In this document: positions 1 through 64,000 of the stretch, one piece after another | Layout: each line of letters opens with the position of its first letter | How positions within the stretch are numbered: position 1 is the first letter of the stretch | Source: Dechloromonas aromatica (nom. nud.) | GTDB taxonomy: Bacteria; Pseudomonadota; Gammaproteobacteria; Burkholderiales; Rhodocyclaceae | DNA: 64,000 nucleotides | Reading direction: 5' to 3' | Assembly (NCBI GenBank): GCA_017848965.1 | Contig: JAFIHA010000064.1 | Span: 18,927-82,926, forward strand | The notes under the pieces: generated by a model | Database searches by the model: none | What the model saw: the letters and a program-made list of their open reading frames with translations, nothing else | What the model was told of the DNA's origin: nothing | Made by a program: the position numbers and the translations under genes

Positions 1-2
1 AA

Positions 3-599
3 AACCCGGAATCGTTTTCCCGCGCCTTTCGGAATGTCTTCGGCAAATCGCCTTCCGCATTCCGAAAAGTGCCGGACTGGGTCTCGTGGCACGAGCGTTA
101 TCGATTCCGTATCCCGGAAAGGACCAGAAACATGCAGGTCGAAATCGTCAATTTCATCCCCACGTCGGTTGCCGTGTATGAGCACCGCGGCCCGGCCGAA
201 CGCGTCAATGAGTCGGTCGGCCAGTTCATCGCCTGGCGGCAGCAAAGCGGGTTGTCGCCCAAGGAGCGCAGCCGCACCTTCGGCATCGCCTACGACAACC
301 CCGACACGACGCCGCCGGAACAATTCCGCTTCGACATTGCCGGCGAAGTGCAGGCCGAGGTGCCGCCCAATGCGCAGGGCGTCGTCACCAGGCAGATTCC
401 CGGCGGCCGCTGCGCGCGGGTGCGCCATGTCGGTTCGCATACCCGCATCGGCGAGAGCATCTACCCGCTGTATCGCGAGTGGCTACCGGCATGCGGCGAG
501 GAACTGCGCGACTTTCCGCTGTATTTTCAATATCTGAATCTGCTGCCGGAAACGGCGGAAGCCGATCTTCTGACGGACATCTATCTGCCGTTGAAGTAG
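3..599 (+). CDS. AraC-family regulator with GyrI-like effector domain, 5' end outside window
   Basis: The frame is open from the left edge. Its first readable residues, NPESFSRAFRNVFGKSPSAF, are the second helix-turn-helix of an AraC DNA-binding domain, so the usual N-terminal start lies outside the window. From about the Met at base 132 a GyrI/SbmC-like domain follows, with the typical YDNPDTTP element and the ISGG-like turn IPGGRCARVRH. These two-domain proteins (about 280-300 aa) are transcription activators whose GyrI-like half binds small hydrophobic ligands. A stand-alone GyrI protein starting at 132 is possible, but the AraC residues run in frame without a stop, so a truncated-by-window AraC protein is preferred. 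The stop TAG is at 597-599. The downstream gene is convergent. Confidence 0.85.
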   Translation, partial: NPESFSRAFRNVFGKSPSAFRKVPDWVSWHERYRFRIPERTRNMQVEIVNFIPTSVAVYEHRGPAERVNESVGQFIAWRQQSGLSPKERSRTFGIAYDNPDTTPPEQFRFDIAGEVQAEVPPNAQGVVTRQIPGGRCARVRHVGSHTRIGESIYPLYREWLPACGEELRDFPLYFQYLNLLPETAEADLLTDIYLPLK

Positions 600-608
600 C
601 CGATTGCA

Positions 609-639
609 CTGCCCGCTAGCCACCGGGGGGGCCGGGCAG
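609..639. terminator. Hairpin between convergent genes
   Basis: A 7-bp stem (CTGCCCG/CGGGCAG) encloses a G-rich loop between the stop of the AraC-GyrI gene and the stop of the convergent HipA-like gene. There is no clear T-run on either side, so termination here is only suggested by position and structure. Confidence 0.35.
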
Positions 640-648
640 CGGCACGGC

Positions 649-1953
649 TTACCCCAGCCGGGCGATGCGCCGTGCCGCTTCGTCGATGTGCCGGTCCAGC
701 GCGGCGATGCAGGGCTGGAAGCGCGGCGAGAAGGCGGCGGTGTCGCTGAGCCGGGCGAAGAAATTCTCGGCCAGTTGCAGCGCCTGCCGCCAGGTATCGG
801 CATCGACGGTGGCGATCAGGGCAGCCGGTGCCAGTGTATCGACGAGCGCGCCGCCAGCGCGCGGGGCAAAGCCCATGGGCAGCACGTCGTAAGCCGGCGC
901 CAACTGGTACGGGCGGCCGTGGCGGCTGACGAAGGACAGGTTGCCGGCGTGCATGTCGGTATTGCCGATCAGCGTGCCGAAGGCCCACAGCAGCGCCGCA
1001 CCGGCAACAGCGCCCGCCTCGACCTGACCGCCGGCGGCCAGGCGGGCGACCAGCGATGGCCAAGGCGCGGCGGCGTCGCCGACGAATTCGGCGTCGAGCG
1101 CGCGCAGCGAAAAGACGCCGACGCGCCCCAATTGCCCGACGCGGTCGAAGCGCGGCACTTCCAGGAAGCGCTGGCCGGCGAAATCGAAGATTTCGCTGGC
1201 GACACCGAGTACCGCCAGCGCCAGATGCTCGGCCAGCAGTAGGTCGCGCCAGCGTTCGCTGACCGGGTTGTCGTCCGCCGCCGAAAATTTCACCAGCACA
1301 TGGCCGCGCTCGCTATAGGCGCAGAACTTCGGCTGCTCGCCGCCGGCCGACGAGCCAGGCAGTTCGCCGGCGCTGGCGGCGCGCGCCAGTGCCGGATAGC
1401 TCGTCGCCCGGTCGACCGGCTGCGGGGCCGGCATGGCCAGAAAGCGCTCGCGCGCCGCTTCGCCGATGAGCAGGTTGCCGATGGCGTCATGGCCCTGCGC
1501 CAGCAGCGCCTGCAGGACGTCGGTGTCGCTCCACTGCTCCGGGTTATTCGGCAGGCCGAGGCCGGCCGCGTGGGCCGCGGCATAGGCGCGGCCGAGATAG
1601 CCCTGCGGCCGCATGTCGAACAGCCACCAGGGCAGGCCGTCGCTGTGCAGTGTGACGCCATCGGCCTGCAGCATGACGAACCCAGACGGCCGCACCGGCT
1701 GCAGCCGGCCAAGCTCACGAATCTGCCCCTCGTCGCTGACCCGGAACACCGGCGCAGCGACTGCCGCCCGGCCGGCATCGCGCAGCGCGTACTGAATAGC
1801 CGGCCCGGCACCAATACGAACCACCTCGTCAGCCAGCACCGCCAGCGCCCGCGACACCGTCGGCTGGCTGATCCCCGTCTTTTCAACGAGTTGCCGCGCG
1901 CTCAAGGGTCCTTGAGCGAGCAGCAGGCGAATGGCGTCGGCGTGCCGCGACAT
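649..1953 (-). CDS. yjjJ: HipA-family serine/threonine kinase toxin, YjjJ/HipH type with fused winged HTH
   Basis: 434 aa, close to the E. coli YjjJ (HipH) length. Residues 1-60 form a winged helix (RQLVEKTGISQPTVSRAL recognition region), followed by HipA N- and C-terminal regions. The kinase signatures are visible: glycine-rich GSSAGGEQPK (about 200-209), a lysine in VLVKFS (about 222), the catalytic loop GNTDMHAGN with Asp about 333, and the metal-binding APAYD Asp about 355. HipA kinases phosphorylate translation-related targets and cause growth arrest. In the classic system a separate HipB antitoxin binds DNA. Here no HipB gene is adjacent, and the DNA-binding role is built into the toxin N-terminus. 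A perfect palindrome lies 30 bp upstream of the start and may be its own operator. Family assignment is firm; target and toxicity are inferred. Confidence 0.87.
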   Translation of the reverse strand: MSRHADAIRLLLAQGPLSARQLVEKTGISQPTVSRALAVLADEVVRIGAGPAIQYALRDAGRAAVAAPVFRVSDEGQIRELGRLQPVRPSGFVMLQADGVTLHSDGLPWWLFDMRPQGYLGRAYAAAHAAGLGLPNNPEQWSDTDVLQALLAQGHDAIGNLLIGEAARERFLAMPAPQPVDRATSYPALARAASAGELPGSSAGGEQPKFCAYSERGHVLVKFSAADDNPVSERWRDLLLAEHLALAVLGVASEIFDFAGQRFLEVPRFDRVGQLGRVGVFSLRALDAEFVGDAAAPWPSLVARLAAGGQVEAGAVAGAALLWAFGTLIGNTDMHAGNLSFVSRHGRPYQLAPAYDVLPMGFAPRAGGALVDTLAPAALIATVDADTWRQALQLAENFFARLSDTAAFSPRFQPCIAALDRHIDEAARRIARLG

Positions 1954-1982
1954 GATTTGAATGGATCAATGAATAAATAAAC

Positions 1983-1994
1983 GAATAGCTATTC
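1983..1994. promoter_or_regulatory. Candidate operator: perfect 12-bp palindrome
   Basis: GAATAGCTATTC is a perfect palindrome in an AT-rich stretch just upstream of the HipA-like gene (minus strand) and about 165 bp before the ORF6N gene. The HipA-like protein carries its own winged HTH, so autoregulation at this site is a reasonable guess. No binding evidence can be read from sequence. Confidence 0.35.
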
Positions 1995-2157
1995 TAGACA
2001 GCCAATGGCCAGGCGTCACGAAATCCTGGCTGGCAAAGCCATCTTCCTTCGATAAACCGCCGTGGGTGGGCTGTCCTGAAAATGCAATTAGTATAATCTG
2101 GCGCGATGCTGAATCACGGGCAGGTCAGCCTTGCAACTTCTGACAGGGGGAAGTGAA

Positions 2158-2766
2158 ATGAGCCAGGAACAAGCACGCGAGCCCGTGCAGGCGCTGATCG
2201 ATAGCCGGATTTTTGTCTTGCGGGGGCAGCGGGTGATGCTCGATAGCGATCTCGCAGAACTCTATGGCGTCGAAACCCGGGTGCTGGTTCAGGCGGTAAA
2301 GCGCAACCGGGAGCGCTTTCCCGAAGACTTCATGTTTAATCTGGAAAATCATGAGCTTACGGCTTTGAGATCACAAATTGTGATCTCAAACGGCAGGCGG
2401 GGCGGTCGCCGAACCGCACCATATGCCTTTACCGAACAAGGCGTCGCCATGCTCTCGTCGGTGCTGAACAGCCCGCGTGCCATAGCGATCAACATCGAGA
2501 TCATGCGCACCTTCGTGCGTGTCCGCGAATTGGCCAATACCCACGGCGAACTGGGCGAGCGCCTCAATGAACTGGAGGAGAAAACCGAAGCCCTGGCCCT
2601 CCAGCAGGAGAATTTCGCGCACACCACCCGCGCTCAGCTCAAGCAGGTATTCGAGGCGATTCGTCAGTTGATGACCCCGCCGGAACCCAGCAAGCGGCCC
2701 ATCGGCTTCGTGCAGCCAGCAGACGAAGCCGGAAAGCCGAAAGCAATCAAAGAAAGGCGTGAATGA
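2158..2766 (+). CDS. ORF6N domain-containing protein
   Basis: 202 aa from the ATG at 2158, chosen over an in-frame upstream start at 2131 because AGGGGGAAG lies just before it. Residues about 13-100 carry the ORF6N fold: the [16 protein letters not shown] segment, [14 protein letters not shown], and the [16 protein letters not shown] motif. ORF6N domains belong to the phage KilA-N/ORF6N/Bro DNA-binding group. Chromosomal copies sit in accessory regions and have no settled function. The C-terminal third (about 130-175) is predicted coiled coil, followed by a basic tail. The 292 bases after it, up to 3058, contain no gene I can support and are visibly richer in A and T than the flanking core genes. 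Confidence 0.85.
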
Positions 2767-3058
2767 TCGACGGCGATCCATTACGCCGGGAACGATTCTC
2801 TCCTGGGGTTGGTTGTTGCTCGCGCTCCATAGCAGACAATCGATCCCTGTGCAGATATGCTTTAGGTGTTTTGAATGCCATCGTCCGCGAAAATTGAGCT
2901 TGGCCCGTTTTGCCTTCGTTAGGTTATCGATTGATAAGGAAACCAGCATTGGATGGTCGCCATATCATTCAAAAACTTAAAAGCGATTAATTCGCCTGCG
3001 TATTTCTAAGAATAGCGCTGAAATCTCTATGCATGAATAACTGTTAGGTGCCAGCCCT

Positions 3059-3820
3059 GTGCTCTCTGAAAAAATTTTAGATTGGTTAGCTTCAACTGGT
3101 TTCCCTCTTGAGATGGAAGCTGCTTTTGCATTCCGTGAGGCGGGCTTTTTTGTGAGGCAATCTGCGGTACTCCCTGACCCACAATCAGACAAAGGCCGAG
3201 AAATTGATGTCCTGGCAAATGACCCAGACCTGATTGGCGTAATCGATATCTCATTTGTTGTTGAGTGCAAGTCATCTCAAAACCCGTGGGTTGTCTTTAC
3301 CTCCGAAGATGCATTTTCTCTGTACAACCGCGTGCATGCTTTCGCCATGACTTCTGGGGCTGCAAAACGGGCACTCTCAGAGCGATGCGGAAATGACTGG
3401 TGGAAGAAATGGATTGATCGTTCAGAGCATGGGGGATACGGCTTTCGACAAGCGCTGAGAAAAGAAGCAGATCCTGCCTACGCAGCTGCAATTGGCGCGG
3501 TAAAGGCTTGCCATGGCATAGCGCAAGATCGTTCTTCGTCCTCCATCCCCCTTCTTGCATTTGCTTTTCCCGTCATTGTTGTCGACTCTCCGTTATTTGA
3601 ATGCTCCAGAAATTCTGATGGAACATTGAAACTCGCAGAGGTTCCGATTAGCGAATTCTTGTTCTCCGCCCACATTCCCGAAAATATCGGTTGCTCCGTG
3701 AAAGTGGTGACGAGAGCTCATCTACCCATCTTCGCAAAGTGGGCAAGAGAATTAACTAGTGCGATCCGAGACGAGTTTCAGGATGAAGAAGACAGTGCAT
3801 TTGGCTCTTCTGAGATCTAA
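3059..3820 (+). CDS. Orphan PD-(D/E)XK nuclease-like protein
   Basis: 253 aa. The start is a GTG, with TTAGG 10 bp before it; an in-frame stop at 3038-3040 rules out an earlier start. I do not recognise a named family. Residues about 20-85 fit the core of the PD-(D/E)XK restriction-endonuclease fold: a helix with conserved Glu (FREAGF), a strand with REIDVLA (Asp), then VVECKSS (the E-x-K pair), followed by a strand-helix. No methyltransferase, helicase or specificity gene adjoins it. Base composition is clearly less GC-rich than the flanking core genes, consistent with horizontal acquisition. The C-terminal 150 aa have no feature I can name. A role in defence or DNA repair is inference. Confidence 0.6.
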   Translation: MLSEKILDWLASTGFPLEMEAAFAFREAGFFVRQSAVLPDPQSDKGREIDVLANDPDLIGVIDISFVVECKSSQNPWVVFTSEDAFSLYNRVHAFAMTSGAAKRALSERCGNDWWKKWIDRSEHGGYGFRQALRKEADPAYAAAIGAVKACHGIAQDRSSSSIPLLAFAFPVIVVDSPLFECSRNSDGTLKLAEVPISEFLFSAHIPENIGCSVKVVTRAHLPIFAKWARELTSAIRDEFQDEEDSAFGSSEI

Positions 3821-4209
3821 CCTCAAGCATCTGCCAGTCTGCTTGTCCAGTCCCACAGCTTCCACTGGGGGGCGATAGCTGCTCCAAGACAAAGGCAGTA
3901 AATCCCCCGTTTCGCTTCCCCGTATTCCCCAGTGCTATCGGGAGTTTGCAAACGCCCTGTCACCGGATTGCGCCAGCTTGTTCTGAAGTCATTGCCTTCT
4001 CCCCGCCCCCCGGCTACCATCGCCCGGCGTTGTCCGTTTTGGCGCGCCTGACTTGATAGAGGTTTGGATGTTGGAGCTTGCCGTCATCCGGTAACCCCTT
4101 TCCCTGCAGCCGCAGGGGATTGAGGTTATCGGGATCGAAAGACCGGGCAGACCACCCGCAGGTGGTTTGCCGTTTCTGTTCGTTCAGATGACGCCAATGG
4201 AAGACCAAC
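3821..4209. other. 389-bp gap upstream of rsgA with a hairpin
   Basis: No gene with clear support. A minus-strand frame of 65 codons (3823-4020) is open but has no recognisable domain. A 10-bp stem with one G-U pair and a CGCA loop (4147-4170) lies about 40 bp upstream of the rsgA start. It has no T-run, so it could be a leader structure rather than a terminator. Composition shifts back to GC-rich across this gap, marking the right edge of the accessory patch. Confidence 0.4.
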
Positions 4210-5316
4210 ATGAGCATTTCCAAACCGATGGCCGCGCCTTTGTCCGCGCCGGCCGACCCATCCACTTTTTCTGCTGCCGACGGCCAGGAAACCCCTGTGC
4301 CTTGCGGCCCGGACGAGGCGATTGCCCGGGTGACGGCGGTCGACCGTGACCAGTACCTGATCCGCAACGCTACCGGCGAAATCCCGGCCCGGCTTGCCGG
4401 GCGGGCGGCCTACACAAGTGCTTCCCCCGTCGATTTGCCCTGCGTGGGCGACTGGCTGCGGGTCAGGATGCACGACGACGGCGCCCACGCCAGCATCCTG
4501 GCGGTACTGCCGCGCCGCTCCTTCCTGCGCCGGAAGCGGCCGGGCAGCGCGGTCGAGTTCCAGATGATCGCTGCCAATATCGACCTGGCCTTCATCGTCC
4601 AGTCCTGCCACTTCGATTTCAATGTGCGCCGGCTGGAGCGTTACCTGGTGCTGACCAGCGAGGGAGGGATCGAGCCCGTCGTCGTGCTGACCAAGACTGA
4701 CCTGATCGCCACGGCGGAGCTGGAGCAGCTCATCGCGCAGATCCGCCAGGCCGGTATAGTCACCCGCATCGTCGCGCTGAGCAACGTCAGCGGCAAGGGC
4801 ATAGCGGCGATCCGCGAGCTGATCCAGCCCGGCCAAACCTGCTGCCTGCTCGGCTCGTCCGGAGTCGGCAAGACGACGCTGCTCAATCGACTACTCGGTG
4901 ACGAGGGTTTGGCGACCGGCGCGGTCAGCCAGTCCGGCGAAGGTCGGCACACGACGACGCGCCGCCAGCTTATCCCGTTGCCGGGCGGTGCCAGCCTGAT
5001 CGACATGCCGGGCATGCGCGAACTGGGCATGCTCGATGTCAGCGAGGGCATCGCCGACAGCTTTGCCGACATCCGGGCGCTGGCGCGCGATTGCCGCTTC
5101 GCCGACTGCACGCACGAGCGCGAGCCGGGTTGTGCCATCCAGCGCGTCATCGCCGAGGGCGAAGTGGACGCCGAGCACTTCCGCAACTACCAGAAGCTGC
5201 TGCGGGAATCGGCGTTTCACGAGATGTCCCTGCACGAGAAACGCGACAAGGATCGGGCCTTCGGCAAGCTGGTGCGCGCCGCCGGCAAGGCCAGGGGGCG
5301 GCGGCACGAGTATTGA
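4210..5316 (+). CDS. rsgA: Ribosome small-subunit-dependent GTPase A
   Basis: 368 aa. A circularly permuted GTPase that assists late maturation of the 30S subunit. An N-terminal OB fold (about 35-105) is followed by the permuted G motifs: G4 as LTKTDL, then G1 (P-loop) GSSGVGKTT, then G3 DMPGMREL. The C-terminal zinc-binding helical domain shows CRFADCTHEREPGC. The long Ala/Pro-rich N-terminal extension (about 35 residues before the OB fold) is somewhat more than usual. GGAAG precedes the ATG. It is transcribed alone; the next gene is convergent. Assignment is secure. Confidence 0.95.
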   Translation: MSISKPMAAPLSAPADPSTFSAADGQETPVPCGPDEAIARVTAVDRDQYLIRNATGEIPARLAGRAAYTSASPVDLPCVGDWLRVRMHDDGAHASILAVLPRRSFLRRKRPGSAVEFQMIAANIDLAFIVQSCHFDFNVRRLERYLVLTSEGGIEPVVVLTKTDLIATAELEQLIAQIRQAGIVTRIVALSNVSGKGIAAIRELIQPGQTCCLLGSSGVGKTTLLNRLLGDEGLATGAVSQSGEGRHTTTRRQLIPLPGGASLIDMPGMRELGMLDVSEGIADSFADIRALARDCRFADCTHEREPGCAIQRVIAEGEVDAEHFRNYQKLLRESAFHEMSLHEKRDKDRAFGKLVRAAGKARGRRHEY

Positions 5317-5339
5317 GGTCTGATGGGAGCGAAGGCGGG

Positions 5340-5579
5340 CTACTTGTCCGCCTTGTCCTCAGCAGCCGTCAGCGGCCTTGCCGCCGCTGACGGATCGTTT
5401 TCGTCCGGCTCGATGCCCCAGTCGCCCCAGGTGTACCAGTCGTCGCCGAGCATTTCGGCGGGGTGCATGGTGCGGCCGGAGCCGTTGCCGCATTGCAGGT
5501 CGCGGGCCGCACAGTATTTGTCGCAGCCCCAGCAGATGCGCTCGGGGTGCTTGGGGTGGAGCGGGAAGCGCCTGGCCAT
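5340..5579 (-). CDS. DUF3079 domain protein
   Basis: 79 aa small cytoplasmic protein. The N-terminal 50 residues match the DUF3079 pattern: FPLHPKHPERICWGCDKYC, then CGNGSGRT, HPAEMLGDDWY. Four cysteines (two in a CxxCxxxC arrangement) suggest metal binding. The C-terminal 25 residues are an acidic, alanine-rich tail. It lies 12 bp after metH on the same strand, so it is probably cotranscribed with metH and under the same riboswitch. Function unknown; in other betaproteobacteria the family is a conserved orphan. Confidence 0.85.
   Translation of the reverse strand: MARRFPLHPKHPERICWGCDKYCAARDLQCGNGSGRTMHPAEMLGDDWYTWGDWGIEPDENDPSAAARPLTAAEDKADK
5366..5393 (+). terminator. Hairpin downstream of rsgA, inside the convergent gene's 3' end
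   Basis: A perfect 10-bp stem (CCGTCAGCGG/CCGCTGACGG) is followed in the rsgA direction by ATCGTTTT. It lies within the last codons of the convergent DUF3079 gene, so it could end rsgA transcripts while also encoding protein on the other strand. The T-run is short, hence only moderate support. Confidence 0.4.
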
Positions 5580-5591
5580 CGCTCCCCCTCA

Positions 5592-9254
<3,663 letters not shown>

Positions 9255-9329
9255 GGATTACCTCGGCAAAGCACCGGTGACGCCGCCAAAAGCGAACGGC
9301 GCAGCAAACCGGCGAGTGGAACAGGGTTT

Positions 9330-9400
9330 GCGAGCGCCGTTGATCGTTGCCGAGCCTGGCCCTCGTCAGATAGGTCGCAGCGCTCCTCGGCAGGAGGCGA
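9330..9400 (-). ncRNA. S-adenosylhomocysteine (SAH) riboswitch
   Basis: On the minus strand the leader of metH reads the conserved SAH-riboswitch core: CCGAGGAGCGCTGC, then CCAGGCTCGG, then AACGGCGCTC. The P1 stem forms between GCCGAG and CTCGGC. The pseudoknot forms between GAGCGC (complement of 9380-9385) and GCGCTC (complement of 9332-9337). These riboswitches raise expression when SAH accumulates and are found ahead of SAH-recycling and methionine genes in Beta- and Gammaproteobacteria. It ends about 75 bases before the metH start. Called from conserved sequence and pairing, not from a covariance-model score. Confidence 0.9.
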
Positions 9401-9452
9401 AGTGTAGCCGTCGACGGCGCGAAAGCCAAGTTTTCCCTGCAAAAACAGTCGC

Positions 9453-11450
9453 TCAGCCCAGCGGCTCGCAGCGCAGCCAGACGGTGAACACGGCGCCGCC
9501 GCTGTCCGGGCAGTCGACGGTGATGCGGCCGTCGTAGCGTTCGACCAGCGACTTGCTGACCCACAGGCCGAGACCGTGGCCGCCCGGCTTGTGGGCGGTG
9601 AAGAAGGGCTCGAACAGGTGTTCGCGCTCGGCTTCGGGGATGCCCGGGCCGGAGTCGGCGACGCTCAGGCGCAGGCCGATCGGCATGTCGGCTTCGTCCC
9701 ATTCCTCGGCGCGCAGGCGCAGGCGGCCGCCGTCGGGCATGACCTGGATCGCGTTGGCGAGCAGGTTGATCATCACCTGCTGCAACTCGTTCTTGTTGCA
9801 GGTGACCAGCCGGTTGGTGCCGATTTCCTGTTCGATCGAGATGTTGCCCTTGCGCAGCAAGTGGCCGACCAGCAGCAGGCAGTCGTGGATCAACTGGCTG
9901 GCATTGACCGGTTCGAGGTAGCCGACGTATTCCTGCGGACGGGCGAACTGCAGCAGCTTGGTGACGATCAGGCGGATGCGGTGCACCTGGTCAAGGATCA
10001 GCCGGAATTCGGGTTCGACCGGTTTGGCTTGCGCGCCGAGCAGTTCGCGGGCGAGTTCGAGGTTGCCCTGGATGACGGCGATCGGATTGTTGATTTCGTG
10101 GGCGACGCCGGCGGTCAATTGGCCGATGGCGGCCATTTTCTCGTTGGTGATCAGCTTGCCCTGGGTCGAGCGCAGGTTGGCCAGTGCTTCTTCCAGTTCG
10201 GTGGTGCGTTGCGCCACCTTGCCGTCGAGCGACTCGCCCCAGCGTTGCAGGGCCAGCGCCTGGGCCTGCTGGCGTTCCAGCAGGCGGTCGAAATGGCGGG
10301 CCAGTTCGCCGATTTCGTCTGCGTTGTCGATCGGGCCGACGCGGGCCTCGGTGTGGCCGGCCTCGATCGCGTTCATCGTCGTGTGCATCCTCTCGATCGG
10401 CCGGAAGATGCGGCGCGCCCAGAGCACCGCGAAGATCGCGGCGATCAGCATGGCCAGCGCGAAGAGGGCGACGATGCCGACGAAGGCGGATTTCTTGGCG
10501 GCGACGAAAGGTGTTTCGAGGAAGCCGACGTAGAGCATGCCGACCCGCTCGCCGCGGCTGTCGAGCAGCGGCCGGTAGCCGGAGTAGTACCAATCCTGGA
10601 CGACGAAGGCGCGGGCTAGCCAGGTTTCGCCGCGGCCGAGCACGCTATCGCGCACCGCCTGCGAGACGCGCGTGCCGATCGCCCGCTCGCCCTCGAACAG
10701 GCGGACGTTGGTGGCGATGCGCACGTCGCCGAGGAACAGCGTCGCGGTGCCGACGCTGTCGAGCAGCTTGTCGTCGGGATAGACGATTTCGTTGAGGTGG
10801 TCGATGAATTCGAGGTTGCCGTTGAGCAGCACGCCACCCGCCAGCACGCCGAGCAGGCGACCTTGGGCGTCATGGATCGGGGCGGCGCTGTGCACGACCA
10901 GGCCGCGCTCTTCGACGGCGGCCTGGCTGGGTTGGGCGTTGCGGGTCGGTAGCAGCGGTAGGCGCGCGCGCTGGGCGAGCGCCGGGTCGATCGTCGCCAG
11001 TTGCTCGGCGCTGAAAACGTCGTTGACGGTGCCCGCCTTGTCCTTGAGGGCGTCGGCGACGACCGGCCAGTCGCCCAGGCAGGGGGCTTTCGGGCGGCCG
11101 TGGGCGCAAGCGTTGCGGTCGAGCAGGAGCAGGAAATCGAGCCGCAGGCGCTGGCGTTCGCTGTTCAACCAGTGGTCCAGCTGCGATTGCGGCAGGTTGA
11201 GCCGGGCGGCCAGCCGCGCCGAGCCGGCCAGGCCCTCGACGGCGGTGCCGATGCCGGCGCTGACGCGTTCGTAGTAGCTGTTGGCGCTGACCAGGTCGGC
11301 GCCGACCTTGGCCACCAGCAGGCGGTCGAGAAAGCTGCTGCCCCAATTGACCAGCGTCACCAGCAGCAGCGGCAGGACGACGCCGAGCGGCAGCAGCGCC
11401 AGGCCGATCAGCCGTCTGCGGATCGACTGGCGCGGCGCGCCGGCGTTCAC
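9453..11450 (-). CDS. Membrane sensor histidine kinase with Cache-type periplasmic domain
   Basis: 665 aa from a GTG start that overlaps the upstream response-regulator stop (GTGA). Layout: TM1 about 13-36; a long periplasmic sensor about 40-318 with Cache-like features (VVHSAAPIHDAQGRLLGVLAGG, then GMLYVGFLETPF, typical of double-Cache sensors of small organic ligands); TM2 about 320-345; HAMP about 345-400; coiled coil; HisKA with the phospho-accepting His about 451 in AHEINNP; and an HATPase domain with NLLANAIQ, DSGPGIP and GHGLGLW. It forms an operon with the NtrC-type regulator ahead of it. The ligand cannot be read from sequence; relatives include dicarboxylate sensors. Confidence 0.88.
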   Translation of the reverse strand: MNAGAPRQSIRRRLIGLALLPLGVVLPLLLVTLVNWGSSFLDRLLVAKVGADLVSANSYYERVSAGIGTAVEGLAGSARLAARLNLPQSQLDHWLNSERQRLRLDFLLLLDRNACAHGRPKAPCLGDWPVVADALKDKAGTVNDVFSAEQLATIDPALAQRARLPLLPTRNAQPSQAAVEERGLVVHSAAPIHDAQGRLLGVLAGGVLLNGNLEFIDHLNEIVYPDDKLLDSVGTATLFLGDVRIATNVRLFEGERAIGTRVSQAVRDSVLGRGETWLARAFVVQDWYYSGYRPLLDSRGERVGMLYVGFLETPFVAAKKSAFVGIVALFALAMLIAAIFAVLWARRIFRPIERMHTTMNAIEAGHTEARVGPIDNADEIGELARHFDRLLERQQAQALALQRWGESLDGKVAQRTTELEEALANLRSTQGKLITNEKMAAIGQLTAGVAHEINNPIAVIQGNLELARELLGAQAKPVEPEFRLILDQVHRIRLIVTKLLQFARPQEYVGYLEPVNASQLIHDCLLLVGHLLRKGNISIEQEIGTNRLVTCNKNELQQVMINLLANAIQVMPDGGRLRLRAEEWDEADMPIGLRLSVADSGPGIPEAEREHLFEPFFTAHKPGGHGLGLWVSKSLVERYDGRITVDCPDSGGAVFTVWLRCEPLG

Positions 11451-12820
11451 TCGCAGCCCCAGGCGCTGCACTTGCGGTCGAGCGTCTTGCGCGAGATGCC
11501 GAGCCGGCGCGCGGCTTCCGATTTGTTGCCCTGGCAGGCGCCTAGCATGGCCAGGATGTGGCGCTTCTCGACCGCTTCCAGCGATTCGCCGGAGGCCTGG
11601 CTGGCGTCGTCGGCGCTGCCTTCGTCTTCGTCCGGGCCGAGGTCGAACCAGCCGAGGATCAGCGAGCGCTCGATGAAATTGCGCAGTTCGCGGACGTTGC
11701 CCGGCCAGTCGTAGGCCGCCATGCGGGCGAGCACGCGCGGGCTCGGTTCGAGCGGCGGCACGTTCAGCGCCTGGGCCATGCCGGCGATGAAATGCTGACC
11801 GAGCAGGGCGATGTCGTCGGGGCGTTCGCGCAGCGGCGGAAGGCTGACTTCGACGACCTGCAGCCGGTAGTAGAGGTCCTGGCGGAAACGGCCGTTGGCG
11901 ACGTCCTGCTTGAGGTCGCGGTTGGTGGCAGCGATGACGCGCACGTCGACCGGGATTTCCTGTTCCGAGCCGACCGGGCGGATGCGCCGCTCCTCGAGCA
12001 CGCGCAGCAGCTTGGCCTGGGCGGCAGCGGGCATTTCGGCGATTTCGTCGAGGAACAGCGTGCCGCCCTGGGCGTAGTAGAAGAGACCTTCGCGGGTGCT
12101 CTGGGCGCCGGTGAAGGCGCCCTTGATGTGGCCGAACAGTTCGGACTCGATCAGTTCGGCGGCGATCGCGGCGCAATTGATCGGCACGAAGGGGCCGGCG
12201 TGGCGGGCGCTCATCCGGTGCAGGGCGCGCGCGGCGACCTCCTTGCCGGTACCGGATTCGCCGGTGACGAGGACGGTCGCGTTGGTCGGCGCGATGCGCT
12301 TGAGGCGCTCGCAGACGGTCTGCATGGCGTCGGACTCGCAGATGACGCCGTCGATCGCCGTCGATCTTTCCTCGATCTCGCGGCGCAGCACGAAATTCTC
12401 CCGGCGCAGGCGCGAACGCTCGAAGCAGCGGGCGACGCCGTTGAGCATCTGGGCGACCGAGAAGGGCTTGAGCAGGAAATCCGAAGCACCGGCGCGCAGC
12501 GCGTTGATGGCGGTGTCGAGGTCGGCGTAGGCGGTGATCAGGATGACGTCGCCGACGAAGCCGTCGTCGCGCAGTTCGTGCAGCCATTCGATGCCGGAGC
12601 GGCCGGGCAGCGAGATGTCGAGGACGATCAGGTCGTAGAGCCGGCGGCGCAATTGGGGAATCGCCTGCTCGACGCTGCCGGCGGTGTCCACCTGGCCGTA
12701 GCGCTGGGCCAGCGCGCGCTGCAGGAAGCTGATCATTCCCGGTTCGTCGTCGACGACGAGGATGGTGAAGGGTTGCTGGGGGGCGGCCGCGGGGGCGTCG
12801 GCCGGGGATTTGTCGTCCAT
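11447..12820 (-). CDS. NtrC-family sigma-54-dependent response regulator
   Basis: 457 aa. A receiver domain (about 18-135; acidic pocket VVDDEP, phospho-accepting Asp about 68 in LIVLDIS) is followed by an AAA+ sigma-54 interaction domain with Walker A GESGTGKE and the sigma-54-contacting loop GAFTGA, then a Fis-type HTH at the C-terminus ([20 protein letters not shown]). The ATG at 12818-12820 follows GCGGAGAAAAAC; the longer frame upstream lacks a good start. It is the first gene of a two-gene operon with its cognate kinase (4-bp overlap) and is divergent from the RNA helicase. It should activate a sigma-54 promoter outside this operon; the target is unknown. Confidence 0.92.
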
Positions 12821-12969
12821 GTTTTTCTCCGCGTAGCGCGCATGATCGCAAAGCAGCGGCCGGTGACGCAAACGCAGGCGACCGCCGGCCGTCGTTGCCG
12901 CTCGCCGGTTCTGGCGGAGGCCGCCGGTCGACCGGGTAAAATCGCGCTTTTCCACCGGGACAAGCCGCC

Positions 12970-14274
12970 ATGAGCTTCGCCAAACTCGGCCTCCTGCCGC
13001 CGCTCACGCAAACCCTCGCCGATCTCGGCTACGCGGTGCCGACGCCGATCCAGCAACAGGCCGTGCCGGCGGTGCTGGCCGGGCGCGACGTGCTGGCCGC
13101 GGCGCAGACCGGCACCGGCAAGACCGCCGCCTTCGTCCTGCCCCTGTTGCAGATGCTGGCCGCCACGCCGGCCACCGGCCCGGCGCCGCGCGCCGTCGTC
13201 CTGGTGCCGACGCGCGAACTCGCCGAGCAGGTGCTGGCCAGTTGCCAGCGCTACGGCGCCGGCCTGCCGCTGCGCAGCTACGCGCTCTACGGCGGTGTCA
13301 GCCACGGCCCGCAACTGACCGCGCTGCGCGACGGCGTCGATCTGCTGGTGGCGACGCCGGGGCGGCTGATCGACCTGTTCGGCAAGGGCGAGCTGCGCCT
13401 GCGCGAAGTCCGCCATATCGTCCTCGACGAGGCCGACCGCATGCTCGACCTCGGCTTCGCCGACGACCTGGCGACCGTCTTCCAGGCGCTGCCGCGCGAG
13501 CGCCAGGTGCTGCTGTTCTCGGCCACCTTCGCCGACGCGGTGCGGGCGCTGGCCCAAGCGCGCCTGCGCAAGCCGCTGAGCATCGAGGCGACGCCACGTA
13601 ACACGGCGGCGCGGACGATCCGCCAGTGGGTGGTGCCGGTCGACAAGAAGCGCAAGCCCGAGCTATTCCTGTTCATGTGGCGCGACCGCGGCTGGCAGCA
13701 GGTGCTGGTCTTCGTCAAGACCAAGCTGGGCGCCGACGAACTGGCCGAGCGCCTGCGCGGCAAGGGCATCGCCGCCGAGGCGATCCATGGCGACCGGCCG
13801 CAGGCCAGCCGTCAGGCAGCGCTGGCGGCGTTCAAGGCGGGTACGGTGGCGGTCCTTGTCGCCACCGACGTCGCCGCGCGCGGGCTGGACATCGACGGGC
13901 TGCCGCAGGTGGTCAATTTCGACCTGCCGCTGCAGGCCGAGGATTACGTGCACCGCATCGGCCGCACCGGGCGCGCCGGTGCCGCCGGCGAGGCAATCTC
14001 CTTCGTCTGCGCCGACGAGGCACCGCAACTGGCGGCCATCGAAGCCCTGCTGAAGAAGAAGCTCAGCCGCGACGAGGAACCGGGTTTCGAGCCGCGCCAC
14101 CAGGTGCCGGCGACGCTCGGGGCGGCGCCGCCGCGCCGCCCGCCGCCGCTGGCCAAGGCCGGCGCCGGGCGGGGCAGGACGCCGGGCAACTGGGTTGGCT
14201 TCGACGAACGTCCCGCCCGCGGCGCCGGCCGGGGCCGGCCGGGTGGCGCCAAGGGCGGTCGCGGCGGACGCTAG
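12970..14274 (+). CDS. rhlE: DEAD-box ATP-dependent RNA helicase, RhlE type
   Basis: 434 aa. All helicase motifs are present: Q motif (PTPIQQQAVP), I (AQTGTGKT), Ia (PTRELAEQ), Ib (TPGRLIDL), II (DEAD), III (SAT), IV (VFVKTK), V (ATDVAARGLD) and VI (HRIGRTGRAG). The C-terminal tail from about 375 is Pro/Gly/Arg-rich (RGRPGGAKGGRGGR), typical of RhlE-group enzymes that bind structured RNA nonspecifically. It unwinds short RNA duplexes in RNA turnover and ribosome assembly. The TAG stop lies inside a CTAGGGCGT repeat that begins the downstream palindromic element. Confidence 0.93.
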   Translation: MSFAKLGLLPPLTQTLADLGYAVPTPIQQQAVPAVLAGRDVLAAAQTGTGKTAAFVLPLLQMLAATPATGPAPRAVVLVPTRELAEQVLASCQRYGAGLPLRSYALYGGVSHGPQLTALRDGVDLLVATPGRLIDLFGKGELRLREVRHIVLDEADRMLDLGFADDLATVFQALPRERQVLLFSATFADAVRALAQARLRKPLSIEATPRNTAARTIRQWVVPVDKKRKPELFLFMWRDRGWQQVLVFVKTKLGADELAERLRGKGIAAEAIHGDRPQASRQAALAAFKAGTVAVLVATDVAARGLDIDGLPQVVNFDLPLQAEDYVHRIGRTGRAGAAGEAISFVCADEAPQLAAIEALLKKKLSRDEEPGFEPRHQVPATLGAAPPRRPPPLAKAGAGRGRTPGNWVGFDERPARGAGRGRPGGAKGGRGGR

Positions 14275-14322
14275 GGCGTGTTCGCAGTAAGCAGCGTCCC
14301 GCAGAGTGCTGTGATGCCCTAG
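14271..14322. repeat. Palindromic intergenic repeat, copy 1
   Basis: 52 bp bounded by CTAGGGC and GCCCTAG. Its left 25 bases match the element at 51135-51189 at 23 positions (CTAGGGCGTGTTC, two variable bases, then AGTAAGCAGCG). The rhlE stop codon TAG is bases 2-4 of the element. It probably acts as a terminator-like or REP/MITE-like unit. Confidence 0.6.
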
Positions 14323-14325
14323 GTT

Positions 14326-14371
14326 GTCCCATTTTGTCCCGCGCGCGCTTTGCCGTTGGGACATTATGTCC
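14326..14371. promoter_or_regulatory. Array of four GTCCC half-sites upstream of formate dehydrogenase
   Basis: Two direct GTCCC units (14326-14330, 14336-14340) are exactly 10 bp apart. They are followed by the inverted pair in GGACATTATGTCC (14359-14371, a 6-1-6 perfect palindrome preceded by another G). Both pairs have 10-bp internal spacing, one helical turn, which is what an operator for a dimeric regulator looks like. No known consensus (FNR, NarL, sigma-54) fits. It lies about 135 bp before the formate dehydrogenase start. Confidence 0.45.
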
Positions 14372-14503
14372 ATTCCGCCAAAGGGGATTTGTTTCACCGT
14401 ATGGCGTCGATTTCATTTAGTTCAATGACTTGCCTGTCTTGGCACGGTCGTTGCCATGGTTTTTCCCCGTGGCCGCCAGGGCCGACCAGGAGGGAAGGAC
14501 AAA

Positions 14504-17500
14504 ATGAACATCAATCGACGGCAGTTTTTCAAGATTTCGGCGGCCAGCCTGAGCAGTTCCGGCCTCGTCGCGCTCGGCATGACGCCGACCGCCGCCCAGG
14601 CGGAAGTCCGCCAGTACAAGTTGTTCCGCGCCACCGAGACGCGCAACAACTGCACCTATTGCTCGGTCGGCTGCGGCATTCTGATGTACAGCCTGGGCGA
14701 CGGCGCCAAGAACGCGAAGAAGAAGATCTTCCACGTCGAGGGCGACCCGGATCACCCGGTCAGCCGCGGCTCGCTGTGCCCGAAGGGGGCCGGCGTGCTC
14801 GACTTCATCCACAGCGAGCAGCGCCTCAAGTATCCGGAAGTGCGCGAGGCCGGCAGCAACGCATGGAAGCGCATCTCCTGGGATGAGGCGATCGAGCGCA
14901 TCGCCCGCCTGATGAAGGACGACCGCGACGCCAACTTCATCGAGAAGAACGAGAAGGGACAACTGGTCAACCGCTGGACGACCACCGGCTTCCTCGGTTC
15001 GTCGGCGGCGAGCAACGAAACCGGCATCCTCGACGTCAAGTTCGCCCGCGCGCTGGGCATGGTGCACCTGGAGAACCAGGCCCGCCTCTGCCACGGCCCG
15101 TCGGTGGCCGGCCTGGCGCCGTCCTTCGGGCGCGGCGCGATGACCAACAACTGGGTCGATATCAAGAACGCCAACGTCATCCTGGTGATGGGCGGCAACC
15201 CGGCCGAGGCCCACCCGGTCGGCTTCAAGTGGGCGGTCGAGGCCAAGGTGCGCAACAAGGCCTACATGATGGTCGTCGATCCGCGCTTCAACCGCACCGC
15301 CGCCGTCGCCGACTTCTATTCGCCGATCCGTGCCGGTGCCGATGCCGCCTTCCTGCTCGGCGTCGCCAACTACCTGCTGGGCAACGACAAGATCCAGCAC
15401 GAGTACGTCAAGGCCTACACCAACGCGCCGCTCATCGTGCGCGAGGACTACAAGTTCGAAGATGGCTTGTTCAGCGGCTATGACGCCGAGAAACGCAGCT
15501 ACGACCGCTCCTCCTGGGCCTACGAACTGGGCGCCGACGGCTACGCGTTGCGCGACGAGACGCTGCAGCATCCGCGCTGCGTCTTCAACCTGCTCAAGAA
15601 GCACGTCGAGCGCTACACGCCGGAGATGGTCAGCAGCATCTGCGGCACGCCCAAGGAAGACTTCCTGCACGTCTGCGAGAAACTCGCTTCGACCTGCGTC
15701 CCGGACAAGACCACCAGCATCCTCTACGCGCTCGGCTGGACCCACCACGTCGGCGGCTCGCAGATGATCCGCGCCTCGGCCATCGTCCAGTTGCTGCTCG
15801 GCAACATCGGCATGCCCGGCGGCGGCATCAATGCGCTGCGCGGTCACTCCAACGTCCAGGGCTTCACCGACCTGGGCGTGCTCACCACAATGTTGCCGGG
15901 CTACCTGACGCTGCCCAACGAGAACCAGGAAACGCTGCAGATCTATCTCGAACAGCGCACGCCGAAGACCCTGGTCGACAAGCAGGTGAACTTCTGGAAG
16001 AACACGCCCAAGTTCATGGTCAGCTTCCTCAAGGGGATGTACGGCGACAAGGCCACGCCCGAGAACAACTTCGGCTACGACTGGCTGCCCAAGTGGGACC
16101 GCAGATACGACGTGATGGCCTTCGTCGAGCAGATGCACAAGGGCAAGGCCAACGGTTACATCGTCCAGGGTTTCAACGTGATCGCCGCCGCCGCGTCGTC
16201 GGGCAAGGTGCGCGAAGGCCTGGCCAAGCTCAAGTACCTGGTGGTGATGGACCCGCTGCAGACCGAAACCTCGTCGTTCTGGCAGAACCACGGCGAGTTC
16301 AACAACGTCAATCCGGCCGACATCCAGACCACGGTGTTCCGCCTGCCGTCGTCCTGCTTCGCCGAGGAGAACGGTTCGATCGCCAACTCCGGCCGCTGGC
16401 TGCAATGGCACTGGGCGGCGCAGACGCCGCCGCACGAAGCCTGGCACGACGGCCGCTTCCTCGGCACCCTGCTGATGAAGCTGCGCGAACTCTATGCCAA
16501 GGAAGGCGGCGTCTGCCCCGAGCCGCTGATGAACCTGGACTGGAACTACCACGATCCGAAGGACCCGCATCCGGAAGAGGTTGCCAAGCAGCTCAACGGC
16601 TACGCGCTGGCCGACCTGTTCGACGACAAGGGCAACCCGATTGCGAAAAAGGGCGAGTTGCTGTCGAGCTTCGCCCACCTGCGCGACGACGGCACGACGA
16701 CCAGCCTGTGCTGGATCTACACCGGGCAATGGACGCAGGCCGGCAACATGATGGCCCGCCGCGACAATACCGACACCGGCCTCGGCAACACGCCGGGCTG
16801 GGGCTTCGCCTGGCCGGCCAACCGCCGCCTGCTGTACAACCGGGCTTCGGCCGATCCGTCCGGCAAGCCGTGGGATCCGAAGCGCAAGTTCCTGCACTGG
16901 GACGGCGTCAAGTGGAGCGGCGCCGACGTCCCCGACTATCCGCCGACGGCCGCGCCGGACAGCGGTGTCAGCCCGTTCATCATGCTCCAGGACGGCGTCG
17001 GCCACCTGTTCTCGATGGGCGCGATGACCGATGGGCCCTTCCCCGAGCACTACGAACCCGAGGAAAGCCCGATTCCGGCCAATCCGCTGCATTCGGGCAG
17101 CGGCAAGAGCCCGGTGGCGCGCGTGTTCAAGGACGACAGGGACAGTTTCGGCAGCCGCGAGGAGTTCCCCTACGTCGCCACCTCGTACTCGATCACCGAG
17201 ATGTTCCGCCACTGGACCAAGCACTCGCTGCTCAACGCCATCGTCCAGCCCGAGCAGTTCGTCGAAATCAGCGAGAAGCTGGCGGCGAGCAAGGGCATCA
17301 AGGCCGGCGACCTGATCAAGGTGTCGAGCAAGCGCGGTCACATCCGCGGCAAGGCGGTGGTGACCAAGCGCGTGATGACGCTGCAGGTGGCGGGGCAGGA
17401 AGTCGAGCAGGTCGGCATCCCGGTGCATTGGGGCTTCGAGGGCACGGCGCGCAAGGGCTACCTGGCCAACACGCTGAGCCCGCGCGTCGGCGACGCCAAC

Positions 17501-17551
17501 ACCCATACGCCCGAATACAAGGCCTTCCTGGTCAACATCGAAAAGGCTTGA
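14504..17551 (+). CDS. fdnG: Formate dehydrogenase major (alpha) subunit, Cys type, Tat-exported
   Basis: 1015 aa. It oxidises formate to CO2 on the periplasmic face using a bis-MGD molybdenum/tungsten cofactor. A Tat signal (NRRQFFK, hydrophobic core, AQA cleavage about residue 33) starts the protein. A [4Fe-4S] cluster site follows (Cys 50, 53, 57, 92 in [10 protein letters not shown] and LCPKG). The metal ligand position 196, selenocysteine in E. coli FdnG, is an ordinary Cys here (TGC codon in RLCHGP), so no Sec insertion is needed. The rest is the molybdopterin oxidoreductase and dinucleotide-binding domains of the FdnG/FdoG group, near usual length. The start at 14504 follows GGAGGGAAGG; an upstream Met at 14456 would put residues ahead of the Tat motif. 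First gene of fdn-alpha/beta/gamma. Confidence 0.95.
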
Positions 17552-17561
17552 GGAAACCATC

Positions 17562-18470
17562 ATGTCCATGCAATCCCAAGACATCATCCGGCGCTCGGCC
17601 ACCTCGAGCCTGACGCCGCCGCCGCAAGTCCGCGACCACAAGCTGGAAGTCGCCAAGCTGATCGACGTTTCCGTGTGCATCGGCTGCAAGGGCTGCCAGG
17701 TCGCCTGCTCGGAGTGGAACGACATCCGCGACGAAGTCGGCCACAACCACGGCGTCTACGACAATCCGGTCGACCTCAGCGCCAAGAGCTGGACGGTGAT
17801 GCGTTTCGCCGAACACCAGGACGAAGGTGGCCGCCTGCAGTGGCTGATCCGCAAGGACGGCTGCATGCATTGCGCCGATCCCGGTTGCCTGAAGTCCTGC
17901 CCGTCGCCCGGCGCGATCATCCAGTACGCCAACGGCGTCGTCGATTTCCAGTCCGAACAGTGCATCGGTTGCGGTTACTGCGTCACCGGCTGCCCGTTCA
18001 ACGTGCCGCGGATCAACAAGGACGACAACAAGGCCTACAAGTGCACGCTGTGCTCGGACCGCCTGGCCGTCGGCCAGGAGCCGTCCTGCGTCAAGACCTG
18101 CCCGACCGGTGCCATCCAGTTCGGGACCAAGGAAGACATGAAACTGGTCGCCGAGGACCGGGTCAAGGACCTCAAGGAACGCGGCTTCGCCAATGCCGGC
18201 CTGTACGACCCGCAAGGGGTGGGCGGCACGCACGTCATGTACGTGCTGCATCACGCCGACCGGCCCGAGCTGTACAGCGGCCTGCCGGCGAATCCGGCGA
18301 TCAGCCCGCTGGTCTCGATCTGGAAGGGCGTCACCAAGCCGCTGGCGACGCTGGCGCTGGCCGGCATCGCGCTGGGCAGCCTGTTCCACTACGTGACCAA
18401 GGGTCCGAATGAGGTTTCCCGCGAAATCGAGGAAGAAATCGAAGCCGAAGACAAGGAGGCAGCAAAATGA
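17562..18470 (+). CDS. fdnH: Formate dehydrogenase iron-sulfur (beta) subunit
   Basis: 302 aa. Four [4Fe-4S] clusters relay electrons from the alpha subunit to the cytochrome b. Cys motifs in order: [11 protein letters not shown] (about 39), [14 protein letters not shown] (about 103), [12 protein letters not shown] (about 134) and CTLCSDRL...CVKTCP (about 160-180). A single C-terminal transmembrane helix (about 255-280; [19 protein letters not shown]) anchors it, followed by an acidic cytoplasmic tail. It follows the alpha gene by 10 bp, and its TGA stop overlaps the gamma ATG (ATGA). It is about the usual FdnH/FdoH length and has the same topology. Confidence 0.95.
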
Positions 18471-19087
18471 TCCGCGATCCCAAGGACCTCAAGCGCTACA
18501 ACGCATCCGAGCGGGCCAACCACTGGCTGATCGGCATCAGCTTCATCCTCCTGGCGCTGTCCGGACTGGCTTTCTTCCACCCGGCCTTCTTCCCGCTGAC
18601 GCAATTGTTCGGCGGGCCGGTCTGGGCGCGCATCATCCATCCCTACCTCGGGGTGATCATGGCCTTGGCCTTCCTGGTCATCTTCTTCCGCTTCAAGCAC
18701 CTGAACAAGATGACGCCGGCCGACAAGGAATGGCTGGCCAAGGCCAAGAACATGGTCGACGGCAACGACCACGACATGCCGGAGCAGGGCAAGTACAACG
18801 GCGGGCAGAAGGTGATGTTCTGGGCGCTCGCCGTGTGCATGCTGCTGATGGCGGTGTCGGGCCTGCTCATCTGGCGCGCCTGGTTCGGTTTCGACATCAC
18901 GCTGGTGCGGCTGGGGGCGGTGGTTCACGCCGCTGCCGGGGCGGTGATGATCGGCCTGATCATGGTGCACGTCTATGCCGCGATCTGGGTCAAGGGCACG
19001 ATCCGCGCCATGTGGTACGGCACGGTCACCCGCGCCTGGGCCAAGCAGCATCATCGCGGCTGGTACCGCCAGGTCACCGGCAAGTAA
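18467..19087 (+). CDS. fdnI: Formate dehydrogenase cytochrome b556 (gamma) subunit
   Basis: 206 aa integral membrane protein with four transmembrane helices (about 20-42, 52-75, 115-138, 150-175). Candidate haem-b histidines are in [25 protein letters not shown] and MVHVYAAIW, matching the FdnI/FdoI pattern. It passes electrons from the beta subunit to the quinone pool. The start overlaps the beta stop by 4 bp. A strong intrinsic terminator follows 36 bp after the stop, so the three structural genes form one transcription unit and fdhD starts another. Confidence 0.93.
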
Positions 19088-19123
19088 GCCGCGCCTTTGC
19101 AGCGATTGTTTACCTTGCGTTAT

Positions 19124-19160
19124 CGGGGCTCTGCAGGTTTTCCTGCATCCCCGCTTTTTT
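19124..19160 (+). terminator. Intrinsic terminator after fdn-alpha/beta/gamma
   Basis: An interrupted stem (CGGGG, CTGCAGG, TTTT loop, CCTGCA, CCCCG) runs straight into CTTTTTT. It lies between the gamma subunit and fdhD, and would separate structural and maturation genes or tune readthrough. Confidence 0.85.
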
Positions 19161-19178
19161 GGCAAAACGGATAGCGCC

Positions 19179-20060
19179 ATGAGTCTGCGGAATTTGAGCC
19201 TTGCCGACACCGGCTCGGAAGAGGAAATGCCGGCGGTTGTCAGCACCGGCGTGCATCGTCTGCGCGGCGATGCCTGGTCGGCAACGAGCGACGACCTGAT
19301 TGAAGAAGTTCCGGTCGCGCTCGTCTACAACGGCATCTCGCACGCCGTGATGCTCGCCTCGCCGGCTGACCTGGAGGATTTTGCGCTCGGTTTCAGCCTC
19401 TCGGAGGGCATCCTCAGGCGCCCGGGCGAGCTGTACGACATCGAGATCAATAGCGCCTGCGATGGCATCACGCTCGATCTGAGCATCGCCCACGAACGTT
19501 TCGCAGGGCTCAAGGAGCGGCGGCGCCAGCTCGCCGGTCGTACCGGCTGCGGCTTGTGCGGCGTCGATAGCCTGGCCGCCCTGCCGGCCATGCCGCAATC
19601 CGTCCCGCCGGGCGCGGGCGGCATCTCGCTCGCCGCCATCCGCGAAGCGCTGCGCCAGTTGCCGCACTGCCAGACCCTGCGCCAGCGCTGTGGTTCGGCG
19701 CATGCGGCGGCCTGGGCCGATGAGCAGGGCAACATCGTCTGCGTGCGCGAGGATGTCGGTCGGCACAATGCGCTCGACAAGCTGATCGGCGCCTTGGCGC
19801 GCGGCAAGGTGGCGAGCGCCGGACAGGGCTTCGTCGTGGTCACCAGCCGGGCCTCCTACGAAATGGTCCAGAAAACGGCCAGCGCCGGCTTGTCGGCGCT
19901 GGTCGCGGTTTCCGCGCCGACCGCGCTGGCGGTCCGCCAGGCCCGCGCCGCCGGCCTGCTGCTGGCAGGTTTTGCGCGCGCCGAAGGGCTGGTCGTTTAT
20001 GCTGGCGCCGAACGCCTGTGCGGCGACGGGGTCGGCCCGGCGCCGGCCATCCTGATGTAA
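19179..20060 (+). CDS. fdhD: Formate dehydrogenase sulfurtransferase FdhD
   Basis: 293 aa. It transfers sulfur from a cysteine desulfurase (IscS) to the Mo-bisMGD cofactor before insertion into formate dehydrogenase. The diagnostic CGLCG loop is at about 124-128, and the C-terminal region shows the conserved GQGFVVVTSRASYEMVQK segment involved in GDP/cofactor binding. The start chosen is the ATG at 19179, just after the terminator, matching typical FdhD N-termini; an upstream open frame back to 18975 runs through the gamma-subunit gene and is not credible. fdhE follows after 13 bp. Confidence 0.94.
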   Translation: MSLRNLSLADTGSEEEMPAVVSTGVHRLRGDAWSATSDDLIEEVPVALVYNGISHAVMLASPADLEDFALGFSLSEGILRRPGELYDIEINSACDGITLDLSIAHERFAGLKERRRQLAGRTGCGLCGVDSLAALPAMPQSVPPGAGGISLAAIREALRQLPHCQTLRQRCGSAHAAAWADEQGNIVCVREDVGRHNALDKLIGALARGKVASAGQGFVVVTSRASYEMVQKTASAGLSALVAVSAPTALAVRQARAAGLLLAGFARAEGLVVYAGAERLCGDGVGPAPAILM

Positions 20061-20073
20061 CCCGAGAAAACAC

Positions 20074-20961
20074 ATGCAATTTTCCCCGCAAACCCTGCCT
20101 TCAACCGACGATTACCCGAGCCTGCTGCGTCCGGGAACCAGCGTCTTCGCCCGCCGGGCCAGCCGCCTGCGCACGCTGGCCGGCGCCTCGCCGGCAGCCG
20201 ACTGGCTGAATCGCCTGGCACTGCTGTGCGACGCGCAGCAGACGGCGTTCGACGCGCTGGGCGACCTCGGCCTGCGCTTGCCGGCCGGTTTTGACTGGCA
20301 GCAGGCCGCGGTGGCCGGTCGCCAGAAGGAAATCGAAGCGGCGTGGCCGGCGATCTACCCGCAACTGGCCGGCGCCATGGCCGCCGCGGGCGTTGCCGTC
20401 GCTGACCTGGAAGCGGCCAAGGCCAGCCTGCCGGCAGTGCGCGCCTTGCTCGAGGGCGAGGCCGAGGCCGCCTTGCGGGCGCCGAGCGAAGCGGTGCTCG
20501 CCGCCGCGCTGCAGGTGGTGTGGACGCGCTTCGCCCAGGGGCTGGACGTGCCGGCCGGCAAGGTCTTGCTGGCCGAACGCGGGCATTGCCCGTGCTGCGG
20601 CAGCTTGCCGCTCGGCAGCATCGTCTTTGCCGGGCCGGGCCGGGGCGGCGCCCGCTATCAGGAATGCAGCCTGTGCGCGACGCGCTGGAACGCGGTGCGC
20701 GCTCGTTGCACCTTGTGCGACGATCCGGGCGTGGTCGCCTACCTCGGCATCGAGGACGCCTTTCCGGCGGTCCGCGCCGAGGCCTGCGAACACTGCAAGG
20801 GCTACAGCAAGCTCTATTTCCAGGACAAGGACCTCGCCGTCGATCCGCTCGCCGACGATCTGGCGAGCCTCGCGCTCGATGTCCTGGTCGGCGAACAGGG
20901 CTATGCCAGAGGCGGGCCGAATCCCTTCCTGCTGCTCGGCGGGAATGCTGAACCGGACTGA
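20074..20961 (+). CDS. fdhE: Formate dehydrogenase accessory protein FdhE
   Basis: 295 aa cytoplasmic chaperone needed for formate dehydrogenase activity. The N-terminal helical half (about 1-165) is followed by the rubredoxin-like C-terminal half with four CxxC pairs: CPCC (about 173), CSLC, CTLC and CEHC, expected to bind iron or zinc. It lies 13 bp after fdhD and 16 bp before mobA, so the three form a maturation operon serving the upstream enzyme. Length is close to E. coli FdhE. Confidence 0.93.
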   Translation: MQFSPQTLPSTDDYPSLLRPGTSVFARRASRLRTLAGASPAADWLNRLALLCDAQQTAFDALGDLGLRLPAGFDWQQAAVAGRQKEIEAAWPAIYPQLAGAMAAAGVAVADLEAAKASLPAVRALLEGEAEAALRAPSEAVLAAALQVVWTRFAQGLDVPAGKVLLAERGHCPCCGSLPLGSIVFAGPGRGGARYQECSLCATRWNAVRARCTLCDDPGVVAYLGIEDAFPAVRAEACEHCKGYSKLYFQDKDLAVDPLADDLASLALDVLVGEQGYARGGPNPFLLLGGNAEPD

Positions 20962-20977
20962 AACGAAGGCTGGGTGA

Positions 20978-21580
20978 ATGCACAACAAATGCTCACCTGA
21001 GCGCTCCCGGATCACCGGCGTCGTCCTGGCCGGCGGTCTCGGCCGGCGCATGGGCGGCGTCGACAAGGGCCTGCAGGAACTCGACGGGCGGCCGCTGGTG
21101 GCGCACGTGATTGCCCGGCTGGCGCCGCAGGTGGGCAGCCTGCTGATCAACGCCAACCGCAATACCGAGCGTTACGCCGCCTTCGGCTATCCGGTGGTGG
21201 CCGATGCCATCGACGGTTTCGCAGGGCCGCTGGCCGGGCTGCACGCGGCGCTGGCGGCGGCAACGACGCCTTACGTGGCGACCGCTCCGTGCGATTCGCC
21301 CTTTCTGCCGGACGATCTGGTTCCCCGGCTGTTTGCGGCCTTGACCGCAAATGCCGCGCAGATTGCCGTCGCCCGTACCGGCGAGCAGACGCACCCGGTA
21401 TTCTGCCTGTGCCGACGCGAGTTGTTGCCGTCGCTGGCGGCCTGGCTGCAGGCCGGCGAGCGCCGCTTCGGCGGCTGGACGGCGACGCTGGCCGCGGTCG
21501 AGGTCGCTTTCGACGACCAGTCGGCGGCCTTCGAGAACATCAACACGCGCGAAGAGCTGGCGCGTTACGGCGGCGCCTAA
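20978..21580 (+). CDS. mobA: Molybdenum cofactor guanylyltransferase
   Basis: 200 aa. It attaches GMP to molybdopterin to make the guanine dinucleotide cofactor used by formate dehydrogenase. The nucleotidyltransferase signature LAGGLGRRMGGVDK is at about residues 17-30, and the metal-binding APCDSPF about 103-109. The MobA-like Rossmann fold spans the whole protein. It is the last gene of the fdhD-fdhE-mobA run. Its TAA overlaps the TAG of the convergent lipoprotein gene by two bases. Confidence 0.93.
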   Translation: MHNKCSPERSRITGVVLAGGLGRRMGGVDKGLQELDGRPLVAHVIARLAPQVGSLLINANRNTERYAAFGYPVVADAIDGFAGPLAGLHAALAAATTPYVATAPCDSPFLPDDLVPRLFAALTANAAQIAVARTGEQTHPVFCLCRRELLPSLAAWLQAGERRFGGWTATLAAVEVAFDDQSAAFENINTREELARYGGA

Positions 21581-22074
21581 CGTCCTTTCGGTTCGATACG
21601 CTGGCCGGCCTTGCGCAGCGTGCCGTCGCCGAGGTCGAAGTGCGCCGAGAAATAGGTCTCCTCGGTCGGGATGTCGCCGGCAATGTGCCATTCCCAGACC
21701 TCTTCGCCGAGATTGCTGAATACCTCGCGGCGCGCCGGCTGGCCGAGTCGGCGACGCAACTCCTGCTGCGTCATGCCCGGCGCGACGCGTGCCAGGTTTT
21801 CCGGAGTCAGGACCTGTTCCAGTTCGCTGACGATGTCGCGGCCGTCGAAGCTGATCATGTAGCAGTGGATGCCGGCCGGCTGGCGGCTGTATTCCCAGGT
21901 CGCCGTACCGTCGTCGTTGCGGTGGATGAAGCCGGGCTCGCCCATGCGGCTGCGCACTTCGGCCAGAGTGGTGATGCCCGGCTTGATCTCGGGCAGATTG
22001 ACCGCATCGCAGGCCGGCAGGAGGGTGGCGGCAAGGGCGGAGAAGACGGTGGCAATCCAGCCGGGCAGTTTCAT
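21577..22074 (-). CDS. BamE/SmpA-like lipoprotein
   Basis: 165 aa. The signal peptide ends in a lipobox (LPAC, Cys about 22), so this is an envelope lipoprotein. The mature part contains BamE/SmpA-like units: a TTLAEVRSRMGEPG turn near the N-terminus and a second APGMTQQELRRRLGQPA turn, each followed by a tryptophan-containing strand (TWEYSR; VWEWHI). This doubled pattern resembles small BamE-like outer-membrane proteins but is not BamE itself, which is shorter and single. The start chosen is the second Met (22074), with AGAGGA before it. Single gene between two convergent neighbours. Function not known. Confidence 0.7.
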   Translation of the reverse strand: MKLPGWIATVFSALAATLLPACDAVNLPEIKPGITTLAEVRSRMGEPGFIHRNDDGTATWEYSRQPAGIHCYMISFDGRDIVSELEQVLTPENLARVAPGMTQQELRRRLGQPARREVFSNLGEEVWEWHIAGDIPTEETYFSAHFDLGDGTLRKAGQRIEPKGR

Positions 22075-22164
22075 CGAAATTTCCTCTTGGGTGATGTTGC
22101 TCAGTTTACGCAAATTGCCGTCGGGCTTTCATAATAGGGCTCCTGACCCATTTTCCGACCGCCA

Positions 22165-22557
22165 ATGCAGCATCTCGACCCCCACGCCGCCCACCTTTTC
22201 CTGCAACAGACGCCGGAGGCGGTCCTGGTCGACTGCCGGACCGAGATCGAGCACATGTACGTCGGTCACCCGATCGGCGCCGAACACGTCGCCTGGCAGG
22301 AAGGCCCGGACTGGGAAATCGACCCGGATTTCGCGGCCAAGGTGAAACGCCTGCTCAGGGGCGAGCTGGCCCGGCCGGTGCTGCTCATCTGCCGCAGCGG
22401 GGTGCGCTCGCTGGCCGCCGGCGAGGCCCTGGAGGCAGCGGGCTTCAGCCAGGTGATCAACGTTGTGGAAGGCTTCGAGGGGCCACTCGACGAGGATTTT
22501 CATCGCGGCACGCTGGGTGGCTGGCGCTATCGCGGCCTACCCTGGCAGCAATCTTAG
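22165..22557 (+). CDS. Rhodanese-like sulfurtransferase
   Basis: 130 aa single rhodanese domain. The active-site loop is CRSGVRS (Cys about 76), followed by AAGEALEAAGFSQVINVVEGFEG, the usual end of the fold. Such single-domain proteins carry sulfane sulfur or act in thiol transfer; the substrate cannot be read. It is divergent from the BamE-like gene, and its last 21 bp overlap the 3' end of the convergent MFS transporter gene. Confidence 0.85.
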   Translation: MQHLDPHAAHLFLQQTPEAVLVDCRTEIEHMYVGHPIGAEHVAWQEGPDWEIDPDFAAKVKRLLRGELARPVLLICRSGVRSLAAGEALEAAGFSQVINVVEGFEGPLDEDFHRGTLGGWRYRGLPWQQS

Positions 22558-23736
22558 CCGCCGGTGGGCGAGGGCGGCCAGGCCGCCGATGGCGAGCAGG
22601 CCGGCCATGCCCAGCGCCAGATGCAGGGTTGAACTCCACAGGGCCGGTGCAATCAAGGCCGCTGCGACGCCGTTGAAACCGGACTGGAAGAAGGTCTGGC
22701 AGGACGCTGCCAAGCCGCGTTGCGCCGGGAAGGGGTCGAGCGCGAACAGCGTCAGGTTGGGCATCGCCAGCGACATGCCCAGGGTGTAGACGAAAAGCGG
22801 CGCGACGCTCCACGGCAGGCCGGGCGGCAGGCTCAGGTTGAGTGCCAGATTGAGGCTGGCGGCGCAGCCCATCACCAGATAACCGAGGGCGATCGTGCGG
22901 CCCGGGGCAAGGCGGCCGGCGAGCCGTCCGGAACACCATGAACCGCTCATCAGTCCCAGCATCGCCGGGCCGAACAGCCAGAGGAAGGCGGTTTCCGGCA
23001 GACCGAGGTGACGCATCAGGAATACCGGCGACGACAGCACGTAAATGAAGAAGCCGCCGAAATTGAGCGCCAGCGCGGCGCAGGCGAAAAGGAAGCGGGG
23101 CGAGCTGAAGACCTTGCGATAGGTGCTGGCGAGATAGGCCGGGCGTAGCGACTGGCGCTTTTCCGGCGGCAGGGTTTCCGGCAGCAGGTGGAGACAGGCG
23201 ATCAACAAGACGATGGTCGACAGGCTCAGGAAAGCGAAGATCGAGCGCCAGCCGAAAGCGCTTTGCAGCCAACCGCCGATTACCGGCGCAATGGCCGGCG
23301 CCAGTGCGAACATCATGGTGATTTGCGCCATCAGGCGTTGCGCGTCGGCGCCATCGTAGAGATCGCGGACGATGGCGCGGCTGATGACGATGCCGGCGCC
23401 GGCGGTGATACCCTGAATGGCGCGCCAGAACCACAGTTGCCCGATGCTGCTGGCGAGCATGCAGCCGAGCGAGGCGACGCCGAACAGCGCGAGCGCGCCG
23501 AGGATCACCCGACGGCGCCCGAAGCGGTCGGCAATCGCGCCGTGCCACAGGGTCATCGCGGCGAAGGAGAAAAGGTAGGCGGACAGCGTCTGCTGCACCT
23601 CGATCTGCGTCGCGCCCAGGCGTTGGGCGATGTCCGGGAAGGACGGCAGGTAGGTGTCGATCGAGAACGGACCGAGCGCGGACAGGCAGGCGAGCAGCAG
23701 CGCCAGGCCGCGGGTACTGCGGGAGGATGGGGGCAT
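22537..23736 (-). CDS. MFS drug-resistance transporter, Bcr/CflA type
   Basis: 399 aa, 12 predicted transmembrane helices. Family signatures of the DHA1 group are visible: DTYLPSFP in TM1, the loop motif GAIADRFGRRRVILG between TM2 and TM3, and RAIQGITAGAG in TM4 with RAIVRDLYD following. It exports hydrophobic drugs in exchange for protons; specificity is unknown. The start at 23736 is 5 bp after the comM stop, so it is probably the last gene of a ubiK-comM-MFS transcription unit. Confidence 0.9.
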   Translation of the reverse strand: MPPSSRSTRGLALLLACLSALGPFSIDTYLPSFPDIAQRLGATQIEVQQTLSAYLFSFAAMTLWHGAIADRFGRRRVILGALALFGVASLGCMLASSIGQLWFWRAIQGITAGAGIVISRAIVRDLYDGADAQRLMAQITMMFALAPAIAPVIGGWLQSAFGWRSIFAFLSLSTIVLLIACLHLLPETLPPEKRQSLRPAYLASTYRKVFSSPRFLFACAALALNFGGFFIYVLSSPVFLMRHLGLPETAFLWLFGPAMLGLMSGSWCSGRLAGRLAPGRTIALGYLVMGCAASLNLALNLSLPPGLPWSVAPLFVYTLGMSLAMPNLTLFALDPFPAQRGLAASCQTFFQSGFNGVAAALIAPALWSSTLHLALGMAGLLAIGGLAALAHRRLRLLPG

Positions 23737-23740
23737 GGAA

Positions 23741-25228
23741 TCAGTCGGCGGCGAAGCGTCGGTACTGGATCGCTTCGGCAATATGGGCAGCCGTGATGAT
23801 ATCGCTTTCCGCCAGATCGGCGACGGTGCGCGCCACGCGCAGCACGCGGTGCCAGGCGCGCGCCGACAGGCCGAGCCGCTTGGTCGCCTGCTGCAGCAGG
23901 ATGCGGCCGGCAGTGTCCGCCTGGCAATGCGCATCGACGCCAGCGCTGTCGAGACGGGCGTTGGCATCGCCCTGGCGCTGCTGCTGGCGGGCCCAGGCGC
24001 GGTTGACCCGCTCCCGGACCACCGCCGAGCTTTCGCCGCTGGCCGTTCCGCTCAGCGCCTCGCCGGGCAGTGCCGGGACCTCGATGATCAGGTCGATGCG
24101 GTCGAGCAGCGGGCCGGACAATTTTCCCCGGTAGCGGGCGACCTGCTCGGGCGTGCATTGGCAGCGGGCGTCGCCGTGGTGGCCGCAGGGACAGGGATTC
24201 ATCGCCGCCACCAGCTGGAAACGGGCGGGAAATTCGGCCTGGCGGGCGGCGCGGGCGATGTGGATGCGGCCGGTTTCGAGTGGTTCACGCAGGGTTTCCA
24301 GGACTTTGCGGTCGAATTCGACGATTTCGTCGAGGAACAGCACGCCGTGGTGGGCCAGGCTGATTTCGCCGGGGCGCGGCGGGTTACCGCCGCCGACCAG
24401 CGCCGCCGCCGACGCGGTGTGGTGCGGACTACGGAAAATGCGCTGGCGATAGCGTTCGGCGCGGAACTGGCCGACCAGCGACAGCACGGCGGCCGATGCT
24501 CTTGCTTCGCCGTCGCTCAACGCCGGTAACAGGCCGGGCAGACGGGCGGCGAGCATCGACTTGCCGGCGCCGGGCGGGCCAATCATCAATAGCGAATGGC
24601 GCCCGGCGGCAGCGACTTCGAGCGCCCGTCGCGCCTGCGCCTGGCCGCGCACGTCGGCGAGGTCGGGCGGGGCGTCCGCGGGCGCTGCCGTGGTCGGCGC
24701 CGGGGGCGCCAGCGCACTCTGTCCCGCAAGATGGGCGCAGACGGCGAGCAGTGAAGACGCGGCGAGGATGTTGCCTTGCCCGGTCAGCGCCGCTTCGCCG
24801 GCGCTCGCCGCCGGCAGGATGAAGGTCTTGCCGTCGCCGGCTGCCTGCAGGGCCATCGCCAGCGCGCCGCGTACCGGGCGCAGTTCGCCGGAGAGCGAGA
24901 GTTCGCCAGCGAATTCGTGGCCGTTCAGGCTGGCCGCCGGAATCTGCCCGCTGGCGGCGAGGATGCCGAGGGCGATGGGCAGGTCGAAACGGCCGGATTC
25001 CTTGGGCAGGTCGGCCGGCGCCAGGTTCACGGTGATGCGGCGGGCCGGGTATTCGAAGCCGGAATTGACGATCGCGGCACGGACGCGGTCGCGCGCTTCG
25101 CGCACTTCGGTGTCGGGCAGGCCGACCAGGGTCAGTCCGGGCAGGCCGTTGGCCAGGTGCACCTCGACCGTGACCGGCGGCGCATCGAGGCCGTCGAGTC
25201 CCCGGCTGAGGGCGACGGCCAGCGCCAT
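23741..25228 (-). CDS. comM: ComM/YifB-type AAA+ protein
   Basis: 495 aa. ComM is a hexameric helicase that promotes branch migration during natural transformation. An N-terminal Lon-protease-like (inactive) domain (about 1-170) precedes a Mg-chelatase-like AAA+ domain with Walker A GPPGAGKS (about 213) and Walker B VLFLDEI, then MNPCPCGHHGD, a cysteine-containing insert typical of the family, and a C-terminal ChlI-like helical lid. The start at 25228 is 4 bp after the ubiK stop. Other competence genes are not present here. Confidence 0.93.
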   Translation of the reverse strand: MALAVALSRGLDGLDAPPVTVEVHLANGLPGLTLVGLPDTEVREARDRVRAAIVNSGFEYPARRITVNLAPADLPKESGRFDLPIALGILAASGQIPAASLNGHEFAGELSLSGELRPVRGALAMALQAAGDGKTFILPAASAGEAALTGQGNILAASSLLAVCAHLAGQSALAPPAPTTAAPADAPPDLADVRGQAQARRALEVAAAGRHSLLMIGPPGAGKSMLAARLPGLLPALSDGEARASAAVLSLVGQFRAERYRQRIFRSPHHTASAAALVGGGNPPRPGEISLAHHGVLFLDEIVEFDRKVLETLREPLETGRIHIARAARQAEFPARFQLVAAMNPCPCGHHGDARCQCTPEQVARYRGKLSGPLLDRIDLIIEVPALPGEALSGTASGESSAVVRERVNRAWARQQQRQGDANARLDSAGVDAHCQADTAGRILLQQATKRLGLSARAWHRVLRVARTVADLAESDIITAAHIAEAIQYRRFAAD

Positions 25229-25232
25229 GAAT

Positions 25233-25481
25233 TTATTGCGGGCTGTCGGTGCGCGCCTTTTCCAGCGCCTCGACGCGGGCTTCCAGCGCCTGCAGGCGCT
25301 CGCGGGTGCGGGCCAGCAATTGCGCCTGGATGTCGAATTCCTCGCGGGTGACCAGGTCGAGCTTGCCGAACAGGCCGCCGAGCAGCGCCTTGGCATTCTT
25401 CTCGATGTCCTTGGCCGGCGAATTGGCGAGCAGGGCACTCATCTTGTTGCCGAAATCTTCCAGGATCTTGGGGTCGAGCAT
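25233..25481 (-). CDS. ubiK: Ubiquinone biosynthesis accessory factor UbiK
   Basis: 82 aa BMFP-type protein. Amphipathic N-terminal half (DPKILEDFGNKMSALL) and a C-terminal coiled coil (about 45-78) that drives trimerisation, as in the YqiC/UbiK family. It assists aerobic ubiquinone synthesis with UbiJ. Minus-strand start at 25481 with AGGAAAACC upstream. First gene of the ubiK-comM-MFS unit, divergent from the porin-glnK-amtB operon. Confidence 0.9.
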   Translation of the reverse strand: MLDPKILEDFGNKMSALLANSPAKDIEKNAKALLGGLFGKLDLVTREEFDIQAQLLARTRERLQALEARVEALEKARTDSPQ

Positions 25482-25570
25482 GGTTTTCCTCCGTGGCCGG
25501 CGAGTTTAGCACAGCGGTATTTGCTGCGTTTTACCCCGTCGCTCGTCGCTGGTGCGTAACGGAGTGTAAC

Positions 25571-25587
25571 TGCACCGCCTTGGTGCT
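25571..25587. promoter_or_regulatory. NtrC-binding-site-like palindrome
   Basis: TGCACCGCCTTGGTGCT matches the NtrC enhancer pattern TGCACC-N4-TGGTGC seen upstream of glnA. It is centred about 100 bp upstream of the start site predicted from the sigma-54 promoter, a usual enhancer distance. Additional GGTGC half-sites lie just downstream (about 25594-25612). Confidence 0.7.
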
Positions 25588-25651
25588 CTGTTTCGGTGCG
25601 CATTCCTGGTGCGGCGCAGCAAGTCAATGAAAAAGCAGGGAAATGTGATGT

Positions 25652-25667
25652 TGGCACGGGTCATGCA
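25652..25667 (+). promoter_or_regulatory. Sigma-54 promoter of porin-glnK-amtB
   Basis: TGGCACGGGTCATGCA has the invariant GG (-24) and GC (-12) exactly 12 bp apart, matching the TGGCACG-N4-TTGC consensus with one change. Transcription should start near 25677, about 45 bp before the porin start codon. Confidence 0.85.
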
Positions 25668-25722
25668 TTAGTGGCAGTACAAAACGTTTTCCTTTTCAAT
25701 TTTCCTTTACAGGAGAGACACC

Positions 25723-26568
25723 ATGAAGAAATCCCTGATCGCCGCGGCATTGCTTGGCGCTTTCGCAGCACCCGGTGCGATGCAGGTTGCGATGGCCGAC
25801 GAAGCCAGCCCGCACACCATCACCGGCAACCTGACGCTGGCCAGCAGCTACCGTTTCCGCGGTATCGACCAGACTTTCGGCAAGCCGACGCTGCAGGGTG
25901 GTATCGATTACTCTCACGCCAGCGGTTTCTACGCCGGTAACTGGAACTCGAACGTTTCGTCGGGTGCGGGCTTTGCCGAAGGTAACCTGGAAATGGACTT
26001 CTATGGTGGTTATCGCACCGCCTTCGGCGACGTTGGTGTCGATGTTGGTGGCATCTATTACTACTATCCGGGCTCCCATTCCCAGCCGCTGTCCGGCACC
26101 AATGCCAAGCATCCGACTTCGAACGCCAGCGGTACCGTGGACAACACTGAACTGTATGTTGCCGCCAGCTACAAGTTCCTGAGCGCGAAGTACAGCTACT
26201 CCGTCGGCGATTATTTCAATCTGCCGAAGTCCAAGGGCACCAGCTATCTCGAATTGAACGCCAACTACGATCTGGGTAACGGTTGGGGTGTCAATGGTCA
26301 CGTCGGTCACTTGTTCCCGAGCGGCTACAAGTACAACACCGCTGGCTCGCAGAGCATTTCCTACACCGACTGGAAAGTTGGCGTGACCAAGGATGTCAGC
26401 GGCTGGCTGGTTGGTTTGGCCTATGTTGGTACCAATGCCAATGGTTCTTGCAGCAGCGGCGAGTTCTACTGCTTCGCCAGTTCGCTGGACAAGTCCGGTG
26501 CTCTGGGTAGCAAGACGAAGGATGCCGGTCGTGGCATCGCCGTCCTGTCGGTGACCAAGTCCTTCTGA
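25723..26568 (+). CDS. TorF-family putative porin (Gcw_chp) in ammonium-uptake operon
   Basis: 281 aa. A Sec signal peptide with cleavage about residue 25 (AMA-DEA) is followed by alternating amphipathic strands rich in aromatic and Gly/Asn/Ser residues, ending in a C-terminal Phe (VTKSF) as in outer-membrane beta-barrels. The N-terminal mature motif TGNLTLASSYRFRGIDQT is characteristic of the Gcw_chp/TorF family. The gene stands first behind a sigma-54/NtrC promoter and directly before glnK and amtB, so it is likely induced by nitrogen starvation. A role in ammonium or nitrogen-compound passage across the outer membrane is inference from this context. Confidence 0.85.
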   Translation: MKKSLIAAALLGAFAAPGAMQVAMADEASPHTITGNLTLASSYRFRGIDQTFGKPTLQGGIDYSHASGFYAGNWNSNVSSGAGFAEGNLEMDFYGGYRTAFGDVGVDVGGIYYYYPGSHSQPLSGTNAKHPTSNASGTVDNTELYVAASYKFLSAKYSYSVGDYFNLPKSKGTSYLELNANYDLGNGWGVNGHVGHLFPSGYKYNTAGSQSISYTDWKVGVTKDVSGWLVGLAYVGTNANGSCSSGEFYCFASSLDKSGALGSKTKDAGRGIAVLSVTKSF

Positions 26569-26578
26569 TTCATCAGTC

Positions 26579-26617
26579 ATCTCTCCGCCGTTGCACGGGC
26601 CCGGGCGGCGGGGAGAT
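26579..26617 (+). other. Stem-loop between porin and glnK
   Basis: A 12-bp stem with one G-U pair (ATCTCTCCGCCG / CGGCGGGGAGAT) is followed by an A-run, not a T-run. It is therefore not a plain terminator. It could stabilise the 3' end of the porin message or lower readthrough into glnK-amtB. Confidence 0.55.
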
Positions 26618-26619
26618 AA

Positions 26620-26988
<369 letters not shown>

Positions 26989-27000
26989 GGAGTCGTGACA

Positions 27001-28502
27001 TGAAACGAATTTTCGCAATGCTGGCCCTGCTGGGCGCGGTGACCTTCGGGGCGCCGGCCTGGGCCGAGGAAAAGGCGGCGGATGCCGCGCCCGTGGCCGC
27101 TGCCGTTGCCGAAGCGCCGGCCGCTGAAGCCGCCGCTCCCGCTCCTGCCGCTGAAGCCGCCGCTCCGGCGGAAGCGCCGGCCGCTGCGGCGCCGGTTCCC
27201 GACAAGGGCGACAACGCCTGGATCATGATCTGTGCCGCATTGGTGATCCTGATGTCGATCCCCGGCCTGGCGCTCTTCTACGGCGGTCTGGTGCGCGCGA
27301 AGAACATGCTGTCGGTACTGATGCAGGTCTTCGTCGTGTTCTCGCTGATCTCCGTCCTTTGGGTGGTCTATGGCTACTCGCTGGCCTTCACCGAGGGTAA
27401 CGCCTTCTTCGGCACGCTCGACAAGTTGTTCCTCAACGGAATCACGATCGAGTCGGTTGGAGCAACCTTCACCAAGGGCGTGGTGATCTCGGAACTGATC
27501 TTCGTGATCTTCCAGGGAGCTTTTGCGGCCATCACCTGCGGTCTGATCGTCGGTTCCTTCGCCGAACGCGCCAAGTTCTCCGCGATCCTGGTCTTCATGG
27601 TCATCTGGTTCACCCTGTCCTACCTGCCGATGGCTCACATGGTCTGGTACTGGGCCGGTCCGGACGCCTACACCGATGCCGCCGCGGCTGAAGCTGCCGG
27701 TGCCACCGCTGGCTTCCTGTTCCAGAAGGGTGCCCTCGACTTCGCTGGCGGTACGGTCGTCCATATCAACGCCGCGATCGCCGGTCTGGTCGGTGCCTAC
27801 ATGATCGGTCGCCGTACTGGTCTGGGCTCGGTTGCCATGGCTCCGCACTCGCTGACTTTCACGATGATCGGTGCCTCGCTGCTGTGGTTCGGCTGGTTCG
27901 GTTTCAACGCCGGCTCGGCGCTCGAAGCTTCCGGCGGTTCGGCCCTGGCGATGGTCAACACCTGGGTTGCCACCTCCTGCGCGACGCTGTCCTGGATGTT
28001 CGCCGAGTGGATCTTCAAGGGCAAGCCGTCGATGCTGGGTGCCGCTTCCGGCGCCGTCGCCGGCCTCGTGGCGATCACCCCGGCCGCTGGTTTCGTCGGT
28101 GTCATGGGCGCCATCGTCATCGGCCTGCTCGCCGGCATCGTCTGCCTGTGGGGCGTCAATGGTCTGAAGCGCCTGCTCGGTGCTGACGACTCGCTCGATG
28201 TCTTCGGCGTCCATGGCGTCGGCGGTATCCTCGGTGCGATCCTGACCGGTGTCTTCGCCGATCCGGCGCTGGGCGGTACCGGTGTCTATGACTACGTTGC
28301 GAATGCGGTTGGCAGCTACGACATGGTTGCCCAAGTGACGGCCCAGGCCTGGGGCGTCGGCACCGTGATCGTCTGGTCGGGGGTTGTCTCCCTGGTCGCC
28401 TACAAGCTGGTCGATATCGCGATCGGTCTGCGGGTGCCGGAAGACGAAGAGCGTGAAGGTCTCGACCTCACCTCGCACGGCGAAAGCGCCTACCACCACT
28501 AA
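27001..28502 (+). CDS. amtB: Ammonium transporter AmtB with Ala/Pro/Glu-rich N-terminal extension
   Basis: 500 aa, longer than E. coli AmtB (428). A signal peptide (1-22) is followed by a low-complexity Ala/Pro/Glu segment (about 23-67) and then 11 transmembrane helices. Core signatures are present: the twin histidines (GTVVHINAA and DVFGVHGVGG), the pore-lining Phe region, and the C-terminal tail (LRVPEDEEREGLDL) that contacts GlnK. The extension arises partly from a 20-bp direct repeat at 27120-27139 and 27147-27166 (27-bp period, nine residues). It should face the periplasm. A strong terminator follows. Confidence 0.96.
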
Positions 28503-28528
28503 GCAGATTCGTAGTCTCTCTCCCTTCA

Positions 28529-28557
28529 CGGGCACCCCAGGGTGCCCGCTTTTTTTT
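28529..28557 (+). terminator. Intrinsic terminator after amtB
   Basis: A perfect 8-bp stem CGGGCACC/GGTGCCCG with a 4-base loop is followed by CTTTTTTTT. Ends the porin-glnK-amtB operon. Confidence 0.93.
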
Positions 28558-28571
28558 GTTATTCTGGCGCC

Positions 28572-29327
28572 ATGCGCATCGTCCAGATATCCGACCTGCA
28601 TCTGCAATCCGATCTCCTGTCAGGCGAGATCGATCCGTGGGCGGCCCTGGCCATGGCGCAGAGCCGCGTCGCCGGCCTGCAGGCCGACGCGCTGTTGATC
28701 GCCGGCGATATCGCCGAAGCGGGCGATCTTGGCGCTTACACGCGACTGGCGTCGACACTGGCCGATCTGTCCCTGCCGCTGGCATTGTTGCCCGGCAATC
28801 ACGACCGGCGCGCCGCGCTGTTCGCCGCTTTTCCCGGGCACTGGGACAATCCCGAAATGCTCTGTCGACGCCTCGATCTTGGGCCCTTGACCCTGCTCCT
28901 GCTCGACAGCCTGGTGCCGGGCAAGCCTTGGGGCGAGATCGGCAACGCCCAGTTGCGCTGGCTGGATGCGAATTGTCCGGAGCGCCGGCGTAGCATTGTC
29001 GTCCTGCATCACCCTCCGTTTGCGGTGGGCATCCCCGGCATGGATGAAATCGGCTGTCGGGGTGGCGAGGGGCTGGCGAACTGGCTATTGCGCCGGCCGC
29101 AGGTCGAGGCCGTCTGGTGCGGCCACGTGCATCGCCCGGTGTTCACCGGCTTTGCCGGCAAAATGGCGGCAACGGCCCCGTCCACCGTGCATCAGATCGC
29201 CCTGCAGGACGGGGCGTTGTCCTGGACACCCGAGCCACCGGGGCTGCTGGTGCATGACTTGCTGCCGGGCTTGCCCTTGCGCAGCCATTATCTGCCGCTG
29301 CAGGCGGCGCCGGTCATTCCCTACTGA
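28572..29327 (+). CDS. Calcineurin-like metallophosphoesterase, CpdA (cAMP phosphodiesterase) type
   Basis: 251 aa. All class III phosphodiesterase metal motifs are present: SDLHLQ (D-x-H), GDIAEAG (GD), PGNHDRR (GNHD), LHHPP (H) and CGHVHRP (GHxH). The order and spacing match CpdA-like enzymes that hydrolyse 3',5'-cAMP or related phosphodiesters. The start at 28572 is just after the amtB terminator; an upstream in-frame Met at 28542 would lie within the terminator hairpin and is rejected. Substrate is inferred from family only. Confidence 0.85.
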   Translation: MRIVQISDLHLQSDLLSGEIDPWAALAMAQSRVAGLQADALLIAGDIAEAGDLGAYTRLASTLADLSLPLALLPGNHDRRAALFAAFPGHWDNPEMLCRRLDLGPLTLLLLDSLVPGKPWGEIGNAQLRWLDANCPERRRSIVVLHHPPFAVGIPGMDEIGCRGGEGLANWLLRRPQVEAVWCGHVHRPVFTGFAGKMAATAPSTVHQIALQDGALSWTPEPPGLLVHDLLPGLPLRSHYLPLQAAPVIPY

Positions 29328-29332
29328 CGCGT

Positions 29333-29875
29333 TCAGCGAATCAGCGGCAGCAAGGCGCGGAACTCGTCCGTCCCGGCGCGCTGCAGCCATTCGAACAGCA
29401 CCATCTCGGTACTGACGATGTGTACGCCGGCGCTGCGCAGGCGGTCGATCGCCAGTTGGCGGTTCTCTGGTGTGCGCGACGACGCGGCATCGGCGACGAG
29501 AAATACCGAAAAACCTTCGCCGAGCAGGCCGAGCGCCGTCTGCAGCACGCAGACGTGGGTTTCGGTGCCGGTCAGGACAATCTGCCGGCGCCCGCTGGCG
29601 CGCAGCAGGTCGGTGACGCCGGGTTCGGCGGCGCAGGAGAAGTGGATCTTTTCGAAAAAGCGCGCGGTGCTGGCGGCTTCGCGGATCGCCGCGAGGCTGG
29701 GGCCAAGTCCCTTGACGTACTGTTCTGAAACGAAGGCCGGTACCTTCAGCTGGCGGGCGGCTTCGAGCAGGCGCACCGAATTGGCGGTGACTGTCTGGCT
29801 GTCGTGGATCGCCGGCGCCAGCCTCTCCTGAATGTCGACGACGAGCAGCAGCGAATCGGTGCGGGAGAGCAACAT
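29333..29875 (-). CDS. Isochorismatase-family hydrolase
   Basis: 180 aa cysteine hydrolase fold. The catalytic triad is visible: Asp in LLVVDIQERL (about 14), Lys in FFEKIHFSC, and Cys in THVCVLQTAL. It resembles YcaC-like members rather than true isochorismatases; the substrate is unknown. The ATG shares one base with the purU stop (TGATG), so the two are translationally coupled. Confidence 0.87.
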   Translation of the reverse strand: MLLSRTDSLLLVVDIQERLAPAIHDSQTVTANSVRLLEAARQLKVPAFVSEQYVKGLGPSLAAIREAASTARFFEKIHFSCAAEPGVTDLLRASGRRQIVLTGTETHVCVLQTALGLLGEGFSVFLVADAASSRTPENRQLAIDRLRSAGVHIVSTEMVLFEWLQRAGTDEFRALLPLIR

Positions 29876-30747
29876 CAGCGGAAGACCACCGTCTTGTTGC
29901 CGTGCACCAGGACGCGGTCTTCCAGGTGATAGCGCAGGCCGCGGGCGAGCACCGTCTTCTCGATGTCCTTGCCGTAACGGACCATGTCTTCCGGCGAATC
30001 GGAATGGTCGATACGGATCACGTCCTGTTCGATGATCGGCCCGGCGTCGAGTTCGCTGGTCACGTAATGGCAGGTCGCGCCGATCAGCTTGACGCCGCGC
30101 TGGTAGGCCTGATGGTAGGGGCGGGCGCCGACGAAGCTGGGCAGGAAGCTGTGGTGGATGTTGATGATCTTGCCGGACAAGGCGTAGCAAAGTTCCGGCG
30201 AGAGGATCTGCATGTAGCGGGCAAGCACCATGGTGTCGCCGCTCACATCGTCGAAGATACGCTGGATTTCGGCGTAGGCGGCGGCCTTGTTGTCGGCGTT
30301 GACCGGCACGTGGATGAAGGGGATGCCGTGCCACTCGACGAAACCCTTGAAGGTGTCGTGGTTGGAGATGACGCAGGGAATCTCGATGTCCAGTTCCTTC
30401 GACTGCCAGCGCGCCAGCAGGTCGTAGAGGCAGTGCTCCTGCTTGGAAACCAGAACGACGACGCGTTTCTTCACCGCGCTGTCGTTGATCCGCCAGTCCA
30501 TCGCCAGCGGTTCGGCGACATCGCGGCGGAAGCGTTCACGGAACTCGGCGAGCAGGAAAGGCAGCGAATCGGCCTTGATCTCGATGCGCATGAAATAGCG
30601 ACCGGTCAGGTCGTCCGCGTGGAAACTCGATTCGAGAATCCAGCCGCCATGCTCGGCGATGAAGCCGGAAACGCGGGCGATGATCCCGACCTGATCGGGG
30701 CAGGAGGCGGACAGCGTGTAAAAACGATCTCTATGCATGGTGTTCAC
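29875..30747 (-). CDS. purU: Formyltetrahydrofolate deformylase
   Basis: 290 aa. It hydrolyses 10-formyl-THF to formate and THF, balancing the one-carbon pool. An N-terminal ACT domain (about 8-85; LSASCPDQVGIIARVSGFIAEHGG) is followed by a formyltransferase-like domain with INIHHSFLPSFVGARPYHQAYQRGVK and the catalytic Asp in SELDAGPIIEQD. The frame opens at a GTG (30747); an ATG three codons later (30738) is equally possible because neither has a clear ribosome site. The formate released could feed the formate dehydrogenase elsewhere in this window. Confidence 0.93.
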   Translation of the reverse strand: MNTMHRDRFYTLSASCPDQVGIIARVSGFIAEHGGWILESSFHADDLTGRYFMRIEIKADSLPFLLAEFRERFRRDVAEPLAMDWRINDSAVKKRVVVLVSKQEHCLYDLLARWQSKELDIEIPCVISNHDTFKGFVEWHGIPFIHVPVNADNKAAAYAEIQRIFDDVSGDTMVLARYMQILSPELCYALSGKIINIHHSFLPSFVGARPYHQAYQRGVKLIGATCHYVTSELDAGPIIEQDVIRIDHSDSPEDMVRYGKDIEKTVLARGLRYHLEDRVLVHGNKTVVFR

Positions 30748-30768
30748 AGGCTATGTCGAAGCGTCCAG

Positions 30769-30808
30769 CCCCCCCGGGGGGCGGCGAACGCAGTGAGCGG
30801 GGGGGGGC
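30769..30808. repeat. GC-palindromic intergenic repeat
   Basis: A C-run joined to a G-run (CCCCCCC-GGGGGG), then GCGGCGAACGCAGTGAGCG and a run of nine Gs. The C-run can pair with either G-run. It sits between thrH and purU (same strand). The form resembles dispersed betaproteobacterial intergenic repeats and may slip during replication. Confidence 0.5.
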
Positions 30809-30837
30809 AGTGCGCCGCAGGCTTGCGCCAATGGCCT

Positions 30838-31446
30838 TCAGGCCTTGGCGAAAGCCTTGTCGATTTCGGCGCGTAGCGCGTCGTAATCGCGCACCACCGG
30901 GAACTGCGGGAATTCGCGGACGACGTTTTCCGGCGGGTGGAAGAGGATGCCGCCGTGGGCTTCGCCGAGCATCGCCGTGTCGTTGTACGAATCGCCGGCA
31001 GCGACGATGGTGAAGTTCAGTTCCTTGAAGCGCTTGACCGCTTCCTGCTTCTGGTTCGGCATGCGCAGGTGGTAGTTGACCAGCATGCCGTCGGCGTCGG
31101 CTTCCAGCGAATGGCAGAACAGCGTCGGCCAGCCGAGTTGGCGCATCAGCGGATGGGCAAATTCGTAGAAGGTGTCGGACAGGATGACCACCTGGTAGTC
31201 CTCGCGCAGCTGGTCGAGGAAGGCGCGGGCGCCCTGCATCGGGCCCATTTCGGCGATCACCTTCTGGATGTCCGGCAGGCCGAGCTGCTTCTCGCGCAGC
31301 AGGTTCAGCCGGTAGGTCATCAGCGTGTCGTAGTTCGGCTCGTCGCGCGTCGTCCGCTTCAGTTCGGGGATGCCGGTGCGCTCGGCGAATTCGATCCAGA
31401 TTTCCGGAACCAGGACCCCTTCGAGGTCAAGACAGACGATTTTCAC
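30838..31446 (-). CDS. thrH: Bifunctional phosphoserine phosphatase / homoserine phosphotransferase
   Basis: 202 aa HAD-superfamily enzyme. Motif I is CLDLEGVLVPEIW (nucleophile Asp, with Glu replacing the second Asp as in ThrH), motif II VILSDTFYEF, motif III lysine in PNQKQEAV, motif IV AAGDSYNDTAML. It can dephosphorylate phosphoserine and move the phosphate to homoserine, linking serine and threonine synthesis. The start is taken as a GTG at 31444-31446 (GGGAG six bases ahead, giving the usual M-K-I-V-C-L-D start); a TTG two codons earlier is an alternative. Confidence 0.92.
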   Translation of the reverse strand: MKIVCLDLEGVLVPEIWIEFAERTGIPELKRTTRDEPNYDTLMTYRLNLLREKQLGLPDIQKVIAEMGPMQGARAFLDQLREDYQVVILSDTFYEFAHPLMRQLGWPTLFCHSLEADADGMLVNYHLRMPNQKQEAVKRFKELNFTIVAAGDSYNDTAMLGEAHGGILFHPPENVVREFPQFPVVRDYDALRAEIDKAFAKA

Positions 31447-31545
31447 GGTCAACTCCCTGAGACGGCCAAAAGAGCGGGATTTTACCCGAACGGACGTCGA
31501 CGAAGCTGCACACGTAGCGTCGAATGTTCGGGCACTCGCTCTTGG

Positions 31546-31884
31546 TTAACGTGGCCGGTTGTTTCCGCCCGAGTATAAAAGTAACGCTGCGAAAAGTACC
31601 GAGACAGCCAGAGGAACAGAAACAATCCAAGCATACTCACTACCATAATCCAGCAGGAGCAGCAGCGTGTCGTCTCCTGCAGCGCAACGACGGGGGTAAG
31701 GTTCCTGAAACGGTACGGAAGCGCAATCCAGCATCCAAGCGCGTAATTTTGCCAATAACCCAAACAGCACTGGCGAAAAGCAAATGGCCAACGCCAAAGC
31801 TACCCAGGTTATTAGCCATGCATTCTGGAAGCTTTCGAATTGCTTTTCATCGGGTTCGAGCGTGTCGGGAAGTTTGTTATTCAT
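31546..31884 (-). CDS. Hypothetical small membrane protein
   Basis: 112 aa with two predicted transmembrane helices (about 24-46 and 83-104) separated by a loop containing two Cys. No family recognised. Codon use and base composition are less GC-rich than the neighbours, and no clear ribosome site precedes the ATG. The competing frame on the other strand has no membrane pattern. Reported as a plausible but unproven gene. Confidence 0.5.
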   Translation of the reverse strand: MNNKLPDTLEPDEKQFESFQNAWLITWVALALAICFSPVLFGLLAKLRAWMLDCASVPFQEPYPRRCAAGDDTLLLLLDYGSEYAWIVSVPLAVSVLFAALLLYSGGNNRPR

Positions 31885-31999
31885 CGCTTTAGGATTAGGC
31901 GGCGAATATTTCGGAAAAATCGACGGGTAGGGCGTGTCTGATGATATCTGGTTATCGCTCGTGGAAATAGGCCGTGCAGTCCTGCCGCCGCGATAAGCT

Positions 32000-33907
<1,908 letters not shown>

Positions 33908-33997
33908 GGCGGGGCGAATTATAGCGGCGGGCTGCTAGAATTCCCGCATCGCCGGCCGGGTTTGTCCCGAAATGCCGCCGTTTTCCGGGTCCATGGC

Positions 33998-34564
33998 ATG
34001 AAATATCGATACTGCGCAGCGTTTGCTGCTCTCCTGTTGCCTTGTTGCGCGACGTTTGCGGAAGATTCCGGCTGGGAGGAGCGTCTCCAGCGTGCCGCCG
34101 CCATCAAGGCCGAGGCCGCGCGGCAGCAGCGTGCTGCCGATAGCGAGTTCGAGCGGCGCAAGATTGCCTGCCAGGAGAAGTTCCTGGTCAACGATTGTGT
34201 CAACGAGGCGCGCGGCGAGCAGTTACGGGCTCGCCAGGCGAATCAGGCGCTGGAACGTGGTGCCGAGGAGATGGAACGCCAGGTCAAGCGCGAACAACTG
34301 GCCGCGCGCAAGGCGCAGGTCGCTGCCGATGCCGAGGAAAAGGCGCGCAGCCTGACGCAGCGTGAACAGGACATTGCCGCCCGCGACCAGGCGGATGCTG
34401 CGCGGCGCGATGCAATTGCCGCGCGCAAGGCGCGCCAGGCCGAAGCCGGCGCTCGTCGCAGCGCCGAACGCGAGGCGGCGCACCAGCGCAAGGTCGAGGC
34501 ACACGCCCGCAAGCTGGCCGAGGCCAAAGCCAAGGCGGCCGCCAGGGCGGCGAAGCAGCAGTAG
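33998..34564 (+). CDS. Hypothetical exported coiled-coil protein
   Basis: 188 aa. A signal peptide (about 1-21, ending TFA-ED) is followed by an almost entirely Ala/Arg/Glu/Gln helical protein with predicted long coiled coil; a pair of cysteines (KIACQEKF and NDCVNEAR, about 56 and 64) is conserved-looking and could form a disulfide. No family recognised. It ends 20 bp before the HD-GYP gene on the same strand, so the two may be cotranscribed. Confidence 0.7.
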   Translation: MKYRYCAAFAALLLPCCATFAEDSGWEERLQRAAAIKAEAARQQRAADSEFERRKIACQEKFLVNDCVNEARGEQLRARQANQALERGAEEMERQVKREQLAARKAQVAADAEEKARSLTQREQDIAARDQADAARRDAIAARKARQAEAGARRSAEREAAHQRKVEAHARKLAEAKAKAAARAAKQQ

Positions 34565-34584
34565 GGGCGGGAGAGGTCGGGGCG

Positions 34585-35784
34585 ATGATCCGCAAGATTG
34601 TCATCGACCAACTCCGGCCCGGCATGTATGTCGTCGATCTGCACAAGCCCTGGCTGGAGCACGGGCTTTGGTTGAGCCGCTTTCCGGTCCGCGACTGGGT
34701 GCAGATTCGGCGCTTGATCGACGCCGGTTTTACCGAGATCAGCATCGATACCCGGCGTGGTCGCGATGTCGACCTGCCAGGCAGTAGTCCGCCGCTGCCG
34801 GTGCCGCCTGAGCCGCGCCCACTGCGGCGGCCGCCGCCGACGGTTTCGCTCGGCGAGGAGCGGCGGCGGGCCAGCCGCCTGCTCGGCGACGCCTGCCGCC
34901 AACTCGACGAGATGGCACGGGCGGCGCGCGCCGGCGAACGGGTCGATGCGCTGGCGCTGGAAGTGGTGGTCGACAAGCTGATCGAATCGGTTGCCCGCAA
35001 CCCGGACGCGCTGGTGCCGCTGGCCCGGATCAAGCGGCCGGAAACCTACGATGCCGGCCACGCTGTCGCCACCGCAGCATTGACCGTCGCCCTGGCCCGT
35101 CAGCAGCAGGTCGCCGCCGCCGAACTGGAGAAGATGGCGCTCGGCGCGCTGCTCAAGGACATCGGTCTGGCGGCCATCGACGAACGCCTGGTGAGCAAGC
35201 AGGGGCAACTGTCGCAGGCCGAATATGCGATCGTCCAGAGCCACGTCGAGGAAGGCCTGGCGGTTCTGGAAGCGACGGTCAGCCTGCCCGAGACCACGGT
35301 CGCGGTGATCCTCGAGCACCACGAACGCTACAACGGTGCCGGTTACCCCTACCGCATGGCGGGCGACGACATCACGCTGGCCGGGCGCATCGCCGCCGTC
35401 GTCGATGCCTACGACGCGATGACCTCGGACCGCCCCTACCGTGCCGCGCTGGCGCCGACCGCTGCGCTGCGCCAGCTCTACGAGCAAGGTGGGGTGCAGT
35501 TCGACCCCGGGCTGGTCGCCGGCCTCGTCCATGCCCTCGGCGTCTATCCGGTCGGCACCCTGGTACTGCTGGAAAGCGGCCACCTGGCGGTGGTCGAGCA
35601 GGGGACGCCGGGCGATCCGCTGCGCCCGGTGGTCAAGGTCATCTATCACGCGGCGCGGCGGCAATACGTTGAGCCGGTGCGCGCCGACCTTTCGCGCAAG
35701 GTCGGCAACCATTACGGGCGCATCCTGCGCGCCGAAAGTTTCGAGCGCTGGGGGCTCAGTCCTCTGCGCTGGCAACCTGCCTGA
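34585..35784 (+). CDS. DUF3391/HD-GYP domain protein with degenerate HD motif
   Basis: 399 aa. N-terminal DUF3391 (about 1-130; DQLRPGMYVVDLHKPWLEH), then an HD-GYP domain (about 145-325). HD-GYP enzymes hydrolyse cyclic di-GMP at a His/Asp metal site. Here His159, His220, His245-His246, the GAGYP motif (251-255) and Asp274 in VVDAYDAM are present, but the HD pair itself reads KDIGL (Lys191-Asp192) instead of HDIGK. Loss of the metal-ligand His suggests weak or no phosphodiesterase activity, leaving a c-di-GMP binding or scaffold role. The last 29 bp overlap the 3' end of the convergent mutY. Confidence 0.88.
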   Translation: MIRKIVIDQLRPGMYVVDLHKPWLEHGLWLSRFPVRDWVQIRRLIDAGFTEISIDTRRGRDVDLPGSSPPLPVPPEPRPLRRPPPTVSLGEERRRASRLLGDACRQLDEMARAARAGERVDALALEVVVDKLIESVARNPDALVPLARIKRPETYDAGHAVATAALTVALARQQQVAAAELEKMALGALLKDIGLAAIDERLVSKQGQLSQAEYAIVQSHVEEGLAVLEATVSLPETTVAVILEHHERYNGAGYPYRMAGDDITLAGRIAAVVDAYDAMTSDRPYRAALAPTAALRQLYEQGGVQFDPGLVAGLVHALGVYPVGTLVLLESGHLAVVEQGTPGDPLRPVVKVIYHAARRQYVEPVRADLSRKVGNHYGRILRAESFERWGLSPLRWQPA

Positions 35785-36796
35785 TCAGCTTGCGGATCGG
35801 CGTCGGCACGCCGGCGGCGGCAGCCTCGGCCAACGGCAGCCATGCGTCGCCCGGTTCGCCTGCCGAGAGCGGCGGCGCGACGCGGCAAAGCAGCGGTTTC
35901 AGGGTCAGCCGGAAATGCGTGAACACATGTTTGAGCGGTGGCAGTTCGCGTTGTTCGCTGGCGATCAGGCCGCGTGCGGCGAGGATCGTCGCCGGATCGC
36001 CTTGCGGCGGTACCAGCAGACCGCCCCACAGCCCGTGTGGCGGCCGCCGTTCGAGCAGCAGGCGGTTGTCGGCCAGAAGCAGCACGAACACCGCCTCGCG
36101 CTCGGGCAGCGGCGGTCGCGGCTTCGCCTCCGGCAGGCTGCGCTGACGGTTCTCGCGGCGGGCGACGCAGTTTTCGGCAAAGGGACAGGCCGGGCAATTG
36201 GGCAGGCCGCGCGTGCATAGCGTCGCTCCCAGATCCATCAATCCCTGCGTGTAAGCCCCAATCTCCGCAGTCTCCGGCAGCAGGCTTTCGGCAAGTGTCC
36301 ACAGGCGCCGTTCGACCGCCGTCGCGCCGGGAAAACCGGCGATCCCGAATACCCGGCACAGCACCCGCTTGACGTTGCCGTCGAGAATCGCCGCCTGTTC
36401 CCCGAAACAGAAGGCGGCGATCGCCGCCGCCGTCGAACGACCGATACCGGGCAATTCAGCGAGCGCCGCGGCATTCTCCGGAAAACGCCCGCCGCATTCG
36501 GCAACGATGCGTTGCGCGCAGCGATGCAGGTTGCGCGCCCGGGCGTAGTAGCCCAGGCCGGCCCAGTGCTCGATCACCTGCTCGATGGGCGCCGCCGCCA
36601 GCGCGCCGACGTCGGGAAAACTGGCCAGGAAGCGGGCGTAATACGGCAGCACGGTCGCCACCTGGGTCTGCTGCAACATGATCTCCGACAGCCAGACCCG
36701 GTAGGGATCGCGCGTCCCCTGCCAGGGCAGGTCGTGGCGTCCGGCGCTGCGCTGCCAGGCGATCAGGCGTTGGGCAAAGCTTTGTTCTTGCGGCAA
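35756..36796 (-). CDS. mutY: A/G-specific adenine glycosylase
   Basis: 346 aa. It removes adenine mispaired with 8-oxoguanine. A helix-hairpin-helix (ELPGIGRSTAAAI) and catalytic Asp region (AAILDGNVKRVLCR) are followed by the [4Fe-4S] cluster motif CTRGLPNCPACPFAENC, then a NUDIX-like C-terminal domain for 8-oxoG recognition. No ATG is available near the expected N-terminus; a TTG at 36794-36796 gives the usual length and is chosen with low certainty. Single gene. Confidence 0.92.
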   Translation of the reverse strand: MPQEQSFAQRLIAWQRSAGRHDLPWQGTRDPYRVWLSEIMLQQTQVATVLPYYARFLASFPDVGALAAAPIEQVIEHWAGLGYYARARNLHRCAQRIVAECGGRFPENAAALAELPGIGRSTAAAIAAFCFGEQAAILDGNVKRVLCRVFGIAGFPGATAVERRLWTLAESLLPETAEIGAYTQGLMDLGATLCTRGLPNCPACPFAENCVARRENRQRSLPEAKPRPPLPEREAVFVLLLADNRLLLERRPPHGLWGGLLVPPQGDPATILAARGLIASEQRELPPLKHVFTHFRLTLKPLLCRVAPPLSAGEPGDAWLPLAEAAAAGVPTPIRKLIRQVASAED

Positions 36797-36859
36797 ATTT
36801 CGTCTCGACGCGGAAAGCGGGAGCCGGGATAATACGTCCTTTTTTCGCCTGCGACGCCC

Positions 36860-37351
36860 ATGACCCAGCCCGTTACCGATACCCGCGCCCTGCGCAATGC
36901 CCTCGGCCGCTTCGCCACCGGCATCGCCGTCGTCACGGCCATCGACCCGGATGGCAAGCCGATCGGACTGACGGTCAACTCCTTCTCCGCCGTCTCGCTG
37001 CAACCGGCGCTGGTCCTCTGGTGCCTGGGCAGCGGTTCGGCCAACCTGGAAGCCTTCCGCAAGGCCAGCCATCACGCGATCAACATCCTCGCCGCCGACC
37101 AGCAGGACCTCTCCAACCGCTTCGCCACCTGGCCGACCGACCGCTTCGCCGGCTTGCCCTGGCACGGCGGCTACGGCGGCGCGCCGGTGCTGGAAGGCTG
37201 CTGCGCCAGCTTCGAAGTCGCTAACGAAAGCGAAGTCCCCGGCGGCGACCACAGCATCTTCATCGGCCGCGTCGAGCGCTACGGCGAAAACCCGGAACTT
37301 GCCCCGCTGCTCTTCCACGCCGGCCAGTACCGCCGCCTCGCCGAGCTCTGA
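36860..37351 (+). CDS. Flavin reductase family protein
   Basis: 163 aa. Flavin-reductase-like FMN-binding split barrel. RNALGRFATGIAVVTAID and GLTVNSFSAVSLQPALVLWCL mark the flavin site, with HAINILAADQQDLSNRFA following. Such proteins (HpaC/RutF-like) supply reduced flavin to a partner monooxygenase; no monooxygenase is adjacent. Divergent from mutY with a 63-bp gap. Confidence 0.87.
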   Translation: MTQPVTDTRALRNALGRFATGIAVVTAIDPDGKPIGLTVNSFSAVSLQPALVLWCLGSGSANLEAFRKASHHAINILAADQQDLSNRFATWPTDRFAGLPWHGGYGGAPVLEGCCASFEVANESEVPGGDHSIFIGRVERYGENPELAPLLFHAGQYRRLAEL

Positions 37352-37404
37352 CAACGATTGAACCGGACGCGAACTCGGCATAGAATCGCGTCCTTGCCGC
37401 CCGA

Positions 37405-37478
37405 GCGGGCGTCGTATAATGGTAATACCCTAGCTTCCCAAGCTAGAGCCGTGGGTTCGATTCCCATCGCCCGCTCCA
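37405..37478 (+). tRNA. tRNA-Gly (CCC)
   Basis: 74 nt including the encoded CCA. The acceptor stem GCGGGCG pairs with CGCCCGC. The anticodon arm CTAGC-TTCCCAA-GCTAG gives anticodon CCC. The T arm GTGGG-TTCGATT-CCCAT is intact. No integrase or partial copy lies downstream, so there is no sign of an island at this tRNA. Confidence 0.97.
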
Positions 37479-37491
37479 CCAAAGCATGCCC

Positions 37492-37518
37492 AGCCCACCC
37501 GACGTCGGTGGGCTTTTT
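37492..37518 (+). terminator. Intrinsic terminator after tRNA-Gly
   Basis: A perfect 8-bp stem AGCCCACC/GGTGGGCT is followed by a T-run, 14 bp after the tRNA CCA end. Confidence 0.9.
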
Positions 37519-37545
37519 GTTGTCTGGCCACCGCCGTTGCCGGGC

Positions 37546-38763
37546 TCAGTGGTTTCCCGTGCGGTAGCGTTCGAGGCGGGGGCCGCGGAAGGTCTGCTTG
37601 AACAGGATCGGTGTCAGGAAGGTGGTCAGGATGCCCATCAGGACCAAGGTGGAGAAGATCATCGGGTCGATGAAGCCTTTCTGGTAGGCGATGCCTGCCA
37701 CCACCAGTTCCATCACGCCGCGGCCGTTGAGCACGCAGCCCAGGCCGAGCGCCTCGCGGTGCGCCATGCCGACGATGCGCCCGCCCAGCCAGCCGGCGAA
37801 CAGCTTGCTGAGGATCGAGACGAGGATGACGACGACGGTGAAGTCCAGTTCGCTGATCGCGCTGATCTGGAATTCCAGGCCGAGATAGGCGAAGAAGACC
37901 GGCGCCAGGAAGCCGTTGGTGATCGAGGCCAGGGTGCCGCGCAGGTCCTCGTAACGGGAGGCGAGGAAGTGGCGTTGGTCGAGGAAGAGGGCGCCGAAGA
38001 AGGCGCCGATGACGAAGTGGAAACCGAGCGCTTCACTGATGGTGCCGAAGACCAGCACGAAGACGACGACGATGCCGAACAGCGCTTCCGGGCCGAAAAT
38101 GCGGATCATTGCTTCCGGTACCGCCTGGACGCTGATGTCGCGGCGTTCCAGCCATTCGAAGAGCCGGCTCATGGCGAGCACGACGATGGCGAGCAGGGCC
38201 AGCTTGAGCGTGGACAGGCCGACGGCGGTGGCGGCGTCGCCCAGAGTCAGGTGCTGCGGCAGGTTGAGGACGATACCGAGGATGAACAGCGCGGCGATGT
38301 CGTTGATGACGGCGGTGGCCAGTGCGTACTTGGCGATCGGCGTGTGCAGCACGCCGAGGCTGTCGAGCAGCTTGACCGCCACCGGTAGTGCGGTGATCGA
38401 GATGCACAGGCCGAGAAAGACCATGCGCATGGCGTCCTGGGCAAACAGGGCGGCGACGCCGACGCCGCAGGCGAAGGGGATGAGGAAGCCGATCAGCGCC
38501 AGCAGCATGCCACGGCCGCGCATGGCGCCGAAAATTTCGGAAAAGCGCATTTCCAGGCCGGCGTTGAGAATGATCAGGAAAACCGCCAGTTCGGAGACGG
38601 CGGCGAGCGCGGCGTTGGGGTGGATGAGGTCGAACAGCGCTGGCCCGAGCAGCACGCCGGCCAGGATTTCGCCGATCATTTCCGGCTGGTTGTAGCGTGC
38701 AAAGAGGCGACCGAACAGCCGTGCCACGACAATCAGAAGGAGAAGGCTGGCAAGAAGGGACAT
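37546..38763 (-). CDS. CPA2-family cation/proton antiporter (Kef/RosB-like), no RCK domain
   Basis: 405 aa, about 12-13 transmembrane helices covering the whole protein. Family features: NQPEMIGEILAGVLLGP near TM2, FLIILNAGLEMRF, the ion-binding helix ATAVINDIAALFIL, and LNGRGVMELVVAGIAYQKG near the end. It exchanges Na+ or K+ for protons. Unlike KefB/KefC it stops after the membrane domain, with no cytoplasmic TrkA-N regulatory domain. The start at 38763 is taken from alignment of the first helix; the ribosome site is weak. Convergent with the tRNA-Gly unit. Confidence 0.87.
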   Translation of the reverse strand: MSLLASLLLLIVVARLFGRLFARYNQPEMIGEILAGVLLGPALFDLIHPNAALAAVSELAVFLIILNAGLEMRFSEIFGAMRGRGMLLALIGFLIPFACGVGVAALFAQDAMRMVFLGLCISITALPVAVKLLDSLGVLHTPIAKYALATAVINDIAALFILGIVLNLPQHLTLGDAATAVGLSTLKLALLAIVVLAMSRLFEWLERRDISVQAVPEAMIRIFGPEALFGIVVVFVLVFGTISEALGFHFVIGAFFGALFLDQRHFLASRYEDLRGTLASITNGFLAPVFFAYLGLEFQISAISELDFTVVVILVSILSKLFAGWLGGRIVGMAHREALGLGCVLNGRGVMELVVAGIAYQKGFIDPMIFSTLVLMGILTTFLTPILFKQTFRGPRLERYRTGNH

Positions 38764-39110
38764 GGGTTGGAAGACTCCGTAGGCAGTGGAGCTTACCACG
38801 CTATCATCGGCGGGCGCGCCCGGTCGACCGACTCCGGGCGGTGCTCGGGTTATGCAGATTGTCTTGGTGTCGCATGCGACGAACTGCTTCGTGCCTACTC
38901 CGGATTTCGCTTGGGCCTGTTTCATGATTGGCCGAAGCAAGGCCGGACGTCAGCGTTAGGCTATTTAGGCAAGCCGGATAAGCAATGCTGGAAGTAAGGA
39001 TTTATACTGCGCCTTCGTCGTCCGGGGAAACGGGGACGTCACCGTTGTTGAGCGGGTGACGGGGCCGAGCGCCATGCGGTTTCCGAAGAGGACTGTCTCA
39101 GGGATATTTC
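38764..39110. other. 347-bp divergent intergenic region
   Basis: No gene supported. It holds the promoter region of the antiporter (left) and of the binding-protein/kinase pair (right). A TATACT box at 39003-39008 is a possible -10 without a good -35. A 7-bp stem (CGTCACC/GGTGACG, 39037-39061) precedes the rightward gene, and AGGGA lies 8 bp before its start. Confidence 0.35.
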
Positions 39111-40166
39111 ATGCAGGTTCGACATCGCTTGCGGTGGGTACTTTGGGGTCTAGTGTTGTGTCTGTGCGACACGGTGAGCGCCGAAAATGCCTATAAGGTT
39201 GGGGTGCTTTACTGGTCGATGAGCATTCCCGGCCAGGTGGCGATGCGCCAGGGGCTGGAGGCGGAAGCCAAGAGGATCAACGCGCAGGCGGCGCGCAGCG
39301 GCGGGCGGGGCGTTGTCCTGCTGCCGGAGGTGGCGGGCGACGGCGGCGATGGGGTCGAGCGTCAGATTCGCCAGATGCGGGCCATGGTGGCGGCCAGACC
39401 GGACATCATCGTCGTCCAGCCGTCCGACAATGCGGCGCTGGCCGAGCCGCTGAAGGCGGCCAACGCCGCCGGGATTCCCGTCGTGGCCTACGACCAGTAC
39501 ATCAGCGGCGGCAAGCTGGCCTCCTACGTAACCTCGGACAATCGGCAGGCAGGCTATCTGGGCGGCGAGTACATCGCCGCCCGCTTTCCCGGCAATACGC
39601 CCTTGCGGCTGGTGCTGGTCGAGTATCCGCTGGTCTCGTCGACAGTCGAACGCCTGAACGCTTTCCTCGATGCCTTGCGCGATCATGGCAAGGCCTTCCG
39701 TATTCTCAAGACTTACCAGGCGGTCGAGCCGGTCGGCGGACGCAAGGCGGGTGAGGCGATCCTGCGCGATTTCCCGCAGCGTAACAGTGTCGATGTCGTG
39801 TTCACGGTCAACGACGGTGGCGGCCTGGCCGTCGTCGACGTGTTGGCCAAGGCGGCGCGCAACGAGATCGCGGTGGCCAGCGTCGATGGCGATCCGGTCT
39901 CGGTCGCCAACATCCGGGCTGGCCGTCTGACGGTGATCGATGCCGCCCAGTTCTGCGGTCCGCTTGGCGCCGAAGCGATGCGCGTCGCCTATGCCGTACT
40001 GCGCAAACAGCCGGTGGACCGGCATGTTCTGGTACCGGTTTTCCCGGTCACCCGCGAAACCGTGGACCGCTACCCGGGCTGGCAGGGGCCGTTGCCCCAG
40101 GCGTTTGAAAAGCCCTGGCGGGCCAATCAGCGCTCGTGGCCGGGCAACGTCGCCACATCGAGATAA
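39111..40166 (+). CDS. Periplasmic substrate-binding protein (TorT/ribose-binding type) feeding a sensor kinase
   Basis: 351 aa. A signal peptide (about 1-24, ending VSA-EN) is followed by a type-I periplasmic binding fold of the sugar-binding/TorT group: YKVGVLYWSMSIPGQVAMRQGLEAEAKR, PDIIVVQPSDNAALAEPL, AAGIPVVAYDQYI, and the lobe-2 element VDVVFTVNDGGGLAVVDVL. No ABC permease or ATPase is present. The next gene, 12 bp later, is a membrane hybrid kinase, so this protein most likely presents a ligand to the kinase rather than to a transporter. The ligand is unknown. Confidence 0.85.
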   Translation: MQVRHRLRWVLWGLVLCLCDTVSAENAYKVGVLYWSMSIPGQVAMRQGLEAEAKRINAQAARSGGRGVVLLPEVAGDGGDGVERQIRQMRAMVAARPDIIVVQPSDNAALAEPLKAANAAGIPVVAYDQYISGGKLASYVTSDNRQAGYLGGEYIAARFPGNTPLRLVLVEYPLVSSTVERLNAFLDALRDHGKAFRILKTYQAVEPVGGRKAGEAILRDFPQRNSVDVVFTVNDGGGLAVVDVLAKAARNEIAVASVDGDPVSVANIRAGRLTVIDAAQFCGPLGAEAMRVAYAVLRKQPVDRHVLVPVFPVTRETVDRYPGWQGPLPQAFEKPWRANQRSWPGNVATSR

Positions 40167-40178
40167 CAGGGTGCCCTT

Positions 40179-42467
40179 GTGAAAATCCGCTCCAGTGCAG
40201 ACCCGCTCGATGTCGGTGACGTTAACCGGCGCATGGCGTTCGCTTTCGGCGGTCTGATCTTCGTCCTGATGACCGTCATCCTGCTTGCCGGCGGCGGATA
40301 CCTGTACCAGGTCATGAGTCGCGAGCAGGACAAGCTGTCGTCGCTGACCACGCGCGTGCTGGCCAACGCGGTCAATCGCATCAGCTTTTCCGGCAAATAC
40401 CACGCCCGCCTGATGCTGGAAGAGGTCAAGCAGTCGCACCCGGATCTTGTCTATCTGCGGCTGATCGACAAGACCGGCCAGGTGATCGCCGATAGCGATC
40501 CGGCGCGCAACGACATGCAGGTCGGCGCCGAACTGCTGCCGCTGATCGACCGGGTGGTTTCGGGAAAAACGCCGGAAGTGGTGCGCCAGCTGGTGCGCGA
40601 CGATGTGCCGATCCGTGAAGTGACGCTGATCTATCGCGGCGGCTACGACGATGACGTGCTTGGCGTCATCCAGGTCGGCCTGTCGGAGGTCGAAAGCTCG
40701 AAGGCGCTGCTCGCCGGCATGGTGTTCGTCATCGTGCTGACCTCGGGTCTGCTGATGATCGGCATCTTCCTGACTTTGCGCCTGAGTGCCCACTTTGCCA
40801 TGCCGATCCGGCGCGTCGCTCAGGAACTGGACCAGGAGCGCGTGCTGTTGCGCACCGTCATTTCGACCATCCCCGACCTGGTCTGGTTGAAGGACGCGAA
40901 CGGCGTTTATCTTTCCTGCAACCTCGAATTCGAACGTTTCTTCGGCAAGCCGGAAGCGGAGATCGTTGGCCGGACCGATTACGATTTTGTCGATCCGTCG
41001 CTGGCCGACAGCTTCCGGGCCAATGACCAGGCCGCCGTCGAGGCCGGCCGACCGTTGGTCAACGAGGAGTGGATCACCTACGCCTCGGACGGCCATCGGG
41101 CCTTCCTCGAAACGACCAAGACACCGATGTTCGCGCCCGACGGGGCGCTCATCGGGGTGCTCGGCATCGGCCACGACATCACGGAAAGCCGGGCCAACCA
41201 GCTGGAGATCGTGCGCAACCGCGATCACCTGGAAGAAGTCGTCGCCGAGCGTACTGTCGAACTGAAACAGGCCAAGGACGCAGCCGAAACGGCCAACATG
41301 GCAAAGAGCGCCTTCCTGGCCAACATGAGCCATGAAATCCGTACGCCGCTCAACGCCATCACTGGTATGGCGCACGTCATCCGGCGTGGCGGGGTCAGCG
41401 AGAAGCAGGCCGAGCAACTGGACAAGCTGGAGGGGGCGGGGCACCACCTGGTCGAAGTCATCAACGCGATTCTCGATTTGTCCAAGATCGAGGCCGGCAA
41501 ATTCGTGCTCGAAGAGGAACTCGTCAGCATCGAGGAAATCACCGAGAACGCGCTGAGCATCGTCGGTGCAGGCCTGCGTGCCAAGGGGCTGCAGCTGACG
41601 GTCCACAACGCCGCCATGCCGCTTGGCTTGATGGGCGACCGGACGCGTCTGCAGCAAGCGCTGCTCAATTACCTGTCGAATGCCGTCAAGTTCACCGAGC
41701 GCGGCACGATCACCCTGCGTTCCTTCGTGCTCGAAGAGACGCGCGACGATGTGCTGCTGCGTTTCGAAGTCAGCGACACCGGGATCGGTATCGAAACCGC
41801 TGCGCTCGAACGCCTGTTCTCGGCCTTCGTTCAGGTCGACAGCACGACCACCCGGAAATATGGCGGCACCGGGCTGGGGTTGGCGATCACCAGAAAACTG
41901 GCCGAACTGATGGGCGGTGCGGCGGGGGCCAGCAGCGTGCCGGGGCAGGGCAGCACCTTCTGGTTCACGGCGCGGCTGCGCAAGGGGCAGGATCAGCATG
42001 CGACGGCGGGAACGCCCTTGACACAGGCGGAAGCCGTCCTCGGCCGCAAGTACGTCGGTACCCGCGTCTTGCTGGCGGAAGACGAGCCGATCAACCGGGA
42101 AATCGCTCTCGCCATGCTCGAAGACGTCGGTCTGGTCGTCGATACCGCGGCGGACGGCGTGGAGGCGGTGCAACTGGCGGGCGACAACGATTACGCGCTG
42201 ATGCTGATGGACATGCAGATGCCGAACATGGACGGGTTGGCAGCGACGCGGCGGATCCGGCAACTGGCGTCGCACGCGCATACGCCGATCCTGGCCATGA
42301 CCGCCAACGCCTTTGCCGAGGACCGCTCCCGTTGTTTCGATGCCGGCATGGATGACTTCATCGCCAAACCGGTGCGGCCGGAGCAGCTCTACCTGATCCT
42401 GCTCAACTGGCTGGATGCCGCCCGGAGTTCCGAGGATCGACGATCGGCAGAAAAAAAGCCAACCTGA
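40179..42467 (+). CDS. Hybrid sensor histidine kinase (TM-sensor-TM-PAS-HisKA-HATPase-REC)
   Basis: 762 aa. TM1 about 20-45, a periplasmic region about 50-172, TM2 about 175-200, a PAS domain about 220-340 ([18 protein letters not shown]), a coiled coil, then HisKA with His about 385 ([12 protein letters not shown]), HATPase ([21 protein letters not shown]), and a C-terminal receiver with the phospho-accepting Asp in [11 protein letters not shown] (about 670). Forms a pair with the preceding periplasmic binding protein. No HPt domain or output regulator is encoded next to it, so the relay must continue elsewhere. An intrinsic terminator overlaps its last codons. Confidence 0.92.
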
Positions 42468-42481
42468 TCCGGTTGGCTTTT
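42454..42481 (+). terminator. Terminator overlapping the hybrid-kinase stop codon
   Basis: The stem AAAAGCCAACC/GGTTGGCTTTT encloses TGATCC, whose TGA is the stop codon itself. The 3' arm ends in TTTT, giving an intrinsic terminator built into the end of the gene. Confidence 0.85.
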
Positions 42482-42512
42482 GCGGTCCGTGCGATGCCCG
42501 GAGGTCTGGCGT

Positions 42513-42740
42513 TCAGGCCTCGGCTGTCTTGGGGCGCAGTTCCTTGGTGTGCTTTTCGAAACTCTGCACCTGGTTTTCGGCTTCCTCGGCGCTGACTGCG
42601 TAGAGCTCCTGGACCTGGCCGACCAGCAATTCGCGCTTGCTGTCGATGATCTCCAGGCGGGCCTGGTTGATCTTGCCCCAGCGCGACTTGATTTTGACCC
42701 CGACCAGCTTCCAGACATCCGCATCAATTTCCCAGCTCAT
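42513..42740 (-). CDS. CsbD-like general stress protein
   Basis: 75 aa, small and highly charged. It follows the CsbD family outline: W-x7-KIKSRWGKI near the N-terminus, then KRELLVGQVQELYAVSAEEAENQV. CsbD-like proteins are induced by envelope or phosphate stress; biochemical role unknown. Single gene, oriented the same way as phoD but separated by a 13-bp hairpin. Confidence 0.8.
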   Translation of the reverse strand: MSWEIDADVWKLVGVKIKSRWGKINQARLEIIDSKRELLVGQVQELYAVSAEEAENQVQSFEKHTKELRPKTAEA

Positions 42741-42840
42741 TTGCAGCTCCTTGTAGGTGGCGCCTGGCGAGATTGCCTGGCGCCCGCTTCCGCCAGCGTT
42801 GCGCTCCAGCCTCGTAAGGAAAGGGTCAAGGCCGGACAGG

Positions 42841-42879
42841 AGCGGTAGCCGGGGCGTCTATTGCAGCCCGGCTACCGCT
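42841..42879 (-). terminator. Strong hairpin downstream of phoD
   Basis: A perfect 13-bp inverted repeat (AGCGGTAGCCGGG / CCCGGCTACCGCT) with a 13-base loop lies 73 bp after the phoD stop. It has no T-run in either direction. It may protect the 3' end or act with Rho. Confidence 0.5.
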
Positions 42880-42951
42880 TCAGACTAACCGAAAGCGGGT
42901 GGGCCGTCTGAGCTCATTTGCGTTGCTGGCGAAAATAATCCGGCCGGAGGC

Positions 42952-45189
42952 TCAGCTGATGGTCACGGTTTTCGTCCCGGCGGCGATGCGGGCCGTGGTT
43001 TCCGTGGCGACGATGGCGCTGCCGGGGGCGTCGCTACCGATCAGGCGGTGCATCTTGCGCAGGCGGCAGACGAGTTCGTCCGGGGTCAGCGTGACCACTG
43101 CGTAGCCCTGGGCGTCGCTGTCGATGTGCTTGAGCCACGGGTTGCCGTCGAGCCCGGCGAGTGTCTGGGCAAGGCCGAGCAGGCTGGTGTTGAAGGCCGG
43201 GTCGGCGGCCAGTCCGCTGAGCACGGCGTCGGTCGTCGCGTCGAGCTGGGCTTCCGGTACGCCCTTTTGCGCCAGCGCGCTGCGCACCGGGTGGCGCACC
43301 TGCTGCTGCAGGTCGGCTAGCGTCGGCGCCGGGCGACCGAGGGTGTAGTCGAGCAGGTTGACGTCGAAGCTGATGTCGCCGACACCGGGTACCGGCAGGT
43401 TGCTGATCGGGTAATAGACCAGCGTGGCGAGGTCGCTGGACAGCGCGGCGACGGCGCTCTTGAGGTAGGAGAAGAAGGAGTCGCTGGAGACGCCGGCGAC
43501 GACGATCTCGTTCATCACCGGGTTGCCGCCGCCGGCGGCGCGGTAGTCGTCGCGCACTTCACCGGCGTAGAAGGCGTGGATGTCGCCGGTCAGGGCGACG
43601 ACGTTGGCGATGTTGTTGCTGGCGATGAAGTTCATCAGGTCGCGCCGCTCGGCGTCGTAGCCGTCCCACATGTCGGCGTTGAGGACGAATTTCTGGAAGT
43701 AGGGGGCCAGCGCGGCCTTGTCGGCGGCCGGGATGTAGGCCGAATTGACGCCGTTGGCGACGATGTCCGGCATGATCACGCCGAAGGCGGTGGCGGCGCC
43801 GACCGTCGGTACCGCCTGCAGGGCGATCAGCGCGGCGATGGCGCGCGTGCCGTCGAGGCCGAGTTTGAGCAGCATGACTTCCGAGCCCCACAGTTTCCAG
43901 GTCGTGTTGGCGTTGCCCAGCGTCGTCTTCCACCAGTCGCGCTGCGTCGCGCCGAGCATCGAAACCAGCGCCAGCGGGTCGCCCAGGCCAGTGCCGGCGG
44001 CGATCTTGGCCGCTTCGACCTGATCGTAGAGGACCGCTTCGGGCACCATGTAGCGGCTGCCGATCGACCCCGTCGCGCTGCCGGTGGCCGGGTTGGGCGC
44101 CGCTTCCGGGATCAGGTGGTCGCTGCGGTAGAGGCGTTCGTCGGTCATCAGCAGATGGGCCAGGGTGCCGAAGCGGAAGTCGCGGTAGAGGCGGATCGTC
44201 GCAAAGCCGGCGACCGAGTCGTCGAAGCTGACGTCGGCCGGCATGTATTCGAACCAGGCCTGGTTGGCGACGCGGCGGCGGGCGGTGGCGTGGCTGTTGT
44301 CGCCGGCGCCGCTGGCCGGGTCGTAGCTGCCGTTGTCGTAGGTGATGGCGTCGCCCCAGCAGTCGTCGGAAAACTCGTGGTCGTCCCAGATGGCGATCAT
44401 CGCGAAACGTTCATGGACCGCCTGCAGACGCGGGTCGGAGCGGTAGCGCTTGTACAGGTAGCGGTAGTCGTCGAGGCTGGTGGCGTAGCTCGAACCGTCG
44501 GCGTTGGCGGTGCCGTTGGGGAAGACCAGCGCGCCGTGGCGGCTTTCGACGCTGGCGCTCTGGAAGGCGGCGCCGACCGTCTCGTAGATGTAGTCGCCGA
44601 GGTGGATGAAGAAGTCGAGATCGCCGTCTTGCGCCATCAGGTCGTCGAAGCCGGCCCAGTGATTGACGCTCCAGTCCTGGCAGACGAGCAGGCCGAACTT
44701 GAGTTGGCCGATGGCGGCGTCTACGGCCGGCGCGGTGCGGAAGCGGCCGACGCGGGAGCGGCTGCCGTCGACGCGGAACTGGTAGTAGTAGGTGGTCGCC
44801 GGATTGAGACCGCCCAGCTTGTGGCGGATCGTGTGGTCGTAGCGTTGCTGGGCGGCGACGCCGACGCTGGCGATGTCCTTGCCCTGCAGCGCCTGGTTGC
44901 CGCCGAGCAGGGCGGCGTTGGCGGGGTCGCTCGAAATCAGCAACTGGGCGTCGATGTCGCCGCTGCCGGCGACTGCGATGTCGTCGGCGCTGTTCGGCAG
45001 GATGCGGGTCCACAGTACGATGCTGTCCGGGCGCGGATCGGCGGCGGCGATGCTTTGCGGAAACTTGTGGCGGTCGGCACTGCCGCCACCGCTGCTGCCG
45101 AGGCAGCCGGCCAGGCCGAAGCTGGCGATCGAAGCCGAGATGAAGCCGCTGGCGCGCAGGAAGTCGCGGCGGGTGACATTGACGCTCAT
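42952..45189 (-). CDS. phoD: PhoD-like alkaline phosphatase/phosphodiesterase, Tat lipoprotein
   Basis: 745 aa. A Tat motif (TRRDFLR) and hydrophobic core lead into a lipobox (LAGC, Cys about 29), so this is a Tat-exported lipoprotein. Then a PhoD N-terminal beta domain (about 40-150; SGDIDAQLLISSDP, TTYYYQFRV) and the metallophosphatase domain: FFIHLGDYIYE, AIWDDHEFSDD and GDIHAFYAGE supply Asp/His metal ligands. The C-terminal 200 aa are an extension beyond usual PhoD length (about 520-580 aa). The ATG at 45187-45189 follows AGGGGA; the open frame continues upstream without a better start. Role: release of phosphate from phosphodiesters/monoesters outside the cytoplasmic membrane. Confidence 0.88.
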   Translation of the reverse strand: MSVNVTRRDFLRASGFISASIASFGLAGCLGSSGGGSADRHKFPQSIAAADPRPDSIVLWTRILPNSADDIAVAGSGDIDAQLLISSDPANAALLGGNQALQGKDIASVGVAAQQRYDHTIRHKLGGLNPATTYYYQFRVDGSRSRVGRFRTAPAVDAAIGQLKFGLLVCQDWSVNHWAGFDDLMAQDGDLDFFIHLGDYIYETVGAAFQSASVESRHGALVFPNGTANADGSSYATSLDDYRYLYKRYRSDPRLQAVHERFAMIAIWDDHEFSDDCWGDAITYDNGSYDPASGAGDNSHATARRRVANQAWFEYMPADVSFDDSVAGFATIRLYRDFRFGTLAHLLMTDERLYRSDHLIPEAAPNPATGSATGSIGSRYMVPEAVLYDQVEAAKIAAGTGLGDPLALVSMLGATQRDWWKTTLGNANTTWKLWGSEVMLLKLGLDGTRAIAALIALQAVPTVGAATAFGVIMPDIVANGVNSAYIPAADKAALAPYFQKFVLNADMWDGYDAERRDLMNFIASNNIANVVALTGDIHAFYAGEVRDDYRAAGGGNPVMNEIVVAGVSSDSFFSYLKSAVAALSSDLATLVYYPISNLPVPGVGDISFDVNLLDYTLGRPAPTLADLQQQVRHPVRSALAQKGVPEAQLDATTDAVLSGLAADPAFNTSLLGLAQTLAGLDGNPWLKHIDSDAQGYAVVTLTPDELVCRLRKMHRLIGSDAPGSAIVATETTARIAAGTKTVTIS

Positions 45190-45268
45190 GGGGTTCCCCT
45201 GACTGACGATGCGAAAAGGCGCAGTTTGCCGGGGCCAGGTTATCGCCCTGTGACAGTCCGGCGACGCG

Positions 45269-46798
45269 TCAGGAAATACCGTAGCGGCGCAGCCGGGCGG
45301 CGATCGCCGTGTGCGAGGTGCCGAGCCGGCGGGCCAGGCGGCGGCTGGACGGGTATTCCCGGTAGAGGCGTTGCAGCAGCTTGCGCTCGAAGTCGGCGAC
45401 CGCCTGTTCGAGACTGGCGACGGCGCCGCTATCGTCGCCGTCTTCCGGCACTGGGTCGGCTTCGTGCGCCAGTTCGAGGTCGGCAACGTCGATCTGGCGC
45501 CCTTCGCAGATGGTGACGGCGCGGAAGATCACGTTCTGCAACTGGCGGACGTTGCCGATCCACGGATTGGCCTGCAGTGCGGCGGCCGCCGCCGGGCTCA
45601 GACGGAGCGCCGGGCGCGCCGCCTGGGCGCAGGCGCGGGCGAGGAAATCGCGGGCCAGCGGCAGGATGTCGCCGGGCCGCTCGCGCAGCGGCGGCACGTG
45701 CAGGTTGAGGACGTTGAGGCGGAACAGCAGGTCCTGACGGAAACGGCCGTCGCTGACCATGCCTTCCAGCGCGCGGTGGGTGGCGCTGATGATGCGCACG
45801 TCGATGCGGATTTCGCGCTCGCCGCCGACACGGCGGAAGCTGCCGTCGTTGAGGAAGCGCAGCAGCTTGGCCTGCAGGTAGGGCGACATTTCGCCGATCT
45901 CGTCGAGGAAGACGGTGCCGCCGTCGGCCAGTTCGAGCAGGCCGGGCTTGCCGCCGCGCAGCGCGCCGGTGAAGGCGCCGGCGGCGTAGCCGAAGAGTTC
46001 GGCCTCGGCCAGGTTTTCCGGCAGGGCGGCGCAGTTGAGCGCGAAGAAGGGCTGCTGGCGGCGGCCGCTGCCGGCGTGGCAGGCGTGCGCCAGCAGTTCC
46101 TTGCCGGTGCCGGTCTCGCCGGTGATCAGCAGCGGCGCATCGACCATCGCCATGCGCGCGGCGCGTTGCTTGAGCTGGGCGATCGCCGGCGAATCGCCAA
46201 GGATCGCCTCGAAGCCGCCGGCGTCGTAGTTCTGCAGCGCGCTCATGCGCTCGCCGAGGCGGCTCGGCGTGTGCAGCATCAGCACGGCGCCCGCCACCTG
46301 GCCGCCGCTTTCCTGCAAGGGTTTGCTTTCGAGCAGGTAGGGTTCGCCCCGGATCAATACCTCGCGCACCGGCAGGCGGTAGTTGCTGGCGAGCAGTTCG
46401 CCGGGCAGCTCGGGGTCGTCGATCAGCCCGGGCAGCGTGTTGCCGACCGGGCTTTCGCCGCCGCAGGCGGCGCGGGCGGCCTGGTTGGCGACGACGACGC
46501 GGCCGTCCTGGTCGACGGCGAGGATGGGGTCGGGCTGGGCGTCGAGCAGAGCGTCGAGGTAGAGCCGGCGTTGCGCGCCGGGCAGCATGGCGACCGGTTC
46601 GACCCGGTCGACGCCGGCGACGCCGAGCAACTGGGCGCGCAGTTCGGCGAGTTCGGCCGGGGCGACGGCCGGCGCCTCGATGTAGATGTGTGGCGGATCG
46701 ACTTCGACCGCCGTCACGTTGAGGGCGCGGCCGGCCAGTTGGGCGAGGACTTCCTGGGCGATACCGACGCGGTCGGCGAAGTGGACGGCGATGCGCAT
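45269..46798 (-). CDS. TyrR/PhhR-like sigma-54 activator (ACT-PAS-AAA-HTH)
   Basis: 509 aa. ACT domain about 1-75 (amino-acid sensing), PAS about 78-185, AAA+ about 206-435 with Walker A GETGTGKE, an intact GAFTGA loop, and a TyrR-type C-terminal HTH (RRLARRLGTSHTAIAARLRRYG). E. coli TyrR has lost GAFTGA and acts with sigma-70; this protein keeps it, as Pseudomonas PhhR does, so it should activate sigma-54 promoters. It is divergent from dadA, the likely target. Two palindromes lie in the shared 250-bp gap. Confidence 0.9.
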   Translation of the reverse strand: MRIAVHFADRVGIAQEVLAQLAGRALNVTAVEVDPPHIYIEAPAVAPAELAELRAQLLGVAGVDRVEPVAMLPGAQRRLYLDALLDAQPDPILAVDQDGRVVVANQAARAACGGESPVGNTLPGLIDDPELPGELLASNYRLPVREVLIRGEPYLLESKPLQESGGQVAGAVLMLHTPSRLGERMSALQNYDAGGFEAILGDSPAIAQLKQRAARMAMVDAPLLITGETGTGKELLAHACHAGSGRRQQPFFALNCAALPENLAEAELFGYAAGAFTGALRGGKPGLLELADGGTVFLDEIGEMSPYLQAKLLRFLNDGSFRRVGGEREIRIDVRIISATHRALEGMVSDGRFRQDLLFRLNVLNLHVPPLRERPGDILPLARDFLARACAQAARPALRLSPAAAAALQANPWIGNVRQLQNVIFRAVTICEGRQIDVADLELAHEADPVPEDGDDSGAVASLEQAVADFERKLLQRLYREYPSSRRLARRLGTSHTAIAARLRRYGIS

Positions 46799-46815
46799 GG
46801 TGTTGTGTCAAGAAT

Positions 46816-46832
46816 TCGCTACGGTGTAGCGA
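46816..46832. promoter_or_regulatory. Candidate operator near the tyrR-like start
   Basis: A perfect palindrome TCGCTAC-GGT-GTAGCGA lies 17 bp upstream of the TyrR-like start codon, placed for autoregulation or repression. Confidence 0.4.
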
Positions 46833-46865
46833 TATTAATACAGTTTATTGATCTGTCGAAAAATC

Positions 46866-46878
46866 ATTGTTTAACAAT
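46866..46878. promoter_or_regulatory. Candidate operator between tyrR-like gene and dadA
   Basis: ATTGTTTAACAAT is a near-perfect palindrome (odd centre) in the middle of the divergent gap. It differs from the classical TyrR box (TGTAAA-N6-TTTACA), so its regulator is uncertain. Confidence 0.35.
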
Positions 46879-47048
46879 GGCTTGACAGATTTTCTCCGGT
46901 TGATGGTGTTGCGAATTCATTACGACAGCCGGCTGGGAACTTTGCTGTGTTTTGCAAGTCATTGAATGCAAAGGAGTTGTTTTCCTGGTACGGGAATCGC
47001 TGAATGGATCGCATCAGGAATACGAAACCTTCGGCAAGGAGAGTCGGC

Positions 47049-48353
47049 ATGCATGTTCTCGTTCTCGGCAGCGGCGTCATCGGCACCAGCGTCGCCTACT
47101 ACCTGGCGCGCGCCGGGCATCGGGTCACCGTCGTCGACCGGCAGCCCGGTCCGGCGCTGGAAACCAGCTACGCCAACGCGGGCGAAGTGTCGCCCGGTTA
47201 TTCGGCGCCCTGGGCGGGGCCCGGCGTACCGTTCAAGGCGATCAAGTGGCTGCTGATGAAACACGGGCCGCTGGTCATCAAGCCCGGCTTCGACCCCGCG
47301 CTGTGGCGCTGGATGCTGGCCATGCTCGGCAACTGCAACGCGGCGGCCTACCGGACCAACAAGCGGCGCATGGTGCGCCTGGCCGAATACAGCCGCGACT
47401 GCCTGCGCGAACTGCGTGCCGAAACCGGCATCGAGTACGACCAGCGCAGCCAGGGCACCTTGCAGTTGTTCCGCACTCAGAAGCAGCTCGACGGCATCGC
47501 CGGCGACATCGAGATCCTGCGCGAATTCGGCGTGCCCTTCGAACTGCTCGACCGCGCCGGCTACCTGCGCCACGAGCCGGCGCTGGCGGCGGTCAGCGAC
47601 AAGTTCGTCGGCGGCCTGCGCTTGCCCGGCGACGAGACCGGCGACTGTTTCAAGTTCACGCAGAACCTGGCCGGGCTGGCCGCCGGACTGGGCGTCGACT
47701 TCCGCTTCGGCGTCGATATCGGCGGGCTGGAGCATGACGGGCGGCGGATTTCCGGCGTCCGCACGACGCGCGGGACGCTGACGGCGGACCATTACGTGCT
47801 GGCCCTGGGCAGTTATTCGACCGCCCTGCTGCGGCCGCTCGGCATCGACATCCCGGTCTATCCGGTCAAGGGCTTCTCGCTCACCGTGCCGATCGTCGAT
47901 CCGGCGGCAGCGCCGGAGTCGACGGTCATGGACGAAACCCACAAGGTGGCGGTGACCCGGCTCTGCGACCGCATCCGTGTCGGCGGCACGGCGCAGCTTT
48001 CCGGCTTCGATCTCAGCCTGGCCGAAGGGCGGCGGCGGACGCTGGAATTCGTCGTCGGCGACCTCTTCCCTGGCGGCGGCGACCTCGCCCGGGCCGAGTT
48101 CTGGACCGGCCTGCGGCCGATGACGCCGGACGGCACGCCGATCGTCGGCCGCACCCGTTACGACAACCTGCTGCTGAGCACCGGCCACGGCACGCTGGGA
48201 TGGACGATGGCGGCCGGCACCGGGCGCGTCGTCGCCGATCTGGTCTGTGGCCGGCAGCCGGAAATCGCCGTCGACGACCTCGGCGTCGCGCGTTACGCCG
48301 GTGCTCAGCTACGTCGTCCGGCACCGCGCCCGGTTTCTGCGGCGCCGGCCTGA
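47049..48353 (+). CDS. dadA: D-amino acid dehydrogenase small subunit
   Basis: 434 aa FAD enzyme that oxidises D-amino acids (especially D-alanine) and passes electrons to quinone. The FAD motif [20 protein letters not shown] is at the N-terminus, then [22 protein letters not shown], and near the C-terminus [16 protein letters not shown] and [12 protein letters not shown]. The ATG at 47049 follows AAGGAGAGTCGGC. Divergent from the TyrR-like activator, which probably controls it in response to amino acids. The Ala racemase (dadX) that often follows is absent. Confidence 0.94.
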
Positions 48354-48447
48354 AACGTTACAAATCGGCCGCCAATTCGCTGCAACTTCTGCGTCGGCAA
48401 CCGGTCAGTCCTCTGGTAGTGCAACCCACCATTACGAGGAGACGAAG

Positions 48448-48882
48448 ATGCCGAACAGAGCTGTCATCAAGATTGTCCAGAATCGCGAATTCCTGGTCTG
48501 CCAGCCGGCCGACGACGTGCGGACCGTCGCCGCGCACATGAAACGGCACGGCCAGGCGGCGGTCCTGGTGGTGTCGCCGGAGGGCCTGCTGCTCGGCATC
48601 TGCACCGAGCGCGACCTGGCCTACAAGGTGCTGGCCGAGGGGCTGGACGGGACGACCCCGGTGTCGGCGGTGATGACGCCGGAGCCGCGCACCGTGCCGC
48701 CGGAGATGATCTTCGGCCATGTCCTGCACTTGATGTACGAAGGCGGTTTCCGCCACATGCCGGTGGTCGATCCGGGCGGCCGGCCGCTCGGCCTGGTTTC
48801 GGCGCGTGACGCGCTGGGCTTGGAAATGATCAGTTTCGCCGGCGAGATGGCGCAGCGCGAGGCGCTGGCGGAAGTTCTCTAG
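48448..48882 (+). CDS. CBS-domain pair protein
   Basis: 144 aa with two tandem CBS domains (first about 10-65, AAHMKRHGQAAVLVVSPEGLLLGICTERDL; second about 75-135, MTPEPRTVPPEMIFGHVLHLMYEGGFRHMPVVD). Such stand-alone pairs bind adenine nucleotides and regulate a partner. GAGGAGACGAAG precedes the ATG. It follows dadA by 95 bp; its stop overlaps the convergent LysR stop by 4 bp. Confidence 0.88.
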   Translation: MPNRAVIKIVQNREFLVCQPADDVRTVAAHMKRHGQAAVLVVSPEGLLLGICTERDLAYKVLAEGLDGTTPVSAVMTPEPRTVPPEMIFGHVLHLMYEGGFRHMPVVDPGGRPLGLVSARDALGLEMISFAGEMAQREALAEVL

Positions 48883-49781
48883 GCTGCTGCAGGCGCCGCC
48901 GCCTGCAGCAGTTCGCCGATGAATGCCGAGGCGGGCAGGGACAGCACCTTGCCCTTCAGATGCACGATCGACCACGGCTGCTGGATCGGAAAGCCGGCGA
49001 CGTCGAGCAGGCAGAGACCGTTGTCGGCCGGATCGGCGGCCAGCGCGTGGCGCGACAGGATGGACAGGCCGACGCCGCTGGCGACGAGGTCGCGGATCGC
49101 CTCGTTGCTGGCGACCGTCAGCCTGACCTTGAGCGTCTGGCCGCTGGCCTGCAGGTGGCGATCCACCGCCGCCCGCGAACCGGAGCCGGCTTCGCGCAGC
49201 AGGAAGGGCTCGTCGGCCAGCGCGGCGGCGTCGATCCGCCGGCCGGCCAGGCAATGGCCAAGCGGGGCGACGACGTGCAGCGGGTTGTCGAGGAAGGGGC
49301 GGACGACGACATCGATGTCCTGCGGCGGGTAGGACATGATGTAGAGGTCGTCCTCGTTTTTGCGCATGCGGTCGACGACGCCGGCCCGGTTGGTGATCTC
49401 GAGCCGGACGTCGATTTCCGGGTAGCGGCGGCAGAAGGCGCCGAGCATGCGCGGCAGGAAGTACTGCGCGGTATTGACCAGGGCAACGCGCAGGCGCCCG
49501 CTATGCAGGCCTTTCAACGCGCCGATCGCAGCGTCGAGGCGGTTCCATTCGTGGTCGAGGACGCGCACCGTCGCCAGCAGTTCCTCGCCGGCGGCGGTCA
49601 GCCGGATGTCGCGGCCGATCTGCTCGAACAGCGGCAGACCCAGCGTATCGGCCAGTTGGCGAATCTGGATCGAGACTGCCGGCTGGGTCAGGTGCAGGGT
49701 CTCGGCGGCGCGCGAGAAACTGCCCAGACGGGCTACCGTGGCAAAGGTTTCGAGCTGGCGCGGGGTGATGTGGCGCTTCAA
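48879..49781 (-). CDS. LysR-family regulator, CbbR-like, of the SbtAB genes
   Basis: 300 aa from a TTG at 49779-49781, chosen because it gives the standard M-K-R-H-I-T-P-R-Q-L start; a TTG eleven codons earlier (49814) is open too. N-terminal winged HTH (GSFSRAAETLHLTQPAVSIQIRQL) and a LysR substrate-binding domain (about 95-295) closest in style to CbbR/RbcR regulators of carbon fixation. It is divergent from the bicarbonate transporter gene, the usual sign that it controls it. The inducer is unknown. Confidence 0.85.
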   Translation of the reverse strand: MKRHITPRQLETFATVARLGSFSRAAETLHLTQPAVSIQIRQLADTLGLPLFEQIGRDIRLTAAGEELLATVRVLDHEWNRLDAAIGALKGLHSGRLRVALVNTAQYFLPRMLGAFCRRYPEIDVRLEITNRAGVVDRMRKNEDDLYIMSYPPQDIDVVVRPFLDNPLHVVAPLGHCLAGRRIDAAALADEPFLLREAGSGSRAAVDRHLQASGQTLKVRLTVASNEAIRDLVASGVGLSILSRHALAADPADNGLCLLDVAGFPIQQPWSIVHLKGKVLSLPASAFIGELLQAAAPAAA

Positions 49782-49888
49782 TATATAAGTTTCAACAAAT
49801 GATCGGCGTGCCAAGTTTAATTGGATTTAATCGATGGCAGAAGGGATAGTCACGCCGTCGCGGCCTTGCCGCCTGCCGGATTGCCTTC

Positions 49889-50833
49889 ATGCCCTTCGAA
49901 CCCGTCATCCTTTTCTTCCTGCTCGGCGCGCTGGCCGGGCTGATCCGTTCCGACCTGCGTATCCCCGCCGTCCTCTACGAATCGCTGAGCATCTTCCTGC
50001 TGCTGGCGATCGGTCTCAAGGGCGGCGTCGAACTGGCGCGCTACCCGGTCGGCGAACTGCTGCTTGCCGCCGGCGTTGTGGTTGCTGCCGGCGCGCTGAT
50101 CCCGCTCATTGCCTTTCCGGTGCTGGCCCGCCTGGGCAAACTGCCGCGCGCCGACGCGGCGTCGATCGCCGCCCACTACGGTTCGGTCAGCGTCGTCACC
50201 TTTGCCGTCGCCTCGACCTTCCTGCTCGGCCGCGGCGAGAGCGCCGAGGGCTACATGACCGTGTTCCTCGTCCTGCTCGAATTCCCGGCGCTGATGATCG
50301 GCATCTGGCTGGCGCGGCGTGGCGAGGGTTCGGCTGACTGGGGCAAGGTGCTGCACGAGGTCTTCGCCGGCAAGAGCATCGTCCTCCTGCTCGGCGGCCT
50401 GGCGATCGGCTGGGTTGCCGGCAGCGACGGACTGAAGCCGCTCGACAAGCTGTTCTTCGACCTGTTCAAGGGGATGCTGGCGATCTTCCTGCTTGAAATG
50501 GGCCTGGTTGCCGCCAGCCGCATCGGCGACCTGCGCCGGGCTGGCTGGTTCCTTGCAGGATTCGCCGTCGCCATGCCGCTGGTGGGTGCCGGGCTCGGCA
50601 TCGTCACCGGCCTCTTGCTCGGCCTGTCGGTCGGCGGCACGACGCTGCTCGCGACGCTCTACGCCAGCGCTTCCTACATCGCGGCGCCGGCAGCGATGCG
50701 CATCGCCGTGCCGGAAGCCAATCCCGGCCTGTCGATCGGCGCCGCGCTCGGCATTACCTTCCCGTTCAATCTGCTGCTCGGCATTCCGGCCTATCATTGG
50801 GCGGCCGTCACCCTGCATGGAGTCTTCGCATGA
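49889..50833 (+). CDS. sbtA: SbtA-type sodium-dependent bicarbonate transporter
   Basis: 314 aa, about ten transmembrane helices in two inverted halves. Family signatures: PAVLYESLSIFLLLAIGLKGGVEL in the first half, AAHYGSVSVVTFAVA, and in the second GLVAASRIGDLRR and ASASYIAAPAAMRIAVPEANPGL, which line the Na+/HCO3- site in cyanobacterial SbtA. It imports bicarbonate. The gene ends in an ATGA overlap with a PII-like gene, the sbtA-sbtB arrangement, and a LysR gene is divergent. No RuBisCO or carboxysome gene is in the window; use for anaplerotic carboxylases is possible. Confidence 0.9.
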   Translation: MPFEPVILFFLLGALAGLIRSDLRIPAVLYESLSIFLLLAIGLKGGVELARYPVGELLLAAGVVVAAGALIPLIAFPVLARLGKLPRADAASIAAHYGSVSVVTFAVASTFLLGRGESAEGYMTVFLVLLEFPALMIGIWLARRGEGSADWGKVLHEVFAGKSIVLLLGGLAIGWVAGSDGLKPLDKLFFDLFKGMLAIFLLEMGLVAASRIGDLRRAGWFLAGFAVAMPLVGAGLGIVTGLLLGLSVGGTTLLATLYASASYIAAPAAMRIAVPEANPGLSIGAALGITFPFNLLLGIPAYHWAAVTLHGVFA

Positions 50834-51138
50834 ATCGCCCGCTGCAAACCCGCAAGCTGCTGACCATCGTCTGCGAGGCGGCGCTGGAAAAACGCCTGGA
50901 AAAGGAATTGCCGGGTTTCGGCGCGCACGGCTACACGATTTCCGATGCTCGCGGCAACGGCGCTCACGGTCGCCGCGACGCGGCCTGGCCGGCGAGCGCC
51001 AACATCCGGGTCGAGGTGCTGTGCGATGAGGCGGTCGCCGAAGCCGTCGTCCGTCATCTGGAAGCGCAGTATTTCAGCAGCTACCAGTTGGTCGTCTTCC
51101 TGTCCGACGTCCAGGTGCTGCGGGCGGAGAAGTTCTAG
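50830..51138 (+). CDS. sbtB: SbtB-like PII family regulator
   Basis: 102 aa. A PII-like ferredoxin fold (KLLTIVCEAALEKRLEKELPGFGAHGYTISDARGNG). The T-loop region is present but lacks the uridylylation Tyr, and the C-terminal Cys-containing loop seen in many cyanobacterial SbtB proteins is absent. SbtB binds cAMP/adenine nucleotides and gates SbtA. Start shared with the sbtA stop (ATGA). Its own TAG stop lies inside the left arm of a palindromic repeat. Confidence 0.83.
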   Translation: MNRPLQTRKLLTIVCEAALEKRLEKELPGFGAHGYTISDARGNGAHGRRDAAWPASANIRVEVLCDEAVAEAVVRHLEAQYFSSYQLVVFLSDVQVLRAEKF

Positions 51139-51189
51139 GGCGTGTTCATAGTAAGCAGCGGGCGGCTGGTTACTGCAAATACGCCCTAG
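51135..51189. repeat. Palindromic intergenic repeat, copy 2
   Basis: 55 bp. The outer arms CTAGGGCGT/ACGCCCTAG are perfect; inner arms AGTAAGCAGC/GCTGGTTACT pair with one mismatch. It sits exactly between convergent sbtB and the LonN-domain gene, and each gene's TAG stop is bases 2-4 of one arm. It shares its left 25 bases with the element after rhlE. Likely a bidirectional terminator or REP/MITE-like unit. Confidence 0.75.
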
Positions 51190-51815
51190 CCGAGCAGCTT
51201 GCGCTGGTCGAGGAAGGTCTCGAGGATTTCCAGGCGGGCCAGCGGGTCGTCGAGTTCGAGCAGCTTCTGCTTGGCCAGGTTCTGGATCGGCAGCACTTCG
51301 GTCAGCCGGTAGCCGACCCAGCCGGCATCGTCGTAGCGGTGCGGTTCCGGCATGCGCGCCGGGCCGAGGTCGCCGACCACGCGCTGGAGCAGTGGCAGCA
51401 GGCGTTCGCGGTTCTGCGGCAGCGGCACTTCCGGTTCGGCGAGCAGTTCGACGGTGGCGCGCAACAGCCGGTCGGCGCCGACCTCGTGGTCGAGGATGCG
51501 GAAGCGGCGCCCGCCGATGGCGTCGAGCATCAGGATGCCGAGCTGCTCCATTTCCCAGTTGGCGATGCTGGCCAGCGTGCCGACGGTGTGCGGTACCGCG
51601 GCTTGGCCGACTTCGGCGCCGGCGTCGATCAGGCAGATGCCGAAGGGCGTGTTGTCCTTGAGGCAGGCGGCCGCCATGTCCAAGTAGCGTTGCTCGAAGA
51701 CCTTCAAGGGCTGCACGCCGCCGGGAAAGAGCACGGTGTTGAGCGGAAACAGCGGAATTTCCAGCGTCTCGACGCCGCCGCCGCCGGGGGCGCGGATGAA
51801 GTCGAACCAGCCCAT
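51186..51815 (-). CDS. LON substrate-binding domain protein
   Basis: 209 aa. Only the N-terminal substrate-recognition domain of Lon protease (about 20-205; LEIPLFPLNTVLFPGGVQPLKVFEQRYLDM, with FGICLIDAGAEVG). No ATPase or protease domain. Function of these stand-alone proteins is unknown. The start shares one base with the ubiX stop; last gene of the rapZ unit. Confidence 0.87.
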   Translation of the reverse strand: MGWFDFIRAPGGGGVETLEIPLFPLNTVLFPGGVQPLKVFEQRYLDMAAACLKDNTPFGICLIDAGAEVGQAAVPHTVGTLASIANWEMEQLGILMLDAIGGRRFRILDHEVGADRLLRATVELLAEPEVPLPQNRERLLPLLQRVVGDLGPARMPEPHRYDDAGWVGYRLTEVLPIQNLAKQKLLELDDPLARLEILETFLDQRKLLG

Positions 51816-52426
51816 CAGCGGTCCTCGCCCCAGCGCTGCATCAGCGTGTGTGGAACGGAGATCTGATCGAGCACACGGGCGACGACGAAATCGACGATGT
51901 CCTGCACGCTCTGCGGATGGTGATAGAAGCCCGGGCTGGGCGGCAGGATGACGGCACCGGCGCGCGAGAGGCGCAGCATGTTTTCCAGGTGGATCGCCGA
52001 GAACGGCGTTTCACGGGGAACCAGCACCAGCTTGCGGCCTTCCTTGAGAACGACGTCAGCGGCGCGTTCGATCAGTTTGTCGGAAAGCCCCTGGGCGATC
52101 GCCGCCAGGGTGCCCATCGAACAGGGGCAGACGACCATCGCGTCGGGCGGGTTGGAGCCGGAGGCGACCGGGGCGAACCATTCCTCGCGGCCGAAAACCT
52201 GCAGCTTCTCGCCATCGACCGCCGGCAAGCGGGCGAGCAGCGCGGCCTTGGCGTCGGCCGGGCGCGACGGCAGGTCGAAGTCCAGCTCCTGGCGGGCGAC
52301 AATCTGTGCCGCCTGTGAATACAGCAACTGGACGCGACAGCCGGCGCCGAGCAGGCATTCGAGCAGGCGCAGGCCGTAGGGCAGGCCGGAGGCGCCGGTC
52401 AGGGCGAGGCAGACAGTGGCACTCAT
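51815..52426 (-). CDS. ubiX: Flavin prenyltransferase
   Basis: 203 aa flavoprotein. It joins dimethylallyl phosphate to FMN to make the prenylated flavin cofactor of UbiD-type decarboxylases. Motifs: LALTGASGLPYGLRLLE at the N-terminus, PCSMGTLAAIAQGLSDKLIERAADVVLKEGRKLVLVPRETPFS, and PGFYHHPQ. Start overlaps the upstream Gx transporter stop (ATGA). No ubiD gene is in the window. Confidence 0.95.
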   Translation of the reverse strand: MSATVCLALTGASGLPYGLRLLECLLGAGCRVQLLYSQAAQIVARQELDFDLPSRPADAKAALLARLPAVDGEKLQVFGREEWFAPVASGSNPPDAMVVCPCSMGTLAAIAQGLSDKLIERAADVVLKEGRKLVLVPRETPFSAIHLENMLRLSRAGAVILPPSPGFYHHPQSVQDIVDFVVARVLDQISVPHTLMQRWGEDR

Positions 52427-52956
52427 GGAGTGGATTCCGGGGCGGGAGAGTCAGCCAGCAGTTTAGCCGCGATCAGGCCGTTGATGGTGCCGAAGAACAA
52501 TGCGGCGGCGGCGAAAACCGGCAGCAGCAGGAAGACGCCGTCGTGCGGGATCAGCCAGGCGCGGGCGAGCAGCAACTGGCCGCCGATGTGCGCCAGCGCG
52601 GCGAGGATGGACAGGCTGACCGGTCCGAACCAGCGCGCTGGCAGATGGCGGGCGAGGCCAAGCGTGAGCAGGCTGAGCGTCGTGCCGGCGGCCGACAGGA
52701 AGAAGCCGGGGGCGAGGAAGTAGCCGAGCAGCAGGCTGCCGGCGAGGACGCGCAGGACGCTGACCCAGACCGCGGTACCCCAGCCGTAGCGGAGCAGGAC
52801 GATCAGCGTGACGATGTTGGCGAGCCCCGGCTTGATTCCCGGCAACGGTGTCGGGATCGCCGCGTCAACGAGCGACAGGCCGACCGCTGCGGTGGCCAGC
52901 CAGGCGACCCGGCGGTCCTCCGGGGTGACCGCGAGTTCAATAACTGAGCGAGTCAT
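52423..52956 (-). CDS. Gx transporter family membrane protein
   Basis: 177 aa with five or six transmembrane helices. The LSLVDAAIPTPLPGIKPGLANIVTLIVLLRYG segment is typical of the Gx/HepS-component-I-like family of small membrane proteins related to ECF S-components. Often found next to NusG_II-domain and flavin-transfer genes. Role is not established. The start overlaps the NusG_II gene by 20 bp; the stop overlaps ubiX. Confidence 0.8.
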   Translation of the reverse strand: MTRSVIELAVTPEDRRVAWLATAAVGLSLVDAAIPTPLPGIKPGLANIVTLIVLLRYGWGTAVWVSVLRVLAGSLLLGYFLAPGFFLSAAGTTLSLLTLGLARHLPARWFGPVSLSILAALAHIGGQLLLARAWLIPHDGVFLLLPVFAAAALFFGTINGLIAAKLLADSPAPESTP

Positions 52957-53311
52957 AGACCTTGGTCCGGCCGGTGATCTGCAGGCTGACGCGGTTGGGG
53001 GCGCAGATGGCGATTTCGCCGGGACGCATCAGCCAGCCCTGCTTGACGCAATACTGGCGCGGTCCGGGATCGGCGACGACCCGGGCGCGGCCCGGCTCGA
53101 TGACAATCCGGGTGACGCCGAGCGGGCCGGGGACGAGGATTTCGCGCCGTGTCCGCAGATCGACTTCGGCGAATACTTTTCCTTCCTGGCGGACGATGGC
53201 GCGGTCGGCGAGGCCGCCTTGCCAGAATTGCGGGATGCTGAAACCGACCAGCGCCGCGACAAGCAGGAAAACCAGCCAGTCGCCGGGGCGGATCAGCGCC
53301 AGCCAGCGCAT
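52937..53311 (-). CDS. NusG domain II-containing membrane-anchored protein
   Basis: 124 aa. One N-terminal transmembrane anchor (about 10-30) and a NusG_II-like extracytoplasmic domain (about 40-115; a Cys-containing strand PRQYCVKQGWLMRPGEIAICAPNRV). Family proteins are encoded beside Gx transporter and FMN-binding/ApbE genes and are linked to extracytoplasmic flavin redox systems; no ApbE is in this window. Shares one base with the rapZ stop. Confidence 0.8.
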   Translation of the reverse strand: MRWLALIRPGDWLVFLLVAALVGFSIPQFWQGGLADRAIVRQEGKVFAEVDLRTRREILVPGPLGVTRIVIEPGRARVVADPGPRQYCVKQGWLMRPGEIAICAPNRVSLQITGRTKVYDSLSY

Positions 53312-54153
53312 CAACCGGCCAGCGTGCGATGCCGGACCAGCACGCGGGCCTGGCCGGCGAAGCGGCGGGCCAGCGTTTCCGCCAGATAGACGGAGCGGTG
53401 CTGGCCACCGGTGCAGCCGATGGCTACCGTCAGGTAATTGCGGTTGTCGCGGATGTAGCTGGGCAACCAGTCGGAGACGAAACGGCCGATGTCTTCGCGC
53501 ATGCGGACGACGTCGGGGTCGCATTCGAGGAATTCGGCGACCGGTCGGTCGCGCCCGGTGAGCGGGCGCAAGGCCGGGTCGTAATGCGGATTGGGCAGGC
53601 AACGGACGTCGAAGACGAGGTCGGCGTCGAGCGGCAGGCCGTGCTTGAAGCCGAAGGACTCGAACATCAGCGTCAGGCCCTGGCCGGGCTGGCTTTCTAT
53701 GAACTGGCGCACCCATTCCCGCAGGGCGCTGGCCTTCAGGCCGCTGGTGTCGATGCGGTGGCCGAGACCGGCGATCGGCGCCAGCAGTTCGCTCTCCAGG
53801 CGGATCGATTCGGCCAGCGAGCGTTCGTCGTCGGCCAGCGGATGGCGGCGTCGCGATTCGGAATAGCGCTTGAGCAGCGTTTCCTCGTTGGCGTGCAGGA
53901 ACAGGAAGGTGACCTGGACACCATCCTCGCTCAGTCGCTTGAGTTTGCCGGGCAGCAGTTCAATGCCGCCGCCGGAGCGGGCATCGATGGCAACCGCCAC
54001 CTTGCTGACCTGTTCTTCCTGCAGCATGCCGACCAGCACGGTCAGAATGACAACAGGCAAGTTGTCGACGCAGTAATAGCCCGAGTCTTCAAGCAGGTTG
54101 AGGGCGACGGACTTGCCGGAGCCGGAAAGTCCGCTGATCAGTATGAGTTCCAT
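53311..54153 (-). CDS. rapZ: RNase adapter protein RapZ
   Basis: 280 aa. Walker A GLSGSGKS (about 8-15) and the C-terminal nucleic-acid-binding part with IGCTGGQHRSVYLAE. RapZ guides RNase E to the GlmZ/GlmY small RNAs in enterics; in other proteobacteria it is a conserved P-loop protein. The start follows a longer open frame; the ATG at 54151-54153 matches the family N-terminus M-E-L-I-L-I-S. First gene of rapZ-NusG_II-Gx-ubiX-LonN. Confidence 0.93.
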   Translation of the reverse strand: MELILISGLSGSGKSVALNLLEDSGYYCVDNLPVVILTVLVGMLQEEQVSKVAVAIDARSGGGIELLPGKLKRLSEDGVQVTFLFLHANEETLLKRYSESRRRHPLADDERSLAESIRLESELLAPIAGLGHRIDTSGLKASALREWVRQFIESQPGQGLTLMFESFGFKHGLPLDADLVFDVRCLPNPHYDPALRPLTGRDRPVAEFLECDPDVVRMREDIGRFVSDWLPSYIRDNRNYLTVAIGCTGGQHRSVYLAETLARRFAGQARVLVRHRTLAG

Positions 54154-54321
54154 GGTCGGCAGGATAAAGGAAGGCGCCGCCGCGCCGCAACCTTTAACAG
54201 TTGTCCTTAGGCGATTGGCATGTTGCCGTGCGGCCGCGGCCCTCGACCCTGAAAGGCAGGGCGTTTTTCCGGGAGTGTTTAAAGGATAATACCGGGAGAA
54301 GAAAACCCGTGGAGAGACACC

Positions 54322-55500
54322 ATGACCCCGACCCTTCCCCTGCCCGAGTTGCCTTTCCTGGCTGAACTGACAGCGCTGCGCCGCGACATCCATGCCCACC
54401 CCGAACTGGCTTTCGATGAGCGCCGGACGGCCGATATCGTCGCTGCCGAACTGGCCCGCTACGGTCTCGAAGTGCATCGTGGCCTAGCCAAAACCGGCGT
54501 CGTCGGCGTCCTCAAGGCCGGCAATTCGCCGCGCATGATCGGCCTGCGTGCCGACATGGACGCGCTGCCGCTCGCCGAGCTGAACGAATTCCCGCATCAC
54601 TCGAAGCACCCCGGCAAGATGCACGCCTGCGGCCACGACGGCCATACCGCGATGCTGCTGGGCGCTGCCCGTTACCTGGCGGAGAACCCGGATTTCGACG
54701 GCACCGTCGTTTTCATCTTCCAGCCGGCCGAGGAATCCGAGGGCGGCGCGGCGGTGATGATCGAGGACGGCCTGTTCGAGAAATTCCCGGTCGAAGCGGT
54801 GTTCGGCCTGCACAACTGGCCAGGCATCCCGGTCGGCGAGATGATGGCGATGCCGGGGCCGGTGATGGCCGGCACCTGCGGCTTCGAGATCCACGTGCGC
54901 GGCCACGGCTGCCACGCGGCGATGCCGCACCAAGGGATCGACGCCATCGTCACCGGCGCGCAACTGGTGCAGGCCTTGCAGACCGTGGTCAGCCGCACCC
55001 TGCATCCCTGCGATGCGGCGGTGGTCAGCGTCACCCAGTTTCACGCCGGCGAGGCCTGGAACATCATCCCGGAAGAGGTGGTGATGCGCGGTACCATCCG
55101 CAGCTTCAAGCCGGAAGTCCAGGAGAGCATCGAGCGCGCCATCGAGCGGCTGTGCAGCGGCATCGCCGCCGCCAACGGGGCGCAGATATCGGTGCGCTTC
55201 GAGCATCGCTACCCACCGACGGTCAACAGCCCGGTCGAGGCAAAATTCTGCCAGCAGGTCGCCGCCGAGGTGTTCGGCGCCGAGCGGGTGCTGACCGACA
55301 TCCTGCCCTCGATGGGCGCCGAGGATTTTGCCTACATGCTGCGCGAGAAGCCCGGCTGCTACGTCTGGCTGGGCAACGGTCCTGGCACCGGTGGCTGTAC
55401 CCTGCACAACCCGCACTACGATTTCAACGACCAGTTGCTGACGCTGGGCGTCGCTTACTGGGCGCAGCTAGTGCGCCGCGCCCTGCCCAGAGCGGCCTGA
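54322..55500 (+). CDS. M20-family amidohydrolase (hippurate hydrolase/HipO-like)
   Basis: 392 aa. Peptidase M20D fold: RRDIHAHPELAFDE, HACGHDGHTAMLLGAA (metal Cys/His/Asp), QPAEESEGGAAVMI, GLHNWPGIPVGE, and FEIHVRGHGCHAAMPHQGIDA. Members remove acyl groups from amino acids (hippurate, N-acetyl or indole-acyl amino acids). The exact substrate cannot be read. GGAGAGACACC precedes the ATG; single gene, divergent from rapZ. Confidence 0.9.
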   Translation: MTPTLPLPELPFLAELTALRRDIHAHPELAFDERRTADIVAAELARYGLEVHRGLAKTGVVGVLKAGNSPRMIGLRADMDALPLAELNEFPHHSKHPGKMHACGHDGHTAMLLGAARYLAENPDFDGTVVFIFQPAEESEGGAAVMIEDGLFEKFPVEAVFGLHNWPGIPVGEMMAMPGPVMAGTCGFEIHVRGHGCHAAMPHQGIDAIVTGAQLVQALQTVVSRTLHPCDAAVVSVTQFHAGEAWNIIPEEVVMRGTIRSFKPEVQESIERAIERLCSGIAAANGAQISVRFEHRYPPTVNSPVEAKFCQQVAAEVFGAERVLTDILPSMGAEDFAYMLREKPGCYVWLGNGPGTGGCTLHNPHYDFNDQLLTLGVAYWAQLVRRALPRAA

Positions 55501-55503
55501 GGC

Positions 55504-57117
55504 TTACAGCCGGAACTGGGCGATGGCCTGATTGAGTTCGCCGGAAACGGCGTTCAGGCGGTCGGCGCTACTCACTACCTGACGTAGTGCCTGATCGTTC
55601 TGGGCGATCAGGTTGCGCACCTGCTCGACCAGTGCTTCGATCTGCCGTTCGCTGGCGTTTTCGGCGCTGATTGCCCGGGCAATCCGGCCGACCACCGTCG
55701 ACACTTCCTGGGCGCTGGCCTTCATGCGGTCGAAGGCTTCGCGCGACTGTTTGGATAATTCGACACTTTCCCCGACCTGCAGCAGGCCGGCTTCCATGCC
55801 CTCGACGGCACGTTGGGTACCGGACTGGATGCTGGCGACCATGGTCGAGATTTCGGATGTCGATTGTGTCGTCCTTTCGGCCAACTTGCGCACTTCGTCG
55901 GCAACCACGGCGAAGCCGCGGCCCTGTTCGCCGGCACGGGCGGCCTCGATGGCGGCGTTGAGGGCGAGCAGGTTGGTCTGACCAGCGATGTCGGAAATGA
56001 CGCCGAGAATCGAGCTGATTTTTGCCGACTGGGCACCCAGTTCCCGGATGTGGGTCGCCGTCGTTTGCACCGAACCCGCCATTTCGGCAGTCTCCGCCGC
56101 CGCCTTGCTGGCCAGTGCGGCGCCGCTGTCGGAGGTGGCGCCGGAGTCGCCGACGATGCGTTCGGCTTCGCTGACCGCCCGCATGATGTCGTTGAGGCCG
56201 CTGGTCGCGACATGGACGTTGCTGACCATTTCCTGGGCGTAGTTCAACTGTTGCTGGCTGCCGGCGGCGACCTGGCGCGTTGCGTCGTCGACCAGACGGG
56301 CGCCTTGCTCGACTTCCCGGGCGTGGCTGGCCAGCGAGCCGACCAGTTGCCGTAGCTGATCCTGCATGCGGGCCAGCGCACCGAGCAGGCTGGCGCCGTT
56401 GCTGCCGTCGAGGGCGATCGTCCGGCTCAGGTCGCCGGTGGCAACGGCGCTGGCAACCTCACGGGCGTAGGCCGGTTCGCCGCCCAGTTCGCGGCGGACG
56501 TAGGCGAGCGTGGTCCACACGCTGCCGATGCCGATCAGGATGGCAATCGCCGTCAGCACCAGGGTCAGCATTTCCTGATTGTGCGCGGCATCTTCCACAC
56601 GCTGGCGTTCTTCCAGCGTTTTCTGTTTCAGGATGTCGAGATCGTCGAGCAGCACCTGCTTCAACTTCCGCCAGGCCGGCGTTTCCTTGGCATTGATCAG
56701 CGCCTTGGCCTCATCGAAACGGCCTTCCTTGAGTGCTGCCAGCACTTCCTTCTGGGCGCTGGCCTGGGCTTCGGCCAGCTTTTCCAGTCCGCCGATCGTT
56801 TCGGTGAAACCTTCCACCTTCGCGGCATTGACAACGGCCGACTGGCGCGCCTTGGCGAAATCCTCGCGCGCCTTGTCGAGGTTCTGGTAGGCCTTGGGGT
56901 TTTCCGGATCGAGGGTGATATTGCGTAGCGCCTGCCCCATCTGCAAGCCCTGGGCGTACATCTCGCGGTAATCCTGGCGCAACGCACTGGGACCATCGAG
57001 GAAGCGGCCAAAACTGGCCGAGGTTCCCAGCATGCCCTGATACGCCACGGCAACGGCGCTGACGAAAGCGGCCATGATCAGCGCCATGCCCAACAACAAT
57101 CGATTGCGAAAGCTCAT
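55504..57117 (-). CDS. Methyl-accepting chemotaxis protein
   Basis: 537 aa. TM1 about 8-28, a periplasmic four-helix-bundle sensor about 29-185, TM2 about 187-210, HAMP about 210-262, and a signalling domain with the conserved hairpin tip [43 protein letters not shown]. Methylation helices flank it. It relays a ligand signal to CheA. The start at 57117 follows GAGGACAGTG; an upstream Met at 57216 lies before the TM1 and has no ribosome site. No che genes adjoin it. Confidence 0.92.
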
Positions 57118-57175
57118 CACTGTCCTCTTATATTTGATCACTATTACCATTGTAAGAGGCTGAGCCGGGTTTGGG

Positions 57176-58090
57176 TCAGCGAAGGATGAGCATATCTCCC
57201 CGGTGAACGAGTACACCAGCGCCGCTCAGGTCGGCGAGCAGGCGGGCGGTCAGTTCGTCTTCCGCCAGCGCCAGATAGCGCTGGTTGATATCGACCGCGA
57301 ACGGCAGGCTGGCCAGGAAATCGGCAAAACCCGCTGCCGGCAGTTGCTGCCTCTCCATCAGTGCGAAGGCGACGATCACCTTGAGGGCGTGCCAGGCGAG
57401 CCGCTCGATGTCGGCGCAAAAGCCATCGAGCCGGCGGAAGGCGGTGGCGAGCGCCCGGTCCACGTCGGTAAACGGGGCGCCGTGGCCGGGGATGACGATG
57501 TCGATCGGCAGGCGGCCGAGCATTTCCAGCGTCGCCCGGGTGGCCGTCAGGCCGTCGGCGGTGCCGAGCAGTTCCGGGAAGACGACGCCGAAGCCGTTTT
57601 CCCACAGCGCATCGCCGGAAATCAGCAGGCGTTTTTCCGGGTTGTAGAAGGCGAGCGCTTCCATGTCGTGCCCCGGTACCGCCAGCGCCTGCCAGTTCAG
57701 TCCGGCGAATTCGATCTCGCTGCCCGCCTCGATCAGCGCGTCGTGGCGGAAGGGGGCAGCCTGCTGGCCGAGCGGCGAGAGCAGCAGGGCATCCTCGTCC
57801 CATTCGGCGATGCTTGCCTGGAGGCCGGCGGGCACCGCGATCGAACAGCCGAAAGCGGCCTGCACCGCAGCATTGCCGCCAATATGGTCGGAGTGCGAAT
57901 GGGTGTTCAACAGGCGTTCGAGGTGGCAACCGGCGAGCGCATGGCGGAGCAGGGCGACCGTCTGCTCGGCGTGCGTGACGTAACCGCTGTCGATCAGCGT
58001 CGCCCGCTCGCCGTCGAAAGCGAGGATATTGTTGGCCGACAGCCAGCCGCGCTCGATGACCAGGAGGCTGTCTGGCAGCTTCGCCGTCAT
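57176..58090 (-). CDS. Metallo-beta-lactamase-fold hydrolase
   Basis: 304 aa. [10 protein letters not shown] gives the HxHxDH metal motif (about 66-71), PGHD, and a second ligand PGHGAPF. Fold of MBL hydrolases (glyoxalase II-like). The substrate is unknown. The start overlaps the preceding small Cys-rich gene (ATGA), and it is the last gene of a chain that begins at mvaB. Confidence 0.87.
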
Positions 58091-58260
58091 GCCGGGCGCG
58101 GAGTCTCGTCTGCGGTCGGCGCTGGCGTCTGGGGTGGGACGGCGGTTTCCGGCACCTCTGCCGGCGGCCGCCCGCAGCCGAGGCAGTAGCCGCTGTCGGG
58201 GTCGGTGGTGCAGATGCCGACGCAGGGGTAGAGGTCTTCGCTGGGCTCGCTCATGCTCAT
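58087..58260 (-). CDS. Small Cys-rich (DUF1289-like) protein
   Basis: 57 aa, starting ATG-AGC-ATG-AGC. Four cysteines in the order C-x3-C...C-x2-C (PCVGIC, then YCLGCG) match the DUF1289 zinc-ribbon-like pattern of the gene before it. The Pro/Thr-rich tail has no recognisable domain. Both ends overlap neighbours by ATGA (58257-58260 and 58087-58090), strong evidence that it is translated. The second Met (58254) could also be the start. Confidence 0.75.
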   Translation of the reverse strand: MSMSEPSEDLYPCVGICTTDPDSGYCLGCGRPPAEVPETAVPPQTPAPTADETPRPA

Positions 58261-58445
58261 TCAGTGGGGCGGGGAGATGCCGCTTGCCGGTCGCGCAGCG
58301 CGGCGAGCACGGCCAGGCGTGCCGGCGCATCGAGGCGCGACCAGTTGGCAATTTCGTCGAGGCTGCGCCGGCACCCGACGCAGAAACCGCTGGCCGGGTC
58401 GATGCGACAGGCGTTGGTGCAGGGCGAGGCGGGCAGGGCTGGCAT
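58257..58445 (-). CDS. DUF1289 domain protein
   Basis: 62 aa. DUF1289 pattern: ASPCTNACRIDPASGFCVGCRRSLDEIANW, with cysteines C-x3-C and C-x2-C. Function unknown; such proteins are small and usually cotranscribed with unrelated genes. Coupled at its start to the preceding gene by one shared base and at its end to the next small gene by ATGA. Confidence 0.85.
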   Translation of the reverse strand: MPALPASPCTNACRIDPASGFCVGCRRSLDEIANWSRLDAPARLAVLAALRDRQAASPRPTE

Positions 58446-59434
58446 CAGAGGAGGACGTAACGTTTCTGGCGGTCGATGGATTTGGCGACGGCGGCCTGCG
58501 CTTCCTCGCGCGTGATGCGGACCAGCGTCGCCAGATGCTGACGCCGGTCGCGGCTGGAAAGTTCCGGGAATTCGATGGTTTGTGCGTCGTCGCCGGGTTC
58601 GGACGGCTCGTGCACGATGCCCATGCGATCGATGCGGATGCTGACCGGCGTCAGCGCCAGCGCGCTTTCCGGATGGCGCAGGAATTCCGCCAGCACCTCG
58701 ACCAGATGCTCGGGCATCAGGGCCTCGCTGTTTTCGCGCAGGCGCAGGTCGAGTTCGACCAGGTGGCGGGTGTGGCGCTCATCTTCATCGGCATGGTGTT
58801 GTTGCTGCAACGCGAGCAACTGGGCGTGTTCGACCGAGAGATCGGCGCGCAGCCCCTGGCGTTCGCGGCGCAACTGGTCGACGTGGGCGTTGAAACTGCG
58901 CAGCAGGCTCTCGAGTGCGCGCGCCTGCAGCCGCTGGCGCGTCGTCTCCAGGCTGCAACTGGGTTCGATCAGCGTCTGGTCGGAAAAATAGACGACTTCC
59001 TGCGGCACGTCGCTGCGGATCACGTTGCCCTGCTGCGCCATGCCGAACTGTCGCTTCTGCAGCCGGCGCGCCGCCAGCATTGCGCAGAAGCAGTCGCTGG
59101 CCCAGCACTCGGGGCGTTGCAGGAAATCGCGCACCGCCTGGCTGCGGCCGAGCATTTCGTCGATGTCGGTCGGCGTCGCGAACAGCGCATGCACCAGCAT
59201 GTCCTGGGCGAAGCTGCGCCGGTTGATCTCGATCGGTCCGGGCAGCGCGCTGACCAGGCTCTGGCAATAGCCCAGCGCATGTTCGACGGCCGCCAGCAGG
59301 TGCTTGTCGAGGCGTGGCGCGGCGCGGACCAGCGGATCGACCATGCCGATCACGCGATCAAGCGCCGCCGTCACCTCGGGGTCGGGCTGTGGTGCGGGCT
59401 TCAGCAGATCGGCAAGGGCGGAAAGGAAAGTCAA
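58445..59434 (-). CDS. Hypothetical protein, mainly helical
   Basis: 329 aa from a TTG that overlaps the mvaB stop (TTGA, 59431-59434); no better start exists without entering the mvaB coding sequence. No family recognised. Mostly helical, with a predicted coiled coil about 180-240 ([30 protein letters not shown]) and several Cys/Trp-containing stretches ([18 protein letters not shown]). Cytoplasmic. Its coupling to mvaB argues it is expressed with leucine catabolism, but a role cannot be inferred. Confidence 0.65.
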
Positions 59435-60336
59435 TCGGACTTGGCGCAGAGCGCCCGGCCGGCCCTGGCGCCGTTCGGGCGGTTGATGGTGGCGGCGATC
59501 CATTCGCCGACTGCCGCCAGTTTAGCCAGATTGATGCCGGTGTGTATGCCCAATCCGTCGAGCAGATAGACCACGTCCTCGGTGGCCACGTTGCCGGAGG
59601 CGCCTTTCGCGTAGGGACAGCCGCCCAGCCCGGCGACCGAGGCGTCGAAGACCGCCATGCCGGCCTGCAGTGAAGCGTAGATGTTGGCGATCGCCATGCC
59701 GTAGGTATCGTGATAATGGCCGGCTAGCCTGTCGATCGGCACGACGCGGGCGCAGGCTTCGATCATCCGCACGATCGAAGCCGGATTGCCGACGCCGATG
59801 GTGTCGCCGAGCGACACCTCGTAGCAGCCCATGTCGTAAAGGACTTTCGCCACCTCGGCGGTTTTCTCCGGCGCCACCGCCCCTTCATAAGGGCAACCGA
59901 CGACGCAGGAAACATAGCCACGCACCGGGATTTCCAGCGCCGAAGCGGCGGCAACCACTGGCTCGAAGCGTTTCAGGCTTTCGGCGATTGAGCAGTTGAT
60001 GTTCTTGCGCGAAAAAGCCTCGGACGCGGCGGCGAAGATCGCCACCTCGTCGGCCTGCGCCGTGACGGCACCGTCGAAGCCCTGCAGGTTGGGCGTCAGC
60101 GCGGTGTAGACGACGCCTGGCCGACGCCTGATGCCGGCCAGCACGGCGGCGTTGTCGCCCATCTGCGGCACCCACTTCGGCGAGACGAAGGAAGTCGCTT
60201 CGATCACCGACAACCCGGCCTCGGCCAGGCGTTCGATCAATTCGATCTTGGTTTCGGTCGGGATGACTTGTTTTTCGTTCTGCAATCCGTCGCGCGGGCC
60301 GACTTCGACGATTTTGACGCGAGCAGGGAGAGTCAT
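59431..60336 (-). CDS. mvaB: Hydroxymethylglutaryl-CoA lyase
   Basis: 301 aa. Last step of leucine degradation: HMG-CoA to acetoacetate and acetyl-CoA. TIM barrel with [11 protein letters not shown] at the N-terminus, the catalytic-loop motif [19 protein letters not shown] near the C-terminus (active Cys) and the metal ligands HYHDTYG. Normal length. Its start overlaps the upstream orphan gene (ATGA), its stop the downstream hypothetical (TTGA). Part of the liu cluster with liuC and the carboxylase. Confidence 0.95.
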
Positions 60337-60707
60337 GGATAGATTTCTTCAGTTAGGTAATTCAAACCCTTGAAGCGCAAAGGTACAGGGGATGCGATCC
60401 AAGAGGTGCCGTTGTTGTTTTGCTTAACGTGAAAACAATAAATTCCGTCAGTGTCGTGCGAATTAACGACAAACGGCGGCAGCCAAAATAGCTGGATTCT
60501 TCCATCTCCTTCCCAGCCATGTCCCCGAAATAACGACCTAATTGAGTCGAGATAGTTTTGCGCATCAGGAAAACTGGAAAAAGCTTCGCTGCAAAGTTTC
60601 ATAAAAGCTAGATCGTCCAAATGGTGGAATGAATAGACGTGATAGCGCTGAAAGCTTGATGGTGGAACTGCAAATTGCCCGCCAAATTGCATCAATCTGT
60701 CGTCCAT
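60333..60707 (-). CDS. AT-rich orphan gene inside the leucine cluster
   Basis: 124 aa. Not recognised. Composition is clearly less GC-rich than its neighbours, and codon choice differs (many A/T-ending codons). Aromatic-rich ([20 protein letters not shown]) with several short repeats of polar residues; no signal peptide or transmembrane segment. Its TGA overlaps the mvaB ATG (ATGA), so it is translationally coupled. The 110-bp gap behind it (60708-60817) is also AT-rich and has no other feature. A transferred gene or immunity-like protein is possible, but this is inference. Confidence 0.6.
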
Positions 60708-60817
60708 CTGAATCTCCTGTGAAATTGGGTAAGGCGAAACAGAGGTTTCAGTGTAGGGAAGGATGCAATTTGGACAAAATGCGAAGTTATTTATTCCGTT
60801 CGGCTATTTTTCTGAGA

Positions 60818-62815
60818 TTAGTCTCCTTCAAACTCCACAAGCGCCGCGCCGTCGCTTACCTGTTCGCCGGCCGCGTAGCAGAAGGCCTTGAGGGTGCCGG
60901 CGGCGGGGGCGGTGATGGTGTGCTCCATCTTCATCGCTTCGAGGATCAAGAGCGGCGTGCCTTTTTCCACCTTCTGGCCGGGTTGGGCGAGCAGGGCGAC
61001 GACCTTGCCGGGCATCGGCGCGGTCAGGCCGCCGCCGTGGCTGTCGCCGGCATCGACGCGGTGCAACGGGTCGTCGCGCAGGAGTGAGTACGTGCTTCCC
61101 TGCAGAAAGACCGTGCGCTTGTCGTCGACCGCGACCACCGAGGCGATCAGTCGGCGGTCGTCGAGTTCGACGGCGAAGCGGTCGCCTTCCAGCTTCTTGC
61201 CGCTGGCAACGGTAGACTCGCCGCAAAGGGCAATTTCCCAGCGCTCGCCGCGATAGCGGACCTGTACGTCGACCAGCGTCTCGCCGTCCATGAAGCTGAT
61301 CGTGCGCGCGGCCGACAGGTTCATGCGCCAGCCGTCGCGTGCGTGCCAGGGCGAGAACGGGTCGCCGCCGGTCTGCGCGGCCTGCTTTGCCGCGTGCTGT
61401 TCCCAGAGCAGTTCGCCGACCGTGGCGACCAGCAGCGCGTCGCGCGGCACCGGCTGGGCGGCGGGGAAGAGGAAATCCTTCTGCCGCTCGATCAGGCCGG
61501 TGTCGAGGTCGGCCTTGGCGAAGGCCGGGCAGGCGACCAGGCGGGAGAGGAAATCGATGTTGGTGGTCAGGCCGGCGACGCGGTAGTCGGCCAAGGCCTT
61601 CCGCATGCGCGCCAGGGCGCCGTCACGGGTTTCGTCCCAGACGATCAGCTTGGCGATCATCGGGTCGTAGAAGGGCGTGATCTCGTCGCCCTCCTCGACG
61701 CCGGTATCGACCCGCACGTTGATCGACTCGGCCGGCGGCACCAGGCGCACCAGCTTGCCGGTGGCGGGCAGGAAGCCCTTGCTGGCGTCCTCGGCGTAGA
61801 TGCGCGCCTCCAGCGCGTGGCCGCGGATTTCCAGTTGTTCCTGCTTCAGCGGCAACGGCTGGCCGGCGGCGACGCGCAACTGCCATTCGACCAGGTCCTG
61901 GCCGGTGATCATCTCGGTAACCGGGTGCTCGACCTGCAGGCGGGTGTTCATCTCCATGAAGAAGAAGCTGCCGTCCTGGTTGGCGATGAACTCGACGGTG
62001 CCGGCGCCAACGTAGCCGACGGCCTTGGCGGCGGCCACCGCCGCTTCGCCCATCTCGCGGCGGCGGGCTTCGCGCATGCCCGGCGCCGGGGCTTCTTCGA
62101 GCACCTTCTGGTGACGGCGCTGCACCGAGCAGTCGCGCTCGAACAGATAGACGCAGTTGCCCAGCGTGTCGGCGAAGACCTGGATTTCGACGTGGCGCGG
62201 CTTGGTGATGTATTTCTCGATCAGCACATGGTCGTCGCCGAAGCTGGACAGCGCCTCGCGCTTGCAGGAAGCCAGCGCGTCCGGGAAATCCTCGGATTTC
62301 TCGACCAGGCGCATGCCTTTGCCACCGCCGCCAGCCGCAGCCTTGATCAGCACCGGGTAGCCGATCTTCTCAGCCTCGGTGTGGAGCAGCGTCGGGCGCT
62401 GGTCGTCGCCGTGGTAACCGGGTGTCAGCGGCACCTTGGCTGTGCCCATCAGCTTCTTGGCTTCCGACTTCGAGCCCATGGCGCGGATCGCCGCGGCCGG
62501 CGGGCCGATGAAAACCAGGCCGGCCTGGGCCAGGGCTTCGGCGAACTCCTCGTTTTCAGAGAGAAAACCGTAGCCCGGATGCACCGCCTGGGCGCCGGTG
62601 CGCTGGCAGGCCTCGATGATCTTGTCGGCGACCAGATAGGACTCGCGCGCCGCCGCCGGCCCGAGCAGCACGGCCTCGTCGGCCAGGCGCACATGGCGGG
62701 CATTGGCGTCGGCCTCGGAATAGACGGCAACGGTACGGATGCCCATGCGGCGGGCGGTCTTGATGACGCGGCAGGCGATTTCTCCGCGATTGGCGATGAG
62801 TATCTTGTTAAACAT
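60818..62815 (-). CDS. liuD: Methylcrotonyl-CoA carboxylase biotin-containing (alpha) subunit
   Basis: 665 aa. Biotin carboxylase domain 1-450 (FNKILIANRGEIACRVIKTARRMG; ATP-grasp with KAAAGGGGKGMRLV; EMNTRLQVEH), a middle region, and a C-terminal biotinyl domain with EAMKMEHTI (biotin Lys). It carboxylates 3-methylcrotonyl-CoA in leucine degradation; the cognate beta subunit is not in the window and should lie beyond the right edge. The chosen start (62813-62815) is preceded by a strange leader: a relic start at 62933 and an inverted repeat covering the first codons. Acetyl/propionyl-CoA carboxylase alpha is an alternative name; the liuC and mvaB context favours methylcrotonyl-CoA. Confidence 0.92.
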   Translation of the reverse strand: MFNKILIANRGEIACRVIKTARRMGIRTVAVYSEADANARHVRLADEAVLLGPAAARESYLVADKIIEACQRTGAQAVHPGYGFLSENEEFAEALAQAGLVFIGPPAAAIRAMGSKSEAKKLMGTAKVPLTPGYHGDDQRPTLLHTEAEKIGYPVLIKAAAGGGGKGMRLVEKSEDFPDALASCKREALSSFGDDHVLIEKYITKPRHVEIQVFADTLGNCVYLFERDCSVQRRHQKVLEEAPAPGMREARRREMGEAAVAAAKAVGYVGAGTVEFIANQDGSFFFMEMNTRLQVEHPVTEMITGQDLVEWQLRVAAGQPLPLKQEQLEIRGHALEARIYAEDASKGFLPATGKLVRLVPPAESINVRVDTGVEEGDEITPFYDPMIAKLIVWDETRDGALARMRKALADYRVAGLTTNIDFLSRLVACPAFAKADLDTGLIERQKDFLFPAAQPVPRDALLVATVGELLWEQHAAKQAAQTGGDPFSPWHARDGWRMNLSAARTISFMDGETLVDVQVRYRGERWEIALCGESTVASGKKLEGDRFAVELDDRRLIASVVAVDDKRTVFLQGSTYSLLRDDPLHRVDAGDSHGGGLTAPMPGKVVALLAQPGQKVEKGTPLLILEAMKMEHTITAPAAGTLKAFCYAAGEQVSDGAALVEFEGD

Positions 62816-62843
62816 GCGTGGTCTCCCGCGGAGAAATCGCCTG
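62772..62843. repeat. 17-bp inverted repeat flanking the carboxylase start
   Basis: CAGGCGATTTCTCCGCG (62772-62788) and its exact inverse CGCGGAGAAATCGCCTG (62827-62843) flank a 38-bp loop that contains the carboxylase start codon. The left arm is coding (codons about 10-15). The mRNA would form a hairpin that can hide the ribosome site. Confidence 0.85.
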
Positions 62844-62933
62844 AGCGTGCTGCGCACGCTGGCAGTTTGACTTCGTCGCTGCGCCGCTGCGCGGCTGGTC
62901 ACCGCGGTTGGCGATCAAAATCTTGGTGAACAT
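62808..62933 (-). CDS. Leader ORF made from a relic carboxylase start
   Basis: 41 codons. It opens ATG-TTC-ACC-AAG-ATT with residues MFTKILIANRG, almost the same as the carboxylase start MFNKILIANRGE, then shifts into unrelated sequence and stops with TAA overlapping the real start region (ATGTTTAA). The ATG is 3 bp after the liuC stop, the usual tight spacing, so this looks like the original start of the carboxylase gene. Whether it is translated is unknown. Confidence 0.5.
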   Translation of the reverse strand: MFTKILIANRGDQPRSGAATKSNCQRAQHAQAISPRETTHV

Positions 62934-62936
62934 CGC

Positions 62937-63725
62937 TTATTCCCCCATCCAGTTGGGCTGACGTTTATCCAAAAAGGCGGAAATACCCTCGCGCGCCTCC
63001 GCCGTCGCCCGCAGATGGGCGATGCGGTGAGCGGTTTCCTCGACCAGCGTGTGGTTGACCGGCTGGTGATCGACGGCGCGGATCAGATCCTTGGCCGCTG
63101 CCTGTGCGTTGGGGCCGCCGGCGAGCAGGGCAGCGACGATCTCGGCGACCTTGTCGTCGAGTGCTTCCGGCTCGGCGACTTCATGCACCAGCCCGATCTC
63201 GCGGGCGCGGGCGGCGGCTATGCGCTCGGCAGTCTGGAAATAGCGCGTCGCCTGGCGGGCGCCGATGGCGCGCAGCACGTAGGGCGAAATCGCCGAGGGA
63301 ATGATGCCGAACTTGACCTCGGAGGTGGCGAACACGGCCTTGGTCGAGGCCACGGCGATGTCGCAGGCCGACGCCAGCCCCATGCCGCCACCGAGCGCGG
63401 CGCCTTGCACGCGGGCGATGGTCGGCTTCTTCATCTCGGCCAGCGTGCGCAGCATGCCGGCCAGGGCGCGGGCATCGTTGAGGTTGTCGTCGATGCCGTT
63501 GTTGGCGGCGCGGCGCATCCAGTTGAGGTCGGCGCCGGCCGAGAAGCTTTTTCCTCTCCCTGCCAGAACGACGACGCGGATGTCGGCGTCCTGGTCGAGG
63601 GCGATGCAGGCAGCGGTCAGTTCGGCGATCAGGGTTTCGTCGAAGGCGTTATGCAGGTCGGGCCGGTTCATCCAGATCGTGGCGACCGGGCCGGCGAGTT
63701 CGATTTCCAGGGCTTGGAAGGGCAT
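62937..63725 (-). CDS. liuC: Methylglutaconyl-CoA hydratase (enoyl-CoA hydratase family)
   Basis: 262 aa crotonase fold. The oxyanion-hole motif GRGKSFSAGADLNWMRRA and the catalytic GAALGGGMGLASACDIAVA are present, and the FATSEVKFGIIPSAISPYVL stretch matches LiuC-type methylglutaconyl-CoA hydratases. It hydrates 3-methylglutaconyl-CoA to HMG-CoA, the step between the carboxylase and MvaB. The ATG at 63723-63725 follows AGGAGA. It lies upstream of the carboxylase in the same operon. Confidence 0.9.
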   Translation of the reverse strand: MPFQALEIELAGPVATIWMNRPDLHNAFDETLIAELTAACIALDQDADIRVVVLAGRGKSFSAGADLNWMRRAANNGIDDNLNDARALAGMLRTLAEMKKPTIARVQGAALGGGMGLASACDIAVASTKAVFATSEVKFGIIPSAISPYVLRAIGARQATRYFQTAERIAAARAREIGLVHEVAEPEALDDKVAEIVAALLAGGPNAQAAAKDLIRAVDHQPVNHTLVEETAHRIAHLRATAEAREGISAFLDKRQPNWMGE

Positions 63726-63835
63726 TTGGGTTTGTCTCCTGCTTATTTGTCTGTTTTTTTTACGGGTGTGTATTTGGTTTGATGCGGGTGGCTTCTGTAT
63801 TTTTAGCGCCGTGTTCCGTGCCTGACGCGCGGGCG

Positions 63836-63865
63836 TACTTTTTCTTGTGTGGCCAAGAAAAAGTA
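63836..63865. repeat. 11-bp inverted repeat next to the IS end
   Basis: TACTTTTTCTT and AAGAAAAAGTA with an 8-base loop. This hairpin is a common betaproteobacterial intergenic form. The preceding GCG would extend the stem if the right side were not replaced by the sequence leading into the transposase gene, suggesting the insertion lies at about 63866. Confidence 0.6.
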
Positions 63866-63873
63866 GGGCGGTT

Positions 63874-64000
63874 TCAAAGACCGAGTGCAACATTTGGAAT
63901 CATCCCTGCTTTGTCCATGAAGATGTTATCGAAGAACACCTCGGCGGGAGAGCGCCATCCCAGGGTTTTTCTCGGCCGCATATTGAGTTCCCAGGCGATG
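63874..64000 (-). mobile_element. IS30-family transposase, C-terminal fragment (gene continues past the edge)
   Basis: The last 41 codons are visible. LNMRPRKTLGWRSPAEVFF is the conserved C-terminal motif of the IS30 DDE transposases, followed by DNIFMDKAG and a TGA (63874-63876). The rest of the element lies outside. It stands upstream of liuC and may separate the visible leucine-degradation genes from their promoter and from the carboxylase beta subunit. Confidence 0.9.

Follow-up and report, generated by a model that had tools for sequence, protein, structure and literature searches.

The junction between liuC and liuD in the stretch of Dechloromonas aromatica DNA analysed here (64,000 nucleotides, referred to below as the window) carries one member of a recurring family of RNA cassettes at carboxylase gene starts, as recognised by sequence comparison. 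Its position is behind codon 11 in a biotin-carboxylase gene, whose first ~35 nt are thereby doubled into an upstream copy A and a downstream copy B. The two copies enclose a core of ~83 nt, which contains three small hairpins and contributes one arm to a fourth; this fourth hairpin is completed by codons 10-15 of the gene itself and spans the gene's ribosome-binding site and start. From its kept frame, its covariation and modelled RNA folding, we consider it probable that the cassette acts in cis as a translational-coupling leader, by which carboxylase output would be tied to translation of the leader, and, as part of the same reading, that it has been recurrently gained and lost.

A doubled gene start between liuC and liuD

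On the minus strand, an ATG at 62933 lies 3 nt past the stop codon of liuC (TAA, 62939-62937) and opens a frame of 41 codons with the translation MFTKILIANRGDQPRSGAATKSNCQRAQHAQAISPRETTHV, whose stop falls inside the actual liuD start, ATGTTTAA, at 62815 (Table 1). This arrangement, described in an initial annotation of the region, was confirmed in the sequence. The two copies of the gene start are 118 nt apart, as the annotation had said, and identical at 28 of 35 bases; its count of about 7 differences in the first 32 bases was slightly too high, since we found 6 within 32 and 7 within 35. A perfect 17-bp inverted repeat, with 38 nt between its arms and the liuD start in the loop, had also been described correctly, and it pairs liuD codons 10-15 with the end of the leader. 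Folding of the 166-nt RNA yields -66.4 kcal/mol, whereas dinucleotide shuffles average -52.0 kcal/mol (sd 4.1), which gives a z of -3.5; of 200 shuffles, 1 did as well.

The liuC product matches NCBIfam models of the crotonase/enoyl-CoA hydratase group, the best being gamma-carboxygeranoyl-CoA hydratase with a score under its cut-off. Elsewhere in the window, two other minus-strand frames were observed. A frame of 124 codons at 60333-60707 separates liuD from a downstream HMG-CoA lyase-like gene (named by eye) and, to our knowledge, is not part of the usual liu order. Another, at 63874-64000, runs off the end of the window, where the contig also ends, and resembles what we take to be the C-terminus of an IS30-type transposase.

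Table 1. Features of the liuC-liuD junction, in window coordinates
Feature	Position	Strand	Basis or remark
liuC-type enoyl-CoA hydratase gene, directly upstream	62937..63725	-	start codon deduced from frame
Leader ORF, 41 codons + stop	62808..62933	-	TAA 62810-62808 overlaps liuD start ATGTTTAA
Copy A of gene start, 35 nt	62899..62933	-	ancestral liuD start; 18 empty relatives
Hairpin 1, 5-bp stem, GCA loop	62883..62895	-	GCCGC/GCGGC exchanged with GTCCC/GGGAC in relatives
Hairpin M, GAC-GAA-GTC	62869..62877	-	covaries GAC/GTC, AGC/GCT, GGC/GCC between genera
Hairpin 2, 6-bp stem, GCA loop	62845..62859	-	covariation
Hairpin 3 left arm, within leader ORF end	62827..62843	-	covaries with gene codons 10-15
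liuD Shine-Dalgarno-like GGAG, loop side of hairpin 3	62823..62826	-	sequence
Copy B of gene start, 35 nt, present liuD start	62781..62815	-	sequence comparison
Hairpin 3 right arm, liuD codons 10-15	62772..62788	-	inverted repeat, covariation
liuD, biotin-carboxylase-type alpha subunit of acyl-CoA carboxylase, 665 aa	60818..62815	-	ORF and NCBIfam

The upstream copy marks the ancestral start

A junction search found the whole liuC-liuD junction, insert included, at liuD in at least 12 of the 76 genomes of the genus; many other genus genomes, among the matches listed, align in two pieces with the insert absent. The allele alignment comprised the 12 filled alleles and 18 empty ones, 30 of the 76 genomes. 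The 18 empty alleles have their liuD start where copy A stands, at the same short distance from liuC. Because the empty alleles begin there, copy A lies at the ancestral start and copy B is the one displaced by 118 nt, which reverses the annotation's view of copy A as a relic start. The annotation had also raised the possibility that relatives share the leader: the filled genomes do, and the 18 aligned empty ones do not. An assembly error, its other caveat, is unlikely, as the same anatomy recurs in other genomes. The distance between copy A and codon 16 is exactly 166 nt in all 12 filled alleles, and all 12 keep the 41-codon frame with its stop on the liuD start, the stop being TGA instead of TAA in one of them (L014).

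A second biotin-carboxylase-like start, 85% like that of liuD, was seen in the same genome as the window (G000:C10:29365-29473), and the covariance-model search of the genus gave no strong cassette match there. In four genomes (G033:C27, G036:C1, G055:C22 and G020:C141) the end of liuC and the start of liuD lie ~0.8-1.1 kb apart among the matches listed, and other sequence may stand between them.

The cassette recurs at biotin-carboxylase genes

A covariance model (R1) was built from the 12 filled genus alleles. Counting only matches at E ~1e-17 or better, strong copies occur in 15 of the 76 genus genomes, 12 at liuD and 3 at accC (L046 being the one of these three above the NCBIfam accC cut-off), and in 87 of 395 genomes of the family; looser tallies at E 0.001, 71 of 76 and 359 of 395, include short matches to plain carboxylase starts. 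Among 399 genomes drawn from the order, 27 had an R1 copy (E 1e-12), 5 of them belonging to the window's own family, and the single carrier among 369 genomes drawn from the class was the window's own genome. A 21-nt core pattern searched in named genomes gave 45 loci, 43 with the cassette and 2 chance matches. Carriers include Thauera, Azonexus, Dechloromonas hankyongensis, Propionivibrio, Methyloversatilis, Zoogloea, Variovorax, Rhizobacter, Pseudogulbenkiania, Silvimonas, Hydrogenophilales and Pseudomonas seleniipraecipitans, among others; the last is, going by its title, the sole case recognised outside Burkholderiales-type groups.

For comparison we assembled 146 distinct units from 91 of 98 and 62 of 68 matches, omitting matches that were cut off, inner tandem copies and one repeat. 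Of the named loci 26 of 45 were used; the 19 omitted were 2 without the element and others mostly presumed to be duplicates. Depending on the test, the results below rest on 134, 135, 140 or 141 units whose start B is clean. A unit consists, in this order, of copy A, a core that begins at CCAG and holds the three small hairpins (1, M and 2) followed by the left arm of hairpin 3, a ribosome-binding site, and copy B. Lengths of 166 nt (69 units), 169 nt (42) and 163 nt (14), hence steps of 3, account for 125 of the 146.

A frame with an ANRGE start directly follows 141 of the 146 units, and of the five others one is of pyruvate-carboxylase type (L194, whose host gene reads ANRSE) and the rest are in the wrong register, in tandem or at a contig end. 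NCBIfam scans of nine host genes, that of the window among them, all hit biotin-carboxylase models, with pyruvate carboxylase as the best match for L194. Where readable, the host genes are thus biotin carboxylases of the liuD, pccA, accC and pyruvate-carboxylase types, and the gene tails upstream of the cassettes resemble liuC, pccB or accB as recognised by eye (a crude classifier placed all but 33 of the 146 upstream genes, and its counts were not used). A core-only model, lacking both the start and the arm, matched 62 times, in 49 of 249 family genomes. Every one of the 62 falls on a place already detected by R1 at a carboxylase start, a few of them being cut by contig ends, and no cassette core was found away from carboxylase starts in these 249 genomes.

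Cassettes also occur in tandem, as pairs and one run of four among the family genomes, and a scan of the starts showed 7 units with a second copy upstream. In the run of four (G224:C1:3385635-3386154), the units stand at 118-nt spacing before one carboxylase gene, and the gene-adjacent unit scores best. Tandem cassettes are likewise present in P. seleniipraecipitans (L123) and Silvimonas terrae (L133), whose carboxylases start MFETVLIANRGEIAVRA or MFKTVLIANRGEIACRA.

Gain, loss and possible mobility

A pattern of this kind could also be produced by a mobile, in effect selfish, hairpin element with site-specific insertion behind codon 11, each entry doubling the start of the target, and the overlap of stop and start would then be no more than an accommodation by which the host gene survives; we regard this explanation as rather unlikely, and several observations are in its favor. 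The cassette is scattered on trees of the liuC and liuD flanks, which cover 30 of the 76 genus loci, with 8 and 10 changes, respectively, where shuffling gives 9.7 on average; values as low came up in 96 and 375 of the 500 shuffles. A single clade of carriers is rejected on the liuC flank, a rejection that recombination can inflate. Several types of gene are hit, and copy A of L194 bears the unusual start of its own pyruvate-carboxylase-type gene, MIKSILVANRS, at 31 of 35 bases. More generally, 125 of 135 units have a copy A that is nearer to its own B than other Bs are on average, matching it at 27.8 of 32 bases compared with 25.3 when permuted (maximum 25.7). In some units the direct repeat extends further, to 51 nt in L084, that is 16 nt beyond the ATG and through the ribosome-binding site, and to 10 nt beyond the ATG in L210. 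The tandem copies would suit a mobile element as well, as would G255, where the cores at two different genes are nearest neighbours.

Other results argue against it. The core was seen only at carboxylase starts, in the named genomes as in the family search, and in 11 of 12 same-genome cassette pairs, G255 being the exception, the partner core is not the nearest. These two results led us to reject promiscuous transposition. Plasmid carriage was set aside as well, the window's 141-nt stretch having no plasmid match. A mobile element would also leave the kept pairing with the host gene unexplained, and the resemblance of A to its own B can arise from conversion between close repeats too: either the start was duplicated at entry, or the close repeats keep converting each other.

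For the coupling leader that we favor, entry into a new gene seems rare, because same-genome partner cores are so seldom nearest. Much of the cassette's movement may be recombination between orthologues, and the cassette may pass between orthologous genes by ordinary recombination. As direct repeats flank it, clean deletion or tandem amplification is possible; a crossover joining A to B would leave the gene in its plain form again.

RNA structure and covariation with the host gene

In the 12 genus alleles, 98.2% of the cells in the proposed helices are paired and 6 of 28 pairs changed on both sides. Two broader alignments gave similar results, namely 51 non-accC-type units (set A5, from 64 clean 166-nt units) with 96.8% of cells paired and two-sided changes in 15 of 31 pairs, and 32 accC-type units (set A6, from 40 clean 169-nt units) with 97.3% and 18 of 32. 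None of 500 shuffles was as good in any of the three sets, and slid controls of the two larger ones reached 28-49%. The paired percentages of A5 and A6 lean upwards, because their units were chosen by eye for alignable cores; a further set, A7, held 38 chosen units. The 17-bp hairpin 3 tracks synonymous changes inside the carboxylase gene. Consistent with this, its arm scored 14.1 with its own gene and 11.2 with differing targets of the same class, and was higher with its own gene in 123 of 135 units.

In the helices G.U cells were far more frequent than A.C cells, 88 versus 19 overall and 46 versus 7 for changes in the leader arm alone, where these are counts of cells and not of independent events; in hairpins 1, M and 2 the excess is small (19 versus 8). 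As G.U exceeds A.C, the structure points to sense-strand RNA. This bears on the idea that the covariation is mutational, a product of quasi-palindrome correction and not of selection on RNA. The helices are short-range, and template switching in bacteria can perfect imperfect inverted repeats. Template switching would not favor G.U over A.C, however, and it leaves the kept frame and stop unexplained, so that we consider this explanation very unlikely.

Many loops of hairpins 1, M and 2 are C-GNA-G triloops. Such triloops are unusually stable in single-stranded DNA as well, and these three hairpins may have a role at the DNA level.

The leader frame and its stop

In 127 of 141 clean units the stop codon of the leader lies at +5 or +8 relative to start B, and the overlapping stop is absent from the other 14; as a control, copy A read in the same way has such a stop in 53 of 141. 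Codon 2 is TTT in 115 of 135 copies B versus 52 of 135 copies A, in keeping with the overlapping stop, which requires TTT. Start B is an ATG (130) or a GTG (11) in 141 of the 146 units, and a GGAG, GAGG or AGGA stands at -18 to -5 of copy B in 129 of 141 units, while such a core precedes copy A in 73 of 141.

The sequence of the peptide appears to be free. Over leader codons 12-39, pN/pS is 0.90, compared with 0.87 and 0.88 in the other frames, and in the same codons no conserved regulatory codons or stalling peptide were found. Since these codons show no amino-acid constraint, the leader peptide is not the product, and a functional leader peptide was rejected for want of constraint past the copied start. 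The 3 leaders scanned had no Pfam or NCBIfam match. Copy A compared with its own copy B gives a pN/pS of 0.09, which is not evidence for a working peptide because it may be a legacy of A's former role as the start of the gene.

Two further explanations are extremely unlikely. The initial annotation had read the region as the scar of a recombination that replaced liuD by a divergent carboxylase copy, an event unique to this lineage; the window's two starts do differ at 7 of 35 bases, yet a one-off scar is ruled out by the recurrence of the same cassette in 146 distinct units across genomes, at several carboxylase genes of the order, with copy A at the ancestral position, and no divergent donor is needed in each case because the core recurs and copy A follows its own B. 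As little credence is due to a programmed +1 frameshift at GTT-TAA/TGA that would fuse the leader to the carboxylase and give an N-terminally extended enzyme: prfB is a known case of slippage at a slow stop, the carboxylase lies in the +1 frame and valine (GTT) precedes the stop in most listed units, but this GTT is forced by the overlap with ATGTT, and a frameshift would need neither the start codon of copy B nor its ribosome-binding core.

Predicted effect on translation

In folding models, the mean predicted cost of opening the region from -20 to +15 is 11.6 kcal/mol for start A and 20.5 kcal/mol for start B, B being the more costly in 132 of 140 units; the 18 empty alleles have a predicted cost of 10.6 kcal/mol. 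When the arm of hairpin 3 was held open, the predicted cost for B was 13.6 kcal/mol, lower in 137 of 140 units. A control mask on an equal stretch further upstream left it at 20.6 kcal/mol, with no change, and shuffling the letters of the arm reduced it to 16.3 kcal/mol. According to these models, the cost of opening start B would thus be nearly double that of start A, and most of the excess would vanish once a ribosome occupies the leader. Judged by the pairing probability of the Shine-Dalgarno hexamer alone, blocking the arm produced no opening (0.37 to 0.34, with 59 of 134 units more open), so that simple sequestration of the hexamer has no support from its pairing, and the models support closure of the whole initiation region instead.

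Taken together, the kept frame, the covariation and the folding support the suggestion, made in the initial annotation, of a leader ORF and hairpin that could control translation, and the coupling leader that we consider probable could work as follows. Ribosomes would start at copy A using the native ribosome-binding site, translate the 41-codon leader, and in doing so melt the three small hairpins together with the left arm of hairpin 3; they would then stop at ATGTTTAA, over start B, and reinitiate there. When the leader is untranslated, hairpin 3 would hold start B shut. If hairpin 3 keeps B closed in this way, carboxylase output would therefore follow translation of the leader, and perhaps also that of the upstream gene. 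Reading through the RNA would be what matters, and the peptide seems not to. The cassette is not essential, given its scattered presence and the 308 of 395 family genomes without a strong copy.

Relation to known systems

A known riboswitch or Rfam family was rejected, as Rfam 15 gave for the window stretch two matches, with E values of 0.54 and 0.78 and scores well short of gathering, and no match at E 0.1 for 12 loci. We recognised no description of the cassette among the open PMC papers listed in the literature search, subscription papers lying outside its scope; the accessible part of PMC3711429 is unrelated to it.

The leader of E. coli iraD, as presented in the part of PMC5574718 available to us, combines uORF-coupled translation with a sequestered ribosome-binding site. 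The cassette shares with it a short ORF whose stop overlaps the downstream start, an RNA structure over the ribosome-binding site and the expected coupling, a likeness that covers the layout and not CsrA or any other regulator. Compared with the same part of that account, the cassette differs in that its leader opens with a duplicate of the regulated gene's start, that its closing arm is the gene's own codons 10-15, and that it recurs at paralogous genes over an order and can be tandem. Termination-reinitiation at overlapping gene pairs, to go by the available portion of PMC6728339, is similar insofar as stop and start overlap and coupling is expected. The overlap in the cassette is ATGTTTAA or ATGTTTGA and not the ATGA or TGATG of those pairs, and its upstream frame is a leader free of amino-acid constraint and not a gene.

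Small hairpin-rich elements, some of them inside genes, are known among bacterial MITEs and the Rickettsia palindromic elements (PMC2229807, accessible sections). The cassette resembles them in its size class (~100-200 bp), in its hairpins and, for some of them, in having an open frame. Unlike the elements in those sections, it is confined to one gene family and lacks dispersed copies (none at unrelated sites, with all 62 core-only matches at R1 places), its repeats of 35-51 nt include the gene start, and it stands behind its own copy of the start and is not fused in frame. Only tentatively, and with some doubt about so broad a claim, we raise the possibility of a new kind of element, half regulator and half mobile: a cassette of one gene family that would duplicate the host start, fold on host codons and take over translation of the biotin carboxylase, and that would move between paralogues and orthologues, amplify in tandem and excise cleanly.

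Implications for carboxylase regulation

Biotin-dependent carboxylases start fatty-acid synthesis and run the breakdown of leucine and propionate. The cassette would account for short ORFs and uncertain start assignments at carboxylase genes, and its empty, single and tandem alleles in close relatives would offer a natural system for the gain, loss and multiplication of a regulatory module. If the proposed coupling is true, it would amount to an unrecognised layer of control, in which translation of carboxylases is made conditional across the paralogous genes of an order.
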